NCBI GenBank assembly: GCA_007693505.1
Contig: REDL01000059.1
Span: 1 to 64,000 of the forward strand
DNA: 64,000 nt
From: Desulfovibrionales bacterium
Lineage (GTDB): Bacteria; Desulfobacterota; Desulfovibrionia; Desulfovibrionales; Desulfonatronaceae
Direction of reading: 5' to 3'
The translations under genes were made by a program, and so were the position numbers. The notes below the pieces were generated by a model. That model had not been told where the DNA came from, searched no databases, and saw only the letters and a list, made by a program, of their open reading frames with translations. How positions within the stretch are numbered: position 1 is the first letter of the stretch; each line of letters starts with the position of its first letter. Positions 1 to 64,000 of this stretch are shown here, piece by piece.

Positions 1-181
1 ACTCAATAGCGCTGACAGGCCCGATGTGCCGGAGTATGTTGTGCCGTATCCGCCTGATGGCCCTCTCGGTCGCGTTGGACCGGGCACGGTTGGGCCGATT
101 GCTCGACTTGTCATGCTGATGGAACAGGGCGTTGATCTCGCTGACTGACATGTCCGACACATCCTTGTCGAAAAAATGCAT
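1..181 (-). CDS. Hypothetical protein, N-terminal part, cut by window edge
   Basis: An open frame begins with ATG at 181 and runs off the left edge, giving about 60 residues. A GGAGG ribosome binding site lies a few bases upstream of the ATG, which supports a real gene. The visible part starts MHFFDKDVSDMSVSEIN and continues into an Arg/Asn-rich basic stretch (NRPNRARSNATERAIRRIRHN). I do not recognise the family. It is the last visible member of a minus-strand series of small genes starting at 1080. Confidence 0.55.
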   Translation of the reverse strand, partial: MHFFDKDVSDMSVSEINALFHQHDKSSNRPNRARSNATERAIRRIRHNILRHIGPVSAIE

Positions 182-229
182 AGCAAAACCTCCATCATGG
201 GGCAAAAAGCCAGATTTTTTTCATGAATT

Positions 230-448
230 TCAAGTTGATACATTTCCATCTCGATGCCTGCGGCCAAGCTGGTCGGAAAATGCCTCCCTCTCGGTGTGGG
301 GCTTGTTTGTTCGCGGGAACGCGGAAATCGCGATGATCATGCATGCAAGAAAGACGAGGCCCATGCCAATGAGATTGTGGACAAACATAAATTCTCTCCA
401 GGGGATTACCCATATGGGCACTACGAAAATGGCCATTTTTTCGATCAA
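230..448 (-). CDS. Small putative membrane protein (72 aa)
   Basis: The frame begins with TTG at 448; an in-frame ATG at 436 is an alternative. Residues of roughly 5-45 are hydrophobic in two stretches (MAIFVVPIWVIPW and GMGLVFLACMIIAISAF), so one or two membrane segments are likely, followed by a charged tail. It lies 19 bases after the 84-residue gene on the same strand, suggesting cotranscription. No clear Shine-Dalgarno sequence precedes either start, so confidence is moderate. Family not recognised. Confidence 0.4.
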   Translation of the reverse strand: MIEKMAIFVVPIWVIPWREFMFVHNLIGMGLVFLACMIIAISAFPRTNKPHTEREAFSDQLGRRHRDGNVST

Positions 449-467
449 AATTCAATTACCCGCATCC

Positions 468-722
468 TTATATCGCACCGTGCAGACGAAACATGTACCA
501 GACATCCTCACACAGCCAATCCACTGTCACCCGGGAATCATAAATTCCGAGGAAATTTTCTGGATAGGTCTGGAGCAGCCTGGCATATTTTTTTGTTTCC
601 GCACCAACCACCTGATGGTCGGTGCAGCTGAACAGAAAAACAGCTTTTGGTTGACGCGTATTGTGAATTTTCTCAATACAAGCAGAGGCCACGTCTTCCG
701 CGGAGCAGGTTATTTTTTTCAT
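468..722 (-). CDS. Hypothetical protein (84 aa)
   Basis: The ATG at 722 is preceded by a strong purine-rich site (GGAAGGAAGAG). The protein has no signal peptide or membrane segment. It carries three Cys residues in its first half (C6, C15, C33) and the stretch FLFSCTDHQVVGAETKKYARLL followed by an aromatic-rich tail; the spacing is not a known metal site I can name. It sits between a terminator-like hairpin (768-815) and the small membrane protein. Family not recognised. Confidence 0.55.
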   Translation of the reverse strand: MKKITCSAEDVASACIEKIHNTRQPKAVFLFSCTDHQVVGAETKKYARLLQTYPENFLGIYDSRVTVDWLCEDVWYMFRLHGAI

Positions 723-767
723 TGTTGTCTCTTCCTTCCAAAAAAGAGGATCGTTGCTTTCTAAAAT

Positions 768-815
768 GAAAGCGGGTTCCAGAGAAGAAGAATCGACTTC
801 CTGAAACCCGCTTTC
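768..815 (-). terminator. Hairpin after the 835-1080 gene
   Basis: Eleven-base arms GAAAGCGGGTT (768-778) and AACCCGCTTTC (805-815) pair perfectly around a 26-base loop. It lies directly downstream of the minus-strand gene ending at 835. The run after the hairpin on the minus strand is only ATTTTAG, so termination may be partial and the two downstream small genes may still be read through. Confidence 0.6.
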
Positions 816-834
816 CTATTGCGGCACGTTCTGA

Positions 835-1080
835 TTACTGCATCACAGGGACGCGAACGACCTGCTCACCGACCTGAACGTCAACATGCAGGTCCGAAAC
901 TTCCTTGATCGTCCCCTGATGGGCATCTCCCTGACATTCCTCTGTCGTCTTCACGATGCTCATTTCACCTTCATGGATGCAAACCACAACATCCTGGCCA
1001 TTTTCAAACGTTGCCGCGACGATGGCAAAGGGAATCATGATTACCAAGCCCAGAACGACACCAGTGATAAATCCTCTCAT
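835..1080 (-). CDS. Small membrane-anchored or exported protein (81 aa)
   Basis: The start ATG at 1080 follows a clear GGAGG site. Residues 4-24 (FITGVVLGLVIMIPFAIVAAT) form an uncleaved anchor or signal sequence. The rest is a small hydrophilic domain with two Cys (in VVCIHEG and EECQGD), which would face the periplasm. A 19-base perfect palindrome at 1101-1119 lies just upstream and could control it. Family not recognised; I see no catalytic motif. Confidence 0.6.
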   Translation of the reverse strand: MRGFITGVVLGLVIMIPFAIVAATFENGQDVVVCIHEGEMSIVKTTEECQGDAHQGTIKEVSDLHVDVQVGEQVVRVPVMQ

Positions 1081-1100
1081 AGCACCTCCAACTCATTTAT

Positions 1101-1119
1101 TCGCGTCGTGACGACGCGA
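1101..1119. promoter_or_regulatory. Perfect 19-base palindrome, candidate operator
   Basis: TCGCGTCGT-G-ACGACGCGA is a 9-1-9 perfect inverted repeat about 20 bases upstream of the minus-strand start at 1080. Position and symmetry fit a repressor site for the small-protein gene. It could also serve the divergent kinase gene, although that start is 360 bases away. Confidence 0.45.
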
Positions 1120-1475
1120 CGGTTCGGAAGACATGCCCCAGCCCCAATGACCGGCGACGAATCCAACATAGCAACCCTCGTGCCACCTAAAACTCGTTGA
1201 TATTATAAAACTTTTATTTAATTTCCGGAAGAATACGCGCATCTGGCGTACACTGGTTTCATTTTTTGCACAGCCGGGCAGTCCATTTTCAATACCGCGG
1301 CTTGTTTTCGAAGCTCAATTTATCCGCTTTTGAGATCCCTCTTTTTTTGAGGCGAGGGGGTCGGTTTCGCCATGTGGACATTAATGCTGTGGTTGTGATC
1401 TCTGATCCGGCCTGCCAAGATGGTGGCGAGGCATGGGTACCGCAACGCAACACCAAAGGCAGAGAGGCAATCGGC
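1120..1475. other. Intergenic region between divergent genes
   Basis: No convincing gene is seen. An AT-rich patch near 1198-1225 (TTGATATTATAAAAC...) is the best promoter candidate. The frame that continues into the kinase is open back to 1266, but residues encoded before 1476 look non-coding and the ATG at 1476 has its own AGAGAGG site. Confidence 0.4.
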
Positions 1476-2912
1476 ATGGCATCCAGACCGCTGCGCATCG
1501 GAATCACGACGAAACTCCTGGCCTGGAGTCTCGCCCTGATCACGATCTTTTACATTATAACTTTTGCTCTTTTCTTGGGGATCAAGGGGATCGTCTCTAC
1601 CTCAGGGCGGATCGTCAATGAAGACTTCGCGACGATCACCCAATCTGACCACGTCATGGATACCCTTCTGAGTTATCTTGAAAATCTGCGGAAGTACGAG
1701 ATATTAGGGCGAGAAGAATATCTATCGGCTTCGCGGGATCACTTGGAAAATCTCCAACTCCTGGTTGGTGGAACCGTCATCCGCAGGGACCATTCTCCGG
1801 GCCTTTTCTCCTTGCAAACAGACCTTGCAAAATATTTGCACAATGGGAATCATGGACTCTTCCCCGATGAAGATGAGGCCGAGCGCTGGATATCCTTGGT
1901 TTCGATGGACCGCATGGATCGCTTTGAGCGGATAAATACAAGCGTGCAGAATATTTACGCCAAAGGGGCTGCGGCATATCGCTGGGGCCTCATCGGACTT
2001 GCGGCAGCAACCTTTTTGGGGATTGCCGCAAGTCTAGGCGTCGCCCTGCACCTGCATCGATCCTTGCGGGCAATCCGGCAGGGCATTGGCAGGATGACCC
2101 ATAATGAAGAGTTTCAGCCGATTTGCACGAATTCCTCAGATGAACTTGGGGAACTGGCTGAAGCGTTCAATGCCATGGCCGAGCGCCTGGAGGTGGAAGC
2201 CCGAATGCGCGCGGAGTTCATATCCATGCTTAGCCACGAAATCCGTACTCCGCTGACGAGCATCCGGGAAGCTATCAGCCTCGTCCAAGACGGGGTTCTG
2301 GGCCCTGTTGACCAACGCCAGTCAGCCTACCTGGATATCGCCCAGAAGGAGGCCAACAGACTTTCCGATCTTCTCTCAAAATTGATGCAAATCTCCAATC
2401 TGGGTTCAAAAGGAATTGAACTCCATATCCAAGCCTTGCCCCTGCGGAATCTGGTTCAAGAAGCCATTCTGCGGGTCCAACCCATTGCCGTGAAAAAATC
2501 CATAACCATTGCTCCGCCGGACTTGGAAGAGAATACCTGGGTTTTGGCCGACAAGGAGCATATTCAGCAAGTACTCTTTAACCTGTTGGGAAATGCCCTG
2601 AAGTTCACACCCACGGACTCCCTGGTTACAATCAGCACCACGATGCGGAAGGTTTCCAATACGGTGAAAATCTGTGTCACGGACCAAGGGCCGGGAATTC
2701 CGCTCCAAGAGCAAAAATATGTCTTTGAGCGTTTCTACCGTGGAAAGAGCATCCAAAAAATTACCGATGGCGCCGGATTGGGGCTCAGCATTTCCCGGCA
2801 GATCATCGAAGCCCATTCAGGAGAAATATGGCTGGAAGAAACGGCACCAACCGGAAGTGCCTTCTGTTTCACACTCCTCTTGGCTACGGACCGACATTTC
2901 GAGGGGTCATGA
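1476..2912 (+). CDS. glrK: Membrane sensor histidine kinase, QseE/GlrK type
   Basis: Two membrane segments (about residues 15-38 and 168-195) enclose a periplasmic sensing region of roughly 130 residues. A HAMP linker follows, then a HisKA domain with the H-box SMLSHEIRTPLTSIRE and a HATPase domain with the N-box NLLGNALKF, the G1 box DQGPGIP and the G2 box GAGLGLSIS. It should autophosphorylate on the H-box His and pass phosphate to the regulator at 3511. The gene order kinase, small lipoprotein, sigma-54 regulator matches qseE-qseG-qseF (glrK-yfhG-glrR) of enterobacteria. The start at 1476 was chosen for its AGAGAGG site. The stop overlaps the next start (ATGA). Confidence 0.85.
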   Translation: MASRPLRIGITTKLLAWSLALITIFYIITFALFLGIKGIVSTSGRIVNEDFATITQSDHVMDTLLSYLENLRKYEILGREEYLSASRDHLENLQLLVGGTVIRRDHSPGLFSLQTDLAKYLHNGNHGLFPDEDEAERWISLVSMDRMDRFERINTSVQNIYAKGAAAYRWGLIGLAAATFLGIAASLGVALHLHRSLRAIRQGIGRMTHNEEFQPICTNSSDELGELAEAFNAMAERLEVEARMRAEFISMLSHEIRTPLTSIREAISLVQDGVLGPVDQRQSAYLDIAQKEANRLSDLLSKLMQISNLGSKGIELHIQALPLRNLVQEAILRVQPIAVKKSITIAPPDLEENTWVLADKEHIQQVLFNLLGNALKFTPTDSLVTISTTMRKVSNTVKICVTDQGPGIPLQEQKYVFERFYRGKSIQKITDGAGLGLSISRQIIEAHSGEIWLEETAPTGSAFCFTLLLATDRHFEGS

Positions 2913-3514
2913 AACAATTGCTTCGAACCACTGCTCTCTTTCTCGGGATGTTCCTGATCCCAATCTTCTGGGGCTGCACACCCGCAACAGCACCCTGGAG
3001 ACTGGACAGAAGCATTTCACGACCTGCGGTAACCGAGCTGGACTGGAGCCTGGGTCATGAACGGCTGGCACGGGCATTGAGTGCCTACCAGCGTGCGGAC
3101 TACGTTGAAGCGCGATCACTGTTCCTGCGGGTAGCCTTGGAAACGGATACGGTGGATGTCCTGGACAGGACGATGCTGGGAGCGGTTCTTTCCGGCTTGT
3201 TGTCTGCCGAGAACGCGGAGGAAGTCACACGACATTTGCTTGATTTTGATAATATTGCCTCTGAACTTGATACAGATGGCGGAATCATCACACCGGATCT
3301 CCTGCGGCCCATACTTCAGTTTGCCCTCGCATTCCATGAGGAACAACGGAGCAACCGCAAGTTGCGTGATGACTTTGAGGGCAAGTCCAGGCAGGTCGCT
3401 GCCCTGAAGAGCGAGATTTCCCTGTTGCGAACCCAGATCCAGGAATTGGAGGCCTTGTTTCAGTTTCTCGAGCAACAAAAACGTCAACTCACCATACCTG
3501 GGAGCGTCCGTTGA
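2909..3514 (+). CDS. QseG-like outer-membrane lipoprotein of the two-component system
   Basis: The ATG at 2909 overlaps the kinase stop and follows a GAGGGG site. The N-terminus is a lipoprotein signal (LFLGMFLIPIFWGC, lipid-modified Cys around residue 21). The mature part is helical, with a C-terminal coiled coil (KSRQVAALKSEISLLRTQIQELEALFQF). Its position between kinase and regulator matches QseG/YfhG, which in enterobacteria supports the sensor kinase from the envelope. That role here is inferred from position and lipoprotein character rather than clear sequence identity. Confidence 0.7.
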   Translation: MKQLLRTTALFLGMFLIPIFWGCTPATAPWRLDRSISRPAVTELDWSLGHERLARALSAYQRADYVEARSLFLRVALETDTVDVLDRTMLGAVLSGLLSAENAEEVTRHLLDFDNIASELDTDGGIITPDLLRPILQFALAFHEEQRSNRKLRDDFEGKSRQVAALKSEISLLRTQIQELEALFQFLEQQKRQLTIPGSVR

Positions 3515-4878
3515 GTCAGGGAGACAATCAATCAAGCCATTGCGTGCTCGTGGTGGATGACGACCCAAACATTCTCCACTTGCTGGAGACGAGATTGGCT
3601 TCAGCCGGCTTTTGCGTCACCACCGCCCACGACGGTCATGAGGCGTTGACCCGGTTGCACGAACATACCGTTGACCTGGTACTTTCGGATATCCGAATGC
3701 CCGGGCTGAGCGGCCAGGAGCTTTTGCGGGAAATTCGGGAACAGTGGCCGGGGTTGCCGGTTATTTTGCTGACGGCCTACGGCCGCATTCCCGAGGCCGT
3801 GGCGTCGGTCCAACAGGGAGCGGCCGACTACCTGACCAAGCCCTTCGATGGGCGGGAACTTGTTGCCAAGGTCCAGGAGGTGCTTGCCGGAAGGCCCTGC
3901 ACTCGCCCTCAGAGCCATGTGCCCTCCGAGTTGACGGATATCGGCCTGGTGGCCGGGCAAAGTCCGGCCATGGCCAAACTGCTGACATTGGTCAAACGTG
4001 TTGCCCCCAGTGACGTCACCGTGCTTCTTGAGGGAGAATCCGGGACAGGCAAGGAGCTTGTCGCAGGGCTGTTGCATCAGCTGAGCAGACGGGCAAACGG
4101 ACCGTTGGTAGTGGTTGATTGCGGCTCAACACAGCCGACATTGTTGGAGAGCGAACTCTTCGGACACATCAAAGGGGCATTCACCCATGCCATGCAGGAA
4201 AAGCAGGGTCTGATCCAGGCAGCCAACGAAGGGACTTTATTCCTGGATGAGATAGGTAACATTTCCATGGAGATGCAGACACGATTGCTGCGTTTTCTGC
4301 AGGAAAAAACCGTCCGGAGGCTCGGAGATGTGCACACCACCAAGGTCAACTGCAGGGTTGTCGCGGCCACCAATGCCGACTTGGCGGCCATGGTTGCCCA
4401 GGGTACATTCCGGGAAGATCTGTATTACCGCTTGAAGGTCGTTCGGGTGCATGTCCCGCCGCTACGGGACCGACGGGAAGATATCCCCGCTTTGGCGCAG
4501 TATTTTTTAGCCTCCTTCTCAAGGCAATCCGATATACCCTGTCCCGGTCTTTCGGAGGCCGCCCTGCATCGCCTGAAGAAACACTCCTGGCCGGGAAATG
4601 TCCGTGAACTCCGTCACGTCTTGGAGGTGTCCGCCCTTCTTTCTGACAATCCATTGCTTTCAGCGGAAAGCCTGCACATGGAGCCGTCAACGCAGCAGCC
4701 TGAGGACACAGTGCTTTCCCTGGATGAAAGTGAGCGCAATGCTCTTGTCCGAGCTTTGAAACACGTGAATTGGGTCCAAAAGGATGCCGCCGACCTTCTG
4801 GGCATCAGCCGAAGGGCGATGCACTACAAAGTACGGAAATATGGAATTGATATTCCCAAGCGAGGAGAGAAGTTCTGA
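3511..4878 (+). CDS. glrR: Sigma-54-dependent response regulator, QseF/GlrR type
   Basis: The protein (455 aa) has three parts. A receiver domain (about 10-125) has the DDD acidic pocket, phospho-acceptor Asp in LVLSDIRMPG and Lys in YLTKPF. An AAA+ domain (about 150-375) has Walker A GESGTGKE and Walker B TLFLDEIG. A Fis-type helix-turn-helix follows (KDAADLLGISRRAMHYKVRKYG). The sigma-54-contacting GAFTGA loop reads GAFTHA here, an unusual change at the second Gly. The TTG start at 3511 overlaps the lipoprotein stop and has GGGAG upstream. It is the output of the kinase at 1476. Confidence 0.88.
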   Translation: MSQGDNQSSHCVLVVDDDPNILHLLETRLASAGFCVTTAHDGHEALTRLHEHTVDLVLSDIRMPGLSGQELLREIREQWPGLPVILLTAYGRIPEAVASVQQGAADYLTKPFDGRELVAKVQEVLAGRPCTRPQSHVPSELTDIGLVAGQSPAMAKLLTLVKRVAPSDVTVLLEGESGTGKELVAGLLHQLSRRANGPLVVVDCGSTQPTLLESELFGHIKGAFTHAMQEKQGLIQAANEGTLFLDEIGNISMEMQTRLLRFLQEKTVRRLGDVHTTKVNCRVVAATNADLAAMVAQGTFREDLYYRLKVVRVHVPPLRDRREDIPALAQYFLASFSRQSDIPCPGLSEAALHRLKKHSWPGNVRELRHVLEVSALLSDNPLLSAESLHMEPSTQQPEDTVLSLDESERNALVRALKHVNWVQKDAADLLGISRRAMHYKVRKYGIDIPKRGEKF

Positions 4879-5010
4879 GCCACGATTAAAGAGCGCACGG
4901 GCCGTTGAGCGGGAAAGGAGCAGTCAGGAACAGGAGGCAATGAAGGCTATCACCGGCCCCCAAAAGGCATCCCGGAGAGCACCCCGGCATTTCCTTTAAG
5001 TTGCAGCAAA

Positions 5011-5265
5011 CTATGACTTGCTGTCCGGCAGGGTGACGTTGAACTCCAGGACTTCGCAATCACCGTCACGGTTCACATCGACGTTGATATGTTCCAACTC
5101 AACATGGACGTACTTCTGGACTACAAGCAGAATTTCCTGACGTAACTTGGGAAGAAAATCATAGCCCGAGTTTTGGGCGCGTTCATGAGCCACGATGATC
5201 TGCAAGCGGTTCTTGGCAACCTGGGCCGTGGCTTTTTTTGATCGAAAATAACTGAAAATACCCAT
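5011..5265 (-). CDS. minE: Cell division topological specificity factor MinE
   Basis: At 84 residues it is the normal MinE length. The N-terminal part (about 16-30, VAKNRLQIIVAHERA) is the MinD-contacting helix/strand that triggers MinD ATPase, and the rest is the dimerisation domain. With MinC and MinD it places the division septum at midcell. It is the last gene of minCDE, starting one base after the minD stop. Confidence 0.95.
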   Translation of the reverse strand: MGIFSYFRSKKATAQVAKNRLQIIVAHERAQNSGYDFLPKLRQEILLVVQKYVHVELEHINVDVNRDGDCEVLEFNVTLPDSKS

Positions 5266-5266
5266 C

Positions 5267-6073
5267 TCAGCCTCCCAGCAATCGCGAAAAGAACCCTTTT
5301 TTCACCGGCTTGATGAAGCGCTGGGGAACGTCCTCCCCAAGCAATCTGGACACGGCGTCGTCGTAAGCCTGGCCGGCGTCGCTGACTTCGTCCAGGATGA
5401 CCGGCTCGCCGGAGTTGGAGGCAGTCAAAACAGCCTTGGACTCCGGAATAACCCCCAACAAGGGGATGGCCAATATTTCCTGAACGTCCTCCACACTGAG
5501 CATGTCCCCGCGCTGGACACGTTCGGGGTCGTAGCGGGTCAGCAGCAGATGTTCTTTGACCACTTCGCCATTCTTGGCCTTGACGGTCTTGCTCTGCAAC
5601 AGTCCCAAAATCCGGTCCGAATCACGAACCGAAGAGACTTCAGGGTTGGTGACCACGATAGCCTCATCAGCAAAGTGCATGGCCATCAAGGCTCCATGTT
5701 CAATGCCCGCCGGGGAATCGCAAATGATGAACTCGAAACGACTGGACAATTCTTCCAGCACCTTGGCCACGCCATCTTGATGTAGCGCCTCCTTGTCCTT
5801 GGTCTGGGAGGCGGGAAGAATATAGAGGTTTTCCACGCGCTTGTCCCGGATCAGGGCCTGGTTCAAGGTGGCGTCGCCCTGGATGACGTTCACGAAGTCG
5901 TAAACCACCCGCCGCTCACAGCCCATGATAAGGTCCAGGTTACGCAAGCCGACGTCGAAATCCAGGACAGCGGTTTGAAAACCACGTCGCGCCAGCCCTG
6001 TGGCCAACGACGCACTGGAAGTGGTTTTTCCAACCCCTCCCTTTCCGGAAGTGACAACGATAATTTTGCCCAC
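5267..6073 (-). CDS. minD: Septum site-determining ATPase MinD
   Basis: The deviant Walker A motif GKGGVGKTTSS near residue 10 carries the two lysines typical of MinD/ParA ATPases, and the switch region DSPAGIE is present. The C-terminus (PVKKGFFSRLLGG) is the amphipathic membrane-targeting helix. It binds ATP, dimerises on the inner membrane, recruits MinC and is released by MinE. The GTG start at 6073 follows AGGAGG. It lies between minC and minE. Confidence 0.97.
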   Translation of the reverse strand: MGKIIVVTSGKGGVGKTTSSASLATGLARRGFQTAVLDFDVGLRNLDLIMGCERRVVYDFVNVIQGDATLNQALIRDKRVENLYILPASQTKDKEALHQDGVAKVLEELSSRFEFIICDSPAGIEHGALMAMHFADEAIVVTNPEVSSVRDSDRILGLLQSKTVKAKNGEVVKEHLLLTRYDPERVQRGDMLSVEDVQEILAIPLLGVIPESKAVLTASNSGEPVILDEVSDAGQAYDDAVSRLLGEDVPQRFIKPVKKGFFSRLLGG

Positions 6074-6139
6074 GGTTCCTCCTGGTCTTGAATGGCGTTC
6101 AGGCAGTTTGAGAGTTTGGCAAGGAAGGCATGGACCGGG

Positions 6140-6826
6140 TCACATTGCCTCGACCAACAACTGCCGGCCGGCAAGTCGAATCTGAACCTGTCGACCGAGC
6201 ATGTCCTCGGGCAGGTCCTCACTGACCTGGTAGTATCCGGCTACGGAAATCAGGTCAGCACGCAGTTCCTTGCAGAAAATCCGCGCGCTTTCGTTGCCCA
6301 TCACACCGGCCAAAGCCCGGCCGCGCAGTGGCGCATAAATATGCACGTTGCCGTCCGCAATCACTTCGGCACCGGGTCCAACAGGCGCCAGGATGATTAA
6401 ATCACGGCCCTTGGCGTAGATCTGCTGCCCGGAGCGAACCGGCTTTTCCACGAGCATGGCCTGTTTTTCCTGGGCTGCACAGGCGGGCTGCTCGCTTTGA
6501 ACCGATACTGCAGACTGCTTGCCGACGGGAAATACGCCCAAATACAAATTGGGAGCAAGACGTTCCTGGTATTCGTTACCGCCTTGAATGCCGACGGGCA
6601 TCAGGCCCTTCTCCCGCAAGGTCCGGACAAGTCCTTGTAAATTGATGCTTTCGCGCAACTCCCCCAAACCGCTCAGATCAACGATAACGGCCATGTTGCG
6701 GAAAAAGTCCGGGGTCTGGCTCAGCCGTTTTTCCACATCCGCCATCAACACATCAAGGTGCGGCGTCAACGGCCTGAAAAGAGTGCACGGAGCGACTTTC
6801 CCCCGGATTTCAAAGGCAGCGGTCAC
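6140..6826 (-). CDS. minC: Septum site-determining protein MinC
   Basis: The N-terminal domain (about 1-100) has the FtsZ-inhibiting fold. A low-conservation linker is followed by the C-terminal beta-helix (about 125-225), with the family signature around VRSGQQIYAKGRDL and APLRGRALAG, which binds MinD and self-dimerises. GTG start at 6826 with GGAG upstream. First gene of minCDE; a 66-base gap separates it from minD. The 226 bases between it and larB contain no gene I can support and probably hold the min promoter. Confidence 0.94.
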   Translation of the reverse strand: MTAAFEIRGKVAPCTLFRPLTPHLDVLMADVEKRLSQTPDFFRNMAVIVDLSGLGELRESINLQGLVRTLREKGLMPVGIQGGNEYQERLAPNLYLGVFPVGKQSAVSVQSEQPACAAQEKQAMLVEKPVRSGQQIYAKGRDLIILAPVGPGAEVIADGNVHIYAPLRGRALAGVMGNESARIFCKELRADLISVAGYYQVSEDLPEDMLGRQVQIRLAGRQLLVEAM

Positions 6827-7052
6827 GTACTAGTCTCCGATAATTGCCGGAGCCAACTCTCGGCTGAAAAGGGGAAGACGGGGCGCTGGGCGTGCTTGGT
6901 CATGGCGGCAAGGTGTACAGCGGGACGCGCGCGAAGACAAGCCCACAATAGGGCTCTCAGAAGGCCCCCTGATCGGCCATCAGATCGGCCATCAGCGCCC
7001 CCCCCAGGCGGCTCATCTGAATCCCGGCAAAAAGCGCTTTCCTACGGGCTGA

Positions 7053-7829
7053 TCAAGATGCGCACTCGAACTGGGCCAGTATTTTCGCGGCCATGCAGGC
7101 AGCGCCGTATCCATTATCGATGTTCAGGACGGCAATCCCCGGAGCACAGGAATTGAGCATGGCCATTAGCGCTGCCAGACCTTGAAAACTGGCTCCATAC
7201 CCCACTGAGGTGGGCACCGCGAGGATCGGTTTTCCGGTCAGCCCGGCCAAAACGCTGGGCAAAGCCCCTTCCATTCCGGCGACCACGATCAGCAGTTTGG
7301 CTCGGAACAAGGTTTCCATGTGGGGCTGCAAGCGATGCAGGCCGGCCACGCCCACGTCACTGACCAGCCCTGTGTCCAGTCCCAAAAACGCGGCAGTACC
7401 AAAGGCCTCCAGGGCCACCGGCAAGTCCGCGGCCCCAGCGCAGGCAACAATAACCGCGCCTTGCCTCTGCCAGGGCTCATCTACCGGCAATTCCATTCCA
7501 AGGCTGAAAAGTCGGGCCCGGGCCCAGTACGTCCCCTGGGGATAGGTCGAACGGAGCGCATCGGCTTGCTCCGGATTGACCCGCGTGGCCAACACCGGAG
7601 AACCGGAGGCGGCCAGCCCTCCCACGGCCCTGACCATCTGTTCCGGATCCTTGCCTTGGCCAAAAACCGTTTCTCCGTGGCCCGTGCGCAAAGCCCGGTG
7701 GGTGTCCAGATTCACACCGCACCCGACCTCCATAAAGGGTGTGTACCTAAGACTCTCCAAGGCCTTGTCCGGCGTGGTCCGTCCCTGGGCCACGTCATCA
7801 AACAAGCGGCGCATCGCTGTTATTTCCAT
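7053..7829 (-). CDS. larB: LarB, nickel-pincer cofactor biosynthesis carboxylase
   Basis: The 258-residue protein matches the LarB/PurE-like family: the C-terminal half has the PurE-type core (GAADLPVALEA, DVGVAGLHRL, VVAGMEGALPSVLAGL, PVPTS-like VPTSVGYGASFQG). In LarB this domain carboxylates and hydrolyses nicotinate adenine dinucleotide as the first step of the nickel-pincer nucleotide of lactate racemase and related LarA enzymes. RBS GAGGAAAT precedes ATG 7829. No larA, larC or larE is visible in the window, so the partners must lie elsewhere. Confidence 0.88.
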   Translation of the reverse strand: MEITAMRRLFDDVAQGRTTPDKALESLRYTPFMEVGCGVNLDTHRALRTGHGETVFGQGKDPEQMVRAVGGLAASGSPVLATRVNPEQADALRSTYPQGTYWARARLFSLGMELPVDEPWQRQGAVIVACAGAADLPVALEAFGTAAFLGLDTGLVSDVGVAGLHRLQPHMETLFRAKLLIVVAGMEGALPSVLAGLTGKPILAVPTSVGYGASFQGLAALMAMLNSCAPGIAVLNIDNGYGAACMAAKILAQFECAS

Positions 7830-8250
7830 AGGATTTCCTCGTTGAAATCAACTTACAGCAAGATTTCCACAGCGCAACTCCCCGCAGCGAAGTGGGATGA
7901 TGCGGGGAACGCTGCAAGGAAAAGTGGTTATCTGGTTGAGAAAGTTCTTATTTGGCAGTCCGTTCAAAAACCCCAAATGCAAGGAGCAATCCGCTACTTG
8001 CTGGAGAGTTTCATACCTATTTCGAGAAAACGTCTTTGACAAAAGTACGAGCCGGAGCAGCGACACAGCAATTGGGAGTTTTTCAACTGACTGCTCTGGT
8101 AGGCAGCGAGTATAGGTGTCCCGTTCCAGGACCACAAGACCCGCAATAGGTCTGCGACGGCACATGGCTTGATCGTAACGTGCCGATGGACGGGGTTATA
8201 GGCCAGAGAGAGCCAATGATAGGGGGCGCCAGCGGATTTTATTTACAATT
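7830..8250. other. Intergenic region between larB and ablB holding a 138-bp repeat
   Basis: This stretch lacks a supportable gene. It is mostly occupied by one copy of the 138-bp palindromic element (7956-8093). The remaining flanks show no hairpin or conserved motif I can name. Confidence 0.6.
7956..8093 (-). repeat. 138-bp MITE-like palindromic element, copy A
   Basis: Begins CAGTCCGTTCAAAAA and ends TTTTTCAACTGACTG, so the termini are inverted repeats. It aligns along its whole length, in reverse orientation, with the copies at 14323-14460 and 33958-34095 and is the most diverged of the three. The inner palindrome arms (CCGGCACTTA in the other copies) are degraded here to CCGCTACTTG and GTACGAGCCGG. 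There is no coding capacity, so any mobility would need a transposase from elsewhere. Confidence 0.85.
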
Positions 8251-9234
8251 TCAAATTGTTATTACAGGAGAGGAGACGGTATTTCGCAGAGAGAGGTGCC
8301 AGACATTCATGGATTCCAGACCACCGCCAATGTGCGTGTTGTTGGGCAAGGTTCCGCCGAAGGTGAACCCGGCACGGGCAAAGGTGACGTTCATGGCGTA
8401 GGATTCGGCCCGGGCAATGGTATACAGCGTACAGAGCCCCAACTCCCGCATCCTTTCGGTCATGTCCGCCAAAAGGAATCCAGCCAGCTTGCGGCCTTGA
8501 TACTCGGGAAGCGTGGCAAAGTCCGTCATCTCAGCTGAACCGGTCTCCGGATCCATTTCCGCGGAAGCTAAAGCAGCCAAGCGATCCCGGATCATTATCC
8601 CGAAAAAACGAACCGTCCCGGCCATGGAGTGGCGCAAGTAGTCGGGGTTGAAGATCGGAAACGGATAGGATGCGAACACGGCTCTGTACACATGGGCCAT
8701 TTCCGAAGCCTGATCAGGGCCAAGAGCAAGAATCCGCGCATCTTGCGGCAGTGATGGCAATGATGCCGTGGCAATGGGTTGGGAAGCCTTTTTTTGGGCA
8801 ACGGACAACACATTGTGGATTTCCCGGGGATTGGCGGGATGTTTGCGCCAGTCCGCAAAATACCGAGCCATGAACACCCCTGATTCACGGCCGTTGAACA
8901 GCCTGGGTACGATGGCTTCCGCGGCGTACCCGGCTCTGGTGAACCGGTACGCCGCGCCTTCGGGTACCTTGGCGAAGATTTTGGTATAGCCATACTCATG
9001 TGCCAGGTTTTCCAATGCAGGGACGATGGTCGGCTCCTCACTCGGGGCCAGGTGCATCAGATACGCCCTGCCGTTCAACGGTCCATGCTGGATCAAGGAT
9101 TCGCCAATGTGCTCCAGCTTGTCCGCGGTCGAACAGGATGCCTCGCTCGGGGTGTCCATTGAGGTACTCGACGTGCTGTTCAGGACACCATCCGGAGAGG
9201 CGAAAGGGCGGTGATGTGCCCTGCTAGGCGACAT
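8251..9234 (-). CDS. ablB: Beta-lysine N6-acetyltransferase AblB
   Basis: The C-terminal half is a GNAT acetyltransferase fold: acetyl-CoA loop in [18 protein letters not shown], preceded by the acceptor strand MTDFATLPE and followed by the family's conserved end ([14 protein letters not shown]). It acetylates L-beta-lysine to N-epsilon-acetyl-beta-lysine, a compatible solute known from methanogens and some halotolerant bacteria. The start at 9234 overlaps the end of ablA and has GGAG nine bases upstream; an upstream in-frame ATG at 9258 is less likely. Cotranscribed with ablA. Confidence 0.9.
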
Positions 9235-10633
9235 TGTTGCGGCGCTCCATCCGGGCATTGCCGTTGGGGGTCAGGCTACACGTATCATCCCAGTCCACCA
9301 GCAGCTTTTCAATGCCGACGCACTGCTCCACGGCGTCGTCTTCCTTGAGTTGAAGATTGCAGGCCTCGCATTTGCGATCACAAAACCGGGCCTCGTAGCT
9401 CTCCGGCTCGGCGTAGGTAGTGATCACGCCCTCAAAGTTGCGCAACACGACCTTGTTCGCACCCCAGGACACCACGTAGTTGGGCATGATCGGAATTTTG
9501 CCCCCGCCCCCGGGAGCATCCACGACATACGTGGGCACGGCGAATCCGCTGGTATGGCCGCGCAGGCTCTCGATGATCTCGATGCCCTTGCCCACCGGGG
9601 TCCGAAAATGCTCCAGCCCCTCGGCCAGGTCGCACTGGTAGAGGTAGTAGGGTCGCACCCGGTTCTTGACCAGTTTCTGGTTCAGGGTGCGGATCAGGCG
9701 GTAGCAATCGTTGACTCCGGCCAACAGCACAGACTGGTTGCCCAGGGGAATCCCGGCATCGGCCAGACGGGCCAGAGCAGCCCTGGACGTGGCCGTGATT
9801 TCCCGCGGATGGTTGAAATGGGTGTTCAGCCAAAGCGGATGGTGTTGCTTGAGCACCCGCACCAGGTCGTCGGTGATCCGATAAGGCAGGACCACGGGCA
9901 TCCTGGTACCGATGCGCACCACCTCCACGTGGTCAATGGACCGCAATTCGCCCAGAATCCAATCCAGGCGCTCGTCGGAAAGCATCAGCGGGTCACCGCC
10001 GGAAAGCAGGACGTCCCGAACCTGTGGCGTCTTACGAATGTAGTCCAGCCCCTGGAGCAACTCCCGCTTGCCGGCCATTTCCTCGATGTCCTGGTCCCCC
10101 ACCTTGCGCTTGCGCGTACAGTGGCGGCAGTACATGGAGCAGACATTGCTGATGTGAAAAAGCACCCGGTCCGGGTAGCGGTGGGTGATTCCCGGAGCTG
10201 GACTGTCCTCGTCCTCGTGCAGAGGATCGTTCATATCATTGCGTCCGACCAAGAGTTCACTGGACGACGGAAAGGCCTGCAGGAAGACCGGGTCCTCGGC
10301 GTAGTCCTCAGGGTCGATCAGGGAGAGGTAATACGGCGTAACAGCCATGGGGAACTTGTCCGAGGTCCGGGAAAAGGCCTTGCGTTGCAGGTCCGGAAAA
10401 CGAACTCCCAATAAGCGCTCAAAGGTTTCCAGGTCCCGGACGGAATTGCGGACGTGCCACCTCCAATCGGTCCACTGGGATGTCCAATCCGTATTTCTAT
10501 CTAACACTTGGCCATCCGGATCAGCCTTGACGACGCGCTGCTTGCGCTGAATTGCCGCCTTGGCCTTCCGGGCCGCCAGATCAGTGGTCATCTTCTTGGC
10601 GACGGTGCGTTGTCGCCCACTCAACTGAAACAT
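9224..10633 (-). CDS. ablA: Lysine 2,3-aminomutase
   Basis: A radical-SAM, PLP-dependent enzyme of 469 residues that converts L-lysine to L-beta-lysine. The radical-SAM cluster motif is [12 protein letters not shown] (about residue 165), the SAM-binding segment is [10 protein letters not shown], and the C-terminal Cys group [11 protein letters not shown] is the family's zinc site. The PLP lysine lies in the PGGGGKIP region. ATG 10633 follows GGAGGAG. It overlaps ablB, so the pair supplies osmolyte synthesis rather than lysine fermentation, which would bring kamDE and kce/kdd genes that are absent here. Confidence 0.95.
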
Positions 10634-10771
10634 TCTCCTCCCAGGTTAGAGATTCAGGGGGCTGTGCTGTCGCCCCTCTTTGACAGCGTGGGACTAAAAC
10701 AGGCTTGGCGAGTGGAGGCAAGGGGGGAGAACGGGCATTTTTCGGGTATACGTGTCTACCCGATGAAAAAA

Positions 10772-12022
10772 TTATTCAAAAAAGTTATGCTGTTGGAGAA
10801 AGGAAGAAAGTGAAATCCTACGCCCTCTGAGGCCCAGCTTGCGGCGGATGTTTTTGCGGTGGGTCTGGATGGTATCGAAAGAGGTGTTCAGCAGCTCGGC
10901 CACCTGCTGGGTGCCCGCACCCATGCGGATCAGCCGGCAGACCTCGATTTCCCGAGGAGTGAGTTTGAGCAGGAGATTCGCCGAGGCGTCGGCTTGGGTG
11001 TTCGGGCCGGTGGCGGAACCGGTATCGGAAAAGGCGGTGATACGTTCCTCGATCATTGCCTTCAGGCCGTTACGGAGTTCTAAAGATTCCTCCCCGGCCA
11101 TGCGCTCCAAAGCCGGCAGGATCACGGCCCGGACCTCCCGGAGCATGGCCTCACGGACCTGTTCCTTTTCCTTTTCCGTGGAACGGACCACATTGCGCAG
11201 AGCCAGGCTCATACCCTCCACTTCGGCCCGTTTGCGCCGCAGGCCTTTTTCCAGCAGGGTCTGGGCAGTCAGGTCGCGCAACACCATGTGGTACAGGGTG
11301 AAGCCCTGCAAATCGATCCGCCAAAGTGCCAGCTCCACGGGAAAGGCCTCGCCGTCAGGGCGCAGGCACGTCCTGCGTGACGTCCATCGTCCCCCGTCCT
11401 TGAGCCGGGCCAACTTTTCAGCAATGGCGTCCCGGTCCTCGACCTGGAACAGCGTTGTCACCAAACGTCCGACGAGCCCCTTATCCCGCGGGTCCAGCAA
11501 TTTCCCAGCTTGCGGATTGGCGGCGTGAACAACTCGATCCTGAGCCAGAAGCAACATGGCGTCCTGAACCCCGTCGAACATGGCCCCGAACAGATGGATT
11601 GAGTTCTCCAAAGCCTGAATGTTCTCCCCGATTCGCTCCGTGTACACCTCCCGTAACTGCACGATGGGTCGGTTGTCCGTGGCGATGATCACGTACGCGG
11701 CGCGATCGGCGGCGGAATCAGGTCGGGCGGCCGGGCCGGGCTCCGCCGAGGGTCCGGCTTGGATGTCGGATTGAGGGCGTGAATCCGCGGGCGAAGGACA
11801 GCCGGGCAAGGCAATAATCCGCAACGCAAACGTCCCCTTCCTCCCCGTCGCACGAACCTCATGCACCCGACCGGGCGGAAACCGTTCCAAAGCCTGCTCC
11901 AGGCTGCGAACCGGAAGCCCGAGAACCTCCCAAAACGTTTCGCCGGCACGTTCACGCGACAAGCCCCCGGATCCACCCCGACCAACACCCAAGACCCCGC
12001 CATCCGCGTCCGCGAAAAACAC
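10772..12022 (-). CDS. PAS-domain LuxR-type transcriptional regulator
   Basis: The C-terminal 65 residues are a LuxR/FixJ helix-turn-helix (LTPREIEVCRLIRMG, VAELLNTSFDTIQTHRKNIRRKLG). Before it are a coiled-coil linker (about 270-320) and a PAS fold (about 140-265, ending MVLRDLTAQ). A first, degenerate PAS-like region lies at the N-terminus (DADGGVLGVG...). The GTG at 12022 has no ribosome binding site, and the same frame keeps reading like protein (NLSAVVRAFSDEVFF) upstream to an in-frame stop near 12122, with no good start. A C8 run (G8 at 12095-12102 on the plus strand) sits in that extension; with seven C the frame would join a GTG near 12125. The true N-terminus is therefore open. Confidence 0.75.
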   Translation of the reverse strand: MFFADADGGVLGVGRGGSGGLSRERAGETFWEVLGLPVRSLEQALERFPPGRVHEVRATGRKGTFALRIIALPGCPSPADSRPQSDIQAGPSAEPGPAARPDSAADRAAYVIIATDNRPIVQLREVYTERIGENIQALENSIHLFGAMFDGVQDAMLLLAQDRVVHAANPQAGKLLDPRDKGLVGRLVTTLFQVEDRDAIAEKLARLKDGGRWTSRRTCLRPDGEAFPVELALWRIDLQGFTLYHMVLRDLTAQTLLEKGLRRKRAEVEGMSLALRNVVRSTEKEKEQVREAMLREVRAVILPALERMAGEESLELRNGLKAMIEERITAFSDTGSATGPNTQADASANLLLKLTPREIEVCRLIRMGAGTQQVAELLNTSFDTIQTHRKNIRRKLGLRGRRISLSSFLQQHNFFE

Positions 12023-12094
12023 TTCATCGCTGAACGCACGGACAACGGCGGACAGGTTGCGAGGGCGGCGAGGAGCCGTGGCTTTGGAGGCGAT

Positions 12095-12102
12095 GGGGGG
12101 GG
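12095..12102. repeat. G8 homopolymer at the 5' end of the PAS-LuxR gene
   Basis: Eight consecutive G (C on the coding strand) lie 73-80 bases upstream of the first usable start of the regulator at 12022. Losing one base would connect an upstream GTG frame to the regulator frame. Such tracts slip readily in replication and are also prone to sequencing error. Confidence 0.7.
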
Positions 12103-12181
12103 TGCTCCTTTTGATGCGAGAGTGTCACAAAAAGCTGAAATAATTACAGACTATATGCCGTTATTGCTCAATGTTTTGGGG

Positions 12182-12475
12182 TCAGTTCCGGTGACACGCC
12201 CGAAGCGCAACAATGTCCGTCGAAAACATAGCGTCTCGATGTTTGGTGATCTGCTCAATGGACCATTCCCACCAGGGGATGGCTTCGAGTTCTGCGACGA
12301 CATCGGGAGAAAAGCGTCGTCTGATCTCCATTGCCGGATTTCCTCCAACGACCGTGTAGGCAGGAACGTTGGAAGCAATTACGGAGCACGCGGCGATGAT
12401 CGTGCCGTTGCCGATCTTTACTCCCGGCATGACCAGAATGTCGTATCCGATCCAAACTGAAGTGGGAATCGTCAT
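12182..12475 (-). pseudogene. C-terminal fragment of CatB/Vat-type xenobiotic acetyltransferase
   Basis: The 97 residues match the C-terminal half of hexapeptide-repeat acetyltransferases: VWIGYDILVMPGVKIGNGTIIAACSVI with the left-handed beta-helix repeats, then PAYTVVGGNPA and the terminal helix (PWWEWSIEQI). Family members are about 210 residues, so the N-terminal half with the catalytic His is missing and the sequence upstream does not encode it. An ATG happens to begin the fragment, but the product would be unlikely to work. It flanks other broken genes. Confidence 0.8.
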
Positions 12476-12507
12476 TTTTCTCTAAACTTGATAGAGACAG
12501 ACATCAA

Positions 12508-12528
12508 ATATATTGACCGTCAATATAT
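12508..12528. promoter_or_regulatory. Perfect palindrome, candidate operator
   Basis: ATATATTGAC-C-GTCAATATAT is a 10-1-10 perfect inverted repeat, 30 bases upstream of the broken PadR gene and 33 bases upstream of the acetyltransferase fragment. Its position suits the autoregulatory site of the PadR-family repressor. Confidence 0.5.
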
Positions 12529-12558
12529 AGCTTATTTATATGTCAAGGATTTAGGCAT

Positions 12559-13057
12559 TTGGATCAGTTACCCGACACCCGGTATTGGAGTTGGCTGTTT
12601 AAAATGGGGTTATCCCGATTTTTTATTTTGCGGGTGCTGTATAAGATTGCCAATCTGACCAGTGACTGCTGCTCCCTCACGGAGGCGGCGATCTACCCGG
12701 TGCTCAAGGAATTTGTCCAGGGGCGGGTATGTAACTTTTGAGAAAACCTCTGTTTCCGGACGGGAGCGCAAGGCTTACACCCTGACGGATAAGGGCCGTC
12801 AGGCCCATGAAGTCGCCGTTGAGGCGTGGCGGGAAACCACCAAGGCATTGACCCAGGCCCATGCCGAACAACAGAAAAAGGAGGTGCCGTGGCAGACGCT
12901 TCGCTCCTCGAGACAGGGCGATTTTTTCTCTTTCTTTCAGGTGAACTGGTCCTGCTGTTTGTCGGCATTTCCTTTCTGGTCGGCCTGCTCCTGGAATACG
13001 CTCCCCCGGCAACAATTCAGCGGGTCATGGACCACGGGAAGAGCAAGCTGGCCATGA
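12559..13057 (+). pseudogene. PadR-family transcriptional regulator, frameshifted
   Basis: The first frame encodes the winged-helix start (FFILRVLYKIANLTSDCCSLTEAAIYPVLKEFVQG) and stops at 12741. The second half continues in another frame from about 12723 (GYVTFEKTSVSGRERKAYTLTDKGRQAHE), which is the PadR wing with its GRERKxYxLTxxG motif. One base too many in the GGGGCGGG stretch at about 12721-12729 explains the break. The second frame stays open to 13057, but the true end is probably near 12900 because the permease starts at 12889. The gene would have repressed that permease. Confidence 0.75.
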
Positions 13058-13290
13058 ATGCGCTGGGTGCCGGATTTGGCGCACTCACACCGTTCTGCTC
13101 CTGCTCCACCATTCCGATATTGCTGGGAATGCTCAAAGGAGGAGTCCTCTTTGGCGCGTCCATGTCGTTTCTGGTGGCCTCTCCCCTGCTCAATCCGGTC
13201 ATCATTCTGATGCTGCTCGGATTGATGGGGTGGCAAACAACGTTGATAACCAACAGGCCATGCCTTTCAACCAGGACAAATGCCAAATGA
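12889..13290 (+). pseudogene. YraQ/DUF318-type permease, truncated
   Basis: The GTG at 12889 follows AGGAGG. The reading begins with one membrane helix (FLSGELVLLFVGISFLVGLLLEY) and contains the family signature LTPFCSCSTIPILLGMLKGG, then SFLVASPLLNPVI. Family members exceed 300 residues; this frame ends after 133 with a foreign tail from about 13236, where it collides tail to tail with the rhodanese gene. It is a relative of the intact permease at 14487 and appears to have lost its C-terminal half in a deletion. Its PadR regulator is broken too. Confidence 0.75.
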
Positions 13291-13761
13291 TTCGAGAGAA
13301 TCGTCTTGAGACGGCGGGGGCAGTACGTCCATCAGCTCCAAAGCCATGTCCCCGCGCAGATAGTCGGCCAGGCCGAGCATCCCGTCGGTCAGGTATTTCA
13401 CCTGAAACCCTCTCGTCTTGAGATAGGCCATGGCAATGATCGCCCGATCCTTCTGCGGGCAAGCCGTAACCACGAGCTTGTCCCGATCAAGCCTGTGCAG
13501 TTGCCGAGGCAGCTCAGGCAGGGGAATATGCTGGCCAAAGCCCATGCTCCAGGTTGCGTGCTCCTCGGCAAACCGGATGTCCACGAACTGGGCCTTGCCC
13601 TGCCGGAGCAAACTGACCAACTCCGGGCTGGTGATCTTCATGTCCCAGCGAGCGGCGTAGTCGTAGCCCAGAAGGTAGTCCTCCAAAGAGGTCTCCTCGG
13701 CGTGGAGGGAGAGTACGGGAAGGAGCAGTGTCAGCAGCAGGATGCATACAAATCGTTTCAT
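13267..13761 (-). CDS. Exported rhodanese-like protein
   Basis: ATG 13761 follows TTGGAGATCC and begins a Sec signal peptide (MKRFVCILLLTLLLPVLSLHAEE). The mature part is one rhodanese domain of about 130 residues with the early motif FVDIRFAEEHATWSM and the active-site segment VVTACPQKDRAIIA, where the Cys is followed by a loop rather than the classical CRxGxR. It would act in the periplasm on sulfur or thiol groups. It is encoded next to arsC and the thioredoxin/CcdA genes, which suggests a thiol-redox role in arsenic handling. Confidence 0.8.
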   Translation of the reverse strand: MKRFVCILLLTLLLPVLSLHAEETSLEDYLLGYDYAARWDMKITSPELVSLLRQGKAQFVDIRFAEEHATWSMGFGQHIPLPELPRQLHRLDRDKLVVTACPQKDRAIIAMAYLKTRGFQVKYLTDGMLGLADYLRGDMALELMDVLPPPSQDDSLESFGICPG

Positions 13762-13846
13762 GAGGATCTCCAAGGTATTCCACAAGGCAATGTTCCAGGT
13801 AGCAGGCGGGCGATGTTCCTGGTCACAAAGCACTATTCAGGCAGGG

Positions 13847-14284
13847 TCAGGTCCGTTCTCCAAGCGCTTCCGGCAGAGTCCGCACGAAATCCCGAATTTC
13901 ATCACGCACCCGGCGATAGTGGCCCAGGGCATCTTCCTCGGATTGGGCGGTTTCCGCGAGTTTGGGCGGATCGTCGAAGCCGACGTGGAGCCGCTTGGTC
14001 TTGGCGGGGAAAAAGGGGCAGGTTTCCTGGGCGTGGCCGCACAGGGTGATCACGTAGTCGAATTCCTGTTCCGGCAGTTCATCAAAGGTCTTGGAACGAA
14101 ATCCGCTGATATCCACCCCGGCCTCGGCCATGACCCGCACGGCCAGGGGGTTGAGCCCATGCTGGACAATACCGGCCGAGTAGGCCTCGACCAAGTCGCC
14201 CTTCAGGTATTTCGCCCAACCTTCAGCCATCTGGCTGCGACAGGAATTGCCGGTGCAAAGAAAAAGAATTTTGGCCTTCGGCAT
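13847..14284 (-). CDS. arsC: Arsenate reductase, thioredoxin-coupled low-MW phosphatase type
   Basis: The N-terminal P-loop CTGNSCRSQMAEGW is the CX5R catalytic motif. The redox Cys pair lies in TLCGHAQETCPFF, and the family's late Asp lies in FDDPPKLAE. This type reduces arsenate to arsenite using a Cys triad regenerated by thioredoxin, so the three thioredoxin-fold genes in this island are natural partners. At 145 residues it is full length. Confidence 0.93.
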   Translation of the reverse strand: MPKAKILFLCTGNSCRSQMAEGWAKYLKGDLVEAYSAGIVQHGLNPLAVRVMAEAGVDISGFRSKTFDELPEQEFDYVITLCGHAQETCPFFPAKTKRLHVGFDDPPKLAETAQSEEDALGHYRRVRDEIRDFVRTLPEALGERT

Positions 14285-14322
14285 GGAATTACCTCTTTTC
14301 TGTTATTTCAGCCTCGTCCTAC

Positions 14323-14460
14323 AAGTCCGTTGAAAAACTCCCTATTGCTGCGTCGCTGCTCCGGCACTTACGTTTGGCATAGACGCTTTCTCGTAGTAGC
14401 TGCGAGACTCTCCAGTAAGTGCCGGATTGCTCCTTGCACTTGGAATTTTTCACCGAACTG
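14323..14460 (+). repeat. 138-bp MITE-like palindromic element, copy B
   Basis: Starts AAGTCCGTTGAAAAACTCCC and ends GGAATTTTTCACCGAACTG, with imperfect terminal inverted repeats. The inner arms CCGGCACTTA and TAAGTGCCGG are intact and separated by a stem region containing GACGCTTTCTCG. It has the same orientation as the copy at 33958 and the same length. It fills the gap between arsC and the permease gene. Confidence 0.9.
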
Positions 14461-14486
14461 TGGATCAGGACGTTTTCAACACGCAA

Positions 14487-15788
14487 CTACCCCCAGAAGT
14501 GTCCGTAGATCATCCCGCTGATCGTGGCCATGACCACCACCAGACAGACGAAAACAAGCGTCTTCTGCGTGCCCATGACGCTTCGGATAACCAGCATGTT
14601 CGGCAGGCTCAAAGCCGGTCCGGCCAGGAGCAGGGCCAATGCCGGTCCCTTGCCCATACCGCTGCCCAGCAAGCCCTCAAGGATGGGGATTTCGGTGAGA
14701 GTGGCGAAATACATGAAGGCCCCGACAAAGGAGGCAAAGAAGTTGGCGGCCAGAGAGTTGCCGCCCACGGCCGCGCTGACCCATTCCGAGGGAATCAACC
14801 CCTCGCTGCCGGGCCGCCCCAGCAGCAGTCCGGCCACCAGTACGCCGATGAGCAGCAAAGGCAGTATCTGCTTGGCAAAAATCCAGGAGGTGGAAAACCA
14901 TTGGCCGAGTTCGTCGTCCCGGGTGCTGATGGCAACGGACAGGCCGATGAAGCCGGCCACGAACGCGATGGTCGGCTCCTGGGGGAAAAGCAGGGCCAAG
15001 ACCGCTGTGGGCAGGGCAATCATGGCCATGTGCGACCAGGGCAGACCGAACCACATCGGCAGAATCAGGGCCAGCCCCACGGCAAACAGCGAGGTCAGCA
15101 GCCATTTCGAGGCATAGATCGCCCCGAAGATACTGCCCGCATCGGTCGGAGCGCCCCAGTTGGCGAAGACCAGGATGCCGATCATGCTCAGAAAATAAAG
15201 GCTGGTCTGTCCCAGACTGAGAACTGGTTCGTCGGCGGGCATTTCCGCCATTGCAGCAACCTTGTCCGCTTCCTCTCGGCGATAGATCAGGTGCATAATC
15301 AAACCGATGATCACGGCGAATCCAATCGCCCCCACGGCCCGGGCAATGCCCATTTCCGGGCCCAGCACCCTGGCGGTGAGCACGATGGCCAGGATGTTGA
15401 TGGCCGGGCCGGAATACAGAAAGGCCGTGGCCGGACCGATCCCCGCGCCCATCCGGTAGATGCCCGCGAACAGAGGCAGAATTGTGCAGGAGCAGACCGC
15501 CAGGATCGAGCCGGAACAGGAGGCCACGCCGTAGGAGCAGGCTTTGTTGGCCTGCGGCCCCAGGTACTTGAGCACGGAGTTCTGGCTGACAAACACCCCG
15601 ATGGCCCCGGCGATGAAAAAGGCCGGGATCAGGCAGAGCAGCACGTGCTCCTGAGCATACCAGCGGGCCAGCTGCAAGGCCTCGTGAACCGCATTATCAA
15701 ACCGTGGCAGGCCCACCGGCAGATGGTACATGATCAGAAAGACCGCCACAATGACGGCCAAGGGTTTCCATTCGGATTTCCAATTCAT
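14487..15788 (-). CDS. Permease of the ArsP/YraQ (DUF318) family
   Basis: About 433 residues with some ten to twelve membrane helices. Signature Cys motifs are CSYGVASCSGSILAVCSC followed by TILPLFAGIYRMG in the first half, and SFVGAFMYFATLTEIPI in the second. Family members include ArsP, which exports trivalent organoarsenicals, and others implicated in metalloid or thiol export; substrate here is inferred from the neighbouring arsenic genes. Start at 15788 was chosen because the preceding 30 codons lack membrane character; AAGGCG lies upstream. Confidence 0.82.
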   Translation of the reverse strand: MNWKSEWKPLAVIVAVFLIMYHLPVGLPRFDNAVHEALQLARWYAQEHVLLCLIPAFFIAGAIGVFVSQNSVLKYLGPQANKACSYGVASCSGSILAVCSCTILPLFAGIYRMGAGIGPATAFLYSGPAINILAIVLTARVLGPEMGIARAVGAIGFAVIIGLIMHLIYRREEADKVAAMAEMPADEPVLSLGQTSLYFLSMIGILVFANWGAPTDAGSIFGAIYASKWLLTSLFAVGLALILPMWFGLPWSHMAMIALPTAVLALLFPQEPTIAFVAGFIGLSVAISTRDDELGQWFSTSWIFAKQILPLLLIGVLVAGLLLGRPGSEGLIPSEWVSAAVGGNSLAANFFASFVGAFMYFATLTEIPILEGLLGSGMGKGPALALLLAGPALSLPNMLVIRSVMGTQKTLVFVCLVVVMATISGMIYGHFWG

Positions 15789-15899
15789 GATTGCGCCTTG
15801 TTGGCTTATCTGAAGTGTTGAAGGGAAAGGATGAAGCCTATGGGGAACATAGAGAGAATGGACCGTATCAGGCAACACCTGCTCATCACCAGGTTAATC

Positions 15900-15963
15900 A
15901 TCCCAGCATCCCAGCATTCCAGCATCCCAGCATTCCAGCATCCCAGCATCCCAGCATTCCCAA
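15900..15963. repeat. 8-bp tandem repeat (ATCCCAGC/ATTCCAGC)
   Basis: Seven consecutive 8-base units alternate between ATCCCAGC and ATTCCAGC, then decay. The array lies between the thioredoxin-like gene and the downstream permease gene, in the leader of the latter. There are no spacers, so this is not a CRISPR array. Its copy number is likely to vary between strains. Confidence 0.9.
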
Positions 15964-15968
15964 ATTTT

Positions 15969-16451
15969 CTAACCCGCCGTCGCCACGCTGACGCCCAACT
16001 GCCTCCAGCGCCGCAGGATGTCCTCCTTGGACATAAACCCTTCGTGACGGAAGAGTTCGGTGCCGTCGGCGTCAAAGAATATCTGGGTGGGAATCATCCG
16101 GACGCTGAACTGGCGACCCGCATCCGGATTTTTCCAGACATCGATGAAGTGCGTGGCAAAGGCATGGACATACTCGTCCTTCAATTCCTGGAGGATTGGT
16201 GCCATCAACTTGCAGGGAATGCAGTTGTCCGCGCCCAGATCCACTAGGCGCGGGAGGGGTGAGGGATTGCCGGGCAGCAGGCTGGGATCCACTCCCTCAC
16301 CGGGGACATGGGCGGCCCGCTCCCCAAAACTCTGCAGATCAACGGCTGCCGTCTCATCAAGCTGTCCGCTTTGGTGCTGATGAATCAAGACGATGGTCCC
16401 GAGAACTGCAATCAAAACAACCACGATACCGATAAGAGTCTTTTGGCGCAT
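15969..16451 (-). CDS. Membrane-anchored thioredoxin-fold protein
   Basis: ATG 16451 follows AAGGAAG. A signal-anchor occupies residues 5-24 (TLIGIVVVLIAVLGTIVLIH). The thioredoxin fold has CxxC as DNCIPCKLMAPIL and the cis-Pro segment VRMIPTQIFFDADG. It would work in the periplasm, receiving electrons from the CcdA protein encoded next to it. It resembles the other CIPC protein at 17367, so the two are probable paralogues flanking ccdA. Confidence 0.85.
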   Translation of the reverse strand: MRQKTLIGIVVVLIAVLGTIVLIHQHQSGQLDETAAVDLQSFGERAAHVPGEGVDPSLLPGNPSPLPRLVDLGADNCIPCKLMAPILQELKDEYVHAFATHFIDVWKNPDAGRQFSVRMIPTQIFFDADGTELFRHEGFMSKEDILRRWRQLGVSVATAG

Positions 16452-16520
16452 GGGGCTTCCTTTCGTTTTTTTTATCCGCTCAAAAACGTCGGGCATGGTG
16501 ACGTGAAGGCTGTCTTGCCG

Positions 16521-16548
16521 CACACCTCCCGCCTTCGCGGAAATGACT
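16521..16548. repeat. REP-like short palindrome (VIxAKAG type)
   Basis: The segment CCCGCCTTCGCGGAAATGAC is a variant of the widespread intergenic palindrome whose reverse frame reads VIPAKAG-like peptide. A second copy is at 62065-62094. It occupies part of the 180-base gap between ccdA and the thioredoxin-like gene, where no gene is seen. Confidence 0.5.
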
Positions 16549-16631
16549 GCATGAGGCATGTACGGCCAAGCACGTCATGCCGGCGAGGGCGGGTGGCAAG
16601 GTCATGCCTGCTTGGCGTAATCGCGTCGTCG

Positions 16632-17336
16632 TTACATCTCCAGAAAGGGCAAGGCGATAAAATACAGCCCCAAAATGCCGATCAGTGCGCCCGCCCCGCG
16701 CTTGAACCACAGACCGCCAGTGGCCATGGACCGACTTTCCAGGATGCGGCGGACCAGGGCAGTGGAACTGCCGGCAATGACGATGGGGATGCAGTGGCCG
16801 ATGCCGAAAAGGACGATCAACATCAGGCCGTTGGCCAGTTGGTCCTGAATGGTGATGATGGCCAAAATCGGGGCGATAAAGCCAAAGGTGCAGGAGCCGG
16901 AGAGCACCCCGTAAGCCAGGCCCAGAATCAATGCTCCAGACTTGCCCGAGACTTTGAGCTTGCTCATCAGGCCGGTGGACATGGAACAGCCGGACACGCC
17001 GATCATGTCCAGGGCCACCCAGATCAGGATCAGCCCGACCAGGATGGTCCACCAGGGGCCGATGTCCCCGAGTATCCGGCCCAGCAGGGCGCAGACAATC
17101 CCCACCATGGCGATGGTCACGAACAGTCCGAAGGAGAACAATCCGGCATAAACTGCGGCGGCCCGACCCTCGATGAGCTTGTTCTGTCCAGCCACGTAAC
17201 CGACGATGAGTGGAATGGAGGCCAAGTGACAGGGACTGAAAAACACGCTGACCATACCCCACAGAAAGCTGCCGGCCATGGCCAACCCCGTGCCGCTGGT
17301 GATCCACATATTCAGGGTAATGAAAAACTGGTCCAT
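16632..17336 (-). CDS. ccdA: CcdA/DsbD-type transmembrane electron carrier
   Basis: A 234-residue membrane protein with six helices. The two redox Cys are placed as in CcdA: FSPCHLASIPLIVGYV in helix 1 and LSGSCTFGFIAPILA in helix 4. A CxxxxC variant, GVSGCSMSTG, lies between them. It moves reducing equivalents from cytoplasmic thioredoxin to periplasmic acceptors, here most likely the two flanking CIPC proteins. The start was taken at the ATG just before the first helix, with AGGA upstream. Confidence 0.9.
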   Translation of the reverse strand: MDQFFITLNMWITSGTGLAMAGSFLWGMVSVFFSPCHLASIPLIVGYVAGQNKLIEGRAAAVYAGLFSFGLFVTIAMVGIVCALLGRILGDIGPWWTILVGLILIWVALDMIGVSGCSMSTGLMSKLKVSGKSGALILGLAYGVLSGSCTFGFIAPILAIITIQDQLANGLMLIVLFGIGHCIPIVIAGSSTALVRRILESRSMATGGLWFKRGAGALIGILGLYFIALPFLEM

Positions 17337-17366
17337 GCATGTCCTGTTTGAGTGTTGAAAAACCAT

Positions 17367-17825
17367 CTATTGCTTTTCAAGGGACAGCTGCTCAACGCCG
17401 AGCTTGACCATTTCAGCCTCGATGGACTGTTTATCCATGAACCCAATATGTCGCTTCGCCTCGTTGCCGCTTTCGTCGTAGAAGATCAGCGTGGGGATGA
17501 CCTGGATGGCGTATTGGTCGATCAGTTCATAATGGCGATGCAAATTAATGAACACGATCGCCACTCGGCCATCGTATTCCCGTTGCAGTTCCTCCCGGAT
17601 GGGGACCATCAGCCGGCAAGGGATGCAGTTTACGGCACCGAAACTGGCCACGGTGACCATGCCGGGCACAGGAACTTCAGGTGGCGCCTCTGGTGGGTCC
17701 CCGGCCCAGGCCGCTACGGTAACGCCAATCAGCAAAACCGCAAGACCGTACCGCAAGGCCCAGGCTCCGGAACCGATGGCCATCACCAGAGGCTGCAATC
17801 GCTCAGGCTGAGATGGAAAGCGCAT
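17367..17825 (-). CDS. Exported thioredoxin-fold protein
   Basis: A signal sequence spans about residues 23-42 (ALRYGLAVLLIGVTVAAWA) after a short basic lead. The thioredoxin domain has VNCIPCRLMVPIREEL as active site and IQVIPTLIFYDESG as the cis-Pro strand. It is one of two CIPC proteins around ccdA and should receive electrons from it in the periplasm. The gene starts one base from the stop of the 77-residue thioredoxin gene, showing operon structure. Confidence 0.85.
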   Translation of the reverse strand: MRFPSQPERLQPLVMAIGSGAWALRYGLAVLLIGVTVAAWAGDPPEAPPEVPVPGMVTVASFGAVNCIPCRLMVPIREELQREYDGRVAIVFINLHRHYELIDQYAIQVIPTLIFYDESGNEAKRHIGFMDKQSIEAEMVKLGVEQLSLEKQ

Positions 17826-17826
17826 A

Positions 17827-18060
17827 TTATTCGTTGATCCAGCTCAGCACATCCTTCTTGCTTGGCATCTTGCCCATGGCCTTGACCGTGCCGTCCACGA
17901 CCACGGCCGGAGTACTGAATACGCCGTACTTCATGAACTCCTGCATGTCCTTGATCTTTTCCACCTCAACAGCCTTTCCGGATTCGGCCACGGCCTCCCG
18001 GACGATCCGCTCCGCTTCCTCGCACTTGGCACAGCCAGGTCCCAACACTTTGATATTCAT
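17827..18060 (-). CDS. Small thioredoxin, TM0996/MTH895 family
   Basis: The 77-residue protein has the compact fold with active site GPGCAKCEEAE near the N-terminus and GVFSTPAVVVDG as the cis-Pro strand. It lacks a signal sequence and so is cytoplasmic. In many anaerobes this family is encoded with CcdA and ArsR genes. It probably reduces ArsC or feeds CcdA. It is the second gene of the operon, 39 bases after the ArsR stop. Confidence 0.9.
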   Translation of the reverse strand: MNIKVLGPGCAKCEEAERIVREAVAESGKAVEVEKIKDMQEFMKYGVFSTPAVVVDGTVKAMGKMPSKKDVLSWINE

Positions 18061-18099
18061 TCAAGCCTCCTCGTCTGGTTCATTCACCTCGATTCACAG

Positions 18100-18477
18100 C
18101 TATTCAAAAATTCCAATTTCCGCCTCTGATTCGTGACTTCGAACTTCTGACTTCGAACTCCTGGCTCCTTCGCATAAAACACAAGCATACTCCTCGGTCC
18201 TTCGGGCGTTAAAACGATCCACGCAGTGCAGAAATCCTTTCACGCATTCCATGCGCAACATGTAATATACATTGGTCCCGCGTTTTTCACGGCCCACCAC
18301 ACCCGCCTCCCTGAGCACGGACAAATGTTTGGAAACGGTGGAAATATCCGCGCCCACCAGATCTCGAAGTTCACAAACACACCGTTCTCCTTCCAGCAAA
18401 GCATCCACCAGCAGAATCCGGCTGGGGTGGCCCAGAGCCTTGAAAATTTTGGATCGAAATTCGTGCTTGCTCACCAT
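18100..18477 (-). CDS. ArsR/SmtB-family metalloregulator
   Basis: Winged-helix repressor with the recognition helix in ISTVSKHLSVLREAGVV and a metal-sensing ERCVCELRD motif that matches the CxC arsenic site of ArsR. A further Cys pair near the end (YACVLCEG) could contribute. The last 20 residues (from about SSKSEVRSHES) are encoded by a simple GAAGTCA-type repeat and may be a read-through tail. AAGGAG precedes ATG 18477. A perfect palindrome just upstream is the likely autoregulatory operator of the whole thiol-redox operon. Confidence 0.9.
   Translation of the reverse strand: MVSKHEFRSKIFKALGHPSRILLVDALLEGERCVCELRDLVGADISTVSKHLSVLREAGVVGREKRGTNVYYMLRMECVKGFLHCVDRFNARRTEEYACVLCEGARSSKSEVRSHESEAEIGIFE
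18131..18167. repeat. TGACTTC-type heptanucleotide repeat inside the 3' end of arsR
   Basis: Repeats of the form (T)GACTTC(G/T)AACTTCTGACTTC recur here and, in closely similar form, at 41501-41536 in an unrelated intergenic gap. In this location they encode the terminal SSKSEVRSHES part of the ArsR protein. Confidence 0.6.
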
Positions 18478-18491
18478 GTGCGGCTCCTTAC

Positions 18492-18513
18492 TGCCTATTT
18501 GGCAAAATAGGCA
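18492..18513. promoter_or_regulatory. Palindromic operator for ArsR
   Basis: TGCCTATTT-GGCA-AAATAGGCA is an inverted repeat with nine-base arms around four bases. It lies 15-36 bases upstream of the ArsR start at 18477, where an autoregulatory ArsR site is expected. Arms of this AT-rich form are usual for the ArsR/SmtB family. Confidence 0.7.
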
Positions 18514-18677
18514 AATTTCAGCCCATCGTCAATTCCAGCTTGCTGCTCAAAAAAACGTAGCCGCATTCTCCGCAACAGCCTCATCATTTTTTGTAACCAA
18601 CTTCGCTATATTGCGAACCAGCCCGAGACAAGGAGCACCTTACGTGCGTGCTCCTTAGGTGATGCTGTAAAAATGTA

Positions 18678-19781
18678 TTATTTCACCTCCACGGGCTCGC
18701 ACGTGACATGGCAGACGCCGGTGGGCGTGTTCATGGCATAAGGAAAGTATTTGCGCTTGAACCACAATGCTACATGCACCAGGCCGATAAGCACCGGCAC
18801 CTCCACCAAAGGCCCGATCACCGCGGCAAAAGCCACGCCGGAATGGATGCCGAACACGGCAATGGCCACGGCAATGGCCAGTTCGAAGTTGTTGGAGGCC
18901 GCGGTGAAGCTCAGCGATGTGGACTGTTCATAGGTGGCCTTGAACTTCATGGACAGGAAAAAGGAAATGATAAACATGGTCACGAAGTAGATCAGCAATG
19001 GAATGGCCACCCGGACAACGTCCATGGGCAGTTGGACGATATACTCGCCCTTGAGCGAGAACATGACCACGATGGTGAACAGAAGGGCGATCAAGGTGAA
19101 CGGGCTGATAAAAGGCACGAATTTTTCCTGGTACCACTGCTCGCCTTTGGCGCGAACTCCGTAGATCCTGGAGAAGATGCCCGCCGCAAAGGGAAGGCCC
19201 AGGTAGATCAGCACGCTAATGGCGATTTCCTTCATGGTGATGTCCACGAGGGTGCCCTCGATGCCCAGCCAGCCAGGAAAGACTGTCAGGAAGAGGTAGG
19301 CGTAGACCGAGAAGAGCAGGATCTGAAAGACCGAATTGAAGGCCACCAGCCCGGCGCAGTACTCCCGGTCGCCCTTGGCCAGGTCGTTCCAGACGATGAC
19401 CATGGCGATGCACCGGGCCAGGCCGATCAGGATCAGGCCGACCATGTACTCATGATGGTCGGAGAGAAAGGCTACGGCGAGCAGAAACATCAGGATCGGC
19501 CCGATGATCCAGTTCTGGACCAGGGACAGCACAAGCACCCGTGTATGACGGAAGACCAGATGCATCTTGTCATACTGGACCTTGGCCAAGGGCGGATACA
19601 TCATCACGATCAGGCCGATGGCGATGGGGATATTCGTGTTCCCGATCTGAAAGAGATTGATGATGTCCGGGATGACTGGAAAAAGATACCCGGCCCCCAC
19701 GCCCATGAGCATGGCCAGGAAGATCCAGAGAGTCAGATATCGGTCCAGAACAGGCATTTGTTTGGCAACGGATTCACTCAT
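18678..19781 (-). CDS. acr3: Acr3-type arsenite efflux transporter
   Basis: About 367 residues and ten membrane helices. Acr3 hallmarks are [20 protein letters not shown] near the end, [23 protein letters not shown], and the helix 4 Cys in [19 protein letters not shown], which is the conserved arsenite-binding position. It exports arsenite with the proton motive force. ATG 19781 has AAGGAG and overlaps the ArsR stop at 19774, so the two are cotranscribed. It completes arsenate detoxification with ArsC. Confidence 0.95.
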
Positions 19782-20181
19782 TGCATGCTCCTTGGGATAT
19801 GATGAAATACGACGCGGCACATTCCGTGCCTACCCGCTGACGGCGGCACAGGTCATCGGGATCGCAGGCCAGAATAGCCTTCAAATTGTCTCTGTCCGCC
19901 TGCACTTCCGGCGAGTCGAATAGCGAATCCCGCAGCCATGCGCGGAGCAGTTCAGGAAATTCGCCGGAGAGACGATAAAAAACCCAGCGTCCCTTCTTGC
20001 GACTCTGGACCAGGCGGGCGGCCTGCAAAATGCTCATATGCCTGGATACTGTTGCCCCGGCCAGGCCAAGCATCTCGATCAACTGGCAGGCGCACAGTTC
20101 CTTGTGCTCCATCAGCGCCGCAATGACCCGCAACCTGTTGCCTTCGGCCAGCCCTTTGGCGATGCTCAGAGGTTGCTCCAT
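19774..20181 (-). CDS. arsR: ArsR-family repressor of acr3
   Basis: Winged-helix protein with the CxC metal motif in [13 protein letters not shown] and recognition helix [18 protein letters not shown]-terminal Cys pair (ACDPDDLC) is also present. ATG 20181 (GGAG upstream) was chosen over the upstream ATG at 20202. It overlaps the start of acr3 and should sense arsenite and repress the arsR-acr3 pair. It is clearly different from the repressor at 18100, so the island has two separate control points. Confidence 0.93.
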
Positions 20182-20199
20182 TTTTTCTCCTGAAATGTA

Positions 20200-20213
20200 C
20201 ATCTAGCTAAATG
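20200..20213. promoter_or_regulatory. Imperfect palindrome upstream of arsR-acr3
   Basis: CATCTAG-CTAAATG is symmetric except for one base pair and lies 19-32 bases upstream of the arsR start at 20181. It is the best candidate for the operator of this repressor. Confidence 0.4.
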
Positions 20214-20287
20214 ACGAAATAAAAGTTACAAAACGATTTCTTCTTGTCAAGGGGTGCCCATAAGAGCACATACACACCTCTCGTTGA

Positions 20288-20325
20288 CAGTCCGTTGAGA
20301 AACTCCCAATTGTTGCGAAGCTGCA
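20288..20325 (+). repeat. Truncated copy (left end only) of the 138-bp element
   Basis: About 38 bases match the left terminus of the element (CAGTCCGTTGAGAAACTCCC and on to GCTGC), after which similarity stops. The rest of the element is missing. It lies in the gap between the arsenic genes and the GlpC-like gene. Confidence 0.75.
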
Positions 20326-20373
20326 AAAAGTCCAAACTTTCAGGTATCAATACTTAGTTAAAGGACCTGCGCG

Positions 20374-21822
20374 ATGCCCCAAGACGCACCGAAAAACAAC
20401 GTCCCGGAAAGATTGGTTCAAAATGTGGTCACGGCCTGCGGCTCCTGCGAAGACTGCCGCCACTTCATCGAGGAGGCCTGCCTGTTCCTGCCGGAATTGT
20501 TCCGGTTGCACGACCGCAAACGGGAACACGGCAAGGGAGCGACGCCGGCGGAGTTGAAGCACCTGTCCGATCTGTGCAACCTTTGTGGGTTGTGCCCCTG
20601 TGTGAACATCCGCCGGGAAATCATGGCCGCCAAGGCTGCCTACGCCAAGCGTGACGGCCTCTCCTTTGGCGTGCGTGCCCTGCAGGACGTGGGCCGGATC
20701 GGGAGGCTCTGTGGAAGTTTTCCGTCGCTAAGCAGCCTGATGGCGTCCAATTCGACAACCTCGGCCCTGATCAAACGCACCCTGGGCATTCACCCGGATC
20801 GGTCCATGCCTGCGGTACCACGTGTAAATTTCGACACCTGGGTCCGCCACAGATCCATGGCAACTTCCTCAACAAGTACTGTAGCGGATCTCCCCCCCCG
20901 AAAAGCGGTCTACTTCCCGGGATGCACGGCTCGCTACCTCTTTCCCGACGTGGCCCAGGCCGCGGTGGAGGTCCTCGAGGCCTGCGGCGTGGAGGTCGTA
21001 CCGTCCGTGATCGATCCGGACGGCGAATGTTGCGGCATGCCGCCGCTTTTGGAAGGGGATCAGGGCATGGCCCTGAACCTGGTCGAACGCAACTTAAGCT
21101 GGATGGCCAAGTACGTGGCCGCCGACTTCGATCTGGTTTGCTCTTGCCCGACCTGCGGCTATTTTTTCAAACATCTGTTGCGTGAGGGCGCCTACTACTC
21201 GGACACCTACCAGGAGCAGGCCGGCGGGGACGCTCGGTCGCTTCGCATCCCGGCTGGAATGGGTATCAACGGCCCCCGGGAGGGGAACATGGTTGTCCTC
21301 CACCGGGCCACCTACGGACCGATTCTCCGTGATAACGGCCTGTTTTCCAGTCTTGATCCGCTGCAGCGTATCGCTGTGGGAGAGCATGTCTTCGACCTGG
21401 GGGAGTATCTCGGCAAATTGGGAGTCGAAGGGCGCCTTCCCGCAATGCACCAAACTGCTCCCAGACGAGCGGTGTACTACCCGCCCTGCCATCTGCGGGA
21501 GCAGAAGATCGGGTACCCTTTTGTTGAGCTGCTGAGCAACGTTCCGGAACTCGATGTGACACCCCTTACCGGAACCCTCAACTGCTGCGGCATGGCCGGG
21601 ATCATGGGCTACAAAAAACCATTCCATCAGCCCAGCCTGAAGCTTGGCGCGCCACTGATGGACAAAATCCGAGCGCTTCAGCCGGAAACCATCATCACCG
21701 AATGCCTGAGCTGCCGCCTGCAGTTTGAGCATATGGACGACTACCCGGTCCGGCATCCGGTGGAAGTGCTGCGAAGTTCGCTCATCAAGGCCGCCCCTGG
21801 CGCATCAACGACGAAAGGGTAA
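20374..21822 (+). CDS. GlpC/HdrD-like iron-sulfur protein with two CCG domains
   Basis: N-terminal Cys-rich region has CGSCEDCRHFIEEAC and LCNLCGLCPCVN, which can bind two [4Fe-4S] clusters. Two CCG domains follow: FPGCTARYLFP with GECCGMPPLLEGD, and YPPCHLREQKIG with NCCGMAGIMGYK, ending ITECLSCRLQFEH. Such domains bind noncubane clusters or transfer electrons to quinones in heterodisulfide reductases and anaerobic glycerol-3-phosphate dehydrogenase subunit C. No glpA or glpB is adjacent, so the electron donor is unknown; a general membrane-redox role is inferred. Confidence 0.85.
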   Translation: MPQDAPKNNVPERLVQNVVTACGSCEDCRHFIEEACLFLPELFRLHDRKREHGKGATPAELKHLSDLCNLCGLCPCVNIRREIMAAKAAYAKRDGLSFGVRALQDVGRIGRLCGSFPSLSSLMASNSTTSALIKRTLGIHPDRSMPAVPRVNFDTWVRHRSMATSSTSTVADLPPRKAVYFPGCTARYLFPDVAQAAVEVLEACGVEVVPSVIDPDGECCGMPPLLEGDQGMALNLVERNLSWMAKYVAADFDLVCSCPTCGYFFKHLLREGAYYSDTYQEQAGGDARSLRIPAGMGINGPREGNMVVLHRATYGPILRDNGLFSSLDPLQRIAVGEHVFDLGEYLGKLGVEGRLPAMHQTAPRRAVYYPPCHLREQKIGYPFVELLSNVPELDVTPLTGTLNCCGMAGIMGYKKPFHQPSLKLGAPLMDKIRALQPETIITECLSCRLQFEHMDDYPVRHPVEVLRSSLIKAAPGASTTKG

Positions 21823-22076
21823 TCTCTGTCTGATGCGGCAGGCGTCGCGTGTCGTCATCAATCCGGCTGGTCAAGGTATTGAAAGCCTCGGCCAGGGCAG
21901 TGCTCTGCATGATACCCGGATCCGCCGTTTGGCAATCGCCATGGGAGACCATTCTCAGGCGATTTGCAGATCCCGACCCATCAGGCCGGTTTACCTCGGA
22001 TCAGACTCTAGGTAGAGAACGTTCGTTCTGTCCCTGTTTTGCATGCTTCAGCTCAACCGACGGAGCCTATTCTCCT

Positions 22077-23183
22077 ATGACTACCATGCCTTCCGACCTT
22101 GCTCCCCTACGCCGGGCCACTAGGACCATCACCCTGGCCGGAGTGACCATGGGCGGCATGCACCCGGTCCGGGTGCAAAGCATGACCAACACGGACACCC
22201 GGGACGTGGAGGCAACCCTGGCCCAGATTTCCAGTTTGGCCGAGGCCGGGTGTGAATTCGTCCGCCTGGCCGTACCGGACGACGCGGCCGCAGTGGTCTT
22301 GCCGCAGATCCACGACGCCGCCCCGGTGCCGCTGATCGCTGACATCCATTTCGACCACCGCCTGGCCCTGAAGGCCTTGGAAGCCGGGCTGCAAGGCCTG
22401 CGCATCAACCCGGGGAACATCGGCGCCAAAGACAACGTGGACCGGGTGGTGGACGCGGCCAAGGCCCATGGGGCCTGCATCCGCATCGGCGTGAACGGCG
22501 GATCCCTGGAGAAGGAGTTGCTGCGAAAATACGGTGGGGCCACGCCCGAGGCCATGGTGGCCAGCGCCTTGGGCCATGCGGCTCTGCTTTCGCAACGCGG
22601 CTTCGACAATTTCAAGATCTCCCTGAAATCCTCCTCGGTCCCCCGGACCGTGGCCGCCTATCGCCTCCTGGCCGCAAAACTGGACTGCCCATTGCACATC
22701 GGCATCACCGAGGCCGGGACCCTGCTCCGGGGCGCGGTGAAATCCGGCGTGGGGCTGGGCATTTTGCTCTGGGAAGGCCTGGGGGACACCCTGCGGGTCT
22801 CCCTGACCGCGGACCCGGTGCTGGAAGTCCGTGCTGCCTGGGAAATTTTGCGCAGCCTGGGCCTGCGCCACCGCGGTCCGGAGATCATCTCCTGCCCCAC
22901 CTGCGGCCGGACCGAGATCGACCTGCAAGACTTGGCCGAAGAGGTGGAACGCCGCCTGGACGGCGTGACCGAAGTCTTCACCGTGGCCGTAATGGGCTGC
23001 GTGGTCAACGGTCCCGGCGAGGCCAGGGAGGCGGACATCGGCCTGGCCGGAGGCCGGGACTGCGGCCTGATCTTCCGCCGCGGCGAAATCCTGCGCAAAG
23101 TTCGCGGCCGCGACGAACTGCTGCCGGAATTTATGCGGGAACTGGATGTGTTTTTGGCGGAGCGGAGAGACGACTCTCTTTGA
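22077..23183 (+). CDS. ispG: 4-hydroxy-3-methylbut-2-enyl diphosphate synthase IspG
   Basis: Full-length bacterial IspG (about 368 aa). The TIM-barrel start has VRVQSMTNTDTRDVEAT, then GNIGAKDNVDRVV and NGGSLEKELL. The C-terminal [4Fe-4S] site has CPTCGRTEIDL and GCVVNGPGEAREAD. It makes HMBPP in the non-mevalonate isoprenoid pathway. The frame is open back to 21849, but the ATG at 22077 best fits the family start. proS follows about 500 bases later, with hicBA inserted between them. The 254 bases upstream hold no supportable gene. Confidence 0.95.
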   Translation: MTTMPSDLAPLRRATRTITLAGVTMGGMHPVRVQSMTNTDTRDVEATLAQISSLAEAGCEFVRLAVPDDAAAVVLPQIHDAAPVPLIADIHFDHRLALKALEAGLQGLRINPGNIGAKDNVDRVVDAAKAHGACIRIGVNGGSLEKELLRKYGGATPEAMVASALGHAALLSQRGFDNFKISLKSSSVPRTVAAYRLLAAKLDCPLHIGITEAGTLLRGAVKSGVGLGILLWEGLGDTLRVSLTADPVLEVRAAWEILRSLGLRHRGPEIISCPTCGRTEIDLQDLAEEVERRLDGVTEVFTVAVMGCVVNGPGEAREADIGLAGGRDCGLIFRRGEILRKVRGRDELLPEFMRELDVFLAERRDDSL

Positions 23184-23220
23184 ATTTATGCGTGGATGCT
23201 CTTGAACACGGAGGGCGCTT

Positions 23221-23430
23221 ATGAAAGTCTTTACGGCCGTGATTGAAAAATGTCCGGAGACCGGGCTGTACGTCGGTTTTGTTCCGGGCTTCCCTGGCGC
23301 GCACTCCCAGGGAACAACGCTCGATGAGCTGAACAAAAATCTTCAAGAGGTTCTTGAAATGCTGCTTGATGACGGGGAGCCCCGACTGGAAAGCGAATTC
23401 ATCGGGACCCAGAACCTCCTTGTAGCCTGA
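23221..23430 (+). CDS. hicB: HicB-family antitoxin
   Basis: The 69-residue protein has the partial RNase-H-like fold of HicB: a three-strand start (FTAVIEKCPETGLYVGFVPGFPGAHSQG) and then the helix TLDELNKNLQEVLEMLL. It lacks a separate DNA-binding domain, as in the short HicB group. GGAGGGC precedes the ATG. It lies immediately upstream of the hicA reading frame (one base), the usual order for this short-HicB type. Its toxin gene carries a nonsense codon. Confidence 0.9.
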   Translation: MKVFTAVIEKCPETGLYVGFVPGFPGAHSQGTTLDELNKNLQEVLEMLLDDGEPRLESEFIGTQNLLVA

Positions 23431-23431
23431 A

Positions 23432-23659
23432 ATGGGCAACCTGCCGGTCCCTAAACTGTGAGACGTCGTGCTGATGCTTCTCCATCTCGGCTTCTCGAAA
23501 GTCCGTCAAAAAGGATCGCACAAACAGTTTCGTCACCCGGATGGACACGGCACAACCGTTCCGTTTCATCCCGGCCAGGATATTTCTTCCGTCCTCTTGC
23601 GACGCATAGCGAGCGACATCGGTCTCCGCATCGAGGAATTTTTACATTATCGACAGTAA
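23432..23659 (+). pseudogene. hicA: HicA-family mRNA interferase, internal stop codon
   Basis: The frame from ATG 23432 reads MGNLPVPKL, then TGA at 23459, then DVVLMLLHLGFSKVRQKGSHKQF and on to the stop at 23657. This is a full HicA double-stranded RNA-binding fold with the catalytic His in GSHKQF and the usual HPDGHGTTVP loop. The TGA is where homologues carry Arg (CGA to TGA would restore LRDVV). Translation could restart at GTG 23468 or ATG 23474, but the first strand would be lost. Confidence 0.85.
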
Positions 23660-23687
23660 CTCTTCCCATACAAAAAGGAATCTCATC

Positions 23688-25421
23688 ATGCGCTGGAGCC
23701 AGTACTATCTGCCGACCCTGAAGGAACACCCGGCCGAGGCCGAGGTGGTCAGCCATCGATTGTTGATGCGCGCGGGCATGATCCGCAAGCTGACCTCCGG
23801 GATCTACACCTATCTGCCGTTGGGGCTGCGTTGCCTGGACAAGGTGGCCCGGATCGTGCGCGAAGAGATGAATCGGGCCGGGGCCCTGGAGGTGTTCATG
23901 CCCATGGTCCAGCCCGCGGATCTCTGGAAGGAATCCGGACGCTGGGAGGTCTACGGTAAGGAACTGCTCCGCTTCCAGGATCGCCATGGCCGGGACTGCT
24001 GCCTGGGGCCGACCCACGAAGAAGTGATCACGGATCTGATCCGAGGGGAGATCCGCTCCTATCGGCAGTTGCCCGTGAATCTCTACCAGATTCAGACCAA
24101 ATACCGGGACGAGATCCGGCCTCGTTTCGGCCTGATGCGCGGACGGGAATTCATCATGAAGGATGCCTACTCCTTTGACCGGGATGACGCGGGCGCGGAC
24201 AAGAGCTACCGGTCCATGTACGAGGCCTACATGCGCATTTTCACCCGATTGGGCATGGTCTTCCGGGCCGTGGAGGCGGACTCCGGGCCCATCGGCGGCA
24301 GCTTTTCCCATGAGTTCATGGTCCTGGCCAATACCGGCGAGGATACCATTGCCGTATGCACGGCCTGCGAGTTCGCCGCGAACCTGGAAAAGGCCGAGGC
24401 CGTGGTTCAGGGCCATGGCGATGAGGGGGACTGCCCGCCGACGGAACCGGTTGCCACGCCGGGTATACATACCGTGGAAGAGGTCGCGGCGTTTCTGGGA
24501 GTTGCCCCCAAGGCCATTCTGAAGACCCTTCTCTACGAGGCCGACGGCCGCCCCGTGGCCGCTCTGGTGCGCGGGGACCGGGAGCTGAATGAAATCAAGT
24601 TGAAGAACGTTTTGAACGCCAATGAGCTGAACCTGGCCACTCCGGAGCAGGTCCAGGCCTGGACCGGTGCGCCGGTGGGCTTTGCCGGGCCGGTGGATCT
24701 GCATGTGGACGCCATCTGGGCGGACCGGGAAGTGGGCCTGCGCCGGGACTGGGTCGTCGGGGCCAACAAGGCCGACGCGCACTTGCGGCATGTGGACCTG
24801 ACCCGGGACGCCGCCATTGCCGGATACGTGGATCTGCGTCAGGTTACGGCCCAGGATCCCTGTCCGCGCTGCGGCGCGGCCCTGGAATTGCCCAAGGGCA
24901 TCGAAGTGGGCCACGTGTTCAAGCTGGGCACCAAGTACAGCGAGACCATGGGGGCGCGGTACCTGGACGAGAACGGCAAGGAACAACTGATCATCATGGG
25001 GTGCTACGGCATCGGCGTCAGCCGGATCATGGCCGCCTGTCTGGAGCAGAACCATGACGACAACGGCGCCCTGTTCCCGCCGCCCATCGCACCCTTTCAG
25101 ATCCAGCTGATCCTCCTGGGCGGCAAAAAACCGGAATTGGTGCAACAGGCCATGGATCTGCACGACCGTCTGGAAGCCCTGGGCTTCGAAGTACTCCTGG
25201 ACGACCGGGACGAGCGGCCCGGCGTGAAATTCAAGGATGCCGACCTCACCGGCATCCCCGGCCAGCTTATCCTGGGCGAAAAAGGTGCGGCCCGAGGCGT
25301 CCTGGAAGCCAAGAACCGCAAGACCGGAGAACGCTCGGAACTGGCCCTGGATGACTTGGAAAATCAGGTCCAGACATGGTGGAAGGGGATTCTCAAAGAT
25401 TGGGGCTTGCCAAAATCCTGA
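23688..25421 (+). CDS. proS: Prolyl-tRNA synthetase
   Basis: Class II synthetase of 577 residues with all family parts. Motif 1 is near [14 protein letters not shown], motif 2 is [22 protein letters not shown], motif 3 is [14 protein letters not shown] YbaK-like editing domain is inserted (about 230-390, with [27 protein letters not shown]). The C-terminal anticodon-binding domain follows. It is the bacterial ProS type with the editing insert. AAAAAGGAA precedes ATG 23688. Followed 19 bases later by xseA. Confidence 0.97.
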
Positions 25422-25439
25422 CCTGCTCTTGCATACGCC

Positions 25440-26783
25440 ATGCCCCACATATTCAGTGTTCGCGAGCTGACCCTGGCGGTGAAGGCCACGCTGGAAGGAG
25501 AATTTCCGCTGGTTTGGGTGCGGGGGCAGATCTCCAATCTGGCCCGGCCGGGGTCCGGTCACATCTATTTCACCTTGAAGGACACCGAGGCCACGCTGGG
25601 CGCGGTGTGGTTCAAGTCCCAGCAATGGCAGCCCGAGGCGGTCAGGGAATCCCTGGCCGACGGGCAGAAGGTGGTCTGCGTTGGACGGCTGACCGTGTAC
25701 GCACCGCGGGGAGCGTATCAGCTTGTCGTAGAGATGGTCCAAGACCAGGGGCTGGGGGCGCTGTACATGGCTTTCGAGGCCTTGAAAAAGCGCATGGCCG
25801 AAGATGGCTATTTTGATCCGGCCCGCAAACGGGCCTTGCCGCCCCACCCCCAGAAGATCGCGGTGATCACCGCCCCAGGCAGCGCGGCACTCCAGGATTT
25901 TTTACGTTTGGCCGGAGAACGCGGATTCGGCGCGTCCATCCGCGTCCACCCCGTCCTGGTGCAGGGCGAGCAGGCTCCCGGACAGCTCACCCAGGCCGTG
26001 CAAACGGCCAATGCCCAAGCCTGGGCCGAGGTGATCGTCCTGATTCGCGGTGGCGGCTCCCTGGAAGACCTCTGGGCCTTCAACAATGAGGATCTGGCAA
26101 GGGCGCTCTTTCTCTCTGAAATCCCCATACTCACGGGCATCGGCCACGAGGTGGACACCACTATTGCCGATCTGACCGCGGATGTCCGCGCCGCCACGCC
26201 CAGCCACGCGGCTCAACTCCTGTGGCCGGAGCGACGGGAACTGGCCCAGGCCGTTGATGAGTTGGAAAACCGTCTCCTGGTTGCCACTCGGGCACTGCTA
26301 CGCCGCAAGGAGGACCTGCTCACCGGACAGACAAAAGCCCTCTCCTGGCTCTCACCCAGGGTCCGGGTGTTGCGCGCGGTGGACCAATTGGAAAGACTGG
26401 AGCGGGATCTGGCCCGCTGTGGACTCGCCATGCTCCAGCAGCGCCGCTCTGCGTTGCTCCAGACCCAAACAAATCTGAACAGGACCCTGGATGGCCGGGT
26501 CTGGTCGGCCTGGCAGACACGATTGGATCAATGCGTCCAGCCGCTGCTTGCCTTTGGCAGACAAGCCCTGCTCCGCAGGGAACACGAACTGGCCAAATTG
26601 GAAACCGCCATGAACAACCTTAACCCGGAGCGCCCCCTGGAAAAGGGCTTCTGTCTCGTGCAGTCGGAACGGACCGGCCGCTACCTCAGGGATGCCCGAG
26701 ATGTGCGGGAGAACGACGTTGTGCGCATCATGCCCCGTACCGGTTCGGTCGTTGCCCAGGTTATGGAAACCAAGCAAGAGTGA
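25440..26783 (+). CDS. xseA: Exodeoxyribonuclease VII large subunit
   Basis: Full-length XseA (447 aa). An N-terminal OB fold (about 1-100, WVRGQISNLARPGSGHIYFTLKD) precedes the nuclease domain with IAVITAPGSAALQDFL, VIVLIRGGGSLEDLWAFNNEDLA and GIGHEVDTTIADLTADVRAATPSHAAQL, the catalytic core motif. A long coiled coil follows. With XseB it degrades single-stranded DNA from both ends. No xseB is visible next to it; the M23 peptidase gene follows directly. Confidence 0.95.
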   Translation: MPHIFSVRELTLAVKATLEGEFPLVWVRGQISNLARPGSGHIYFTLKDTEATLGAVWFKSQQWQPEAVRESLADGQKVVCVGRLTVYAPRGAYQLVVEMVQDQGLGALYMAFEALKKRMAEDGYFDPARKRALPPHPQKIAVITAPGSAALQDFLRLAGERGFGASIRVHPVLVQGEQAPGQLTQAVQTANAQAWAEVIVLIRGGGSLEDLWAFNNEDLARALFLSEIPILTGIGHEVDTTIADLTADVRAATPSHAAQLLWPERRELAQAVDELENRLLVATRALLRRKEDLLTGQTKALSWLSPRVRVLRAVDQLERLERDLARCGLAMLQQRRSALLQTQTNLNRTLDGRVWSAWQTRLDQCVQPLLAFGRQALLRREHELAKLETAMNNLNPERPLEKGFCLVQSERTGRYLRDARDVRENDVVRIMPRTGSVVAQVMETKQE

Positions 26784-26805
26784 GTACCACATGCAAGAGG
26801 CAAAA

Positions 26806-27729
26806 ATGAATTGGCAGCAAGGTGTAACATGGCGGATCTGCGCCAAGATTGCCGCAGTGGGGTTATGTTTTTTTCTGGGCTGGCTTAGCGGAGCACCAGC
26901 TCAGGCTCTTTCTCCGGGCCAAGGCCGTGATCAATCCCAGTTCCATCTCCAGGTGCCGGACCAGGTTGGCGTGGGTCTGCCATTCCAGGTTCATTTATCC
27001 GGAGCAAAGCATGTGGAAGAAGTGCATCTGAGCTGGCTGGGCAAGGACCTCCAATTCTTCCCTCCCGGCAACGCCCACTGGGCCTCGGACGTAACCATCC
27101 TGCTGGGCGTTGACCTGGAGACGCCTCCCGGAACCCATCAGCTCACCGGTTTCGTTGTCATGCTAAATGGCCGGCAGTCGTTTCTCCACGAGATTCAGGT
27201 CCAGGCCCGCGCATTTCCGGAGCAGCGCCTGCGGGTCAACCGGGAAATGGTCTCCCCGGACGCCTCGCTGATGCCCAGAATCGAACGGGAACGCCGGGCG
27301 GCTCGGGCGGCCCTTGAGAGGGTGACACCGACAAGGCTTTGGCAGGAGCCTTTTGTGCGACCGGTCCAGGGCAGCGTCTCCAGCGCATTCGGTCTGCGAC
27401 GGTTTCTTAACGACCAGCCCAGGGCTCCGCATCGCGGGGTGGATCTGCGCGGTGCGGAGGGCACCCCGGTTCGGGCCTTCAGCAACGGGAAGGTGGTGCT
27501 TACCGGGGATCATTACTTTGCCGGTCGATCCGTGTATATTGATCACGGCTTAGGCGTGGTGACCCAGTACATCCACCTTTCCGAGATCACGGTCCAGGAA
27601 GGGGATCAGGTTGTCGCCGGGCAAGCCATAGGCAAAATCGGAGCAACGGGCCGGGTCACCGGACCGCATCTGCACTTTGGACTGAGCATTCTCGGAATGT
27701 GGGTCGATCCACTTCCGCTCTTGGAATAA
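26806..27729 (+). CDS. M23-family zinc metallopeptidase, exported
   Basis: A signal sequence spans about residues 10-32 (AKIAAVGLCFFLGWLSGAPAQA). A beta-rich domain follows (about 40-150), then a LytM/M23 catalytic domain. Metal ligands are in HRGVDLRGAEGTPV (HxxxD) and GPHLHFGLSI (HxH), with QYIHLSEITVQEGDQV between. It probably cuts peptidoglycan cross-bridges or activates an amidase in the periplasm. ATG 26806 (AAGAGG upstream) was chosen over 26791. The 220 bases after it hold no gene I can support. Confidence 0.9.
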   Translation: MNWQQGVTWRICAKIAAVGLCFFLGWLSGAPAQALSPGQGRDQSQFHLQVPDQVGVGLPFQVHLSGAKHVEEVHLSWLGKDLQFFPPGNAHWASDVTILLGVDLETPPGTHQLTGFVVMLNGRQSFLHEIQVQARAFPEQRLRVNREMVSPDASLMPRIERERRAARAALERVTPTRLWQEPFVRPVQGSVSSAFGLRRFLNDQPRAPHRGVDLRGAEGTPVRAFSNGKVVLTGDHYFAGRSVYIDHGLGVVTQYIHLSEITVQEGDQVVAGQAIGKIGATGRVTGPHLHFGLSILGMWVDPLPLLE

Positions 27730-27949
27730 TTCGGACTTTCCAGGGCGTCTTCGTTTTCCTCAACGCAGCGCTTCCAGTGCGGTTTCAGGTGCTTTTTTGA
27801 GAACCTTAAGCAGCGTTTTGGCAGCACCGGTCGCTTTTGTCTGAATCCCACTCAAATCAGATGGCAGATCCGTAATTCAGTGTTCACGAGACGGTCAATG
27901 CTCGCTGCCTGGGTGCGCAGTAGGCGAGAAGCTCCGCGGAAAATCGGTC

Positions 27950-29305
27950 TCAATCACCGACACTGCTGACCGCGCGGACGAATGCCGGGCAGGTGAAGTC
28001 CTGCCAGCCCAGGTAGCCGGATTCCACATCCACGACCCAGGCGGAGATGAAGGTTCGTCGGTCCGCGCTCCAGAGCCGCGATTGACGGCGATCGAACACG
28101 GGTTGCAGACAGAAGTCGTCCAGCGGGGCGTCCGGCTCCAGCAGGGTAAGCAGCTCGTCCACCGTGGGCAGACGCCAGTTGGACCGGCCGGCCCAGCCCT
28201 GCCGGTTGAGCTGCTGGATATGCTCTAGGGCCTCGGCCCACTCCATGGGCTCGGCGGAGCCGGCCTGCTGCCAGATCCTGCCCGAAACCGTCTCCCGCAC
28301 CGTTGTCCTCAGCTCCTGATACCGCGTGGCCAGCCGGCGCACCGGTCGCCACACGTCATCCACTCCAAAAGCGTCTCTGGCCGGACGACCGCTGATCTTG
28401 CGCGGCTGCTCACGCAGATCCGGGGCTTTTGCTATCCGATCAGCGGAGCGGGCGTGTTCTTCCCAGCGCATCCGACAAACCGCCTCCCGGTGGCTGCGCC
28501 AGTACGCCTCCATGCTGTCCAGGCCGGTCAGGATCTCGGTAACTCGGGAAAGACGCTGATCCGCTTGCAAAGCCAGGATGCGGGCCATGAACCGGCCTCC
28601 ATCCGCACCGAACTCCCGAAGGATCGGGGACCAATCCGGTTGTTCTCCGGGCAATCTTCCAGTTACCATCCGATACAGAATCACGCCCAGGGCATACCAG
28701 TCCGCGCGCTGGTCCACATCTTCCGGGCGGCGCTCCTGCTCCGGCGGGGCGTAGAACGGGCTGCCGACCATCAATTGGCTCGGCCGGACCTCCGGCTCAC
28801 CACGCAGCTTTGACAGGCCGAAATCCGCCAGCTTCACCCGTCTTTGACCGTCCAGAAGCAGGTTTGCCGGTTTCACGTCCCGGTGCACCAGTCCCCGGTC
28901 ATGCAGTACGTCCAAGGCCGAAGTCGTTTGCCGGGCCACGGTCAGAGCCAGATCCGGACGCACCGGACGACTGGGCTCCTCCACCAGGGGACTTTCACCG
29001 ATCCATTCACCCACGGTGCGGCAATGATACTCGAGAAGGACATACCACTGCGCTCCCTCCAGTCGCTGCCCCTTGAGGCGGACCACATGGGGGTGATCCG
29101 TACCGGCCAGAACCTCGGCTTCAAAGCCGAACCGCCGCTGGATTTCCTCCATGCCCAGCAGATCCACCAGGTGCGGGTGGGGACGCAGCAGCTTCAGGGC
29201 GCAGATTCGACCGTCCAGGGCCGAACGAACCTTGAACACCCGACTCATCCCGCCCTGCCCCAGGAGGCCCAGAATCACATGGCCGTCAATGGCGCGCACG
29301 GTCAC
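27950..29305 (-). CDS. Ser/Thr protein kinase with C-terminal Lcl/DUF1566-like domain
   Basis: Hanks-type kinase domain in about residues 5-270: glycine loop GQGGMSRVF, Lys in CALKLL, catalytic loop HRDVKPANLLLD, DFGLSKL and the activation segment end GSPFYAPPEQE. No transmembrane segment is seen, so it is cytoplasmic. The last 110 residues (WRLPTVDELLTLLEP ... LGWQDFTCPAFVRAV) match Lcl/DUF1566 domains usually found in exported proteins. The gene overlaps the preceding phosphoesterase gene by four bases, an attractive kinase-phosphatase pair. Confidence 0.88.
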   Translation of the reverse strand: MTVRAIDGHVILGLLGQGGMSRVFKVRSALDGRICALKLLRPHPHLVDLLGMEEIQRRFGFEAEVLAGTDHPHVVRLKGQRLEGAQWYVLLEYHCRTVGEWIGESPLVEEPSRPVRPDLALTVARQTTSALDVLHDRGLVHRDVKPANLLLDGQRRVKLADFGLSKLRGEPEVRPSQLMVGSPFYAPPEQERRPEDVDQRADWYALGVILYRMVTGRLPGEQPDWSPILREFGADGGRFMARILALQADQRLSRVTEILTGLDSMEAYWRSHREAVCRMRWEEHARSADRIAKAPDLREQPRKISGRPARDAFGVDDVWRPVRRLATRYQELRTTVRETVSGRIWQQAGSAEPMEWAEALEHIQQLNRQGWAGRSNWRLPTVDELLTLLEPDAPLDDFCLQPVFDRRQSRLWSADRRTFISAWVVDVESGYLGWQDFTCPAFVRAVSSVGD

Positions 29306-30042
29306 CCCCGCAAGTGTCGGGTATTGATTTCCGGAAATCCCGCGGCTTCGATCTTGGCAATGGTTGATTTTGAGTCATAGGGCACGGCGCGCACGTCCAG
29401 CATGATCCGTTCGGCATCCCAGACCACGTACTTGGCCGAGAGAGTTCCGTCCCGGGGTTGGCCCACGCTGCCCACATTGACGATGTATCGACGGTCCCCA
29501 TCCAGCCGAAATACTCCGGGCTCGATTTCATCCAGCGTGGCTGCGCTGCCATTCCAGGAAGCCAGATGCAGCATGTGGGTATGGCCGACAAAACAGACTT
29601 TGCGGGAAAAAGCGGCAAACAGTTTTGGCAGGGTCTCCGGTTCGTACTCAAAGAGGTAATCGAAAGGGTCGTCCGGCGGACAGCCATGCACCGCGAGGAA
29701 GGTCTCTTCTTCCAGGACCACGGGCCAGGTCCGGAGTTCCGCCTGGGTCTCGGACGTCAGCAACCCCAGGGTGATTTCCAGGGTTCTTCTGGTGGTGGGA
29801 TTGAACCAGTCGCGCTTGTCCGGAAAAAGCACGCCCTGCTCATGGTTGCCCTGAATACACCGAATCCTTTCCCGGCGCAGCAGATGGACCACGGCATTGG
29901 GATCCGGCCCGTAACCCACGGCGTCGCCCAGACTGACCACGGCGTCCATGGGTGCTGCTAAGGACTGGACGCGCAGATCTTCCAGAACGGCCTGAAACGC
30001 CTCCAGGTTGGCATGGATGTCCGAGAGTATTGCAAAGCGCAT
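29302..30042 (-). CDS. Calcineurin-like metallophosphoesterase
   Basis: Metal motifs are complete: SDIHANLEA, SLGDAVGYGPDP, GNHEQG, VHGCP and GHTHMLH, the last two near residues 120 and 160. The 246-residue single domain matches the bacterial YfcE/PP2A-like group. It starts upstream of, and overlaps, the Ser/Thr kinase gene. This supports protein dephosphorylation, although nucleotide or diester substrates cannot be excluded from sequence. Confidence 0.88.
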   Translation of the reverse strand: MRFAILSDIHANLEAFQAVLEDLRVQSLAAPMDAVVSLGDAVGYGPDPNAVVHLLRRERIRCIQGNHEQGVLFPDKRDWFNPTTRRTLEITLGLLTSETQAELRTWPVVLEEETFLAVHGCPPDDPFDYLFEYEPETLPKLFAAFSRKVCFVGHTHMLHLASWNGSAATLDEIEPGVFRLDGDRRYIVNVGSVGQPRDGTLSAKYVVWDAERIMLDVRAVPYDSKSTIAKIEAAGFPEINTRHLRG

Positions 30043-30072
30043 GATTGCCGTCTCAATCCGGAATCAGACGGT

Positions 30073-30822
30073 TTAGAGATCCCGGACATCCCAGGTCTTG
30101 CCGTGCAAACGCGGGAAATCCGCGGCCAGCAGCCGGACCAGGCCCGCGGCGGATTCTTCCGCGGTCATCAATTGGCCCTGCTCCTTCCATGGCCGAAACA
30201 CGGCCTGGAGCTGCTCGGCAGCCCCACCAACGGACTCCCGGGCCTGGGACTGCATCCGCGTCTCCACGATACCCGGTCGGTAAACAAGGGAGGTGACCTG
30301 GGGTGCCTCCGCGGCCAGCTGCCGGGCCAGATGTTCCTCCGCCGCCTTGGCCGCGCAATAGGCGGCAATGCCCGGCTGGGTCTTTTCCGCGGCGCCGGAA
30401 CCGAAAAAAACGGCCAGCCCCTCGCTCTGTTCCAGCAGCACCGGCAGGCAGGCGCGAATCAGCTGATGCGCCACCAGGACATTTGCCCGGAATACCGCCT
30501 GAAAGTCCTCCGCCGACAGTTCCCAGACATAGGGTCCTGGGTGCAGAATACCGGCGGCGTGAATGAAACCGTAAAACGAGCCCAGTTCCTGGGCCGCTTC
30601 CAGCATGGCCCGTACGGTGGCGGCACTGGAGGCATCGCCGGCAATATCCCTGATCACGGTGCCCGCTCCACCGCACATCTCCCGGGTTTCCTGCAGCAGG
30701 TCTTCGCTGCGGGCGTTGATCACCAGATGCACCCCCTGCTCAGCCAAGGCCACGGCCAAAGCCCGTCCGATCCCCATGGACGCGCCGGTGAGCAAAAGGG
30801 TCTTTCCCTGTAGTGCGTGCAT
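30073..30822 (-). CDS. Short-chain dehydrogenase/reductase
   Basis: Classical SDR of 249 residues. The cofactor loop is TGASMGIG (about 13-20), the NNAG-equivalent is HAAGILHPGPY and the catalytic YxxxK is YCAAKAAEE with an upstream Ser in FFGSGAA. Arg in NARSEDLL suggests NADP preference. Substrate unknown. RBS GGAGGCGGAAG lies upstream. The phosphoesterase gene follows 30 bases later on the same strand. Confidence 0.88.
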   Translation of the reverse strand: MHALQGKTLLLTGASMGIGRALAVALAEQGVHLVINARSEDLLQETREMCGGAGTVIRDIAGDASSAATVRAMLEAAQELGSFYGFIHAAGILHPGPYVWELSAEDFQAVFRANVLVAHQLIRACLPVLLEQSEGLAVFFGSGAAEKTQPGIAAYCAAKAAEEHLARQLAAEAPQVTSLVYRPGIVETRMQSQARESVGGAAEQLQAVFRPWKEQGQLMTAEESAAGLVRLLAADFPRLHGKTWDVRDL

Positions 30823-31021
30823 GGCTTCCGCCTCCTCATTTTTGCGTTCTGAGTCCTGAATCCCTGAAATGCTATCACCCAGGCTGGGACCTGTCGATCT
30901 TCAGCACGGAAGCACCATTTCCTGACCGTTCCGGACAGCCGGCATTAATCAACAAAACCGCAGACCTGTTGAGAATTGAATTCATTCGACAGTTAATGGT
31001 ATTTTTGTGTACAGAGGCCCT

Positions 31022-31963
31022 ATGGCCCTCTTGCAGAACCCCGCCCGCTACGCTCTGGTCTCAGTGGCCGCCTCCCTGGTGACCATGGTCCTGAAGTTCG
31101 GAGCGTTCTTTCTGACCGGATCGGTGAGCATCTTTTCCGACGCAGCGGAATCCGTGATCAATCTTGTGGCCGGACTGATCGCTTTCTGCGCGCTGCTGAT
31201 CGCGGCACGGCCCGCTGATAAGCGGCACACCTACGGCCACGACAAGGTGGAGTACTTCGCCAGCGGTGTCGAAGGAACGTTGATTCTTGTTGCTGCGGCA
31301 ACCATCTTCATTACCGCGGTGCAACGCCTGTTTGCTCCGGCCCCTCTGGAAAGCCTGGGCTGGGGCATGGGTGTGCTGGCTTTGGCTGCGGCCATCAATC
31401 TGGGAGCAGCCAGGGTCCTGATGCATGGAGCGCGCAAGCACGACAGCATCACCCTGGAAGCGGATGCCAAACACCTGATGACCGACGTCTGGACATCCCT
31501 GGCCGTGCTTGTGGGCATCGGGGTGATCATCATTGCTCCTGAGGAATGGCTTTTTCTCGACCCACTGATTGCCATGGCCGTGGCTGTGAATATTCTGCGC
31601 TCCGGAGTGGACCTGTTGCGACGTTCCTGGAACGGGCTGATGGACCACACCTTGCCGCCCGAGGAAATCCAGATCATCACTGCGGCCCTGCAGGCCCAGG
31701 CCCCGAAAGCCCCATTTCACGGGCTGCGCACCCGAAAGTCCGGATCACGGCGGTTCATCGACGTCCACCTGCTGCTGCCCGGAAAATGCAGCGTTCAGCA
31801 GGCCCACGATCTCTGCGACAAGATTGAACAACAGGTGGAATCGCAACTGAACAACACCAGCCTGACCATCCATGTGGAGCCGATGGAAGATGATGCCTCC
31901 TGGGACGGTCACTGTATCGGCGGCGTGGCCAATGACGGTTCCGACCAAAAGGTCCCCGCATGA
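31022..31963 (+). CDS. Cation diffusion facilitator (CDF) transporter
   Basis: Five to six membrane helices in the first 200 residues, then a cytoplasmic C-terminal domain. Metal-site residues are in SDAAESVINL (helix 2) and DAKHLMTDVWTS (helix 5, HxxxD). HTYGHDKVEYFA links helices 2 and 3. It exports divalent metals such as Zn, Fe or Mn in exchange for protons. ATG 31022 with AGAGG upstream was preferred over a GTG at 31007. The C-terminus ends in a short Asp/Gly-rich tail. Confidence 0.9.
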   Translation: MALLQNPARYALVSVAASLVTMVLKFGAFFLTGSVSIFSDAAESVINLVAGLIAFCALLIAARPADKRHTYGHDKVEYFASGVEGTLILVAAATIFITAVQRLFAPAPLESLGWGMGVLALAAAINLGAARVLMHGARKHDSITLEADAKHLMTDVWTSLAVLVGIGVIIIAPEEWLFLDPLIAMAVAVNILRSGVDLLRRSWNGLMDHTLPPEEIQIITAALQAQAPKAPFHGLRTRKSGSRRFIDVHLLLPGKCSVQQAHDLCDKIEQQVESQLNNTSLTIHVEPMEDDASWDGHCIGGVANDGSDQKVPA

Positions 31964-31989
31964 ACCCAGCCCAACCATTGGAGGATAAT

Positions 31990-32181
31990 ATGGAAGTCGG
32001 TCGAATGATTCAACTCTCGGGTATTCTCGGCGTGCTCGGACTGCTGGGATTCTTCAAACCCATGTTCAGCGCCTTTGCCGCCTTTGCCGCGTTCGGAGCC
32101 TGGGGGGCTCCCGGCCCGCTACGCTACCTCGGCTATCTGGGCTTTCTGGGCTTTTTAGGTATACTGGGCTTTTTCCGCTAG
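31990..32181 (+). CDS. Small glycine/leucine/phenylalanine-rich membrane protein
   Basis: The ATG at 31990 follows a strong GGAGG. The 63-residue product is almost entirely hydrophobic and built of short G-[LF]-x-G-[LF] repeats: LSGILGVLGLLGFF, then AFAAFAAFGAWG, then LGYLGFLGFLGILGFFR. Two membrane helices with packed glycine faces are likely. The composition recalls the N-terminal part of DUF3796-type proteins, but I would not assign a family. It lies between a cation exporter and a DMT transporter with 15 to 30-base gaps, so it is probably cotranscribed. Confidence 0.7.
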   Translation: MEVGRMIQLSGILGVLGLLGFFKPMFSAFAAFAAFGAWGAPGPLRYLGYLGFLGFLGILGFFR

Positions 32182-32195
32182 CCCAACGGTATCTG

Positions 32196-33062
32196 ATGTT
32201 CTGGGCTGTACTGGCACTGGGAACCGCCTTTTTCGAGGCGGTCAAAGATACCTTGAGCAAGCGTCAGCTGGTCCTGGGCGATGAATATCTGCTGGCCTGG
32301 TCCTACTGCGTCTTCGGTCTGCCCCTGACCGGACTGTACCTTTGGTGGGAGGGAATGCCGGCCATCGGCAGCGACTTTGGCTGGGCCCTGCCCGCCGGAG
32401 TCTGCCTGAACATGGTTGCCGTGACGCTGTACATGCGCGCGCTCAAGGCGTCGGATCTGTCCCTGACCCTGCCCATGCTCACCTTCACCCCGCTGTTCAT
32501 GCTGGCGACTTCTCCTGTGATCCTGGGAGAATTCCCGGATCGTCTCGGCGGCCTGGGGATGATCCTGATCATCGCCGGAGCCTATCTCCTGCACCTGGGG
32601 CGAAACCATCGACACGGACTGCTGGACCCGTTCCGGGCCCTGTGGAGCGAGCCGGGCCCGAGGATCATGCTCCTGGTGGCATTCATCTGGAGCTTCACCG
32701 CCAACATCGACAAGGTCGGCGTGACCAATTCCTCGCCGGCCTTCTGGCTGTTCAGCTTTTTCATCCTCATGAGCCTGGGGCTGACCCCCGTGGTTCTGGT
32801 CAGATCCCGACAGCCGCTGCGTCAGCTGCACCGCAATCTGCGCGCTCTGGCCCTGGTTGGCTTTTTCGGCTCCCTGGCCCTGGTGCTCCAGATGTGGGCT
32901 CTGACGCTGACCCTGGCGGCCTATGTCGTGTCCATCAAGCGGATGAGCGTGGTCTTCGGAGTGCTGTTCGGGCACTTTTTCTTTGGAGAGCAGGGCCTGG
33001 CCCGCAGGCTGGTCTGCGCGGCCCTGATGGTCCTGGGCGTCGGACTGATCGCCATGACCTGA
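32196..33062 (+). CDS. DMT-superfamily (EamA-like) transporter
   Basis: Ten predicted membrane helices in two EamA repeats (about 1-125 and 150-285) and a length of 288 residues fit the drug/metabolite transporter family. The second repeat ends with SIKRMSVVFGVLFGHFFFGEQGL, the usual EamA conserved end. Substrate cannot be read from sequence. It starts 15 bases after the small glycine-rich protein and ends 29 bases before pirin. Confidence 0.85.
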   Translation: MFWAVLALGTAFFEAVKDTLSKRQLVLGDEYLLAWSYCVFGLPLTGLYLWWEGMPAIGSDFGWALPAGVCLNMVAVTLYMRALKASDLSLTLPMLTFTPLFMLATSPVILGEFPDRLGGLGMILIIAGAYLLHLGRNHRHGLLDPFRALWSEPGPRIMLLVAFIWSFTANIDKVGVTNSSPAFWLFSFFILMSLGLTPVVLVRSRQPLRQLHRNLRALALVGFFGSLALVLQMWALTLTLAAYVVSIKRMSVVFGVLFGHFFFGEQGLARRLVCAALMVLGVGLIAMT

Positions 33063-33090
33063 AACCCAACCAGAGCCAAAGGAGGTGCCT

Positions 33091-33957
33091 ATGCGCAGGG
33101 AAATCAAGCACATTTTTTCGGGCGAACCGGTAACCGAAGGAGCGGGCGTCAAATTGCGTCGAGTCTTCGGATACCACGAGGCGTCGCTTTTTGATCCGTT
33201 TTTGCTCCTGGACGATTTTCGTTCCGACCGCCCGGAGGATTATCTGAAAGGCTTTCCCTGGCATCCGCACCGGGGGATCGAGACCATCACCTACGTCCTC
33301 CAGGGCGACGTGACCCATGGCGACAGCCTGGGCAACGCCGGGACCATCTCTACCGGGGATGTGCAGTGGATGACCGCCGGCAGTGGAATCATCCACCAGG
33401 AGATGCCCAAGGGTGACTCCCAGGGCCGGATGCATGGATTCCAGCTTTGGGCCAATCTCCCTGCCGCCCAAAAAATGATCGAACCCCGCTACAGGGACAT
33501 TGCGTCCAAAGACATCCCGGAAGTCACGACCAGGGATGGTATACGGATCAAAATCATCGCCGGGACCGTGGGTCAGAATACCGGACCAGTGGACGACGTG
33601 GTCATCAGCCCGGAATATCTGGACTGCACCGTCCCCCCAAAGACGGAATTCGTACATCCCACCCGGCTCGGCCACACGGCCTTGATCTATGTCATTGAGG
33701 GAGTGGGGGCGGTGAACACGACACCCGTGACGAATCGCCAACTTGTCCTGTTTACCGACGGCGACGAGCTGTCGGTTCGCGCCGGCGAACATCCTCTGCG
33801 GTTTCTGCTGTGCAGCGGCAGGCCCTTGGGCGAGCCCATTGCCTGGCGCGGCCCCATCGTCATGAACACCAGGGAGGAACTGGAACAGGCGTACCAGGAT
33901 TTGCGCGAGGAGGTCTTCATCAAGCATCCACCGCGCCATTTAGCGGAAGAAAAGTAA
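33091..33957 (+). CDS. Pirin-family protein
   Basis: Bicupin of 288 residues. The N-terminal cupin has the metal-binding HPHRGIETITYVLQGDVTH and TGDVQWMTAGSGIIHQEMP, the pirin hallmark His residues plus Glu. The C-terminal cupin is degenerate. Bacterial pirins are often quercetinase-like or bind iron; the role here is unknown. AAGGAGG precedes ATG 33091. A 138-bp repeat copy begins one base after its stop codon. Confidence 0.92.
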   Translation: MRREIKHIFSGEPVTEGAGVKLRRVFGYHEASLFDPFLLLDDFRSDRPEDYLKGFPWHPHRGIETITYVLQGDVTHGDSLGNAGTISTGDVQWMTAGSGIIHQEMPKGDSQGRMHGFQLWANLPAAQKMIEPRYRDIASKDIPEVTTRDGIRIKIIAGTVGQNTGPVDDVVISPEYLDCTVPPKTEFVHPTRLGHTALIYVIEGVGAVNTTPVTNRQLVLFTDGDELSVRAGEHPLRFLLCSGRPLGEPIAWRGPIVMNTREELEQAYQDLREEVFIKHPPRHLAEEK

Positions 33958-34095
33958 CAGTCCGTTGAAAAACTCCCAATTGATGCGTCACTGCTCCGGC
34001 ACTTATTTTTGGCAGAGACGCTTTCTCGTATCAGGTGCGAGACTCTCCAGTAAGTGCCGGATTGCTCCTTGCACTTGGAATTTTTGAACGGACTG
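33958..34095 (+). repeat. 138-bp MITE-like palindromic element, copy D
   Basis: Best-preserved copy. It runs from CAGTCCGTTGAAAAACTCCC to TTTTTGAACGGACTG, so the terminal inverted repeats match over about 15 bases. The inner inverted repeat CCGGCACTTA / TAAGTGCCGG is perfect and flanks a further self-complementary core. It begins directly after the pirin stop codon and could act as that gene's 3' hairpin. Confidence 0.92.
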
Positions 34096-34169
34096 GGGCT
34101 AAGGAATTTTTCAACATTCTGATAAGCGGTTTTTCGGGGAGACCCAAGGACACTCTTCGCCAGTTTTCA

Positions 34170-34595
34170 TCAGATACGCCGGATATTGTAAACGGACCGG
34201 CCCTCGGCGATGACCGTATCCGGCGCGTCCGCGGCATAGACCACGGTGGAAACATTGCCGACCCGATTGCCCAAGAGCCTGATCCGGGCGTGGGCGATAA
34301 TGTCGCAGGCCACAGCAGGTTGAAGATAATCCACCCGCAGGTCGATGGTGGCGACCCGGTCCTGGATGCTGCCGGTACTCCAGACCGCGAACCCGCCACA
34401 TGCGTCAATCAGGGCGGAAATCACACCGCCATGCAGCGCGTGACGGCGGCCGTCGCCCACGAGTTCCGGCCTGAACGGGAGCAGCAGACGGCATTGGCGC
34501 TCCCCAAGATCCAGCAGTTGGACGCCAAGGTATCTGTTAAAGGGAATGCCGGTCTCGATCAGTTCTCGAAACGCCTGGAAATCTTCAGGATCCAC
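34170..34595 (-). CDS. PaaI-type hotdog thioesterase
   Basis: A 141-residue single hotdog fold with the family motif HALHGGVISALIDACGGFAVWS, whose HGG-x(2,3)-ALID pattern carries the catalytic Asp position, and VDYLQPAVA. It hydrolyses acyl- or aryl-CoA thioesters. GTG start at 34595 with GAGG upstream. The methyltransferase gene ends 27 bases before it on the same strand. Confidence 0.88.
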   Translation of the reverse strand: MDPEDFQAFRELIETGIPFNRYLGVQLLDLGERQCRLLLPFRPELVGDGRRHALHGGVISALIDACGGFAVWSTGSIQDRVATIDLRVDYLQPAVACDIIAHARIRLLGNRVGNVSTVVYAADAPDTVIAEGRSVYNIRRI

Positions 34596-34621
34596 AACAG
34601 CCTCGACGTGGATTCAGCCCA

Positions 34622-35242
34622 TTACGCCGGTTTCACGGCGATTCCATGAAACAGAAAGCCAGCGAGCCACCACCGCCGGATGACGGTCGTTTCCAGGGTG
34701 GCCAACCGGAAGCCACTCCGGGTCAGCAGGCCGGCAACGTCCCGGTTCAGGTGGCATCCGCCGGCCAGTCGCCTCCAGAGCGGAGTCAGCCGGTTCTGCC
34801 AACGGCGCACGGCCTGATCCGGGGCCGCGCCATGCTCGCAAAAGATCAACCTCCCTTCCGGTCGCAGCACCCGATGCACCTGCGCCAAACCTTCCTCCGG
34901 CGCGGCAATGCTGCACAGGGAGAAGGTCATCACCACCGTATCCATGCTGGCGCTTTCCAGGGACACGTCTTCCACGGGCCGCTCAATCCAGTGCGGGGCA
35001 ACAGGGCTTGCCCGGGCCGCGTCGGTCGCAATGCGCAACATGGCCGGGGACGGATCCAACGCCCAGAACTCCGTGACGTGGCCCGCATCATAGTAGGGCA
35101 GATTCAAACCGGAACCGACCCCGACCTCCAAAACACGGCCGCGGGCCAGGGGAATCATCCGCTCCCGCAGGACACGAATGGGGACTTGGCCACAGGCGGT
35201 GTGCATCAGCCGAGGAAATATACAATTGGCGTAAAAACCCAT
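34622..35242 (-). CDS. Class I SAM-dependent methyltransferase
   Basis: The SAM site is VLEVGVGSGLNLPYY, followed by ALDPSPAML and the DTVVMTFSLCSI post-motif. The C-terminus ends in an Arg/Trp-rich segment (IRRWWLAGFLFHGIAV) that may touch membranes. The family resembles UbiE-like small-molecule or lipid methyltransferases. ATG 35242 with GGAGAG was chosen over the ATG at 35293, which would overlap the selO end. Confidence 0.85.
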   Translation of the reverse strand: MGFYANCIFPRLMHTACGQVPIRVLRERMIPLARGRVLEVGVGSGLNLPYYDAGHVTEFWALDPSPAMLRIATDAARASPVAPHWIERPVEDVSLESASMDTVVMTFSLCSIAAPEEGLAQVHRVLRPEGRLIFCEHGAAPDQAVRRWQNRLTPLWRRLAGGCHLNRDVAGLLTRSGFRLATLETTVIRRWWLAGFLFHGIAVKPA

Positions 35243-35280
35243 GGCTCTCCAGCCTATGCAGCGGTCCTGGATCTCATGCG

Positions 35281-36783
35281 TCACGTTCCGCAAAAGGTCT
35301 TGTACGCAGGCGCCGAGGCTGGAGGCGGCAGCTGGTAGTCCCGATCCTCAGGGTCTTCAAAGGGCCTGGCCAGGACATCCAGCAGCCTATGCATCACGCC
35401 CATGTCGTTGCGCGTCACGGCAGCTTCCAGGGCCTCCTCCACCCGGTGATTCCTGGGGATAACCGCGGGATTGTGCGCCAGCATGCTTTCACGGACGGCC
35501 TGCCTGGGTTGTGACTGACGGTCCAGGCGCGACTGCCAGCGGGGGAGCCATTTCGTGAACGCTTCCCCCTTAAACGAAGGCAACTGCTCGGGATGCTCCG
35601 CGGCAAGATCACGCAGGCTGTTCGTGTAATCCAGGCGTTGCTGATGCAACAGTGTCAGCAGGTCCTGGATCAGGTCGAGATCCTCGTCTTCATCCGTGAA
35701 CAGCCCCAGCTTGGCCCGCATTCCCAGGAGCCATTGATCGCGAAACAGACCGGAAAACGATTCCAGCAGGTCGTTGGCCATGGTCACCGCCTGTTCCTGA
35801 TGCGCATCCAGCACCGGTACCAGCGTCTCGGCAAAGCGGGTCAGGTTCCATCCGGCGATCCGCGGCTGATTGCCATAGGCATAGCGGCCTTGCTGGTCAA
35901 TGGAACTGAACACCGTGGCCGGGTCATAGGCATCCATGAACGCGCAGGGGCCGTAGTCAATGGTTTCCCCGCTCAAGGCCATGTTGTCCGTGTTCATCAC
36001 CCCGTGAACAAATCCGACCAGCATCCATTTGGCCACCAGCGCGGCCTGGCGCTCCATCACCGCCCGCAACAACGCCAGGGGGGGATTCTCGGCGTCTTCC
36101 AACTCTGGAAAGTGGCGTTGCACGGTGTAGCCGGCAAGGGTCCGGATCGACTCCGTGTCGCCCTGGGACGCCAGATATTCGAAGGTTCCCACCCGGATGT
36201 GGCTGGCAGCGACCCGGGTCAGGATCGCCCCGGCCAGTTCGCTCTCCCGGTATACCGGCTCCCCGGTTGTCACCACGGCCAGGCTGCGGGTCGTGGGAAT
36301 GCCCAAGGCATGCATGGCCTCGCTGATAATGTGCTCCCGCAGCATCGGCCCCAGGGCCGCCCGACCGTCGCCCCGGCGCGAAAACGGGGTCTGACCGGAA
36401 CCCTTGAACTGGATGTCGAAGCGCTCGCCACGGGGGGTGATCTGCTCCCCCACGAGAATCGCCCGGCCATCCCCAAGCATGGTGAAATATCCAAATTGGT
36501 GGCCGGCATAGGCCTGGGCCAGGGGCTCCGCACCTGGAGGAAGCCGGTTGCCGGAAAAAATCGCAACCCCCTCCTCACCAGCCAGAAGATCGGCATTCAA
36601 ACCCAAATACTCGGCCAAACCGGCATTGAAGATCGCCATCCGCGGCGAGCGCACAGGTACCGGCGACAACCGGGAATACATCACCTCGGGCAACCGGGCA
36701 TAGCTGTTGTCAAAACGCCATCCGGCAGGATCTTTGGCCTGGTCTTCGACAAGGTCACTGGACGCATGGTCATCTGTGTTCAT
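35281..36783 (-). CDS. selO: Protein adenylyltransferase SelO (YdiU)
   Basis: Pseudokinase-fold enzyme that transfers AMP to protein hydroxyls. Family motifs are [36 protein letters not shown] and [18 protein letters not shown], the last carrying the conserved metal-binding NTDN-type Asp. Length of 500 residues is normal. The protein ends TFCGT, with Cys at the position where animal SelO has selenocysteine. AAGGGAG precedes ATG 36783; an in-frame ATG further upstream lacks support. Confidence 0.93.
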
Positions 36784-36914
36784 TTTACTCCCTTGGATCA
36801 TGAGGTTCCATCCGATCCTCAACTATGCATCACAGATCCGAGGTGTCAATGGAGCGGACCACATCATGAACATTCCCAACGGGGTTCGTGAAGGTTGGGA
36901 TTTTGGAAAACATA

Positions 36915-37109
36915 TCATGAGCCCGTGGCCACCTGCTCCCAGGCAAAACCAACGATGTTCCGTTCCTCGAGCTCGAATTCCACGCCGACCAGGTAAACCT
37001 TGATTCCGGGAACCGTGTACTTATCCGCGGAGCCTTTGCGTTTGATCTGGACCAGGGCCGAGCCGGGCGCGTTTTTGCCCAGCACCTTGAATTCGATATT
37101 CACTCCCAC
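36915..37109 (-). CDS. Small hypothetical protein after the RND pump
   Basis: The frame starts with GTG at 37109 or 37103, two bases after the RND pump stop, and encodes 64 residues with alternating hydrophobic/polar strands (VNIEFKVLG, SALVQIKRKG, IKVYLVGVEFELEER). This looks like a small all-beta domain. GGAATG lies upstream. It is not a known RND accessory protein I can name. Gap 36784-36914 toward selO holds nothing I can identify. Confidence 0.5.
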   Translation of the reverse strand: MGVNIEFKVLGKNAPGSALVQIKRKGSADKYTVPGIKVYLVGVEFELEERNIVGFAWEQVATGS

Positions 37110-37110
37110 G

Positions 37111-40100
37111 TCACGAACATTCCTTCTCCGGCCCGAACATCTTCCGGTTGTGGAACCAGAAGGAGGAGTCGTCCATCAGTTTGTAGAACACCGGGACGAA
37201 GAGCAGGGCCAGGGTGCTGGCCGCGATCATGCCTCCGACCACCACGGTGCCGATTTCCTGGCGGCTGTTGGCGCCCGCCCCGGTGGCGAAGACCAGGGGC
37301 AGGGAGCCGATGATGAAGGTCAGGGCGGTCATCATGATCGCCCGGAAGCGCTGCCTGGCCGCTGCCAGGGCCGCGTTGAACGCGCACAAGCCTTCGCGTT
37401 CCCGGTTCTGGGCCGCGAACTCCACGATGAGAATGGCGTTTTTGGCCGCCAACCCGATGAGCACCAGCAGGCCGATCTGGAAGTAGATGTCGTTGGGAAA
37501 CCCGCGCCACAGCCCGGACAGGGCCGCGCCGAGTACGCCGAAGGGCACGGCCGAGGCCACGGCAAAGGGCAGGGACCAGCGCTCGTACTGGGCGGCCAGG
37601 ATCAGAAAGACCATCAAGAGTCCCAGCCCGAAGGCCAATCCTCCGGCCCCGGCCGCGGCGTCCAGCTGGTAGGCCTCGCCCACCCAGCCGATCCGCGCCG
37701 ACAGGCCCAGAATGCCCGCCCCCGCTTCTTCAATGGCCTGCTTGGCCTGGCCCGTGGTGAAGCCCGGGGCTGGATCGGCGAAGAACTTGGCCGCGTTGTT
37801 GACGTTGAAGCGGTTGATGACGTCCGGCCCCGGTCGGCGCTCCAGGGTGACCAGGGCGCTCAAGGGCAGCATCTCGCCGTGCTCCGAGCGGACAAAGACC
37901 CGGTTCAGATCCTCGGGGCGGCGGCGGAATTCGCCTTCGGACTGCATGTTCACCTGCCAGTTGCGCCCGGCCAGGGTGAAGTCGTTGACGTACAGGGAGC
38001 CGAAGGTGCTCTGCATGGCCTCGAAAATCTGGTTGATGGACACGCCGGCGGCCCGGGCCTTTTCCCGATCCACTTCGGCGTGGTAGCGGGGAATCGTGGT
38101 GTTCAGGGTGACCCGGGCGTTGACCACTTCCGGGCGGGCGTTGATCGCGGCGATGAAGCGTCCGGCCAGGGACTCGATTTCCCGGGACGAGGACCCGTCG
38201 CGGACCTCCAGATAGCCTTGCACCCCTCCGGTCAGGGACAGGCCCTGGATGGGCGGCGGGGTGAAGGCCAGCACGTTGGCTTCCTGAACGCCCATGCCCA
38301 TGCCCATGATCCGCCCGGACAGGGACATGGCGTCCTGGCCCGGAGCCCGGCGGTCCTTCCAGTCCGTCAGATTGGCAAATCCCAGGCCCGCATTGGTGCG
38401 CAGAGCTCCGTCAAAGATATCGAATCCGGCCACGGTGGTGAACTCTTGGACCTCTTCCAGGCTGGTGAGCATGGCCGTGATGGTCTCGCGCGCCGCCTCG
38501 GTACGCGGCAGGGCCGCGCCCTGGGGCAATTGATAGACGACCAGGGCCACGCCCTGGTCCTCCTGCGGAACCAGACCCGAGGGCAGGCGCGTGACCGCGT
38601 ACACCGTTCCGGCGGCCACGGCCAGAAAGAGCAGTACCGTGACCACCGTATGACGCAGCATCCTCTCCACGAACCAGACGAAGATCGCGGTGAGCTTGTC
38701 GAACAGGTAGTTGAACAGAGCAAATGGACCGGAGGTTTTTCGGGCCTTGCGGTCCAGCAGCAAGGCGCACATGGCCGGAGTCAGGGTCAGGGCCACCACG
38801 CCGGAGACCACCACGGAGACGGAGATGGTCACGGCAAACTGCCGGTAGAGTTCGCCGGTCATTCCGCCCAGAAAGGCCACGGGCACGAAGACCGCCACCA
38901 GAACCAGGGTCGAGGAGACCACGGCCCCGGAGACCTGTTTCATGGTCTCGATGGCCGCTTCGCGGGCGCGCAAGCCCTGCTCGCGCATCAGCCGGTCCAC
39001 GTTTTCCAGGACGATGATCGCGTTGTCCACCACGATGCCGATGGACAGCACCAGGCCGAACAGGGTCAGCAGATTCACGGAAAAGCCCAAAAGCAGCATC
39101 CCGGCAAAGGTGCCCACCAGAGAGACGGGGATGGCCGCGGCCGGAATCAGCGTGGCCCGGAAGCGTTGCAGGAAGAGGAACGTGACCAGCACCACCAGGA
39201 CCACGGCGATGACCAGGGTGATCATCACCTCGCGGATGGAAATCTCCACGAACTCCGTGGTATTATAGGCCACGGTATAGGCCACGCCGGGAGGAAAATG
39301 TGCGGAAAGCTCCTCCAGGGTGTTCTGGACCCGGGAGGCCGTATCCAGGGCGTTGGCTCCGGGCTGGAGATAGACCCCGATGGGCACGGCGGACTGGCCG
39401 TTGTACGTGGCGGAGAACGCATAGCTCTGGGAGCCCAGCTCGGCCCGGGCCACGTCGCCCAGGCGCAGCACGGCCCCGTCCTCCGAGGAGCGCAGGATGA
39501 TCTCCTCGAATTCCCGGGTGTCGGCCAACTGCCCCCGGGTGGTCACGGCAAAGGTGAAGGCCTGGTCCGCGGCCGAGGGCGCGGCCCCCAGCTGCCCGGC
39601 GGCGAACAGGGCGTTCTGTTCCCGGACCGCGGCGGCCACGTCCGACGGAGTCAGGCCGTACTGGGCCAGCTTGTCCGGGTTCAGCCAGATGCGCATGGAA
39701 TAGTCCTGGGCTCCGAACAGGGACGCATCGCCCACGCCGGGCAGCCGAACCAGCTCGTCCAGGATGTTGAGCAGCACGTAGTTGCTGATGAACAGCGTGC
39801 CCTGGCTGTCGTCCGGAGAATAGAACACCGGCACCATCAGGATGTTCGTGGAACGGGCCTCCACGCGCACCCCCAGGTCCCGAACCCGCTGAGGCAACCG
39901 GGAGGAGGCCGCCTGAACCCGGTTGTTCACGTTGATGGCCGCCTGGTCCGGGTCCGTGCCCATTTCAAAGGAGACCGTGATCTGCAGCATGCCGGAGTCC
40001 GTGGCGCTGGATTCCATGTAGATCATGTCGTCCACGCCGTTGATTTCCTGCTCCAGGGGCGCGGCCACGGCCGCGGCGATAACCTCGGAACTGGCTCCGG

Positions 40101-40248
40101 GGTACATGGCCGTGACCACGATCTGCGGCGGAACCACGTCGGGATACTGCTCCACGGGCAGCACGCGCAGGGCCGCGGACCCGGCCATGACGATGATGAT
40201 GGAAATGACCGAAGCGAAGATCGGCCGATCGATAAAAAACCGAAACAT
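37111..40248 (-). CDS. RND multidrug efflux permease, HAE1/AcrB type
   Basis: The 1045-residue protein has the AcrB architecture: helix 1, periplasmic loop, helices 2-6, repeated. Proton-relay residues are visible as SIGIVVDNAIIVLENV (helix 4 Asp) and IGLAAKNAILIVEFA (helix 10 Lys). The docking and porter parts contain RLPGVGDASLFGAQDYSMRI. It pumps drugs or lipids from the periplasm via a tripartite complex. It starts one base after the adaptor stop (TAGATG). No TolC-type channel is encoded nearby. Confidence 0.95.
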   Translation of the reverse strand: MFRFFIDRPIFASVISIIIVMAGSAALRVLPVEQYPDVVPPQIVVTAMYPGASSEVIAAAVAAPLEQEINGVDDMIYMESSATDSGMLQITVSFEMGTDPDQAAINVNNRVQAASSRLPQRVRDLGVRVEARSTNILMVPVFYSPDDSQGTLFISNYVLLNILDELVRLPGVGDASLFGAQDYSMRIWLNPDKLAQYGLTPSDVAAAVREQNALFAAGQLGAAPSAADQAFTFAVTTRGQLADTREFEEIILRSSEDGAVLRLGDVARAELGSQSYAFSATYNGQSAVPIGVYLQPGANALDTASRVQNTLEELSAHFPPGVAYTVAYNTTEFVEISIREVMITLVIAVVLVVLVTFLFLQRFRATLIPAAAIPVSLVGTFAGMLLLGFSVNLLTLFGLVLSIGIVVDNAIIVLENVDRLMREQGLRAREAAIETMKQVSGAVVSSTLVLVAVFVPVAFLGGMTGELYRQFAVTISVSVVVSGVVALTLTPAMCALLLDRKARKTSGPFALFNYLFDKLTAIFVWFVERMLRHTVVTVLLFLAVAAGTVYAVTRLPSGLVPQEDQGVALVVYQLPQGAALPRTEAARETITAMLTSLEEVQEFTTVAGFDIFDGALRTNAGLGFANLTDWKDRRAPGQDAMSLSGRIMGMGMGVQEANVLAFTPPPIQGLSLTGGVQGYLEVRDGSSSREIESLAGRFIAAINARPEVVNARVTLNTTIPRYHAEVDREKARAAGVSINQIFEAMQSTFGSLYVNDFTLAGRNWQVNMQSEGEFRRRPEDLNRVFVRSEHGEMLPLSALVTLERRPGPDVINRFNVNNAAKFFADPAPGFTTGQAKQAIEEAGAGILGLSARIGWVGEAYQLDAAAGAGGLAFGLGLLMVFLILAAQYERWSLPFAVASAVPFGVLGAALSGLWRGFPNDIYFQIGLLVLIGLAAKNAILIVEFAAQNREREGLCAFNAALAAARQRFRAIMMTALTFIIGSLPLVFATGAGANSRQEIGTVVVGGMIAASTLALLFVPVFYKLMDDSSFWFHNRKMFGPEKECS

Positions 40249-41439
40249 CTAGCCTTCCTCCTGCCCCAGGCGCTTTTCGGCATCTCCTGGGACACTGTCC
40301 CCGACGCCGTCCTCTTCGGCCTCACGGAGCGTTTCCACGACCTGGACCGGCATGCCGTCCTGCAGGGCCGCCTGGCCGTTGATCACCACCCGGTCGCCGC
40401 CTTGCAGCCCCTCAAGAACGACCTGCCGACCGTCGGTCACCGGCCCCAGGCGAACCGGCCTGACCCGGACCGTGGTTTCCGCATCCACCACGAACAGGTA
40501 CGGCGTCTCCCGGCCCTGCCCCACCGCGGCCTCCGGCACCATGAACACGCTCTCCAAAAGCCGCAAGACGACCCGAATCCGGACGAATTGCCCGGGAATC
40601 AGCGTCAGGTCCGGGTTGGAAAAAACGGCCCGGGCCGTAACCGTGCCGGTCCGGGAGTCAATGACGCTCGCGGTGAAGTCGATGTCCCCCAGGCGAGGAT
40701 GTTCCAGGCCTCCCGGCAACAGCAGCTTTGCGCGCCGGGAGCGGTCGCCGACGCCGCGCATCGCGGCGTCGGCTTCCGGCATGGCGAACAGGACATGCAC
40801 CGGGTCCTGCTGGGTGATGGTCGCCAGCAGCCCGCCCCATTCGATCAGGTTGCCCTCGGAGTGGCTCTCCATGCCGGTCACCCCGGCCACCGGGGCGCGG
40901 ACAGCCGTGTAGCCAAGGTTGCGCTGAGCGTCGGTCACGACTACTTCGGCCTGGGCGTGACGGGCCTGGGCCCGCTCCAGATCTGTCAGTGCCCTGTCCC
41001 GCTCCAGTTCGCTCACCGCGGCCTCGGCGAACAAGTTGGAATACCTGGCCCATTCCCGCTGGGCATGGTTCAGGCCCGCCCGGGCGTCGCCCAAATCAGC
41101 CTCGGCCCGCCGCAGGGCAATCTCGTAGCGCTCCGGGTCAATGCGAAACAGCAGTTCATTCTTTTCAACGGGCCGACCCTCCTCGAACAGGCGCTCCCGC
41201 AGGATTCCCTCAACCCTGGAGCGCACTTGAACCTGACGCGAGCCGTGAACCCTGGCTGGATACTCTCGAACCACCTCCACGTCCTGCTCCTGGACGATCA
41301 GCAAGGTCACCGGCGGAGGGGGAGGCGCGGGCCGCTCCTGAGGCCCAGAGGGATCGCCGCATGCCGTCAGCCCCAGGACAAGCAGCAAAGCAAGCATCAT
41401 TATTGCGCTACGCCGCACCCAAAAATCTATCATTCGCAT
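40249..41439 (-). CDS. RND periplasmic adaptor (membrane fusion lipoprotein)
   Basis: The N-terminus is a lipoprotein signal (LALLLVLGLTACGDPSG, lipid Cys near residue 26). After a Pro-rich tether come a lipoyl half-motif, an alpha-hairpin (about 105-165) and beta-barrel and membrane-proximal domains ending GDRVVINGQAALQDGMPVQV. It bridges the pump at 37111 to an outer-membrane channel. AAGGAGG precedes ATG 41439. Confidence 0.93.
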   Translation of the reverse strand: MRMIDFWVRRSAIMMLALLLVLGLTACGDPSGPQERPAPPPPPVTLLIVQEQDVEVVREYPARVHGSRQVQVRSRVEGILRERLFEEGRPVEKNELLFRIDPERYEIALRRAEADLGDARAGLNHAQREWARYSNLFAEAAVSELERDRALTDLERAQARHAQAEVVVTDAQRNLGYTAVRAPVAGVTGMESHSEGNLIEWGGLLATITQQDPVHVLFAMPEADAAMRGVGDRSRRAKLLLPGGLEHPRLGDIDFTASVIDSRTGTVTARAVFSNPDLTLIPGQFVRIRVVLRLLESVFMVPEAAVGQGRETPYLFVVDAETTVRVRPVRLGPVTDGRQVVLEGLQGGDRVVINGQAALQDGMPVQVVETLREAEEDGVGDSVPGDAEKRLGQEEG

Positions 41440-41500
41440 CCAACCTCCTTTTTCCATTCAACACAATACAGCCAGGGCATACTCCAAATCGAGATCTCTC

Positions 41501-41536
41501 CTGACTCCTGGATACTGACTTCTGACTTCTGACTCC
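41501..41536. repeat. TGACTTC-type repeat in a short gap
   Basis: CTGACTTCTGACTTCTGACTCC is a direct repeat of a 7-base unit. A similar array encodes the end of arsR at 18131-18167. It lies between the adaptor gene and a small hypothetical gene. Confidence 0.6.
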
Positions 41537-41809
41537 TCACACCCTGGACCATCGTGTATGCGATACCCAGCCGAACCGCGAAAAAAAGTCCGCGATTCTG
41601 GCTCCTTCCGGTGACAAATCCTCCACTCCCGACTCCTGGTCCGCATACAGTAAAATAACGATGTCGCCCTCTCGCTCCGGACATGTCCAGACATCTATAC
41701 AGTTTACGGCCCCGTCGCCGGAAAGATAGAGTTCCTCGGCGCGTTCTTTGGCTCGCTCCCCCTCTTCGTGACTGAGCGGGCAGACGTAGATGACTTCCAT
41801 TCGTTGCAT
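41537..41809 (-). CDS. Hypothetical protein (90 aa)
   Basis: ATG 41809 with AAGG upstream; ATG 41800 is an alternative. Sequence MEVIYVCPLSHEEGERAKERAEELYLSGDG, then CIDVWTCPEREGDIVILLYADQESG, suggests a small alpha/beta fold with three Cys (positions 10, 37, 43). No signal peptide. The product is not recognised. It follows the 41859-42146 gene at a 49-base distance on the same strand, upstream of the RND operon. Confidence 0.55.
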   Translation of the reverse strand: MQRMEVIYVCPLSHEEGERAKERAEELYLSGDGAVNCIDVWTCPEREGDIVILLYADQESGVEDLSPEGARIADFFSRFGWVSHTRWSRV

Positions 41810-41858
41810 GGCATTGCCTTGGAACGGCCTGTCTCACCGGGGCCGGAATCCGTCGGCG

Positions 41859-42146
41859 TCAGGTCATAGTCCGGAAAAACACCACGTCGTTCTTCATGAC
41901 GAACCGAACGGCGTCCATGTCCTTTTCCGACGTCGCGAAGGCGTTCAACTCCTTCAGGGTGGCGAAAAGCTGGGCCCTTCTGAAATAACGCAGACCAAGA
42001 AATGAATACTCGCGAGACAAGACGTACGTCCCTTCCCGCGTCAGATAGAGCACGAATTTGACCTTCTCCAATCCCAGGGCGAAAATGACCCTGCCCTGAA
42101 ACACAATATCTGCCTTGCCGGTCCGCTTGACTCTGAACTCTTGCAT
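41859..42146 (-). CDS. Hypothetical protein (95 aa)
   Basis: Start at ATG 42146 follows GGAGGCGGGG; the frame is open back to 42206. Sequence is basic, with beta-like first half (VKRTGKADIVFQGRVIFALGLEKVKFVLYLTREGTYVLSREY) and a helical end. It could be a nucleic-acid or metabolite-binding domain, but I see no named motif. It is divergent from the sigma-54 regulator at 42348 and shares its operator region. Confidence 0.55.
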   Translation of the reverse strand: MQEFRVKRTGKADIVFQGRVIFALGLEKVKFVLYLTREGTYVLSREYSFLGLRYFRRAQLFATLKELNAFATSEKDMDAVRFVMKNDVVFFRTMT

Positions 42147-42267
42147 TTCCCCGCCTCCGGACAAAACGTTCGAAACAGCGCCTACTTTGACGCCAGGGGT
42201 ATTCATTTCTCATGCCACAATCGATAGCTTTTGATTTCAAAGCGTTGATGTGATGCGTTGATGTTTT

Positions 42268-42307
42268 GCGTCATATTTGACAAGAAGTGGCCAGCCAAAT
42301 ATGACGC
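42268..42307. promoter_or_regulatory. 12-bp inverted repeat overlapping a promoter
   Basis: GCGTCATATTTG (42268-42279) and CAAATATGACGC (42296-42307) are perfect inverted repeats 16 bases apart. A third half-site (CAAATATGA) lies at 42323-42331. A sigma-70-like promoter is embedded: TTGACA at 42277-42282, 17 bases, TATGAC at 42300-42305. The arrangement looks like a repressor or autoregulatory site and argues that the regulator starts downstream, at GTG 42348. Confidence 0.65.
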
Positions 42308-42347
42308 ATTAATACAATCCGCCAAATATGATTCCATCGAGATACAT

Positions 42348-43955
42348 GTGGACGAAAACACTTTTTTCCGGGAAGCGACGTTACGGATCTGCAGCAGCTT
42401 GAATCCGAGGCGGGCCATGGAGCGGACCCTGGAGTACATTCGGGAGTTTGTTCCGGCGGATGGTTTGTTCGTCGGCCTGTTTGACCCGGACCTGAACATC
42501 GGTCGGACCATTGTCCTCGTTTTTCCTGACCATTGGCCCAAGCCCCCGGACCCCTTTCCGGTGCCGGAGGGCTCACTGGCCTACGTGCGCCGGCAGTGGC
42601 GGTCCGCACCTTCATTCAATATCCTGAACGACTGGAGGGACGCGGAGCCGGCCGTCTTGCCTATCCTGAAGATGACCTGGCCGGACAACACGTCGTTGCT
42701 GCGCACGGACCTGGACCTCGAAAACAAACGCATCGGCATGCTCATGCTGGCGGCCGAGGGCCGCGACCGCTATACGGAGAGGCACGCTCGGCTGATGAAC
42801 ACCCTCAACGAACCCTTTGCCGTGGCCCTGGCCAACGCCCTGCAGTATCAGGAAGTGGTCCGGCTCAAGGAAATGCTGGAAGACGACAACCAGTACCTGT
42901 TTAACGAGTTGCACGGCATTTCCGCCAGCGATACGATCATCGGCGCGGACCTGGGACTTCGGGAGGTGATGCAATTGGTTCGCCAGGTTGCGCCCCTGGA
43001 AAGTCCGGTCCTGCTTCTGGGGGAAACCGGCACGGGCAAGGAGCTCCTGGCGAATGCCCTGCACCGGGCATCACCGCGGCGCGGCGGGCCCTTCGTGAAG
43101 GTCAACTGCGGGGGGTTGCCGGAAAGCCTGCTGGACAGCGAGCTGTTCGGGCATGAGAAAGGGGCGTTCACCGGCGCCATCGCTCAGAAGCGGGGCCGAT
43201 TCGAGCGCGCCCACGGGGGCACGATATTTCTGGACGAGATCGGCGAGCTGACGCCGGGCGCCCAGGTCAAGCTCTTGCGGGTCTTGCAGCAGAAGGAAAT
43301 AGAACGGATCGGCGGCACGCGAACCATTCCGGTGGACGTTCGGGTTCTCAGCGCCACGCACCGCCATCTGGAGCAGATGGTCCGGGATGGGACGTTTCGC
43401 GAGGACCTCTGGTTCCGGCTGAACGTCTTCCCGATCATGATCCCGCCCCTGCGGCACCGTCCCCAGGACATCCCGGCCCTGCTGGACCACCTGCTGACCA
43501 GAAAGGCCCGGGAAATGAAGATCACCCGCAAGATCCGCCCGGCCCCGGGAGCCCTGGACCTGCTCAAACAGCACGCCTGGCCCGGCAACGTCCGGGAGCT
43601 GCAGAACCTGGTGGAGCGCTCCCTGATCCAAAGCCAGAGCCAGAGCCAGGACCAACGCCTGGGTCAGACAACCACCCCCGATGCGGTCCTGACCGTGGAA
43701 CTGCATCCCGGCGGGCCGACCCAGGCGGCGAAGCTGTCACCATGCACTGAAGAAGGCGTCCTTTCTTTTAATTGCGCCGTGTCTCGACTGATCCGCACGG
43801 CACTGGCGCGAACAGGGGGCAAGATTATCGGCCCCGGCGGAGCCGCGGAACTACTGGGCCTCAACCCCAGCACCCTGCGGGGCAAAATGCGCAAGCTGGG
43901 GATCAAGGGGAAAAGAAACAGGGAGGAAAGGAATTGCCACTCCTCCCTGTCGTGA
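42348..43955 (+). CDS. GAF-domain sigma-54-dependent Fis-family regulator
   Basis: An N-terminal GAF-like sensor (about 1-170, [29 protein letters not shown]) precedes an AAA+ domain with Walker A GETGTGKE, intact GAFTGA loop ([11 protein letters not shown]), Walker [12 protein letters not shown] and arginine fingers. A Fis helix-turn-helix ends the protein ([22 protein letters not shown]). It needs no phosphorylation and should be activated by a small ligand. The frame is open back to 42258, but the embedded promoter and operator favour the GTG at 42348. It converges with the molybdopterin enzyme gene; its target is unknown. Confidence 0.88.
43918..43950. terminator. Hairpin between convergent genes
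   Basis: Arms ACAGGGAGGA (43918-43927) and TCCTCCCTGT (43941-43950) pair perfectly. The hairpin lies within the last codons of the regulator, just before its stop at 43955. No T run follows, so it may be a processing or bidirectional stop signal between the regulator and the oxidoreductase. Confidence 0.45.
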
Positions 43956-44022
43956 CCAGTCACTGCGGAGTTGCTCACCCCCCACTCAGTCCGGTTGTCG
44001 CGGCTGGTTCAGTCACGCTGCA

Positions 44023-46311
44023 CTAAGCCTTCTCCACCCGGCACAACAGCGCCGAATGCGGCCAGGAGCCGATTTCCGGGCTGCAGTGTTCCGGCTCCAG
44101 AGGGCAGAGCATGTTGGCGTTGGACTCGTAGACCCCGAACAGTTCCGGCAGCTCCTGCCTGCGTTCCGGGAACCACCAGCCGTGCTGGGCATCGGCCATG
44201 CGGGGATGAATCCGGGTGCTGGTGCGCAGGCGCATCCGGATTGCGCCCTTGGGCGAGACCACCCGCACCCACTGACCGTTCTCCAGCCCCAGATCCCGGG
44301 CCGTATCCGGGTGCAGCAGGACCAGCGGGTCCGGAGCCACCTTTCTTGCTGATTCGATCTGGCGCTGCTCGGAGTGGTACATGGGCATGAACCGGCTGCC
44401 GGTGATCAGGACCAACGGAAACTGCTCGGCCATCTCCGGATTTCCGGCCGGGCTCCAGAGCGGTTCCTTGTAGGCCGGCAGGGGATCGCAGCCCAACTCC
44501 TTGAAAATGCTGGAATAGAGCTCCACCTTTCCCGACGGGGTACCAAAGCCCGCGGTCTCGTAGCGTTTGTACTCCCGCGTGCCGAAGAAACCGTACTGCG
44601 CGGTCAGGTCCTGAAAGGTCATTCCCGTAGGCTCCAGCTGAAAATCGCAGACCTGCTCCAGGTCCTCCCAGGGCCATTCGTTTTCCTGGCCCAGTCGCAG
44701 ACCCAAGCCTCGATAGAACTGGTAGGTGTCCCGGCGCTCATAAAGCGGCTCGATGCCCGGGGGACAGGCCATGCAAAATCCGCCGGTGACCCAGAGCTGA
44801 GGCTGTTCCACCGTGGTGGCCGAGGGGAAGACATAATCCGCCAGGGCCGCGGAAGGAGTCATGTAGTATTCCATGACCACGTAGAGCTCCAGTGCGGTCA
44901 GCGCGTTGAAGACCATTTTCGGATCCGGAAAGGAAAGCATCGGGTTGCTGGCCACGGAGAACATGGCCGTTATGGGATAGGGCTTTTTGGTGATGGCCGC
45001 CTGAAAAACGTCCCGGATATGGGCCACACAGGTCCGGTACATGGATGGCGGGTTGACCTGTCCCCTGGGCAGCTTCTGGTTATTGGCCAGGTTGCGCTCC
45101 CAGCCGGGAAAACCGAAAAACGGATACGTGTCCGCGCCAAGCTGCTTGACCCGTTGCTCCGGCCCAATGGCCTCGGCGGCCACCAGGTCGAATTCCCCGC
45201 GCACCCGGGCCACCTCCGGGGTCTGGCCGAAGGTTTCGCCGCCGGGAATCTCCAGGTTGCCGGTGATGGCCCGCAGAATGGCCCGGGCCCGGGCGCACTG
45301 GGTGGAATTGACGCCCTGCTTGTCCAGGCCGTAGGCATAGGGCAGCTGGGCCGGCTTGGAGGTGGCGTAGATCCGGGCCGCGGCGGTTATTTTTTCCACG
45401 GGCAACCAGGTGATCTGGCTGACCTTTTCCGGGGTGTACTCCCGCACCGCCTCCCGCAGCTCGTCAAAGCCCACGGTCCACTGGGCCACGAAGTCCGCGT
45501 CATAGAGCTCTTCCTCGATGATCAGCCGGATCCAGCCCAGCATCAGGGCCAGGTCCGTGCCGGGACGGATCTGCAGCCACATGTCCGCCAGGGCCACTTC
45601 CTCGATTTCCCGAGGGTCCACCACGATGATCGTCGCGCCATTGCGCTTGGCCTGCTGGGTGGCCGGCCAGGCCTGGATGGGCGAGGAATTGGCCGAGGCC
45701 TTGCCCCAAACCACGAGACACTTGGCCTGTCGGGCATTGCCCCGGGCCATGCCGCCGTAGGTGGCGAACTCCGTGGCATAGGACGGGCACATGCAGATGT
45801 TGTTGGCTCCGCAAACGTTGGGCGAGCCAAAGAGGTTGTAGAACCGGCGACAGTCCCAGTGGTGGGTCCGGCTGGTGCCGTGGGTGAAGCCCAGGGTCTC
45901 CGGCCCATGGGCGTCGCGGAGCCGGCTCAGCTTGGCGGCCACCTCGTCCAGGGCCTGATCCCAGGAAATCCGCTCCCATTTGCCCTCGCCTCGGGCCCCA
46001 ACCCGCTTCAGCGGGTGATTGATCCGGTCCGGGTGATGGATATGCTCCGGCATCAGCAGGCCCCGTTCGCAGATCAACCCCCGGGTCACCGGATGATCCG
46101 GATCTCCGCTGACCTCGAAGACCTTGCCGTCCAGCATGTGCAAGAGCGTGCCGCAGCGCGGATGACACAGCCCGCAATAGCTGCGGCGCACCCCATCCCG
46201 AGGCCCGGCCACGGCCTGGGAGTTGTAGGCGTAGAGAGGCAGGCCGCTCAGAGCCAGGGACGAAGCCACCAGGGTCGAGTAGTGCAGAAATTTCCGTCGG
46301 TTGATGCGCAT
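44023..46311 (-). CDS. Tat-exported molybdopterin oxidoreductase, single subunit
   Basis: DMSO-reductase-superfamily enzyme of about 762 residues. The Tat signal is NRRKFLHYSTLVASSLALSG. A [4Fe-4S] site lies close after it: CGLCHPRCGTLLHMLDG with the fourth Cys in RGLICERG. The Mo/W-ligand region is NVCGANNICMCPSYATEF, with Cys residues as candidate ligands. The C-terminal domain has LITGSRFMPMYHSEQRQIES. ATG 46311 follows GGGAGG. No iron-sulfur or membrane partner subunit is encoded nearby, so the electron partner or reaction is unclear. The neighbouring sigma-54 regulator is a plausible controller. Confidence 0.85.
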   Translation of the reverse strand: MRINRRKFLHYSTLVASSLALSGLPLYAYNSQAVAGPRDGVRRSYCGLCHPRCGTLLHMLDGKVFEVSGDPDHPVTRGLICERGLLMPEHIHHPDRINHPLKRVGARGEGKWERISWDQALDEVAAKLSRLRDAHGPETLGFTHGTSRTHHWDCRRFYNLFGSPNVCGANNICMCPSYATEFATYGGMARGNARQAKCLVVWGKASANSSPIQAWPATQQAKRNGATIIVVDPREIEEVALADMWLQIRPGTDLALMLGWIRLIIEEELYDADFVAQWTVGFDELREAVREYTPEKVSQITWLPVEKITAAARIYATSKPAQLPYAYGLDKQGVNSTQCARARAILRAITGNLEIPGGETFGQTPEVARVRGEFDLVAAEAIGPEQRVKQLGADTYPFFGFPGWERNLANNQKLPRGQVNPPSMYRTCVAHIRDVFQAAITKKPYPITAMFSVASNPMLSFPDPKMVFNALTALELYVVMEYYMTPSAALADYVFPSATTVEQPQLWVTGGFCMACPPGIEPLYERRDTYQFYRGLGLRLGQENEWPWEDLEQVCDFQLEPTGMTFQDLTAQYGFFGTREYKRYETAGFGTPSGKVELYSSIFKELGCDPLPAYKEPLWSPAGNPEMAEQFPLVLITGSRFMPMYHSEQRQIESARKVAPDPLVLLHPDTARDLGLENGQWVRVVSPKGAIRMRLRTSTRIHPRMADAQHGWWFPERRQELPELFGVYESNANMLCPLEPEHCSPEIGSWPHSALLCRVEKA

Positions 46312-46747
46312 GGTTCCTCCCGTGCGTTGGGGTTTGGTGGATGGCTTGCGGTCGATCGTCAGGTCAGTCATCAGGCCTGCCCTGCTCCGGGCCTGGCCAA
46401 TTGGCCCGGATGCTCCAGCTCACTGCTCCGGATCCCGCAGGCTCGCCAGCTCAATAGCCTGGGCAATGCGTGATTCCATCCATCACCTCCGCTTGTTCTC
46501 GTGTGGTTGTCATTTGTGCATGGTAACGGTCGGGGTTGCGACAGCCTGTCACCGTACGGTGTTTGCGGCCAAGGTACAGGCAATCTCCTGGATTGCGCAA
46601 GGTCAGGAACTTCGGACGAAAGCACTCGGCACCTGCCCAGGAAACCGATCTTTGCCTTGAGGCGGCATTTCTGGGGTGGATAACCAGGGATAAATTTCTG
46701 CCCCCTGGCCACCAGGAGGCAATTTTCCCCGAAAAGGGAGGTCCGTT
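46312..46747. other. Intergenic region upstream of the oxidoreductase
   Basis: A gap of 436 bases without a convincing gene. It holds a perfect 12-base palindrome CACCGTACGGTG at 46550-46561. I looked for a -24/-12 sigma-54 promoter on the minus strand and did not find a convincing one, so control by the neighbouring sigma-54 regulator remains unproven. Confidence 0.4.
46550..46561. promoter_or_regulatory. Perfect 12-base palindrome
   Basis: CACCGTACGGTG is fully self-complementary and lies about 240 bases upstream of the oxidoreductase start and 190 bases before the ORF6N fragment. No regulator is known to me for this sequence. Confidence 0.3.
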
Positions 46748-47071
46748 ATGGCAGACTTGGTTCCAATGGAGAGCATCACCGGCAAGATTCTGCTTTTGAG
46801 AGGCATGAAGGTCATGCTGGATCGTGATCTGGCGGAGCGTTACAAGGTGGAAACCAGGGCATTGAAACAGGCCGTCAGGAGAAACATCAAACGGTTTCCG
46901 GAAGATTTCATGTTTGAACTGACGCTTGATGAGGATCGCGCTTTAAGATCACAAACTCAGGTTTGCGCCCGGAGAAAGTGTTACCTTGAATCAGCTCGTT
47001 TTGTTCTGTTTCTTAGTAGCGCACACATGTTTGGTCCCTTGGAAGTTAGTCTACATTCTCCATGCCGATGA
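46748..47071 (+). pseudogene. ORF6N-domain protein, truncated
   Basis: The start after GGGAGG is normal: ADLVPMESITGKILLLRGMKVMLDRDLAERYKVETRALKQAVRRN and on to RFPEDFMFELT, the full ORF6N DNA-binding domain of phage antirepressor-type proteins. After about residue 72 the family's YAFTEQGV segment is missing and the frame continues into unrelated sequence that overlaps the VapC gene on the other strand. The C-terminal half has been lost. Confidence 0.8.
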
Positions 47072-47483
47072 ATGGGTTGTAAATAAGCAGTCCTTCAATG
47101 AATTGCCCTGCATTGAAGTCTTCGCTGACGACGGCATTGGCCCCGGCGTTGGCGGCGGACACGATGATCATGGCATCCCAGAACGAAAGACTGTTTCGTT
47201 CCTGGACTTCGGAGGCGCGGAGAACGTCCTGGGCCGTGGGCGTGACGACGTGCCAGGCGCAATAGGTTTCAATCAGTCCGCGGGCAACCACAAGCGACAG
47301 GGGACGGGGAATTTTCCTGGTGATGTTGACATAAAATTCTTGCAGCACCTGGACGCTAATCACCCCTTGGCCGGATTCCCAGAGTTCAGCCACAAGCGAA
47401 GCGGCCACTTTGTGCCGAAGCCCGGCATCCAGATCGTGGGCGTAGATCAGGATGTTTGTGTCCAGGAATTGTTTACCGGACAT
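47046..47483 (-). CDS. vapC: PIN-domain toxin (VapC family)
   Basis: The 145-residue PIN domain has the acidic metal residues at FLDTNILIYAHD (D8), VLQEFYVNI (E), and SFWDAMIIVSA with SEDFNAGQ. It is a predicted ribonuclease toxin. It overlaps the antitoxin gene by 11 bases, so the pair is one transcript. Its end overlaps the truncated ORF6N frame by 26 bases on the other strand. Confidence 0.9.
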   Translation of the reverse strand: MSGKQFLDTNILIYAHDLDAGLRHKVAASLVAELWESGQGVISVQVLQEFYVNITRKIPRPLSLVVARGLIETYCAWHVVTPTAQDVLRASEVQERNSLSFWDAMIIVSAANAGANAVVSEDFNAGQFIEGLLIYNPFIGMENVD

Positions 47484-47703
47484 GAAGATCTTCCCTGGAC
47501 GCGGGTCGTCCGCCGAGGTGATATCCCGTGCGCAGTGTGTCCAACGCCTTATTTTTGCACTTTTCGTACTGCTTTTCGCGAGCCACTATTTCCTTGAGCT
47601 GGCTGCTGAGCATGCCGCTTATGGACATGGACCGCTGGGCGGCGATGACTTTCAGCTCGGCCAACAGGTCCTTTTCCAGGGCCAGCGTAATGTTCTGTTT
47701 CAT
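47473..47703 (-). CDS. Antitoxin partner of the PIN toxin
   Basis: A 76-residue protein with a short N-terminal strand (MKQNITLALEKDLLAEL) and helices KVIAAQRSMSISGMLSSQLKEIV, a ribbon-helix-helix arrangement, followed by a charged tail that would wrap the toxin. Strong AGGAGG precedes ATG 47703. It lies directly upstream of vapC. An array of AGCACGT half-sites in its promoter is the probable autoregulatory operator. Confidence 0.85.
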   Translation of the reverse strand: MKQNITLALEKDLLAELKVIAAQRSMSISGMLSSQLKEIVAREKQYEKCKNKALDTLRTGYHLGGRPASREDLHVR

Positions 47704-47718
47704 TCATGACCTCCTATT

Positions 47719-47752
47719 AGCACGTAAAAACGTGCTGCACGAATAGCACGTG
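47719..47752. promoter_or_regulatory. Operator array for the toxin-antitoxin operon
   Basis: AGCACGT-AAAA-ACGTGCT (47719-47736) is a perfect inverted repeat, and a further AGCACGTG (47745-47752) gives a second inverted pair with the ACGTGCT arm. The three evenly spaced half-sites start 16 bases upstream of the antitoxin ATG, as expected for ribbon-helix-helix autoregulation. Confidence 0.7.
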
Positions 47753-47787
47753 TGAATGTCATAAGGCAAGCGATTCTTGATCACTTG

Positions 47788-48019
47788 TCACCATTCCTTC
47801 ATGGCCTTCTCAACGACATAAACAAAATACTCCGGGTGCTCGCGAAATACGGGCAAGGCTAATTCCAGGGACGCCCGGAACAGATCCATGCGTTGGCCCC
47901 CAGTTCGCCGCACAGCCTTTCCACCTCCGCAGCCCGGCCTTCGGACAACCTGCCGCTAAACAGTTCAGCGACCTCGTCGTCGCTCTTGGTTTGCCGGCCA
48001 ATCGCTCCAGAGTGCCCAT
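47788..48019 (-). pseudogene. Remnants of small unrecognised genes
   Basis: Minus-strand protein-like stretches occur in different frames. One is a 33-residue piece starting at 47891 (MDLFRASLELALPVFREHPE ...). Another, in a second frame upstream, reads KSDDEVAELFSGRLSEGRAA before a stop at 47874. A beginning MGTLERLAGKP lies in a third frame at 48019. This looks like one or two decayed genes. I cannot name the family. Confidence 0.35.
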
Positions 48020-48079
48020 GGTCCATCCCTCATCTGTTCATCACTTCCAAAAAACCAAGTGAAGCCTGCATTCAGACCG

Positions 48080-48260
48080 ATGTTCGACGACATCGTGGAC
48101 TGGTGCTACGATGAGGCTCAAAAGGCCCAGCATGATGGTGACGCAACGAAGATCACCAGGGAACGAGCAGATCAGCTAGTGGCCGCTCTTGCTGAACACG
48201 GCGATCATGAGCTTTCGAATGATGACAAAGAGAAGATCGCCGCATCAGCCCATGTGCTTG
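48080..48260 (+). pseudogene. Fragment of an unrecognised protein
   Basis: The frame from ATG 48080 reads MFDDIVDWCYDEAQKAQHDG and then TKITRERADQLVAALAEHGD, coding-like and acidic. It loses that character near 48260, where similarity to alcohol dehydrogenase begins in a different frame. It appears to be the 5' part of a gene joined to foreign sequence by deletion. Confidence 0.35.
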
Positions 48261-48263
48261 CCC

Positions 48264-49094
48264 GTGAACATTCTGCTGACCAACCCCGGCCCCATCAATC
48301 AATACGACGGCCTGAACCTCGTCAAAAACCCCGTAAGGCCATTGGTGGCCATTCCCACGACAGCGGGAACGGCCAGTGAGGTGACCGCCTTCACCATCAT
48401 CACGGATACCGAGCGCCGGAAAAAAATGGTCATCGGCGGGCAGTTCGTCGGGGCGACCATGGCGCTGGTGGATCCGGAAATGACCATGGGTATGCCTCCC
48501 GCCATTACCGCTTCCACTGGAATGGACGCCCTGACCCATGCCATCGAGGCCTATCTGTCCAAAAACGCCATGCCGCCCACGGACCTCTTCGCCCTCAAAG
48601 CCATTGAACTGATCATACCCAGCCTGCCTGTGGCCTTTCGGGAAGGCCGAAACGTGGACGCTCGCTCCAGCATGCTCCTGGGCTGCATGTACGCCGGTTA
48701 TGCCTTCAACAGCGCGGTGCTCGGGCTGGTGCACAGCATCGCGCACCCGCTCAGCGTGCATTGCGGTCTGCCCCACGGAGTGGCCAACGCCGCCTGCCTG
48801 CCGCATGTCATGAACTACAACGCGCCGGAGGCCCTGGACCGGATGAAGGACATCGCCCTGGCCATGGGGCTGGACGTGGCCGGGAAAACACCGCAAGAGG
48901 CCGCCAAGCTCGCGGTCCAGGCAGTCAAGGACCTTTCCAAGGAACTGAACATCCCGACACTGGAAGCCTTGGGCGTCTCCAAAGAACAGTTCGACCGCCT
49001 GGCTGACGACGCCCTGAAAGAGATTTCCACCCTGTTCAATCCGCGCCAGCCCACGAAGAATGACGTCAAGAACATCCTGGAGCAGGCATACTAA
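48264..49094 (+). pseudogene. Iron-containing alcohol dehydrogenase, N-terminus missing
   Basis: From VNILLTNPGPINQYDG onward the frame matches group III iron-dependent alcohol dehydrogenases through to the end: IPTTAGTASEVTAFTIIT, ASTGMDALTHAIEAYLSK and GLVHSIAHPLSVHCGLPHG, including the iron-binding His residues. Family members are about 385 residues; roughly the first 110, with most of the NAD-binding Rossmann half, are absent and replaced by unrelated sequence. The dehydrogenase is therefore likely inactive. Confidence 0.85.
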
Positions 49095-49254
49095 TTACCA
49101 ACAGCTCATCCTCCGCCCGGTTCTCGTCCAGATGGGGGCCGGGCGTCCAATACCCCTCCTGCCCTTTCCCCGGCCAAGCCGGGCAACTCGCCATACACGG
49201 TGAGTGTGGGAGCGGTTCATTGATCCCTTTCCTGGGTTGCGTACGAAGCCAGCC

Positions 49255-50232
49255 TTACAAAATCTCCTTGATGGCCGCGACCAGTTGCTCGTCGCCTGGG
49301 ATGTAGAACCGCTCCAGGGGCGGGCTGGCCGGGACAGGGATGTCCGGGCCGGTGACCCGGCGCAGAGGGGCCTTGAGATGGTGGAAGCCCTCTTCCATGA
49401 CCACGGCCGCGACCTCTCCGCCGAAGCCTCCGGTCCGGGTGGCTTCGTGCAGGATCACTAGCCGGCCGGTCTTGGCCACGGAAGCGAGAATGGTTTCCTT
49501 GTCCAGGGGGACCAGGGTGCGCAGATCCACAATTTCTACCTGAACGTCCTCCTGGGCCAGCTTTTCCGCCGCGGCCATGGCCACGCCGAGCATTCCGGAC
49601 CAGGTGACTACGGTCACGTCCGTGCCCGGCCGCTTGACCTCGGCCTGGCCGATGGGGGTCGTATATTCATCTACCGGCACGGGCATGGGCGCGAAATACA
49701 GCCCCATGTGCTCGATGAAGATCACCGGGTTGTCGTCCCGGATGGCCGACTTGAGCAGGCCCTTGGCGTCCGCGGAGGTGGCCGGCATGACCACCTTCAG
49801 ACCGGGGCAGTGGGCCACCCAGGCTTCCAGGTTGTGGGAGTGCTGGCATCCAGCCCCGATCCCCGCGCCGGACTTCATGCGCACCACCAGGGGAAAGGCG
49901 GACTTGCCGCCGGACAGATAGCGCAGCTTGGCCGCGTGGTTGACGATCATGTCCGAGGCCAGGGTGAAAAAAGGATTGAACATGATCTCCACCACCGGCC
50001 GGAGCCCGGCCTCGGCCGCGCCCACGGCCAGCCCGGCAATGGCCGCCTCGGACACCGGGGTGTCCTTGATCCGCCCCGGCCCGAATTCCTCCAGCAGGCC
50101 ATGGGTGGGGAACATGGGGTTGAGATGAATGCTCACGCCCACCCCTTCCCCGGCGAGAAATACGTTGGGATCCCGGTGCATTTCCTCCCGCAGGGCCTGG
50201 TTCACGGCCTGTCCCATTCCGAGTTTCTGCAT
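49255..50232 (-). CDS. 2-oxoacid (pyruvate/acetoin-type) dehydrogenase E1 beta subunit
   Basis: Full-length E1 beta (325 aa): GEGVGVSIHLNPMFP, ETDTPV-like IKDTPVSEAAIAGLAVGAA, then HSHNLEAWVAHCPGLKVVMPATSADAKGLL and ILHEATRTGGFGGEVAAVV. With E1 alpha it forms the thiamine diphosphate-dependent decarboxylase of the pyruvate or acetoin dehydrogenase complex. The two genes are separated by 212 bases of repeat-rich DNA. No E2 or E3 gene is adjacent. The 160-base gap toward the dehydrogenase remnant contains a weak GC-rich hairpin only. Confidence 0.92.
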   Translation of the reverse strand: MQKLGMGQAVNQALREEMHRDPNVFLAGEGVGVSIHLNPMFPTHGLLEEFGPGRIKDTPVSEAAIAGLAVGAAEAGLRPVVEIMFNPFFTLASDMIVNHAAKLRYLSGGKSAFPLVVRMKSGAGIGAGCQHSHNLEAWVAHCPGLKVVMPATSADAKGLLKSAIRDDNPVIFIEHMGLYFAPMPVPVDEYTTPIGQAEVKRPGTDVTVVTWSGMLGVAMAAAEKLAQEDVQVEIVDLRTLVPLDKETILASVAKTGRLVILHEATRTGGFGGEVAAVVMEEGFHHLKAPLRRVTGPDIPVPASPPLERFYIPGDEQLVAAIKEIL

Positions 50233-50330
50233 GGTGTCCTTCCTTATTTGCCTATTGCTTTTTGAGTGGGATCAATTCCCCACCGCAAGACATCGGTTCA
50301 TCTTCCCGAGTTCGTGCATCTATTCTCTCC

Positions 50331-50413
50331 GTCCCCGTGGACTTCCCCGTCCCCGTGCCCGTCCACGTACACGTCCCCGTCATCCATGATTCGCCTACGG
50401 GAACGGGGACGGG
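50331..50413. repeat. GTCCCCGT-type repeats with an 11-bp inverted repeat
   Basis: The segment 50331-50380 is built of GT(C/A)C(C/A)CGT-like hexamer units. CCCGTCCCCGT (50346-50356) pairs with ACGGGGACGGG (50403-50413). It lies between the two E1 genes and could form a hairpin in their transcript. Confidence 0.6.
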
Positions 50414-50444
50414 CATCAAGGCGATCGATTCTACACCCAAAATG

Positions 50445-51407
50445 TCAGGCCAGAACATCCTCCAGCGCCTCCTCCGGGTCGGGATACGGGCTCTCTTCGG
50501 CAAAGCGCACTGCCTCCATCACGATGCTCTCGGCCCGGCCCTCCATTTCCTGGTAGTCTGCTGCAGTGAGCACACCCCGGGCAATCAGGTCGTCCCGCAA
50601 ACGCGGGATGGGGCATTTTTCCAGCCAGGAGCAGATCTCCTCCCGGGGTTGATAGTGCTGGGGATCGGTCTCCCCGTGGCCTCGGCAACGATAGGTCTTG
50701 CACTCGACAAGGCTCGGTCCTTCTCCGGCCAATGCTCGCTCCCTGGCCTCCTGCACAGCCAGGTACACGGCCAGGACGTCGTTGCCGTCCACCGTCTCGC
50801 CAGGCATGGCATACGCCGCGGCCCGAACGGCCAGGTTCGGGACCGGGGTATGTTCCTCATGGCGCTGGGCCCCGGCGTAAACATTGTTCTCGCAGATGAA
50901 GATCAGCGGCAACCGCCACAACGCGGCCAGGTTCATGGCCTCGTGTACCGAGCCCTCGGCGGCCGCCCCGTCACCGAAAAAACAGGCCGTGACCCGCTGC
51001 TCACCCTTGTACTGCTGGGCAAAGGCCTGGCCCACGGCGATGGGCGGGCCGGCTCCGACAACAGTGGAAGTGCACGGTGCGTTGACCTCGGGCACGGCCA
51101 GGTGCAACGTGCCGCTCTTGCCCTTGTTGCAGCCGGTACGTTTGCAGTAGATTTCGGCCATCAGGGCGTTGGGCTCGGCGCCCTTGGCCAACAGGTGATT
51201 ATGGCTGCGGTGATTGGTGATAATCACGTCCTCCGGTTCCAGGGCCGCGCAGGCCCCGGAGCCCACGGCCTCCTGGCCGGTACTGAGGATCGTCATTCCT
51301 GGAATCTTGCCCTCGACCTTGCACAACTCCACCAGTTCGTCCTCGAAACGACGGGACAAGAGCATGGTCCAGAGCATCTCTTTCTGCTTTTCCGCGCTGA
51401 TCTTCAT
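50445..51407 (-). CDS. 2-oxoacid (pyruvate/acetoin-type) dehydrogenase E1 alpha subunit
   Basis: The 320-residue protein has the thiamine diphosphate motif GDGAAAEGSVHEAMNLAALW with NN in FICENNVYAG, plus the phosphorylation-loop region YRCRGHGETDPQHY. AGQEA-like STGQEAVGSG and SHNHLLAKG match acetoin and pyruvate dehydrogenases; the acoA-type loop cannot be separated from pdhA by eye. GGAGG precedes ATG 51407. Confidence 0.92.
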   Translation of the reverse strand: MKISAEKQKEMLWTMLLSRRFEDELVELCKVEGKIPGMTILSTGQEAVGSGACAALEPEDVIITNHRSHNHLLAKGAEPNALMAEIYCKRTGCNKGKSGTLHLAVPEVNAPCTSTVVGAGPPIAVGQAFAQQYKGEQRVTACFFGDGAAAEGSVHEAMNLAALWRLPLIFICENNVYAGAQRHEEHTPVPNLAVRAAAYAMPGETVDGNDVLAVYLAVQEARERALAGEGPSLVECKTYRCRGHGETDPQHYQPREEICSWLEKCPIPRLRDDLIARGVLTAADYQEMEGRAESIVMEAVRFAEESPYPDPEEALEDVLA

Positions 51408-51622
51408 GAAACCTCCGTTGGTGACATGGTTGCGAACGATTCAGCGTGGCCTGACCGATCAGACGTTCTGTTTGCAAAAAAGGCTAGCAGGAAAACAAAA
51501 CTTCTTGAACCCCCGTGAGAGAGGACGTAGCGGCTGTCGGCGGAGAGAAGCTTTGTCCGTGGCCGGAATCTGGGTTTCCTGTTTTGGGGGGCAGGGTTGG
51601 GTTGGAAGGAGGGAAAAGGTTT
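51408..51622. other. Gap upstream of E1 alpha
   Basis: Presumed promoter region of the E1 genes. I see no gene and no clear operator. Confidence 0.35.
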
Positions 51623-51647
51623 AAAGGCCGCTTTCGCGGCCTTTTTT
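51623..51647. terminator. Rho-independent terminator
   Basis: AAAGGCCGC-TTTC-GCGGCCTTTTTT is a perfect hairpin followed by T residues on the plus strand, and by TTTAAACC on the minus strand. It lies directly at the stop codon of the TraB-family gene (minus strand). Being nearly symmetric, it can stop transcripts from either side. Confidence 0.8.
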
Positions 51648-52870
51648 CAAAACGTCCGGGCCGCGATCCAGCCGCCGGAGATGAAGGCCGCCAGCGAGCT
51701 GCCCAGGTTGACCAGGGCGACCACCAGCAGAATCCGGCACAGGGGATTGGTCCAGAAGCCTTTCAGGGAAGTGATGGCTTGGGGCAGGTCTTCCAGATCC
51801 GCCACGGTTGGTCTGCGGATCACGGCCTGGACGAATCCGGCCACGAACCCGGCGGCGATCATCGGGTTCAGGCTGGTAAACGGCGAGGCGACCATGGCCG
51901 TAAGCACGGTCAAGGGGTGGGCCCAGGCCAGTACCGCGCCCAGTCCGGCCAGAACGCTGTTCAGGGCGATCCAGATGAAGGCCGATTCCATGGCGTGGGC
52001 CTGGCCTTCCTTGAGGAAGCCCCAGGCGATCAGGGCCACGATAGCCACGGGGATGGCCCATTTCAGGAACGAGCCAACATTGGACTTGGGCGGCAACACT
52101 GTCAGGGGCGCCAGGTCCGTATCCTGGTGGATGTGGGCTTCAATCCCGGCCATATGCCCGGCCCCGACCACGGCGACCACGGTTTGGCCCGGGGCCTCGC
52201 GGATCTTCTGGGCCAGGAACAGATCGCGCTCGTCGATGAGCCGGCGCTTGACCTGGGGGAATTCCTCAGCGAAGGCGTCCATCAGGATTTCCAGCTGGTC
52301 CTTCTGCTTCAAGGATTCGACGACATTGTCGTCGATTTTGCCCGCAAAGATCAGGCCCATCAGCAGCTGGCCGACCATCTTGAACTTTTCCAGAAAGCCC
52401 AGGTGCCGCCAAGTCCGCTTCAGGGTGATCTCCACCTCCCGGTCCGCCAGAACCAGCCGGGCGTTGGTCTCCTTGGCCAAACGCACCCCCTCGGCCATGT
52501 CCGCCCCGGGCTGGATGCCCAGTTGATCGCCCAGCTTGCGATAGAACGAGGAAAGGATCAGCTGGGCCAGCAGAAACGGTGTCTTGCGCTCCCGGATGAC
52601 CCGCATGATGTCCATCTTGCGCCAGCCGTCCCGGTCCATCAGGGCCCGGTGCCGGGAAGGGCAGAGTTCCACGCAGATGGTGTCCGGATGGACTATTTCC
52701 ACAGTGTTCCGGACGTCCTCCACGCTTTGCTTGGACACATGAGCCGTGCCCACCAGATAGATGTCCTTGTCGTCCACCCGGAGGTGCTTCACGCAGGAGG
52801 GGAGTTCCAGGGGTTGGTCCAGTTGACCTGTTTCAGCTACCTCTGCCGGAGAAGAAGATTCTGAATGCAT
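51647..52870 (-). CDS. TraB/PrgY-family membrane protein
   Basis: The N-terminal TraB domain has GTAHVSKQSVEDV (GxxH), CVELCPSRHRALMD and VVAVVGAGHMAGI, the conserved Glu/His residues proposed for a metal-dependent peptidase. Three or four membrane segments follow in about residues 265-405 (IPVAIVALIAWGFL ... ILLVVALVNLGSSLAAFI). PrgY lowers peptide pheromone activity in enterococci; the bacterial role here is unknown. Start taken at ATG 52870, though no ribosome binding site is clear; GTG 52924 is an alternative. Confidence 0.82.
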   Translation of the reverse strand: MHSESSSPAEVAETGQLDQPLELPSCVKHLRVDDKDIYLVGTAHVSKQSVEDVRNTVEIVHPDTICVELCPSRHRALMDRDGWRKMDIMRVIRERKTPFLLAQLILSSFYRKLGDQLGIQPGADMAEGVRLAKETNARLVLADREVEITLKRTWRHLGFLEKFKMVGQLLMGLIFAGKIDDNVVESLKQKDQLEILMDAFAEEFPQVKRRLIDERDLFLAQKIREAPGQTVVAVVGAGHMAGIEAHIHQDTDLAPLTVLPPKSNVGSFLKWAIPVAIVALIAWGFLKEGQAHAMESAFIWIALNSVLAGLGAVLAWAHPLTVLTAMVASPFTSLNPMIAAGFVAGFVQAVIRRPTVADLEDLPQAITSLKGFWTNPLCRILLVVALVNLGSSLAAFISGGWIAARTF

Positions 52871-53290
52871 TCGGTTCGGTTTTGGAAAGAGGGATGGAGC
52901 CGGGCTGCAGTTCTTTTGAAGCACGGCAAAAAAGAGGATTATCTACACCGTGCTTGATTGGAGAGCAAGCCGACAGCACTGCCCCTGATTTCGCACCAGC
53001 TTGTCCTTCACAGATCCACCTGCTGAAGGATGGTTCAGTGAATATTCCTGTAAGCAGGCGGTTGCTCAAAAACTATTCCAGCTGAGTCATGGTTGGCTGT
53101 CGGACGCCAAGTCCAGCATCCAACAAGACATCGGGAACTGAAATGAATTTGGTGGGAAACTTTGAATCAGGCGGATTCCCCTTTGGGAGCATTGTCTTGC
53201 GGAGTGGGTTTTTCTCCTGAGGCGAATGCTGAAGGCCCCGACCGAACTCCAGCACCCGATGAAATTGCCATTTCCGGACCTGTGCAGAGG
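52871..53290. other. Gap without recognised gene
   Basis: A 420-base region between the TraB-family gene and the aldehyde dehydrogenase. Short frames here have no ribosome binding sites, family similarity or coding-like composition. No strong hairpin is visible. Confidence 0.35.
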
Positions 53291-54757
53291 CTATCCATCC
53301 TGGGTTATTCCGGCCATACAGACATATTTCAGTGTGGTGTAGTCGTCCAGGCCGTAGTGGGATCCTTCCCGGCCAAAGCCGCTTTCCTTGACCCCGCCAA
53401 AGGGCGCTTCGCAGGTGGACATCAAACTTTCGTTGACCCCCACGAGGCCGTATTCCAGGGCCTCGGAAACCCGCCAGGCCCGGCCCAGGTCGCGGGTGTA
53501 GACATAGCCCGCCAGGCCGAATTCCGTGGCATTGGCCAGGGCCACGGCCTCCTGCTCGGTCTGGAAGCGATACACCGGAGCCACGGGGCCAAAGGTCTCC
53601 TCCGTACTCACGATCATTCCGGGGAAGGCGTCGGCAATGACCGTGGGCTCAAAAAAGTTGCCCCCCAGGGCATGTCGCCGGCCGCCCAGGACAACGCGCC
53701 CGCCCTTGGACTGGGCGTCCGCGATCTGGGCTTCCATGTGCAGCACGGCCTTGTCGTCAATCAGCGGCCCCTGGTTCACGCCATCTTCCTGCCCGTCGCC
53801 GACCTTCAATTGGCTCACCGCGGCAACAAATTTCTCCAGAAAGGCATCGTAGATCCCATCCTGGACCAGAAACCGGTTGGTGCAGACGCAGGTCTGGCCC
53901 GTGTTGCGGTACTTGCTGCCCACGGCCCCGGCCACGGCCAGGTCCAGGTCCGCGTCATCGAAGACCAGAAACGGCGCATTGCCGCCCAGCTCCAAGGAAA
54001 CCTTCTTCACCGTGGCCGCGCACTGCCTGAGCAGCTCCTTGCCCACGCTGGTGGAGCCGGTAAAGCTCAGCTTGCGCACGACCGGGCTTGCGGTCAGCTC
54101 CGCCCCGATCACCCGCGACGAACCGGTCAGCACGTTGAACACACCCGCGGGAACCCCGGCCTGCACGGCCAACTCGGCCAGGGCCAGGGCCGAAAAAGGC
54201 GTCTGGCTGGCCGGCTTGATCACCACCGGGCAGCCCACGGCAAGGGCCGGCCCGGCCTTGCGGCAGATCATGGCCGTGGGAAAGTTCCAGGGAGTGATGA
54301 TCCCCACCACGCCCACGGGCTCGCGGGTGACCAGGATGCGCTTCCCCCGCCAGGGCGCGGGGATGATGCTGCCGTAGGCCCGCCGCCCTTCCTCGGCAAA
54401 CCAGCGCAGGAAGCTGGCCCCGAAACCGATCTCGGCCCGGGCCTCGGCCAGGGGCTTGCCCTGCTCCAGGGTCATCAGCCTCGCCAACTCCTCCCGCTCG
54501 GCCAGCATCAGATCGTGCAGGCGCAGGATGATCGCGCTGCGCTCCAGGGCAGTCATGGCCCGCCATGCCGGCCAGGCCTGGGCCGCGGCGTCAATGGCCC
54601 GGGCTGTCTCACCGCGCCCGCAGTTGGGTACAACGCCCAGCACTTCGGACGTGGCCGGATTGAGCACGTCCAGGGTCTTGCCGGAATCGGCGCTGATCCA
54701 TCGGCCACCCACCAGGCAGGCGGGGTCTCGGGACAATATTGTTTTCGCAAGGCTCAT
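53291..54757 (-). CDS. gabD: NAD(P)-dependent aldehyde dehydrogenase, succinate-semialdehyde type
   Basis: Full-length ALDH (488 aa). Motifs are TPWNFPTAMICRKAGPALAVG, the catalytic Glu in LELGGNAPFLVF, catalytic Cys in NTGQTCVCTNRFLVQ, and EETFGPVAPVYRF. The VGGRW / SADSGKTLDVLNPATSEV start and the sequence pattern fit GabD-like succinate- or glutarate-semialdehyde dehydrogenases; the exact substrate is not certain. It begins one base into the racemase stop (TGATG), so both are cotranscribed. Confidence 0.9.
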   Translation of the reverse strand: MSLAKTILSRDPACLVGGRWISADSGKTLDVLNPATSEVLGVVPNCGRGETARAIDAAAQAWPAWRAMTALERSAIILRLHDLMLAEREELARLMTLEQGKPLAEARAEIGFGASFLRWFAEEGRRAYGSIIPAPWRGKRILVTREPVGVVGIITPWNFPTAMICRKAGPALAVGCPVVIKPASQTPFSALALAELAVQAGVPAGVFNVLTGSSRVIGAELTASPVVRKLSFTGSTSVGKELLRQCAATVKKVSLELGGNAPFLVFDDADLDLAVAGAVGSKYRNTGQTCVCTNRFLVQDGIYDAFLEKFVAAVSQLKVGDGQEDGVNQGPLIDDKAVLHMEAQIADAQSKGGRVVLGGRRHALGGNFFEPTVIADAFPGMIVSTEETFGPVAPVYRFQTEQEAVALANATEFGLAGYVYTRDLGRAWRVSEALEYGLVGVNESLMSTCEAPFGGVKESGFGREGSHYGLDDYTTLKYVCMAGITQDG

Positions 54758-55494
54758 CAGGAATTCCTCTCATGGTTGGGGTGCGTAGCGCGGCCCTTGC
54801 ATGTAAAAATGATCTCCCGGGCCAGGATGTCCGCGGCATCGTGCAGGGGGAGCGGCGAGGCAACGGGGACAAGACCCAATTCCGTACACGCGACCACCAT
54901 GGCCTGGGCCCCCTCCGTTTGCAAGCTGGATACGGCCGCGTCCACGGCGGAGGCGGCCTGGTCCATGGCTCCCTTCTTGATGTCCTTGATGGCGGCCATG
55001 ACCCTGTCCTGGCAGACAGTCTCCGGATAGATCACGCTGACCCCGACAACCGCGAAAGCCCGGTGATACAGGCCGGTGAGCTGCATTGCCGTGGAGCCCA
55101 GGATGCCTACCGCCTTGATCCCGGGCTGCTCTTTCAGGACAGTCCGCACGGTGATCTGGATCAGGTTGAGCATCGGGATGGACACGGCGTCCTGGATGTC
55201 CCGGAAGTAGGCGTGGGCCGTATTGCAGGGCATGGCCAGAAAGTCCGCCCCCCAGGCTTCCAGACGCCTGGCCATGTCCCGCAATTCCGGCACCGGGCTG
55301 CCCCCCCCGCCTTCGATCAGGGCCTTGATCCGCGAGGGCACCTTGGGGTTGTTGTCCACGATGCACCGGATATGATCCGCGTCGTCCTGGGCCGGAGTCA
55401 GACGGATCAGCCGGGCCATCAGATCCACGGTAGCCTCAGGCCCCATGCCGCCGATGATGCCGACGATTTTTTCCTGTTGTAAGGGATGGTTCAT
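54757..55494 (-). CDS. Aspartate/glutamate racemase family protein
   Basis: The two catalytic Cys regions are intact: MPCNTAHAYF (about residue 83) and VACTELGLVP (about 197), each with a following Thr/Asn or Glu. GGMGPEATVDLMARLI starts the domain. It interconverts D- and L- forms of acidic amino acids, or of a related substrate such as cysteate, whose sulfonate resembles the carboxylate of aspartate. It overlaps the aldehyde dehydrogenase gene by one base. Confidence 0.9.
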   Translation of the reverse strand: MNHPLQQEKIVGIIGGMGPEATVDLMARLIRLTPAQDDADHIRCIVDNNPKVPSRIKALIEGGGGSPVPELRDMARRLEAWGADFLAMPCNTAHAYFRDIQDAVSIPMLNLIQITVRTVLKEQPGIKAVGILGSTAMQLTGLYHRAFAVVGVSVIYPETVCQDRVMAAIKDIKKGAMDQAASAVDAAVSSLQTEGAQAMVVACTELGLVPVASPLPLHDAADILAREIIFTCKGRATHPNHERNS

Positions 55495-55562
55495 GGTATC
55501 GTTTGAACTGTTTTATGTTTTGGGGCACCCGGCATAAACGTGAGGAATGGCGTTGGGCCATA

Positions 55563-55586
55563 GGGGCGCACCTGCATGTGCGCCCC
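55563..55586. repeat. GC-rich palindrome (REP-like)
   Basis: GGGGCGCAC-CTGCAT-GTGCGCCCC is a perfect nine-base-pair stem with a six-base loop. This kind of palindrome, often preceded by TAGGGG, is scattered in many bacterial genomes. It lies between the PLP-enzyme gene and the racemase gene and may shield the upstream message. The remaining 253-base gap is otherwise featureless. Confidence 0.7.
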
Positions 55587-55747
55587 TTGCTGGCTGAGGC
55601 GACCCATCACATGTATGGAATGCTGAAGGATGGACGGCCAACCACTGCAAACAACATCAAAAACCGACAGGTGCAGTCAATTGCAAGGGCAGACACACAG
55701 GTCCACCCTTGCTACGCCGTACAACGGATCATTGTCGCCTTCAATCC

Positions 55748-56755
55748 TCAACCTTCCTTCTTGAAAGTCGACAAGTAGGCATACAGCGCGGGTGAGCCTC
55801 CGGTGTGCAGGAACAGGACGTTGCTGCCCTGGGGAAAATGGCCGGAGCGGACGAGATCCAGCAGGCCTGCGGCAGCTTTGCCGGAGTAGACCGGATCCAG
55901 GAGAATGGCCTCGTGCTTGGCGAACATTCGGACCGCCTCGACCATGGTTTCCGTGGGCAGGGAATAGCCGGGGCCGACGTACTGGTCGTAGCAGACCACC
56001 GCATCACTGGGGATGGGCACACTCATTTCCAACTTGACCGCCGTCTCCTCCGCCAGTTTGTGGACAATGCCTTCCTGGACGTCCTTGGGTCGGGACACAT
56101 TGACCCCGCTGACAGGGATATTGGCGTTGGTGCCGACCATGCCCACCACCATGCCGGCGTGGGTCCCGGCACTGCCCGAGGGCACGACGATGTGGTCGAT
56201 GTTCAGGTGTTCCGTATTCAGCTGGTTCATGATCTCTTCCGCACAGGCCACGTAACCCAAAGCGCCGATGGCGTTTGAAGCCCCTCCGGGAACAATATAC
56301 GGTTTTTTGCCCTGGGCTTTCAGTTCATCCGCCTTTTTGCGCATTTCCGCCATCATGTCCGATCCGCCCGGAGCCACGGCAATGCTCTTGACGTTCAACA
56401 GGTCGAACAAAAAGTTGTTCCCGCTGCCATCCGGCTTGTAGGAGCCCTTGACCCGTTCTTCCAACACCAGGTGACACTCCAGATTCTCCTTGCAGCACCA
56501 GGATGCGGTCAGGCGGCAGTGGTTGGACTGGACCGCGCCGCAGGTGATGATCGTGTCGGCCCCCTGCTCCAGACCGTCGGCCAGGCAGAATTCCAGCTTG
56601 CGGGTCTTGTTCCCCCCGCTGGCCCCTGGCAACAGGTCGTCGCGCTTGACGAACAGATTAACCCCTTTTCCCAAGGTTTTGCTCAGATTGTCCATGGGTT
56701 CGATGGGCGTGGCCCCTTGCAGGTAGGCACGACGGGGAAATTTTGTAAAATTCAT
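55748..56755 (-). CDS. dcyD: PLP enzyme of D-cysteine desulfhydrase / L-cysteate sulfo-lyase family
   Basis: Fold type II PLP enzyme of 335 residues. The PLP lysine is in [13 protein letters not shown] (about residue 52), the Ser/Asn/His pocket in [13 protein letters not shown], the phosphate loop in [11 protein letters not shown], and the C-terminal Ser in [11 protein letters not shown]. DcyD releases H2S and 2-aminoacrylate from D-cysteine; CuyA of the same family releases sulfite from L-cysteate. These cannot be told apart by eye. RidA is encoded next to it and would hydrolyse the enamine product, and a TRAP importer follows. GGAGAG precedes ATG 56755. Confidence 0.87.
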
Positions 56756-56851
56756 GATTCTATCTCTCCTGAATTATTTGATGACTTCAAACTCTTCACA
56801 ACTATATCGCCTTCACTGGACTTGCGGACGCGACTCCCTTGCCCCTCACCC

Positions 56852-56880
56852 TTTCCGTGTTTTTCCGTGTGTTCCGTGGA
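56852..56880. repeat. TTTCCGTG direct repeats
   Basis: Three near-identical units, TTTCCGTGT, TTTTCCGTGT and GTTCCGTGG, follow each other in the gap between ridA and the PLP enzyme. Such runs (reading STEHTEKHGK on the reverse frame) are scattered in other genomes. No gene is present here. Confidence 0.5.
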
Positions 56881-56933
56881 CAGGACTCCAGACGTCTTGC
56901 TCATGAAACCAGGAAACGTCACTGATTCGATCA

Positions 56934-57314
56934 TCAACGCTCAAAAACAGCCTCAATCTCGATGTCCGCACCCAAAGGAAGGGCCGCCACCTGCAGGGCC
57001 GTCCGTGCGGGGTAGGGCTCCTTAAAAAACTGAGAATAGACCTGGTTCACGGCCTGAAAATCAGCCATGTTGGTCAGGAACACCGTGACCTTGATCGCCC
57101 GGTCCAGGCTTGTGCCCCCGGCCTCGGCAATGCTTTGCAAATTACGCAGGCACTGCTCGGCCCGGATTTGGATGTCTCCCTGGGGCATGGCACCGGTTTC
57201 CGGATCCAGAGGCAACTGGCCGGAGGTGAACAGCAACTGTCCTGAGGCTACTGCCTGGGAATACGGGCCAACTGCTTTCGGGGCCTTGTCGGTGTGAACA
57301 ACGGTTTTCGACAT
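56934..57314 (-). CDS. ridA: RidA family enamine/imine deaminase
   Basis: RidA/YjgF fold of 126 residues with VGPYSQAVASGQLLFTSGQLPLDP and the catalytic Arg in PYPARTALQVAALP. It hydrolyses 2-aminoacrylate to pyruvate and ammonia. 2-Aminoacrylate is exactly what the neighbouring PLP beta-lyase produces, so the pairing is functional, not accidental. GGAGC precedes ATG 57314. Confidence 0.93.
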   Translation of the reverse strand: MSKTVVHTDKAPKAVGPYSQAVASGQLLFTSGQLPLDPETGAMPQGDIQIRAEQCLRNLQSIAEAGGTSLDRAIKVTVFLTNMADFQAVNQVYSQFFKEPYPARTALQVAALPLGADIEIEAVFER

Positions 57315-57473
57315 GTGATGCTCCAATGAATATTTTGTAAAAATTAGATTAAAAGCAACAAGCACCTGGATGATAAGGCATTAGATGTAGCAAGTCTAAA
57401 CCATGAAAACTATTAAGATTCGGATCATCAATTTTCAAGTTCCAGGGGGTGGTCAAGAGAAAATAGCTTATGT

Positions 57474-58736
57474 TCAAGAAACTGAATGACTGCTTGCTTT
57501 AAGAGCTATTGATTCGATATCTTTAATTGTATCTTGGCTTACTGCCCTTTCTTTTAACAACTGACTAGCTTTGCCTAAATTTTCTTTTAAAATCTTGAAT
57601 GCCTCGAAAACAGTATCCGTGTACATTTTCAAATCATCTTGAGTTAGTGTTGGTATTATATATTCTTTAGCATATTCAGTACTCACAGCCATTGAAAGAA
57701 CAGCAGCTGTCCCTGGCAAAAGCCCTCCATTGTCAACAACATCGTTTACATCATCACTCATAAATAAAACACCAGAAACATCATATTTTATAATTTGAGC
57801 TAGTTCTGCAATAATTTTAATTTTAGTTCCTGCAGCTTTCGCTTTGTAAAGATCATTACCAAGATCAATAATTCTTTTTGATACGTTTTGGGTCGCCTTA
57901 CCTAGCGATCCAACAGCTCTTGGGTATGGGTTTTCTGGCTCAAAAACAGGATATCCGAGATTTTGAGCAGCCTTAACCAAGCAATTTCCGACGACAGAAT
58001 TATCGTGTAAGCTGTTTGCCCTGACAACAACAGTAGTATCATTTATGAATTTACTCCAAGAAGGTACGTAAGCTTTAGATTCAACTATTATAGTTGGCAA
58101 GTTAACCATGCCTAGCTGACGCATAAGTACACCCTTGTTTCCAATAGGAATATTGCCCTCCGTGTCTTCATTTGGACCGATTCCACCTGCAGATGAATTT
58201 ACCGTTAGAATCGTTGAAATACATAAACCATCTATTTGCAATACAGTCCCGAGATAGCAACCATCACTTCCCGGTGTATCTTCCAGAAAAAATAAAAAGT
58301 TTTCTGGATAGTTCTTCAAAAAAGTGTCGACGACAGATTTAGCAACAGCAGATATAAATGCTGATGGAACCTCCAGAACACCTTGGCCAACAATCCGCCC
58401 AAATATCTCGGTTGCCAGTGTTTGTGGACAAGAAGCATCTTTTCCAACAGCATTTTGCATAAGTGCTGATTCAGCTGGTGTTATTCCGCAACGCGCATAA
58501 CCTGAACCCTTACCGCCTCCACTTAATTCAACAGATATAATGTCACTATAATCAGTAACAGATACTTTAGATATTTTCAGATTCACAGGACCGGCTTCAC
58601 TAAGAATTTTCGTAACGACCGCAAACCCAGCTCCGTCTTCTTGAACAAATCCAGAGTGGCTAAAGACATGTCCCACGCCTATATGTCCAGCGAGGCCAGC
58701 AAATCCTTTTTGTTTTTTGCAAAAAGATATGCTCAT
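57474..58736 (-). CDS. Unrecognised 420-aa protein in a catabolic cluster
   Basis: GGGGAGAAC precedes ATG 58736 and the frame is intact. The protein is soluble, without signal or membrane segments. Notable stretches are GHIGVGHVFSHSGFVQEDGAG, CGITPAESALMQNAVG, LEDTPGSDGCYLGTVLQIDG and SSAGGIGPNEDTEGNIPIGNKG; the His- and Gly-rich patches suggest an enzyme with a metal or nucleophile site, possibly a hydrolase or racemase. I do not recognise its family. It ends the AT-rich block and is encoded between ridA and the TRAP transporter on the same strand. Confidence 0.7.
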   Translation of the reverse strand: MSISFCKKQKGFAGLAGHIGVGHVFSHSGFVQEDGAGFAVVTKILSEAGPVNLKISKVSVTDYSDIISVELSGGGKGSGYARCGITPAESALMQNAVGKDASCPQTLATEIFGRIVGQGVLEVPSAFISAVAKSVVDTFLKNYPENFLFFLEDTPGSDGCYLGTVLQIDGLCISTILTVNSSAGGIGPNEDTEGNIPIGNKGVLMRQLGMVNLPTIIVESKAYVPSWSKFINDTTVVVRANSLHDNSVVGNCLVKAAQNLGYPVFEPENPYPRAVGSLGKATQNVSKRIIDLGNDLYKAKAAGTKIKIIAELAQIIKYDVSGVLFMSDDVNDVVDNGGLLPGTAAVLSMAVSTEYAKEYIIPTLTQDDLKMYTDTVFEAFKILKENLGKASQLLKERAVSQDTIKDIESIALKASSHSVS

Positions 58737-58757
58737 ATGTTCTCCCCGTTTTCAGCT

Positions 58758-60029
58758 TTAAAGTAGCATAAGGCTAATTTGTGGGACATATGCCAAGACA
58801 AACACTGCAATTAACATGACAAATAAAAATGGAAGTACTGCATAACTTAAACGTTCAATACTAATTTTGCTGATACCGCAACCAACAAAAAGATTTACAC
58901 CTACAGGTGGAGTAAGAAATCCAAGAGAGACTGCAGCTATCATCACAATTCCAAAATGTGTCATGTCAATTCCAGCACCAGAAACTAGTGGGTGAAGAAG
59001 TGGAGTGAGAATCAAGATGTTTGCCAAAGCATCCATAAAGGTTCCAAGTATTAACAACATGATAATTATTACAAATAACAACAGCATTTTGTTGTCTGCA
59101 ATGCCAGAAAGAGCATCCACAATAAGATCAGGAACATTATATATTAATAAAATCTGTCCCAAAGCCGAAGCAGTTGCTACCACCAAAAAAATAGTAGCAT
59201 TCGTTAATGTCGCTGAACGCAAAATTTCCCAAACTTTTTTAAAATCCAGGCTCCTTAAAACTATTCCTTCTACGATGAAGGCATAAGTTACCGCAATAGC
59301 TCCAGCCTCTGTTGGTGTTGTAACCCCGCCATATATTCCGCCAAGAACTATAAATGGGACAACTATTGCGTATTTGGCTTCCCAAAATGCCTTCAATGTT
59401 TCCTTGTATGTTGCTTTTTTACTTTTTGTTTTAAAACCATAATACTTTGATAAAAAATAACATGTTGCCATTAAAATGATTCCGATGAACAATCCTGGGA
59501 CAATTCCTGCAATGAACAGGCTGCCAACAGATACACCGGCAGTTGTTCCATAAATAATTAACGGAACACTCGGAGGAATCATAACACCAAGACACCCGGC
59601 TGAAACATTTGTTGCAGTAGCAAAAGATTTTGAAAAACCTTCTTTTTCCATGGAAGGAATCATCGTACCACCAACTGCAGCCACGGTTGCTGGCGCTGAG
59701 CCGCTGAGGGCACCGTAGAACATGGAAGTCAAAACAGAAACATGAGCCAAACCACCAGTAATATGACCCACAAGACATCGTGAAAAATTAAGCAAAGATT
59801 GGGCCATGCTTCCTTTTTGCATGATCTCGCCTGCCATGATGAAAAAAGGAACTGCAAGCAAAGGAAATGTATCCAGTGAAAAAAACATCCTTTGCATCAA
59901 AAATTGAACAGGAATATCACCAATAATAATCGCAATTGCTACGCTCATCCCTATTGCAACACCGATCGGAACGCTTAAAATAAGAAGCAATGGCAAACAT
60001 ATAACAATTGCTAGAATTGGTGCATCCAT
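58758..60029 (-). CDS. dctM: TRAP transporter large permease DctM
   Basis: The 423-residue protein has about twelve membrane helices in the DctM pattern. Signature segments are FILMAGEIM-like VPFFIMAGEIMQKG, MFYGALSGSAPATVAAVGGTMIP, VSAGCLGVMIPPSVPLIIYG and SLGFLTPPVGVNLFVG. It carries the solute across the membrane using a sodium gradient. It is encoded with dctQ and dctP and is AT-rich like them. Confidence 0.95.
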   Translation of the reverse strand: MDAPILAIVICLPLLLILSVPIGVAIGMSVAIAIIIGDIPVQFLMQRMFFSLDTFPLLAVPFFIMAGEIMQKGSMAQSLLNFSRCLVGHITGGLAHVSVLTSMFYGALSGSAPATVAAVGGTMIPSMEKEGFSKSFATATNVSAGCLGVMIPPSVPLIIYGTTAGVSVGSLFIAGIVPGLFIGIILMATCYFLSKYYGFKTKSKKATYKETLKAFWEAKYAIVVPFIVLGGIYGGVTTPTEAGAIAVTYAFIVEGIVLRSLDFKKVWEILRSATLTNATIFLVVATASALGQILLIYNVPDLIVDALSGIADNKMLLLFVIIIMLLILGTFMDALANILILTPLLHPLVSGAGIDMTHFGIVMIAAVSLGFLTPPVGVNLFVGCGISKISIERLSYAVLPFLFVMLIAVFVLAYVPQISLMLL

Positions 60030-60106
60030 GATATTTATATCCTGTTCTTATTAAAAATAATATATTAACATTAAACTTAAAATAGATGGATTTTTTTCAT
60101 TGAAAT

Positions 60107-60583
60107 TTAATTATCTGGACGAATCAATTTCCATGTTACAAAAAGTGTTCGCAAGAACATGAGCACAAAACCTATAGGGATACACATAAATGGAATATAC
60201 ATGGGTATCTGAAGAGCAGGCGTTATTTGATTTGTCATGATAACAAAATTGACCATTTTAATTCCCCAAAACACCATCACGCAGCAAAAAACACTGGTGA
60301 TTGCATATGCTAGTATTGTAAAATATCTTCCTATTTTCTCATTAAAAACAGTACGGATAATTGTTACTTCTAAGTGACGACGACCAAGAGCAGCGTAACT
60401 CGATCCTATATAAACAGAATAAATGAAAAGATATCTTGCTAATTCCTCTGGCCAGGCAAGAGAGTGCTGGACAACATAACGCATGAATACCTGTACAATA
60501 ATAATTGAGGCCATAAATAAAAGAGCCACGGAAGCTGTAATTTCTTCAAATCGATTGATCCATTGAAGAGCGGCATTCATCAT
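60107..60583 (-). CDS. dctQ: TRAP transporter small permease DctQ
   Basis: About 158 residues with four membrane helices, and the family segment YVVQHSLAWPEELARYLFIYSVYIGSSYAALGRRHLEVTII. The ATG at 60583 has GAGG six bases upstream; TTG 60595 and ATG 60589 are alternatives. A strong hairpin separates it from dctP. Confidence 0.93.
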   Translation of the reverse strand: MMNAALQWINRFEEITASVALLFMASIIIVQVFMRYVVQHSLAWPEELARYLFIYSVYIGSSYAALGRRHLEVTIIRTVFNEKIGRYFTILAYAITSVFCCVMVFWGIKMVNFVIMTNQITPALQIPMYIPFMCIPIGFVLMFLRTLFVTWKLIRPDN

Positions 60584-60598
60584 CGTCATCCTCAAAAT

Positions 60599-60628
60599 GG
60601 CGGCAGGCAGAAAATTCTACCTGCCGCC
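60599..60628 (-). promoter_or_regulatory. Hairpin between dctP and dctQ
   Basis: GGCGGCAGG and CCTGCCGCC pair fully, with a further AGAA/TTCT stem inside, leaving a two-base loop. It follows the dctP stop by six bases and precedes dctQ by 15. Such hairpins usually stabilise or partly terminate transcripts so that the binding protein is made in excess of the membrane parts. Confidence 0.65.
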
Positions 60629-60634
60629 TGATGT

Positions 60635-61654
60635 TTAATTGTTCAAACCGGCCTCTATGGTTTCCTTCATTTCATCAATCAACTCTGGTGGAACATCTTT
60701 TGCAAACCTAGCGGCGACACCGGAAGTCGCGTCTATCCAGCGTTGACGTTCTTCAGTCGAAAGTTCAATGATCTCGCCACCACCTTCCTTAATTTTTTCA
60801 AGAATCATTGCTTCGTTGCTACGAATTGTTTCACGCTGAAATTGCTGCATTACCTCAAAAGATTCCCTGATCCAATTCTGCTGTTCCGGGGTAAGTCTCT
60901 CAAAAAACACCTTTGAGACCATAACCAGATGTGGACTATAGAAACTGCGTGTGAGGGTTACATACTTCGTAATCTCAGGAAAGTTGTTGAACCAAGCCAA
61001 ATTTAGATCAATATCGATCGCATCAACAGTACCCTGTTGCAAAGCCGTGTAGACCTCACCCCAAGCCACAGGGGTAGGATTCATCCCTAGCGACCTAAGT
61101 ATATCTATATGTGCCCTGGAATGGGTTGCACGAATTCTTAATCCCCTAGCGTCTTCAAGAGTTCGGATCGGTCGGCTTGAAAAAATCTGCCTGAAACCAA
61201 TTTCAATATAACCCAAACCTATTATACCGTTTCTTTCCAATGATTCCGCAAGCCTCTGTCCTATCGGACCATCTGTAATAAGATCTGAAGCCTCGTAACT
61301 TGGGACAATAAATGGCATATCGAGAAACATCAGCTGAGGATTAAATACTGATAAATTGTTTGTTGCGTCTGAACCCATCTGCAGTGTTCCCATCTGGATA
61401 CCTTGTACAACAGCATCAAAGTTTCCATATTTCGAGCTATCATATATAGTTACACGAAATACACCTCCAGATCTTTCTTCAAGATCAGCCTTGAAAAGTT
61501 CATAACCTTGTCCCATAGGGTGCTGTGGAACATTTGGGTGAGCAACTCTAATGACAATTTGGTTGCTTGCACTGACTTGGGTAATAAAAAATATACCAAC
61601 AAACATAACAACTGCAACAATAACGATAGAAAATTTTTTGATACTCTTCATCAT
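60635..61654 (-). CDS. dctP: TRAP transporter solute-binding protein DctP
   Basis: Exported binding protein (339 aa). The signal peptide is IKKFSIVIVAVVMFVGIFFITQVSAS. The mature part has the DctP pattern ELFKADLEERSGGVFRVTIYDSS, RGLRIRATHSRAHIDILRSLGMNPTPVAWGEVYTALQQGTVDAID with the Arg (in LRIRAT) that binds the substrate carboxylate. Substrate class is therefore an organic acid; a sulfonate such as cysteate would also fit. AGGAGG lies before ATG 61651/61654. AT-rich. Confidence 0.94.
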   Translation of the reverse strand: MMKSIKKFSIVIVAVVMFVGIFFITQVSASNQIVIRVAHPNVPQHPMGQGYELFKADLEERSGGVFRVTIYDSSKYGNFDAVVQGIQMGTLQMGSDATNNLSVFNPQLMFLDMPFIVPSYEASDLITDGPIGQRLAESLERNGIIGLGYIEIGFRQIFSSRPIRTLEDARGLRIRATHSRAHIDILRSLGMNPTPVAWGEVYTALQQGTVDAIDIDLNLAWFNNFPEITKYVTLTRSFYSPHLVMVSKVFFERLTPEQQNWIRESFEVMQQFQRETIRSNEAMILEKIKEGGGEIIELSTEERQRWIDATSGVAARFAKDVPPELIDEMKETIEAGLNN

Positions 61655-61704
61655 GACCTCCTGTCTAGTTTAGGTTGGATTAGCTATATTTAATTAATTA
61701 TACT

Positions 61705-61816
61705 TCGAACGATTCAATTTTTAATTTTGAATCACATACAAAATCCCATGCGAGCAAATCGCTCATGGCTATCTATGGAATTTATCCATTCAAAATATCA
61801 AAACACAATCGTTCGA
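61705..61816. promoter_or_regulatory. Paired 10-bp inverted sites upstream of dctP
   Basis: TCGAACGATT (61705-61714) recurs inverted as AATCGTTCGA (61807-61816), 92 bases apart, 50 to 160 bases upstream of the dctP start. Two identical inverted sites this far apart suit looping by a dimeric regulator such as the divergent GntR protein. Confidence 0.45.
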
Positions 61817-61827
61817 TGCATAAGAAC

Positions 61828-61842
61828 ATCTAGAGTCTAGAT
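61828..61842. promoter_or_regulatory. Palindrome ATCTAGA-G-TCTAGAT
   Basis: A perfect 7-1-7 palindrome in the dctP upstream region, about 175 bases from the dctP start. Size and symmetry fit a GntR/FCD operator. Confidence 0.45.
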
Positions 61843-62064
61843 ACTATCAAAACATATCATTATTCTGACTTAACTAAAATAAAATTCTTCTTCAGTCATG
61901 TACTTGTTAGGCACCGTGTATTGTTATGGCAAAAATTTTGTCCACCCTGTGGTGTTCCGAATCAGGGGATAGTTAATCCTGCTTTTGCCTTTCTGGTGGT
62001 CACTGCAAAAAGTCCCTTTTCCCGCGAAAACGTGTGATGTGATTTTGCTCAAACCCTGGAAAGA

Positions 62065-62094
62065 CTGGATTCCGACTTTCGCCGGAATGACGAA
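62065..62094. repeat. REP-like short palindrome (VIPAKAG type)
   Basis: CTGGATTCCGACTTTCGCCGG followed by AATGACGAA is the common dispersed palindrome whose reverse frame encodes FVIPAKVGIQS. The stem is ATTCCG/CGGAAT. A variant is at 16521-16548. Confidence 0.7.
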
Positions 62095-62482
62095 TTTCAG
62101 GGTTTTGGGATTTTCTACAGTAACATCTTTCCGGATTCTGATGCCGAACCCTCCTGCTTCACCAAGCTTAGCGCTACCGCAAAGGACGACTCTTTTTGAG
62201 ACCTGAATTACGTCCAGAAAAAAAACAATCCTCAAATCAACGTTCTAATTCTTTTTAAAAAAACTAGCGAAATCCAACAAAGCTGTCAATATTTTATAAA
62301 ATTTTTTTTAAATTTTTTTAATGTTTATTTTCTATAAAATTTTTCTTAACTTCGCCCTGTTTCTGGTGTACTGACGGAGTTTCCAAGAACAGGGTAGCCC
62401 CGGTTCGACATGACCTTTGGTGTTCATATTGCGCCTGAGAGTGCGATTGGATACTCAGGATTGATGACAAGTGGAGAAGTAA

Positions 62483-63139
62483 ATGGCTGAAAAGAATTGC
62501 GAAATGAAATCCCTGGCCGCGTATCAGCGGATCAGGGACATGATCATCACCAGGGAGAAACTCCCTGGAACGCGGCTTGTGATCTCGGAGTTGGAGGAAG
62601 AACTGGGCATCGGCAAGGGGCCGCTCCGGGAAGCGCTGATGCGCCTGGACCGGTCCGGCCTGGTGCGCAATATTCCCTACAAGGGTGCGCTGGTGGCCGA
62701 GGCTCCGCGGATGCGCGAGATTGAGATCATTTATGAAATGCGGGTCAAGCTGGAGACGACCCTGGCCCTGGAGGCCATGGCCAATATGGACGAGCCGGGC
62801 ATTGCCAAACTGGAATCCATGCTGACGGAAATGCAGCCAGGCCTGGACCTTCAGACCCTATACCATCTGGACCGCCAGTTTCATGCCCTGATTTACGAAT
62901 ACTCACGGCTGACCCACCTTTGCCTGGTGGTGGACAAGCTGATGGAGTCCGTGGACATCTTCCTGGTCAATCGTCCCCGGGACGACAACGATCTGGCGCG
63001 GATGTACGAGCAGCACGTCCAGATTCTGGAAGCCTTCAAAAAGAAAGACGAGGCCATGCTCAAGGATATTTTCAAGCAGAATATCAAGAACGGGCTGCGG
63101 TTGATTAAGAAAGTCTATAGCCGATTCATGTTTCACTAG
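62483..63139 (+). CDS. GntR-family regulator, FCD (FadR) subgroup
   Basis: N-terminal winged helix with LVISELEEELGIGKGPLREALMRLDRSGLVRNIPYKGALV, where the second helix is the recognition helix. C-terminal FCD ligand domain (about 75-215) with metal-binding positions in YHLDRQFHALIYEYS and YEQHVQILEAFKK. Regulators of this group often respond to organic acids. GGAGAAG precedes ATG 62483. It diverges from the TRAP and amino-acid genes and probably represses them until the substrate arrives. Confidence 0.92.
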   Translation: MAEKNCEMKSLAAYQRIRDMIITREKLPGTRLVISELEEELGIGKGPLREALMRLDRSGLVRNIPYKGALVAEAPRMREIEIIYEMRVKLETTLALEAMANMDEPGIAKLESMLTEMQPGLDLQTLYHLDRQFHALIYEYSRLTHLCLVVDKLMESVDIFLVNRPRDDNDLARMYEQHVQILEAFKKKDEAMLKDIFKQNIKNGLRLIKKVYSRFMFH

Positions 63140-63205
63140 CCCTATTCAGGTCCCAATCCGAGCCATTCCATCTTTCAGAAGAACGATACTGAACACAAAT
63201 CGCGC

Positions 63206-63997
63206 TTATCGAGACATGGAGAAAAGGCGGATACGCCGGGCGACCAGCCACTGAACTTCTTTGGTGATCAATTGCAGGCGAGAGAGCGGGTTCTCCTGCT
63301 CTTCAGGCATGAGATCTCGCAGCCCCTGCCCCAAAGCGCGCAGAATATCGGTATGCACATTTACCTTGCGTATCCCGAACTCCAGGGCTTGACACAACAA
63401 TTGCTCCGTCAATCGACTGCCGCCGTGCAGGACCAGGGGCACGGGGGTCTTTGCCGTCAGTTCGGCCAGCAGTTCTATGCGCCCTGCGTACTCGGAGCTG
63501 GAAAGCCCTTTGGGTACGGAAAAAGCCAGGAAATCAACCCGGGTTCTCTCCAGGAAATCCAGCACTTGTGATATTTCCTGTAGATCGGAGCAAAGCGGTC
63601 CATACTCCCCTTCCAACTCTGCTCCGGCTTCGTGTGCCAGGAGCCGTGCCTCGTTGGTCAACCGGGTGTTCTCGGCAAGTTCAAGATGAGCTGCATCGAA
63701 CATCACAGATGGCAAACCCAGTTCCAGAGCCTCCCGGACAACGGCCAGGCTCCGGCCGTGATTGAGCTGCAAGGTTATCGGAACGTTCGCTTTCTGAGCA
63801 GCAAACAGGGCGGCCTGGGCTATTGGACCAAGCCCCACATACCGCAGATTATCCGCATCCAGGGAGATGACTGCTGGGGCGCCCTCTGTCTCCGCTGCTG
63901 CCACCACGGCCCGTATGCATTCCAAACTATAGACACTGAAGCAGCCGATGGCAGACCCAGCGGGAATCTGTGCCAGGCATTGGCTGAGTTTGCTCAT
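63206..63997 (-). CDS. Class II (fructose-bisphosphate/tagatose-type) aldolase family protein, catalytic Asp replaced
   Basis: The 263-residue TIM barrel resembles KbaY/GatY aldolases: VPITLQLNHGRSLAVVREAL, PSVMFDAAHLELAENTRLT, GAELEGEYGPL and VPLVLHGGSRLTEQLL, with KVNVHTDILRAL near the end. Zinc ligands are present (His in NHG and LHGGS). The catalytic Asp of the LHLDHG motif reads Asn here, and the AELG-x-GG-x-ED loop is altered. Aldolase activity is therefore uncertain. Its start is at 63997, three bases from the window edge. Confidence 0.8.
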   Translation of the reverse strand: MSKLSQCLAQIPAGSAIGCFSVYSLECIRAVVAAAETEGAPAVISLDADNLRYVGLGPIAQAALFAAQKANVPITLQLNHGRSLAVVREALELGLPSVMFDAAHLELAENTRLTNEARLLAHEAGAELEGEYGPLCSDLQEISQVLDFLERTRVDFLAFSVPKGLSSSEYAGRIELLAELTAKTPVPLVLHGGSRLTEQLLCQALEFGIRKVNVHTDILRALGQGLRDLMPEEQENPLSRLQLITKEVQWLVARRIRLFSMSR

Positions 63998-64000
63998 TGG

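Follow-up and report, generated by a model that had tools for sequence, protein, structure and literature searches.

Which protein is encoded between ridA and dctM in this genome, and what does it do? The sequence-only reading of the window (the whole stretch of 64,000 nucleotides of Desulfovibrionales DNA that was analysed) had placed a 420-residue protein there and had judged it unassignable to any family by sight, and its size, its location and its lack of assignment were all borne out. The reading frame is intact on the minus strand, from an ATG at 58736 to a TGA at 57474 (Table 1), with stops abundant on the plus strand of the same interval, leaving the opposite strand closed. The probability of 420 stop-free codons by chance at the local composition is ~4e-13, and the ribosome-binding site GGGGAGA, a good match, precedes the ATG ~20 bases past the dctM stop. 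Comparison of the protein with Pfam, NCBIfam and PDB sequences gave nothing above noise, and no description of the family was found in the literature searched. Weak matches to the PRD1 spike protein, NifH and DapF were rejected as noise because they were far under the cut-offs and confined to single members each.

The gene and its operon

On the same strand, dctP, dctQ and dctM lie upstream of the focal gene, and ridA, cuyA, cuyB and an aldehyde dehydrogenase gene downstream. CuyA scores over its equivalog cut-off with the uptake system DctPQM adjacent and, since both CuyA and CuyB exceed the NCBIfam equivalog cut-offs, the cluster (TRAP DctPQM, the focal gene, RidA, CuyA and CuyB) serves cysteate and is a cysteate-use operon. 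The host genome also contains dsrA, so respiration of the released sulfite would be possible. The operon is of the same kind as the CuyA/TRAP cysteate-use operons known from sulfonate-degrading bacteria (PMC11382572 and PMC10507020 for the pathway), relative to which the focal gene is an extra component. The cuyAB operon is terminated by the succinate-semialdehyde-type dehydrogenase gene.

Base composition divides the cluster in two. GC3 is 0.25-0.36 in the focal gene and dctMQP against 0.64-0.84 in ridA, cuyA, cuyB, the dehydrogenase gene and the GntR gene, and positions 57400-62400 of the window form a low-GC island (~38% vs ~60%) flanked by ridA and the GntR gene. In addition, the focal gene was found in none of seven genomes of the same genus. 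From the GC3 contrast and this absence, transporter and focal gene seem to have arrived together as one module beside a cuyAB operon of usual genome composition, and this joint low-GC module is independent evidence that the two function together.

Table 1 Features of the focal gene and its surroundings in the window
Feature	Position	Strand	Description
Succinate-semialdehyde-dehydrogenase-type aldehyde dehydrogenase	53291..54757	-	TIGR01780, 674 bits (cut-off 646); operon end
CuyB, cysteate racemase	54757..55494	-	NF052483, 275 bits (cut-off 190)
CuyA, D-cysteate sulfo-lyase	55748..56755	-	NF052482, 519 bits (cut-off 450)
RidA, enamine/imine deaminase	56934..57365	-	TIGR00004, 166.8 bits (cut-off 106)
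Focal gene	57474..58736	-	420 aa; unnamed family; predicted NP-I-like core with inserted enolase-N-like domain
Low-GC module (focal gene and dctMQP)	57474..61654	-	GC3 0.25-0.36
Motif GGIGPNEDTEGN, residues 184-195	58152..58187	-	E190 and E193 invariant
Inserted cap domain, residues ~51-150	58288..58586	-	Enolase-superfamily N-terminal-domain-like (predicted fold)
Motif GHxGxGHxxSxxxxxQxD, residues 17-34	58635..58688	-	After strand 1; H18, H23, Q32 and D34 invariant
DctM, TRAP transporter large permease	58758..60029	-	PF06808, E 3.4e-107; TIGR00786; directly upstream of focal gene
DctQ, TRAP small permease	60107..60595	-	PF04290
DctP, TRAP solute-binding protein	60635..61654	-	PF03480
GntR/FCD regulator	62483..63139	+	PF00392, PF07729; divergent from dctP

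Family, conserved residues and predicted fold

Some 80 homologues were found, in sulfonate-respiring deltaproteobacteria, Bacillota, Fusobacteriota, Synergistota, Sutterellaceae and Thermoproteota. The species-level genome collection yielded 70 loci with a three-sequence alignment as query; the focal protein used singly gave no match in its contigs. Among 395 genomes of the host phylum one relative was found (43% identity), another lies on a Fusobacteria plasmid, and relatives occur in four genomes of the order of the first relative and in 12 of the 368 genomes searched from the phylum to which a Clostridia-type member belongs; the viral contigs searched held none. A few homologues look broken (L067:9299-10512, L148 and L161:6173-6964), with a two-frame split, an inner stop or the N-terminal motif missing. 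The family occurs twice in a single Desulfoluna MAG (L010 and L043), one copy lying behind an SDF symporter and the other behind RidA-CuyA.

We aligned the focal protein with 58 relatives (alignment A2, 59 rows), none of which matches Pfam, NCBIfam or PDB sequences above noise. The family is real, conserved and unnamed. Twenty-two columns are invariant (G17, H18, G20, H23, Q32, D34, G37, E89, G113, G119, G185, G187, P188, E190, E193, G194, K201, E219, R239, D245, M326 and G338), and the focal protein retains all of these residues. The motif-like stretches previously picked out in this protein hold up for His and Gly (GHxGxGH, GGxG and GGIGPxEDxEGN are conserved) but not for Cys, which appears in none of the invariant or nearly invariant columns. 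The motif at residues 17-34 is a putative catalytic or metal loop.

With alignment A2, AlphaFold gave a model of the focal protein with pLDDT 95.5 and pTM 0.94, in which residues ~1-50 and ~146-400 form a core like that of the nucleoside phosphorylase-I (NP-I) enzymes. Foldseek found one significant PDB match for the whole model, uridine phosphorylase 3qpb (E 2.8e-5), and NP-I enzymes also led a second structural comparison, with MTA/AdoHcy nucleosidase 1jys at Z 12.6 (rmsd 3.6, 174 residues). Residues 51-161 resembled the N-terminal domain of the mandelate racemase/muconate lactonizing enzyme 3s5s (Z 11.5, rmsd 2.5, 86 residues, 23% identity). Folded alone (pLDDT 90.9), the inserted domain had only enolase-superfamily proteins among its 50 listed matches (Z 9.4-10.9, the best over 103 of 116 residues) and no match among PDB sequences. 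The BFVD folds gave no match. Profile-profile tests were carried out with hhalign, using 11 unrelated families as controls. The core was negative against 30 PNP_UDP_1 proteins (P 0.13, off register), and the cap against MR_MLE_N gave P 0.0076, in register at T-x-x-G-x-x-G, the best of 13 families and weakly above background.

In its predicted fold the core resembles the NP-I superfamily (1jys, 3qpb; PF01048), from which the protein differs in its ~10% identity, its lack of a profile-profile signal, its large inserted domain and its amino-acid, not nucleoside, contexts; in Pfam none of the 59 members matched PF01048. The inserted domain likewise resembles, in predicted fold, the N-terminal capping domain of the enolase superfamily (MR_MLE_N/Enolase_N), but it has no Pfam hit and sits in a different core: the catalytic TIM barrel with its metal ligands and Lys/His catalysts is absent, the remaining chain being modelled as the NP-I-type alpha/beta core. 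An NP-I-like core with an enolase-type cap would be an unusual combination, found in no solved structure among the matches listed, where no single PDB chain spans both parts. Judged by the order of structural elements, the invariant residues appear to cluster in the loops that follow the core strands on their C-terminal side, where active sites of NP-I enzymes are found.

Gene neighbourhoods across the family

In every locus the genes were predicted, grouped by clustering and given profile-based labels, with NCBIfam and Pfam supplying the identity of the profile representatives. A transporter gene stands directly upstream of the family gene in 54 of 73 loci and belongs to one of four unrelated families (on the same strand, DctM in 24, a sodium:dicarboxylate/glutamate-type symporter or SDF in 20, a CitT-like permease in 6 and TauE in 4), the gaps being mostly <60 bases. 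The enzymes linked in these 73 loci are CuyA (22), type I or type II asparaginase (20) and the amidohydrolase PF07969 (6), with RidA present at many of the CuyA-linked loci. Transporter and family gene stand alone in 8 TRAP-only and 8 SDF-only loci, some of them cut by contig ends. Further Bacillota loci again show SDF or CitT, family gene and asparaginase, one of them with an aspartase/fumarase-type lyase and one with DcuA/B. On the tree, the CuyA label takes five changes and the asparaginase label eleven; both linkages thus recur in separate branches, which for CuyA are the clade of the window, the main clade of Desulfobacterota, Fusobacteriota and one Sporomusaceae. In the phylum sample of 395 genomes only two have the family gene, and both belong to the 15 whose CuyA exceeds the cut-off (Fisher p 0.0013).

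The sequence-only reading had named two findings that would speak against it, a strong match to a characterised family and a lack of conserved linkage. Neither appeared, the searches of Pfam, NCBIfam and PDB sequences having returned no such match and the transporter and CuyA/RidA linkage being strongly conserved, and overall the reading is supported. Its suggestion that the protein acts on the imported compound early, at step one or two, agrees with the location behind the transporter gene. The TRAP/RidA cluster that it described is a conserved linkage, but the family is broader, with many members beside asparaginase and acidic-amino-acid symporters.

Several loci show other neighbours. On the Fusobacteria plasmid (L003, CP102408.1, 4883-13188) the homologue's neighbours are a divergently encoded glycyl-radical enzyme with its activase, an iron alcohol dehydrogenase and a TauE exporter, a neighbourhood like an organosulfonate-lyase cluster. 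In Desulfogranum mediterraneum (L004:2579-5587) a symporter that by sight looks like GltS adjoins an amidohydrolase-type gene ~4 kb from the family copy, and this amidohydrolase type is also family-linked in Tissierellia. The gene immediately upstream of the family gene in L058:5070-6488 and L042:3-509 encodes a 472-aa protein for which Pfam gave nothing significant; it is adjoined by an AbgT-type transporter in L058 and is possibly another unnamed family or a transporter. In Desulfoluna-type loci (L018, L019, L014 and L040) the unit of TRAP and family gene lies opposite a hybrid sensor kinase and response regulator, which suggests substrate-induced control.

Proposed function and its alternatives

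Cysteate is the sulfonate analogue of aspartate. Adjacency to importers and breakdown enzymes of aspartate, asparagine and cysteate points to a probably undescribed enzyme using these compounds, and since members stand beside asparaginase and acidic-amino-acid symporters, amino acids of the aspartate type are likely to be the substrates. We infer that cysteate, aspartate and asparagine have this type in common, a substrate class well supported by context. Given these neighbouring enzymes, the location behind the transporter gene and the invariant His, Asp, Glu, Lys and Arg residues, the family is probably a cytosolic first-step enzyme on imported aspartate-type amino acids. The neighbouring transporter would import the amino acid and the family enzyme, which we place in the cytosol, would take the first step there, on cysteate in the window genome and other sulfite/sulfate reducers and on asparagine or aspartate in Bacillota and Sutterellaceae. 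It would stand for a step so far unannotated in organosulfonate respiration, from which H2S arises in guts and sediments, and for another in the way that gut bacteria such as Parasutterella and Phascolarctobacterium use asparagine or aspartate. The active site may lie where the strands of the core sheet end on their C-terminal side (H18/H23/D34, E190/E193, E219 and R239/D245), probably with a bound metal to judge from conservation, and would be closed by the enolase-like cap (E89, R114, Q118 and E122).

For the reaction itself racemisation is our first choice, ahead of hydrolysis as its main rival, and still a doubtful one. The family enzyme would turn L-cysteate into D-cysteate, from which CuyA would form pyruvate, ammonia and sulfite, the sulfite being reduced through Dsr; in other hosts D- and L-Asp or Asn would be interconverted ahead of asparaginase and aspartase. 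Against a racemase, the family lacks the Cys pair that known cofactor-free amino-acid racemases carry, and a DapF-like racemase was rejected because of this. The full explanation, a first-step enzyme family with metal site, cap and racemisation, is offered tentatively, as something short of an even chance. More tentative still is the reading as a new superfamily whose enzymes would depend on a metal, not on PLP, and would act on aspartate-type amino acids in free form, as racemases or otherwise. Built from an enolase-type cap inserted in a nucleoside-phosphorylase-type core, they would replace CuyB in sulfonate respiration and serve asparagine/aspartate use in gut anaerobes and archaea.

Under hydrolysis, an N-substituted form of aspartate, asparagine or cysteate would be imported, and a metal-dependent enzyme (deacylase- or peptidase-like, with a phosphorylase/hydrolase fold) would release the amino acid from it. 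Two His and several Asp/Glu of the invariant set do resemble a two-metal hydrolase site, amidohydrolases (PF07969) stand beside some members and an AbgT-type transporter, of a family known for N-acyl-glutamate uptake, beside one; yet we hold this to be unlikely, as the commonest linked transporters (SDF and CitT-like) move free small acids and the nearest core folds are nucleoside phosphorylases, with no Zn-exopeptidase among the fold matches listed. Another kind of enzyme, be it a lyase, a mutase or a decarboxylase, might carry out the first step on free aspartate or cysteate and be sufficient alone where only a transporter is linked, as in the several TRAP-only and SDF-only loci, and the cap echoes the enolase superfamily, home of methylaspartate ammonia-lyase. 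In the commonest contexts, however, lyase and hydrolase steps are already covered by CuyA, asparaginase and aspartase, which makes such an enzyme more unlikely again.

It is improbable that the protein is no enzyme at all and acts as a transporter partner or sensor, for example a ligand-binding regulator of uptake. The adjacency to four unrelated transporter families and the apparent acquisition of family gene and TRAP genes as one low-GC module would agree with such a role, but the 22 invariant residues, many of catalytic type, are placed by the model in strand-end loops of an enzyme-like core, and the partner transporters share no common fold that one protein could plausibly bind. Very improbable, finally, is an N-riboside or N-glycoside phosphorylase or hydrolase: MTA/AdoHcy nucleosidase and uridine phosphorylase are the top core matches, but there is no profile link to PNP_UDP_1 and the surveyed neighbourhoods show no recurring genes for nucleosides or sugars, a gene context on which nucleosidase function was rejected.

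Racemisation as the preferred reaction bears on CuyB. CuyA prefers D-cysteate, which CuyB supplies (PMC11382572). The role proposed for the family enzyme is alike, but its sequence is unrelated to CuyB (NF052483, Asp/Glu racemase family), with no match to NF052483 or PF01177 found in the family by Pfam and NCBIfam. A racemase would explain L-cysteate use in CuyA genomes without recognisable CuyB, and ~15 of the 23 genomes with CuyA near the family gene have no CuyB above the cut-off. With truncated contigs and non-independent rows, CuyA-linked CuyB was found in at most 3 of 22 loci with the family gene against 7 of 13 without it (p 0.02), and the genome-wide comparison, subject to the same limits, was not significant (8 of 23 vs 7 of 13, p 0.31). 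Family gene and CuyB are both present in the window and likewise in several relatives, and a CuyB/Asp-racemase homologue adjoins the family gene in three loci (L035, L039 and L055).
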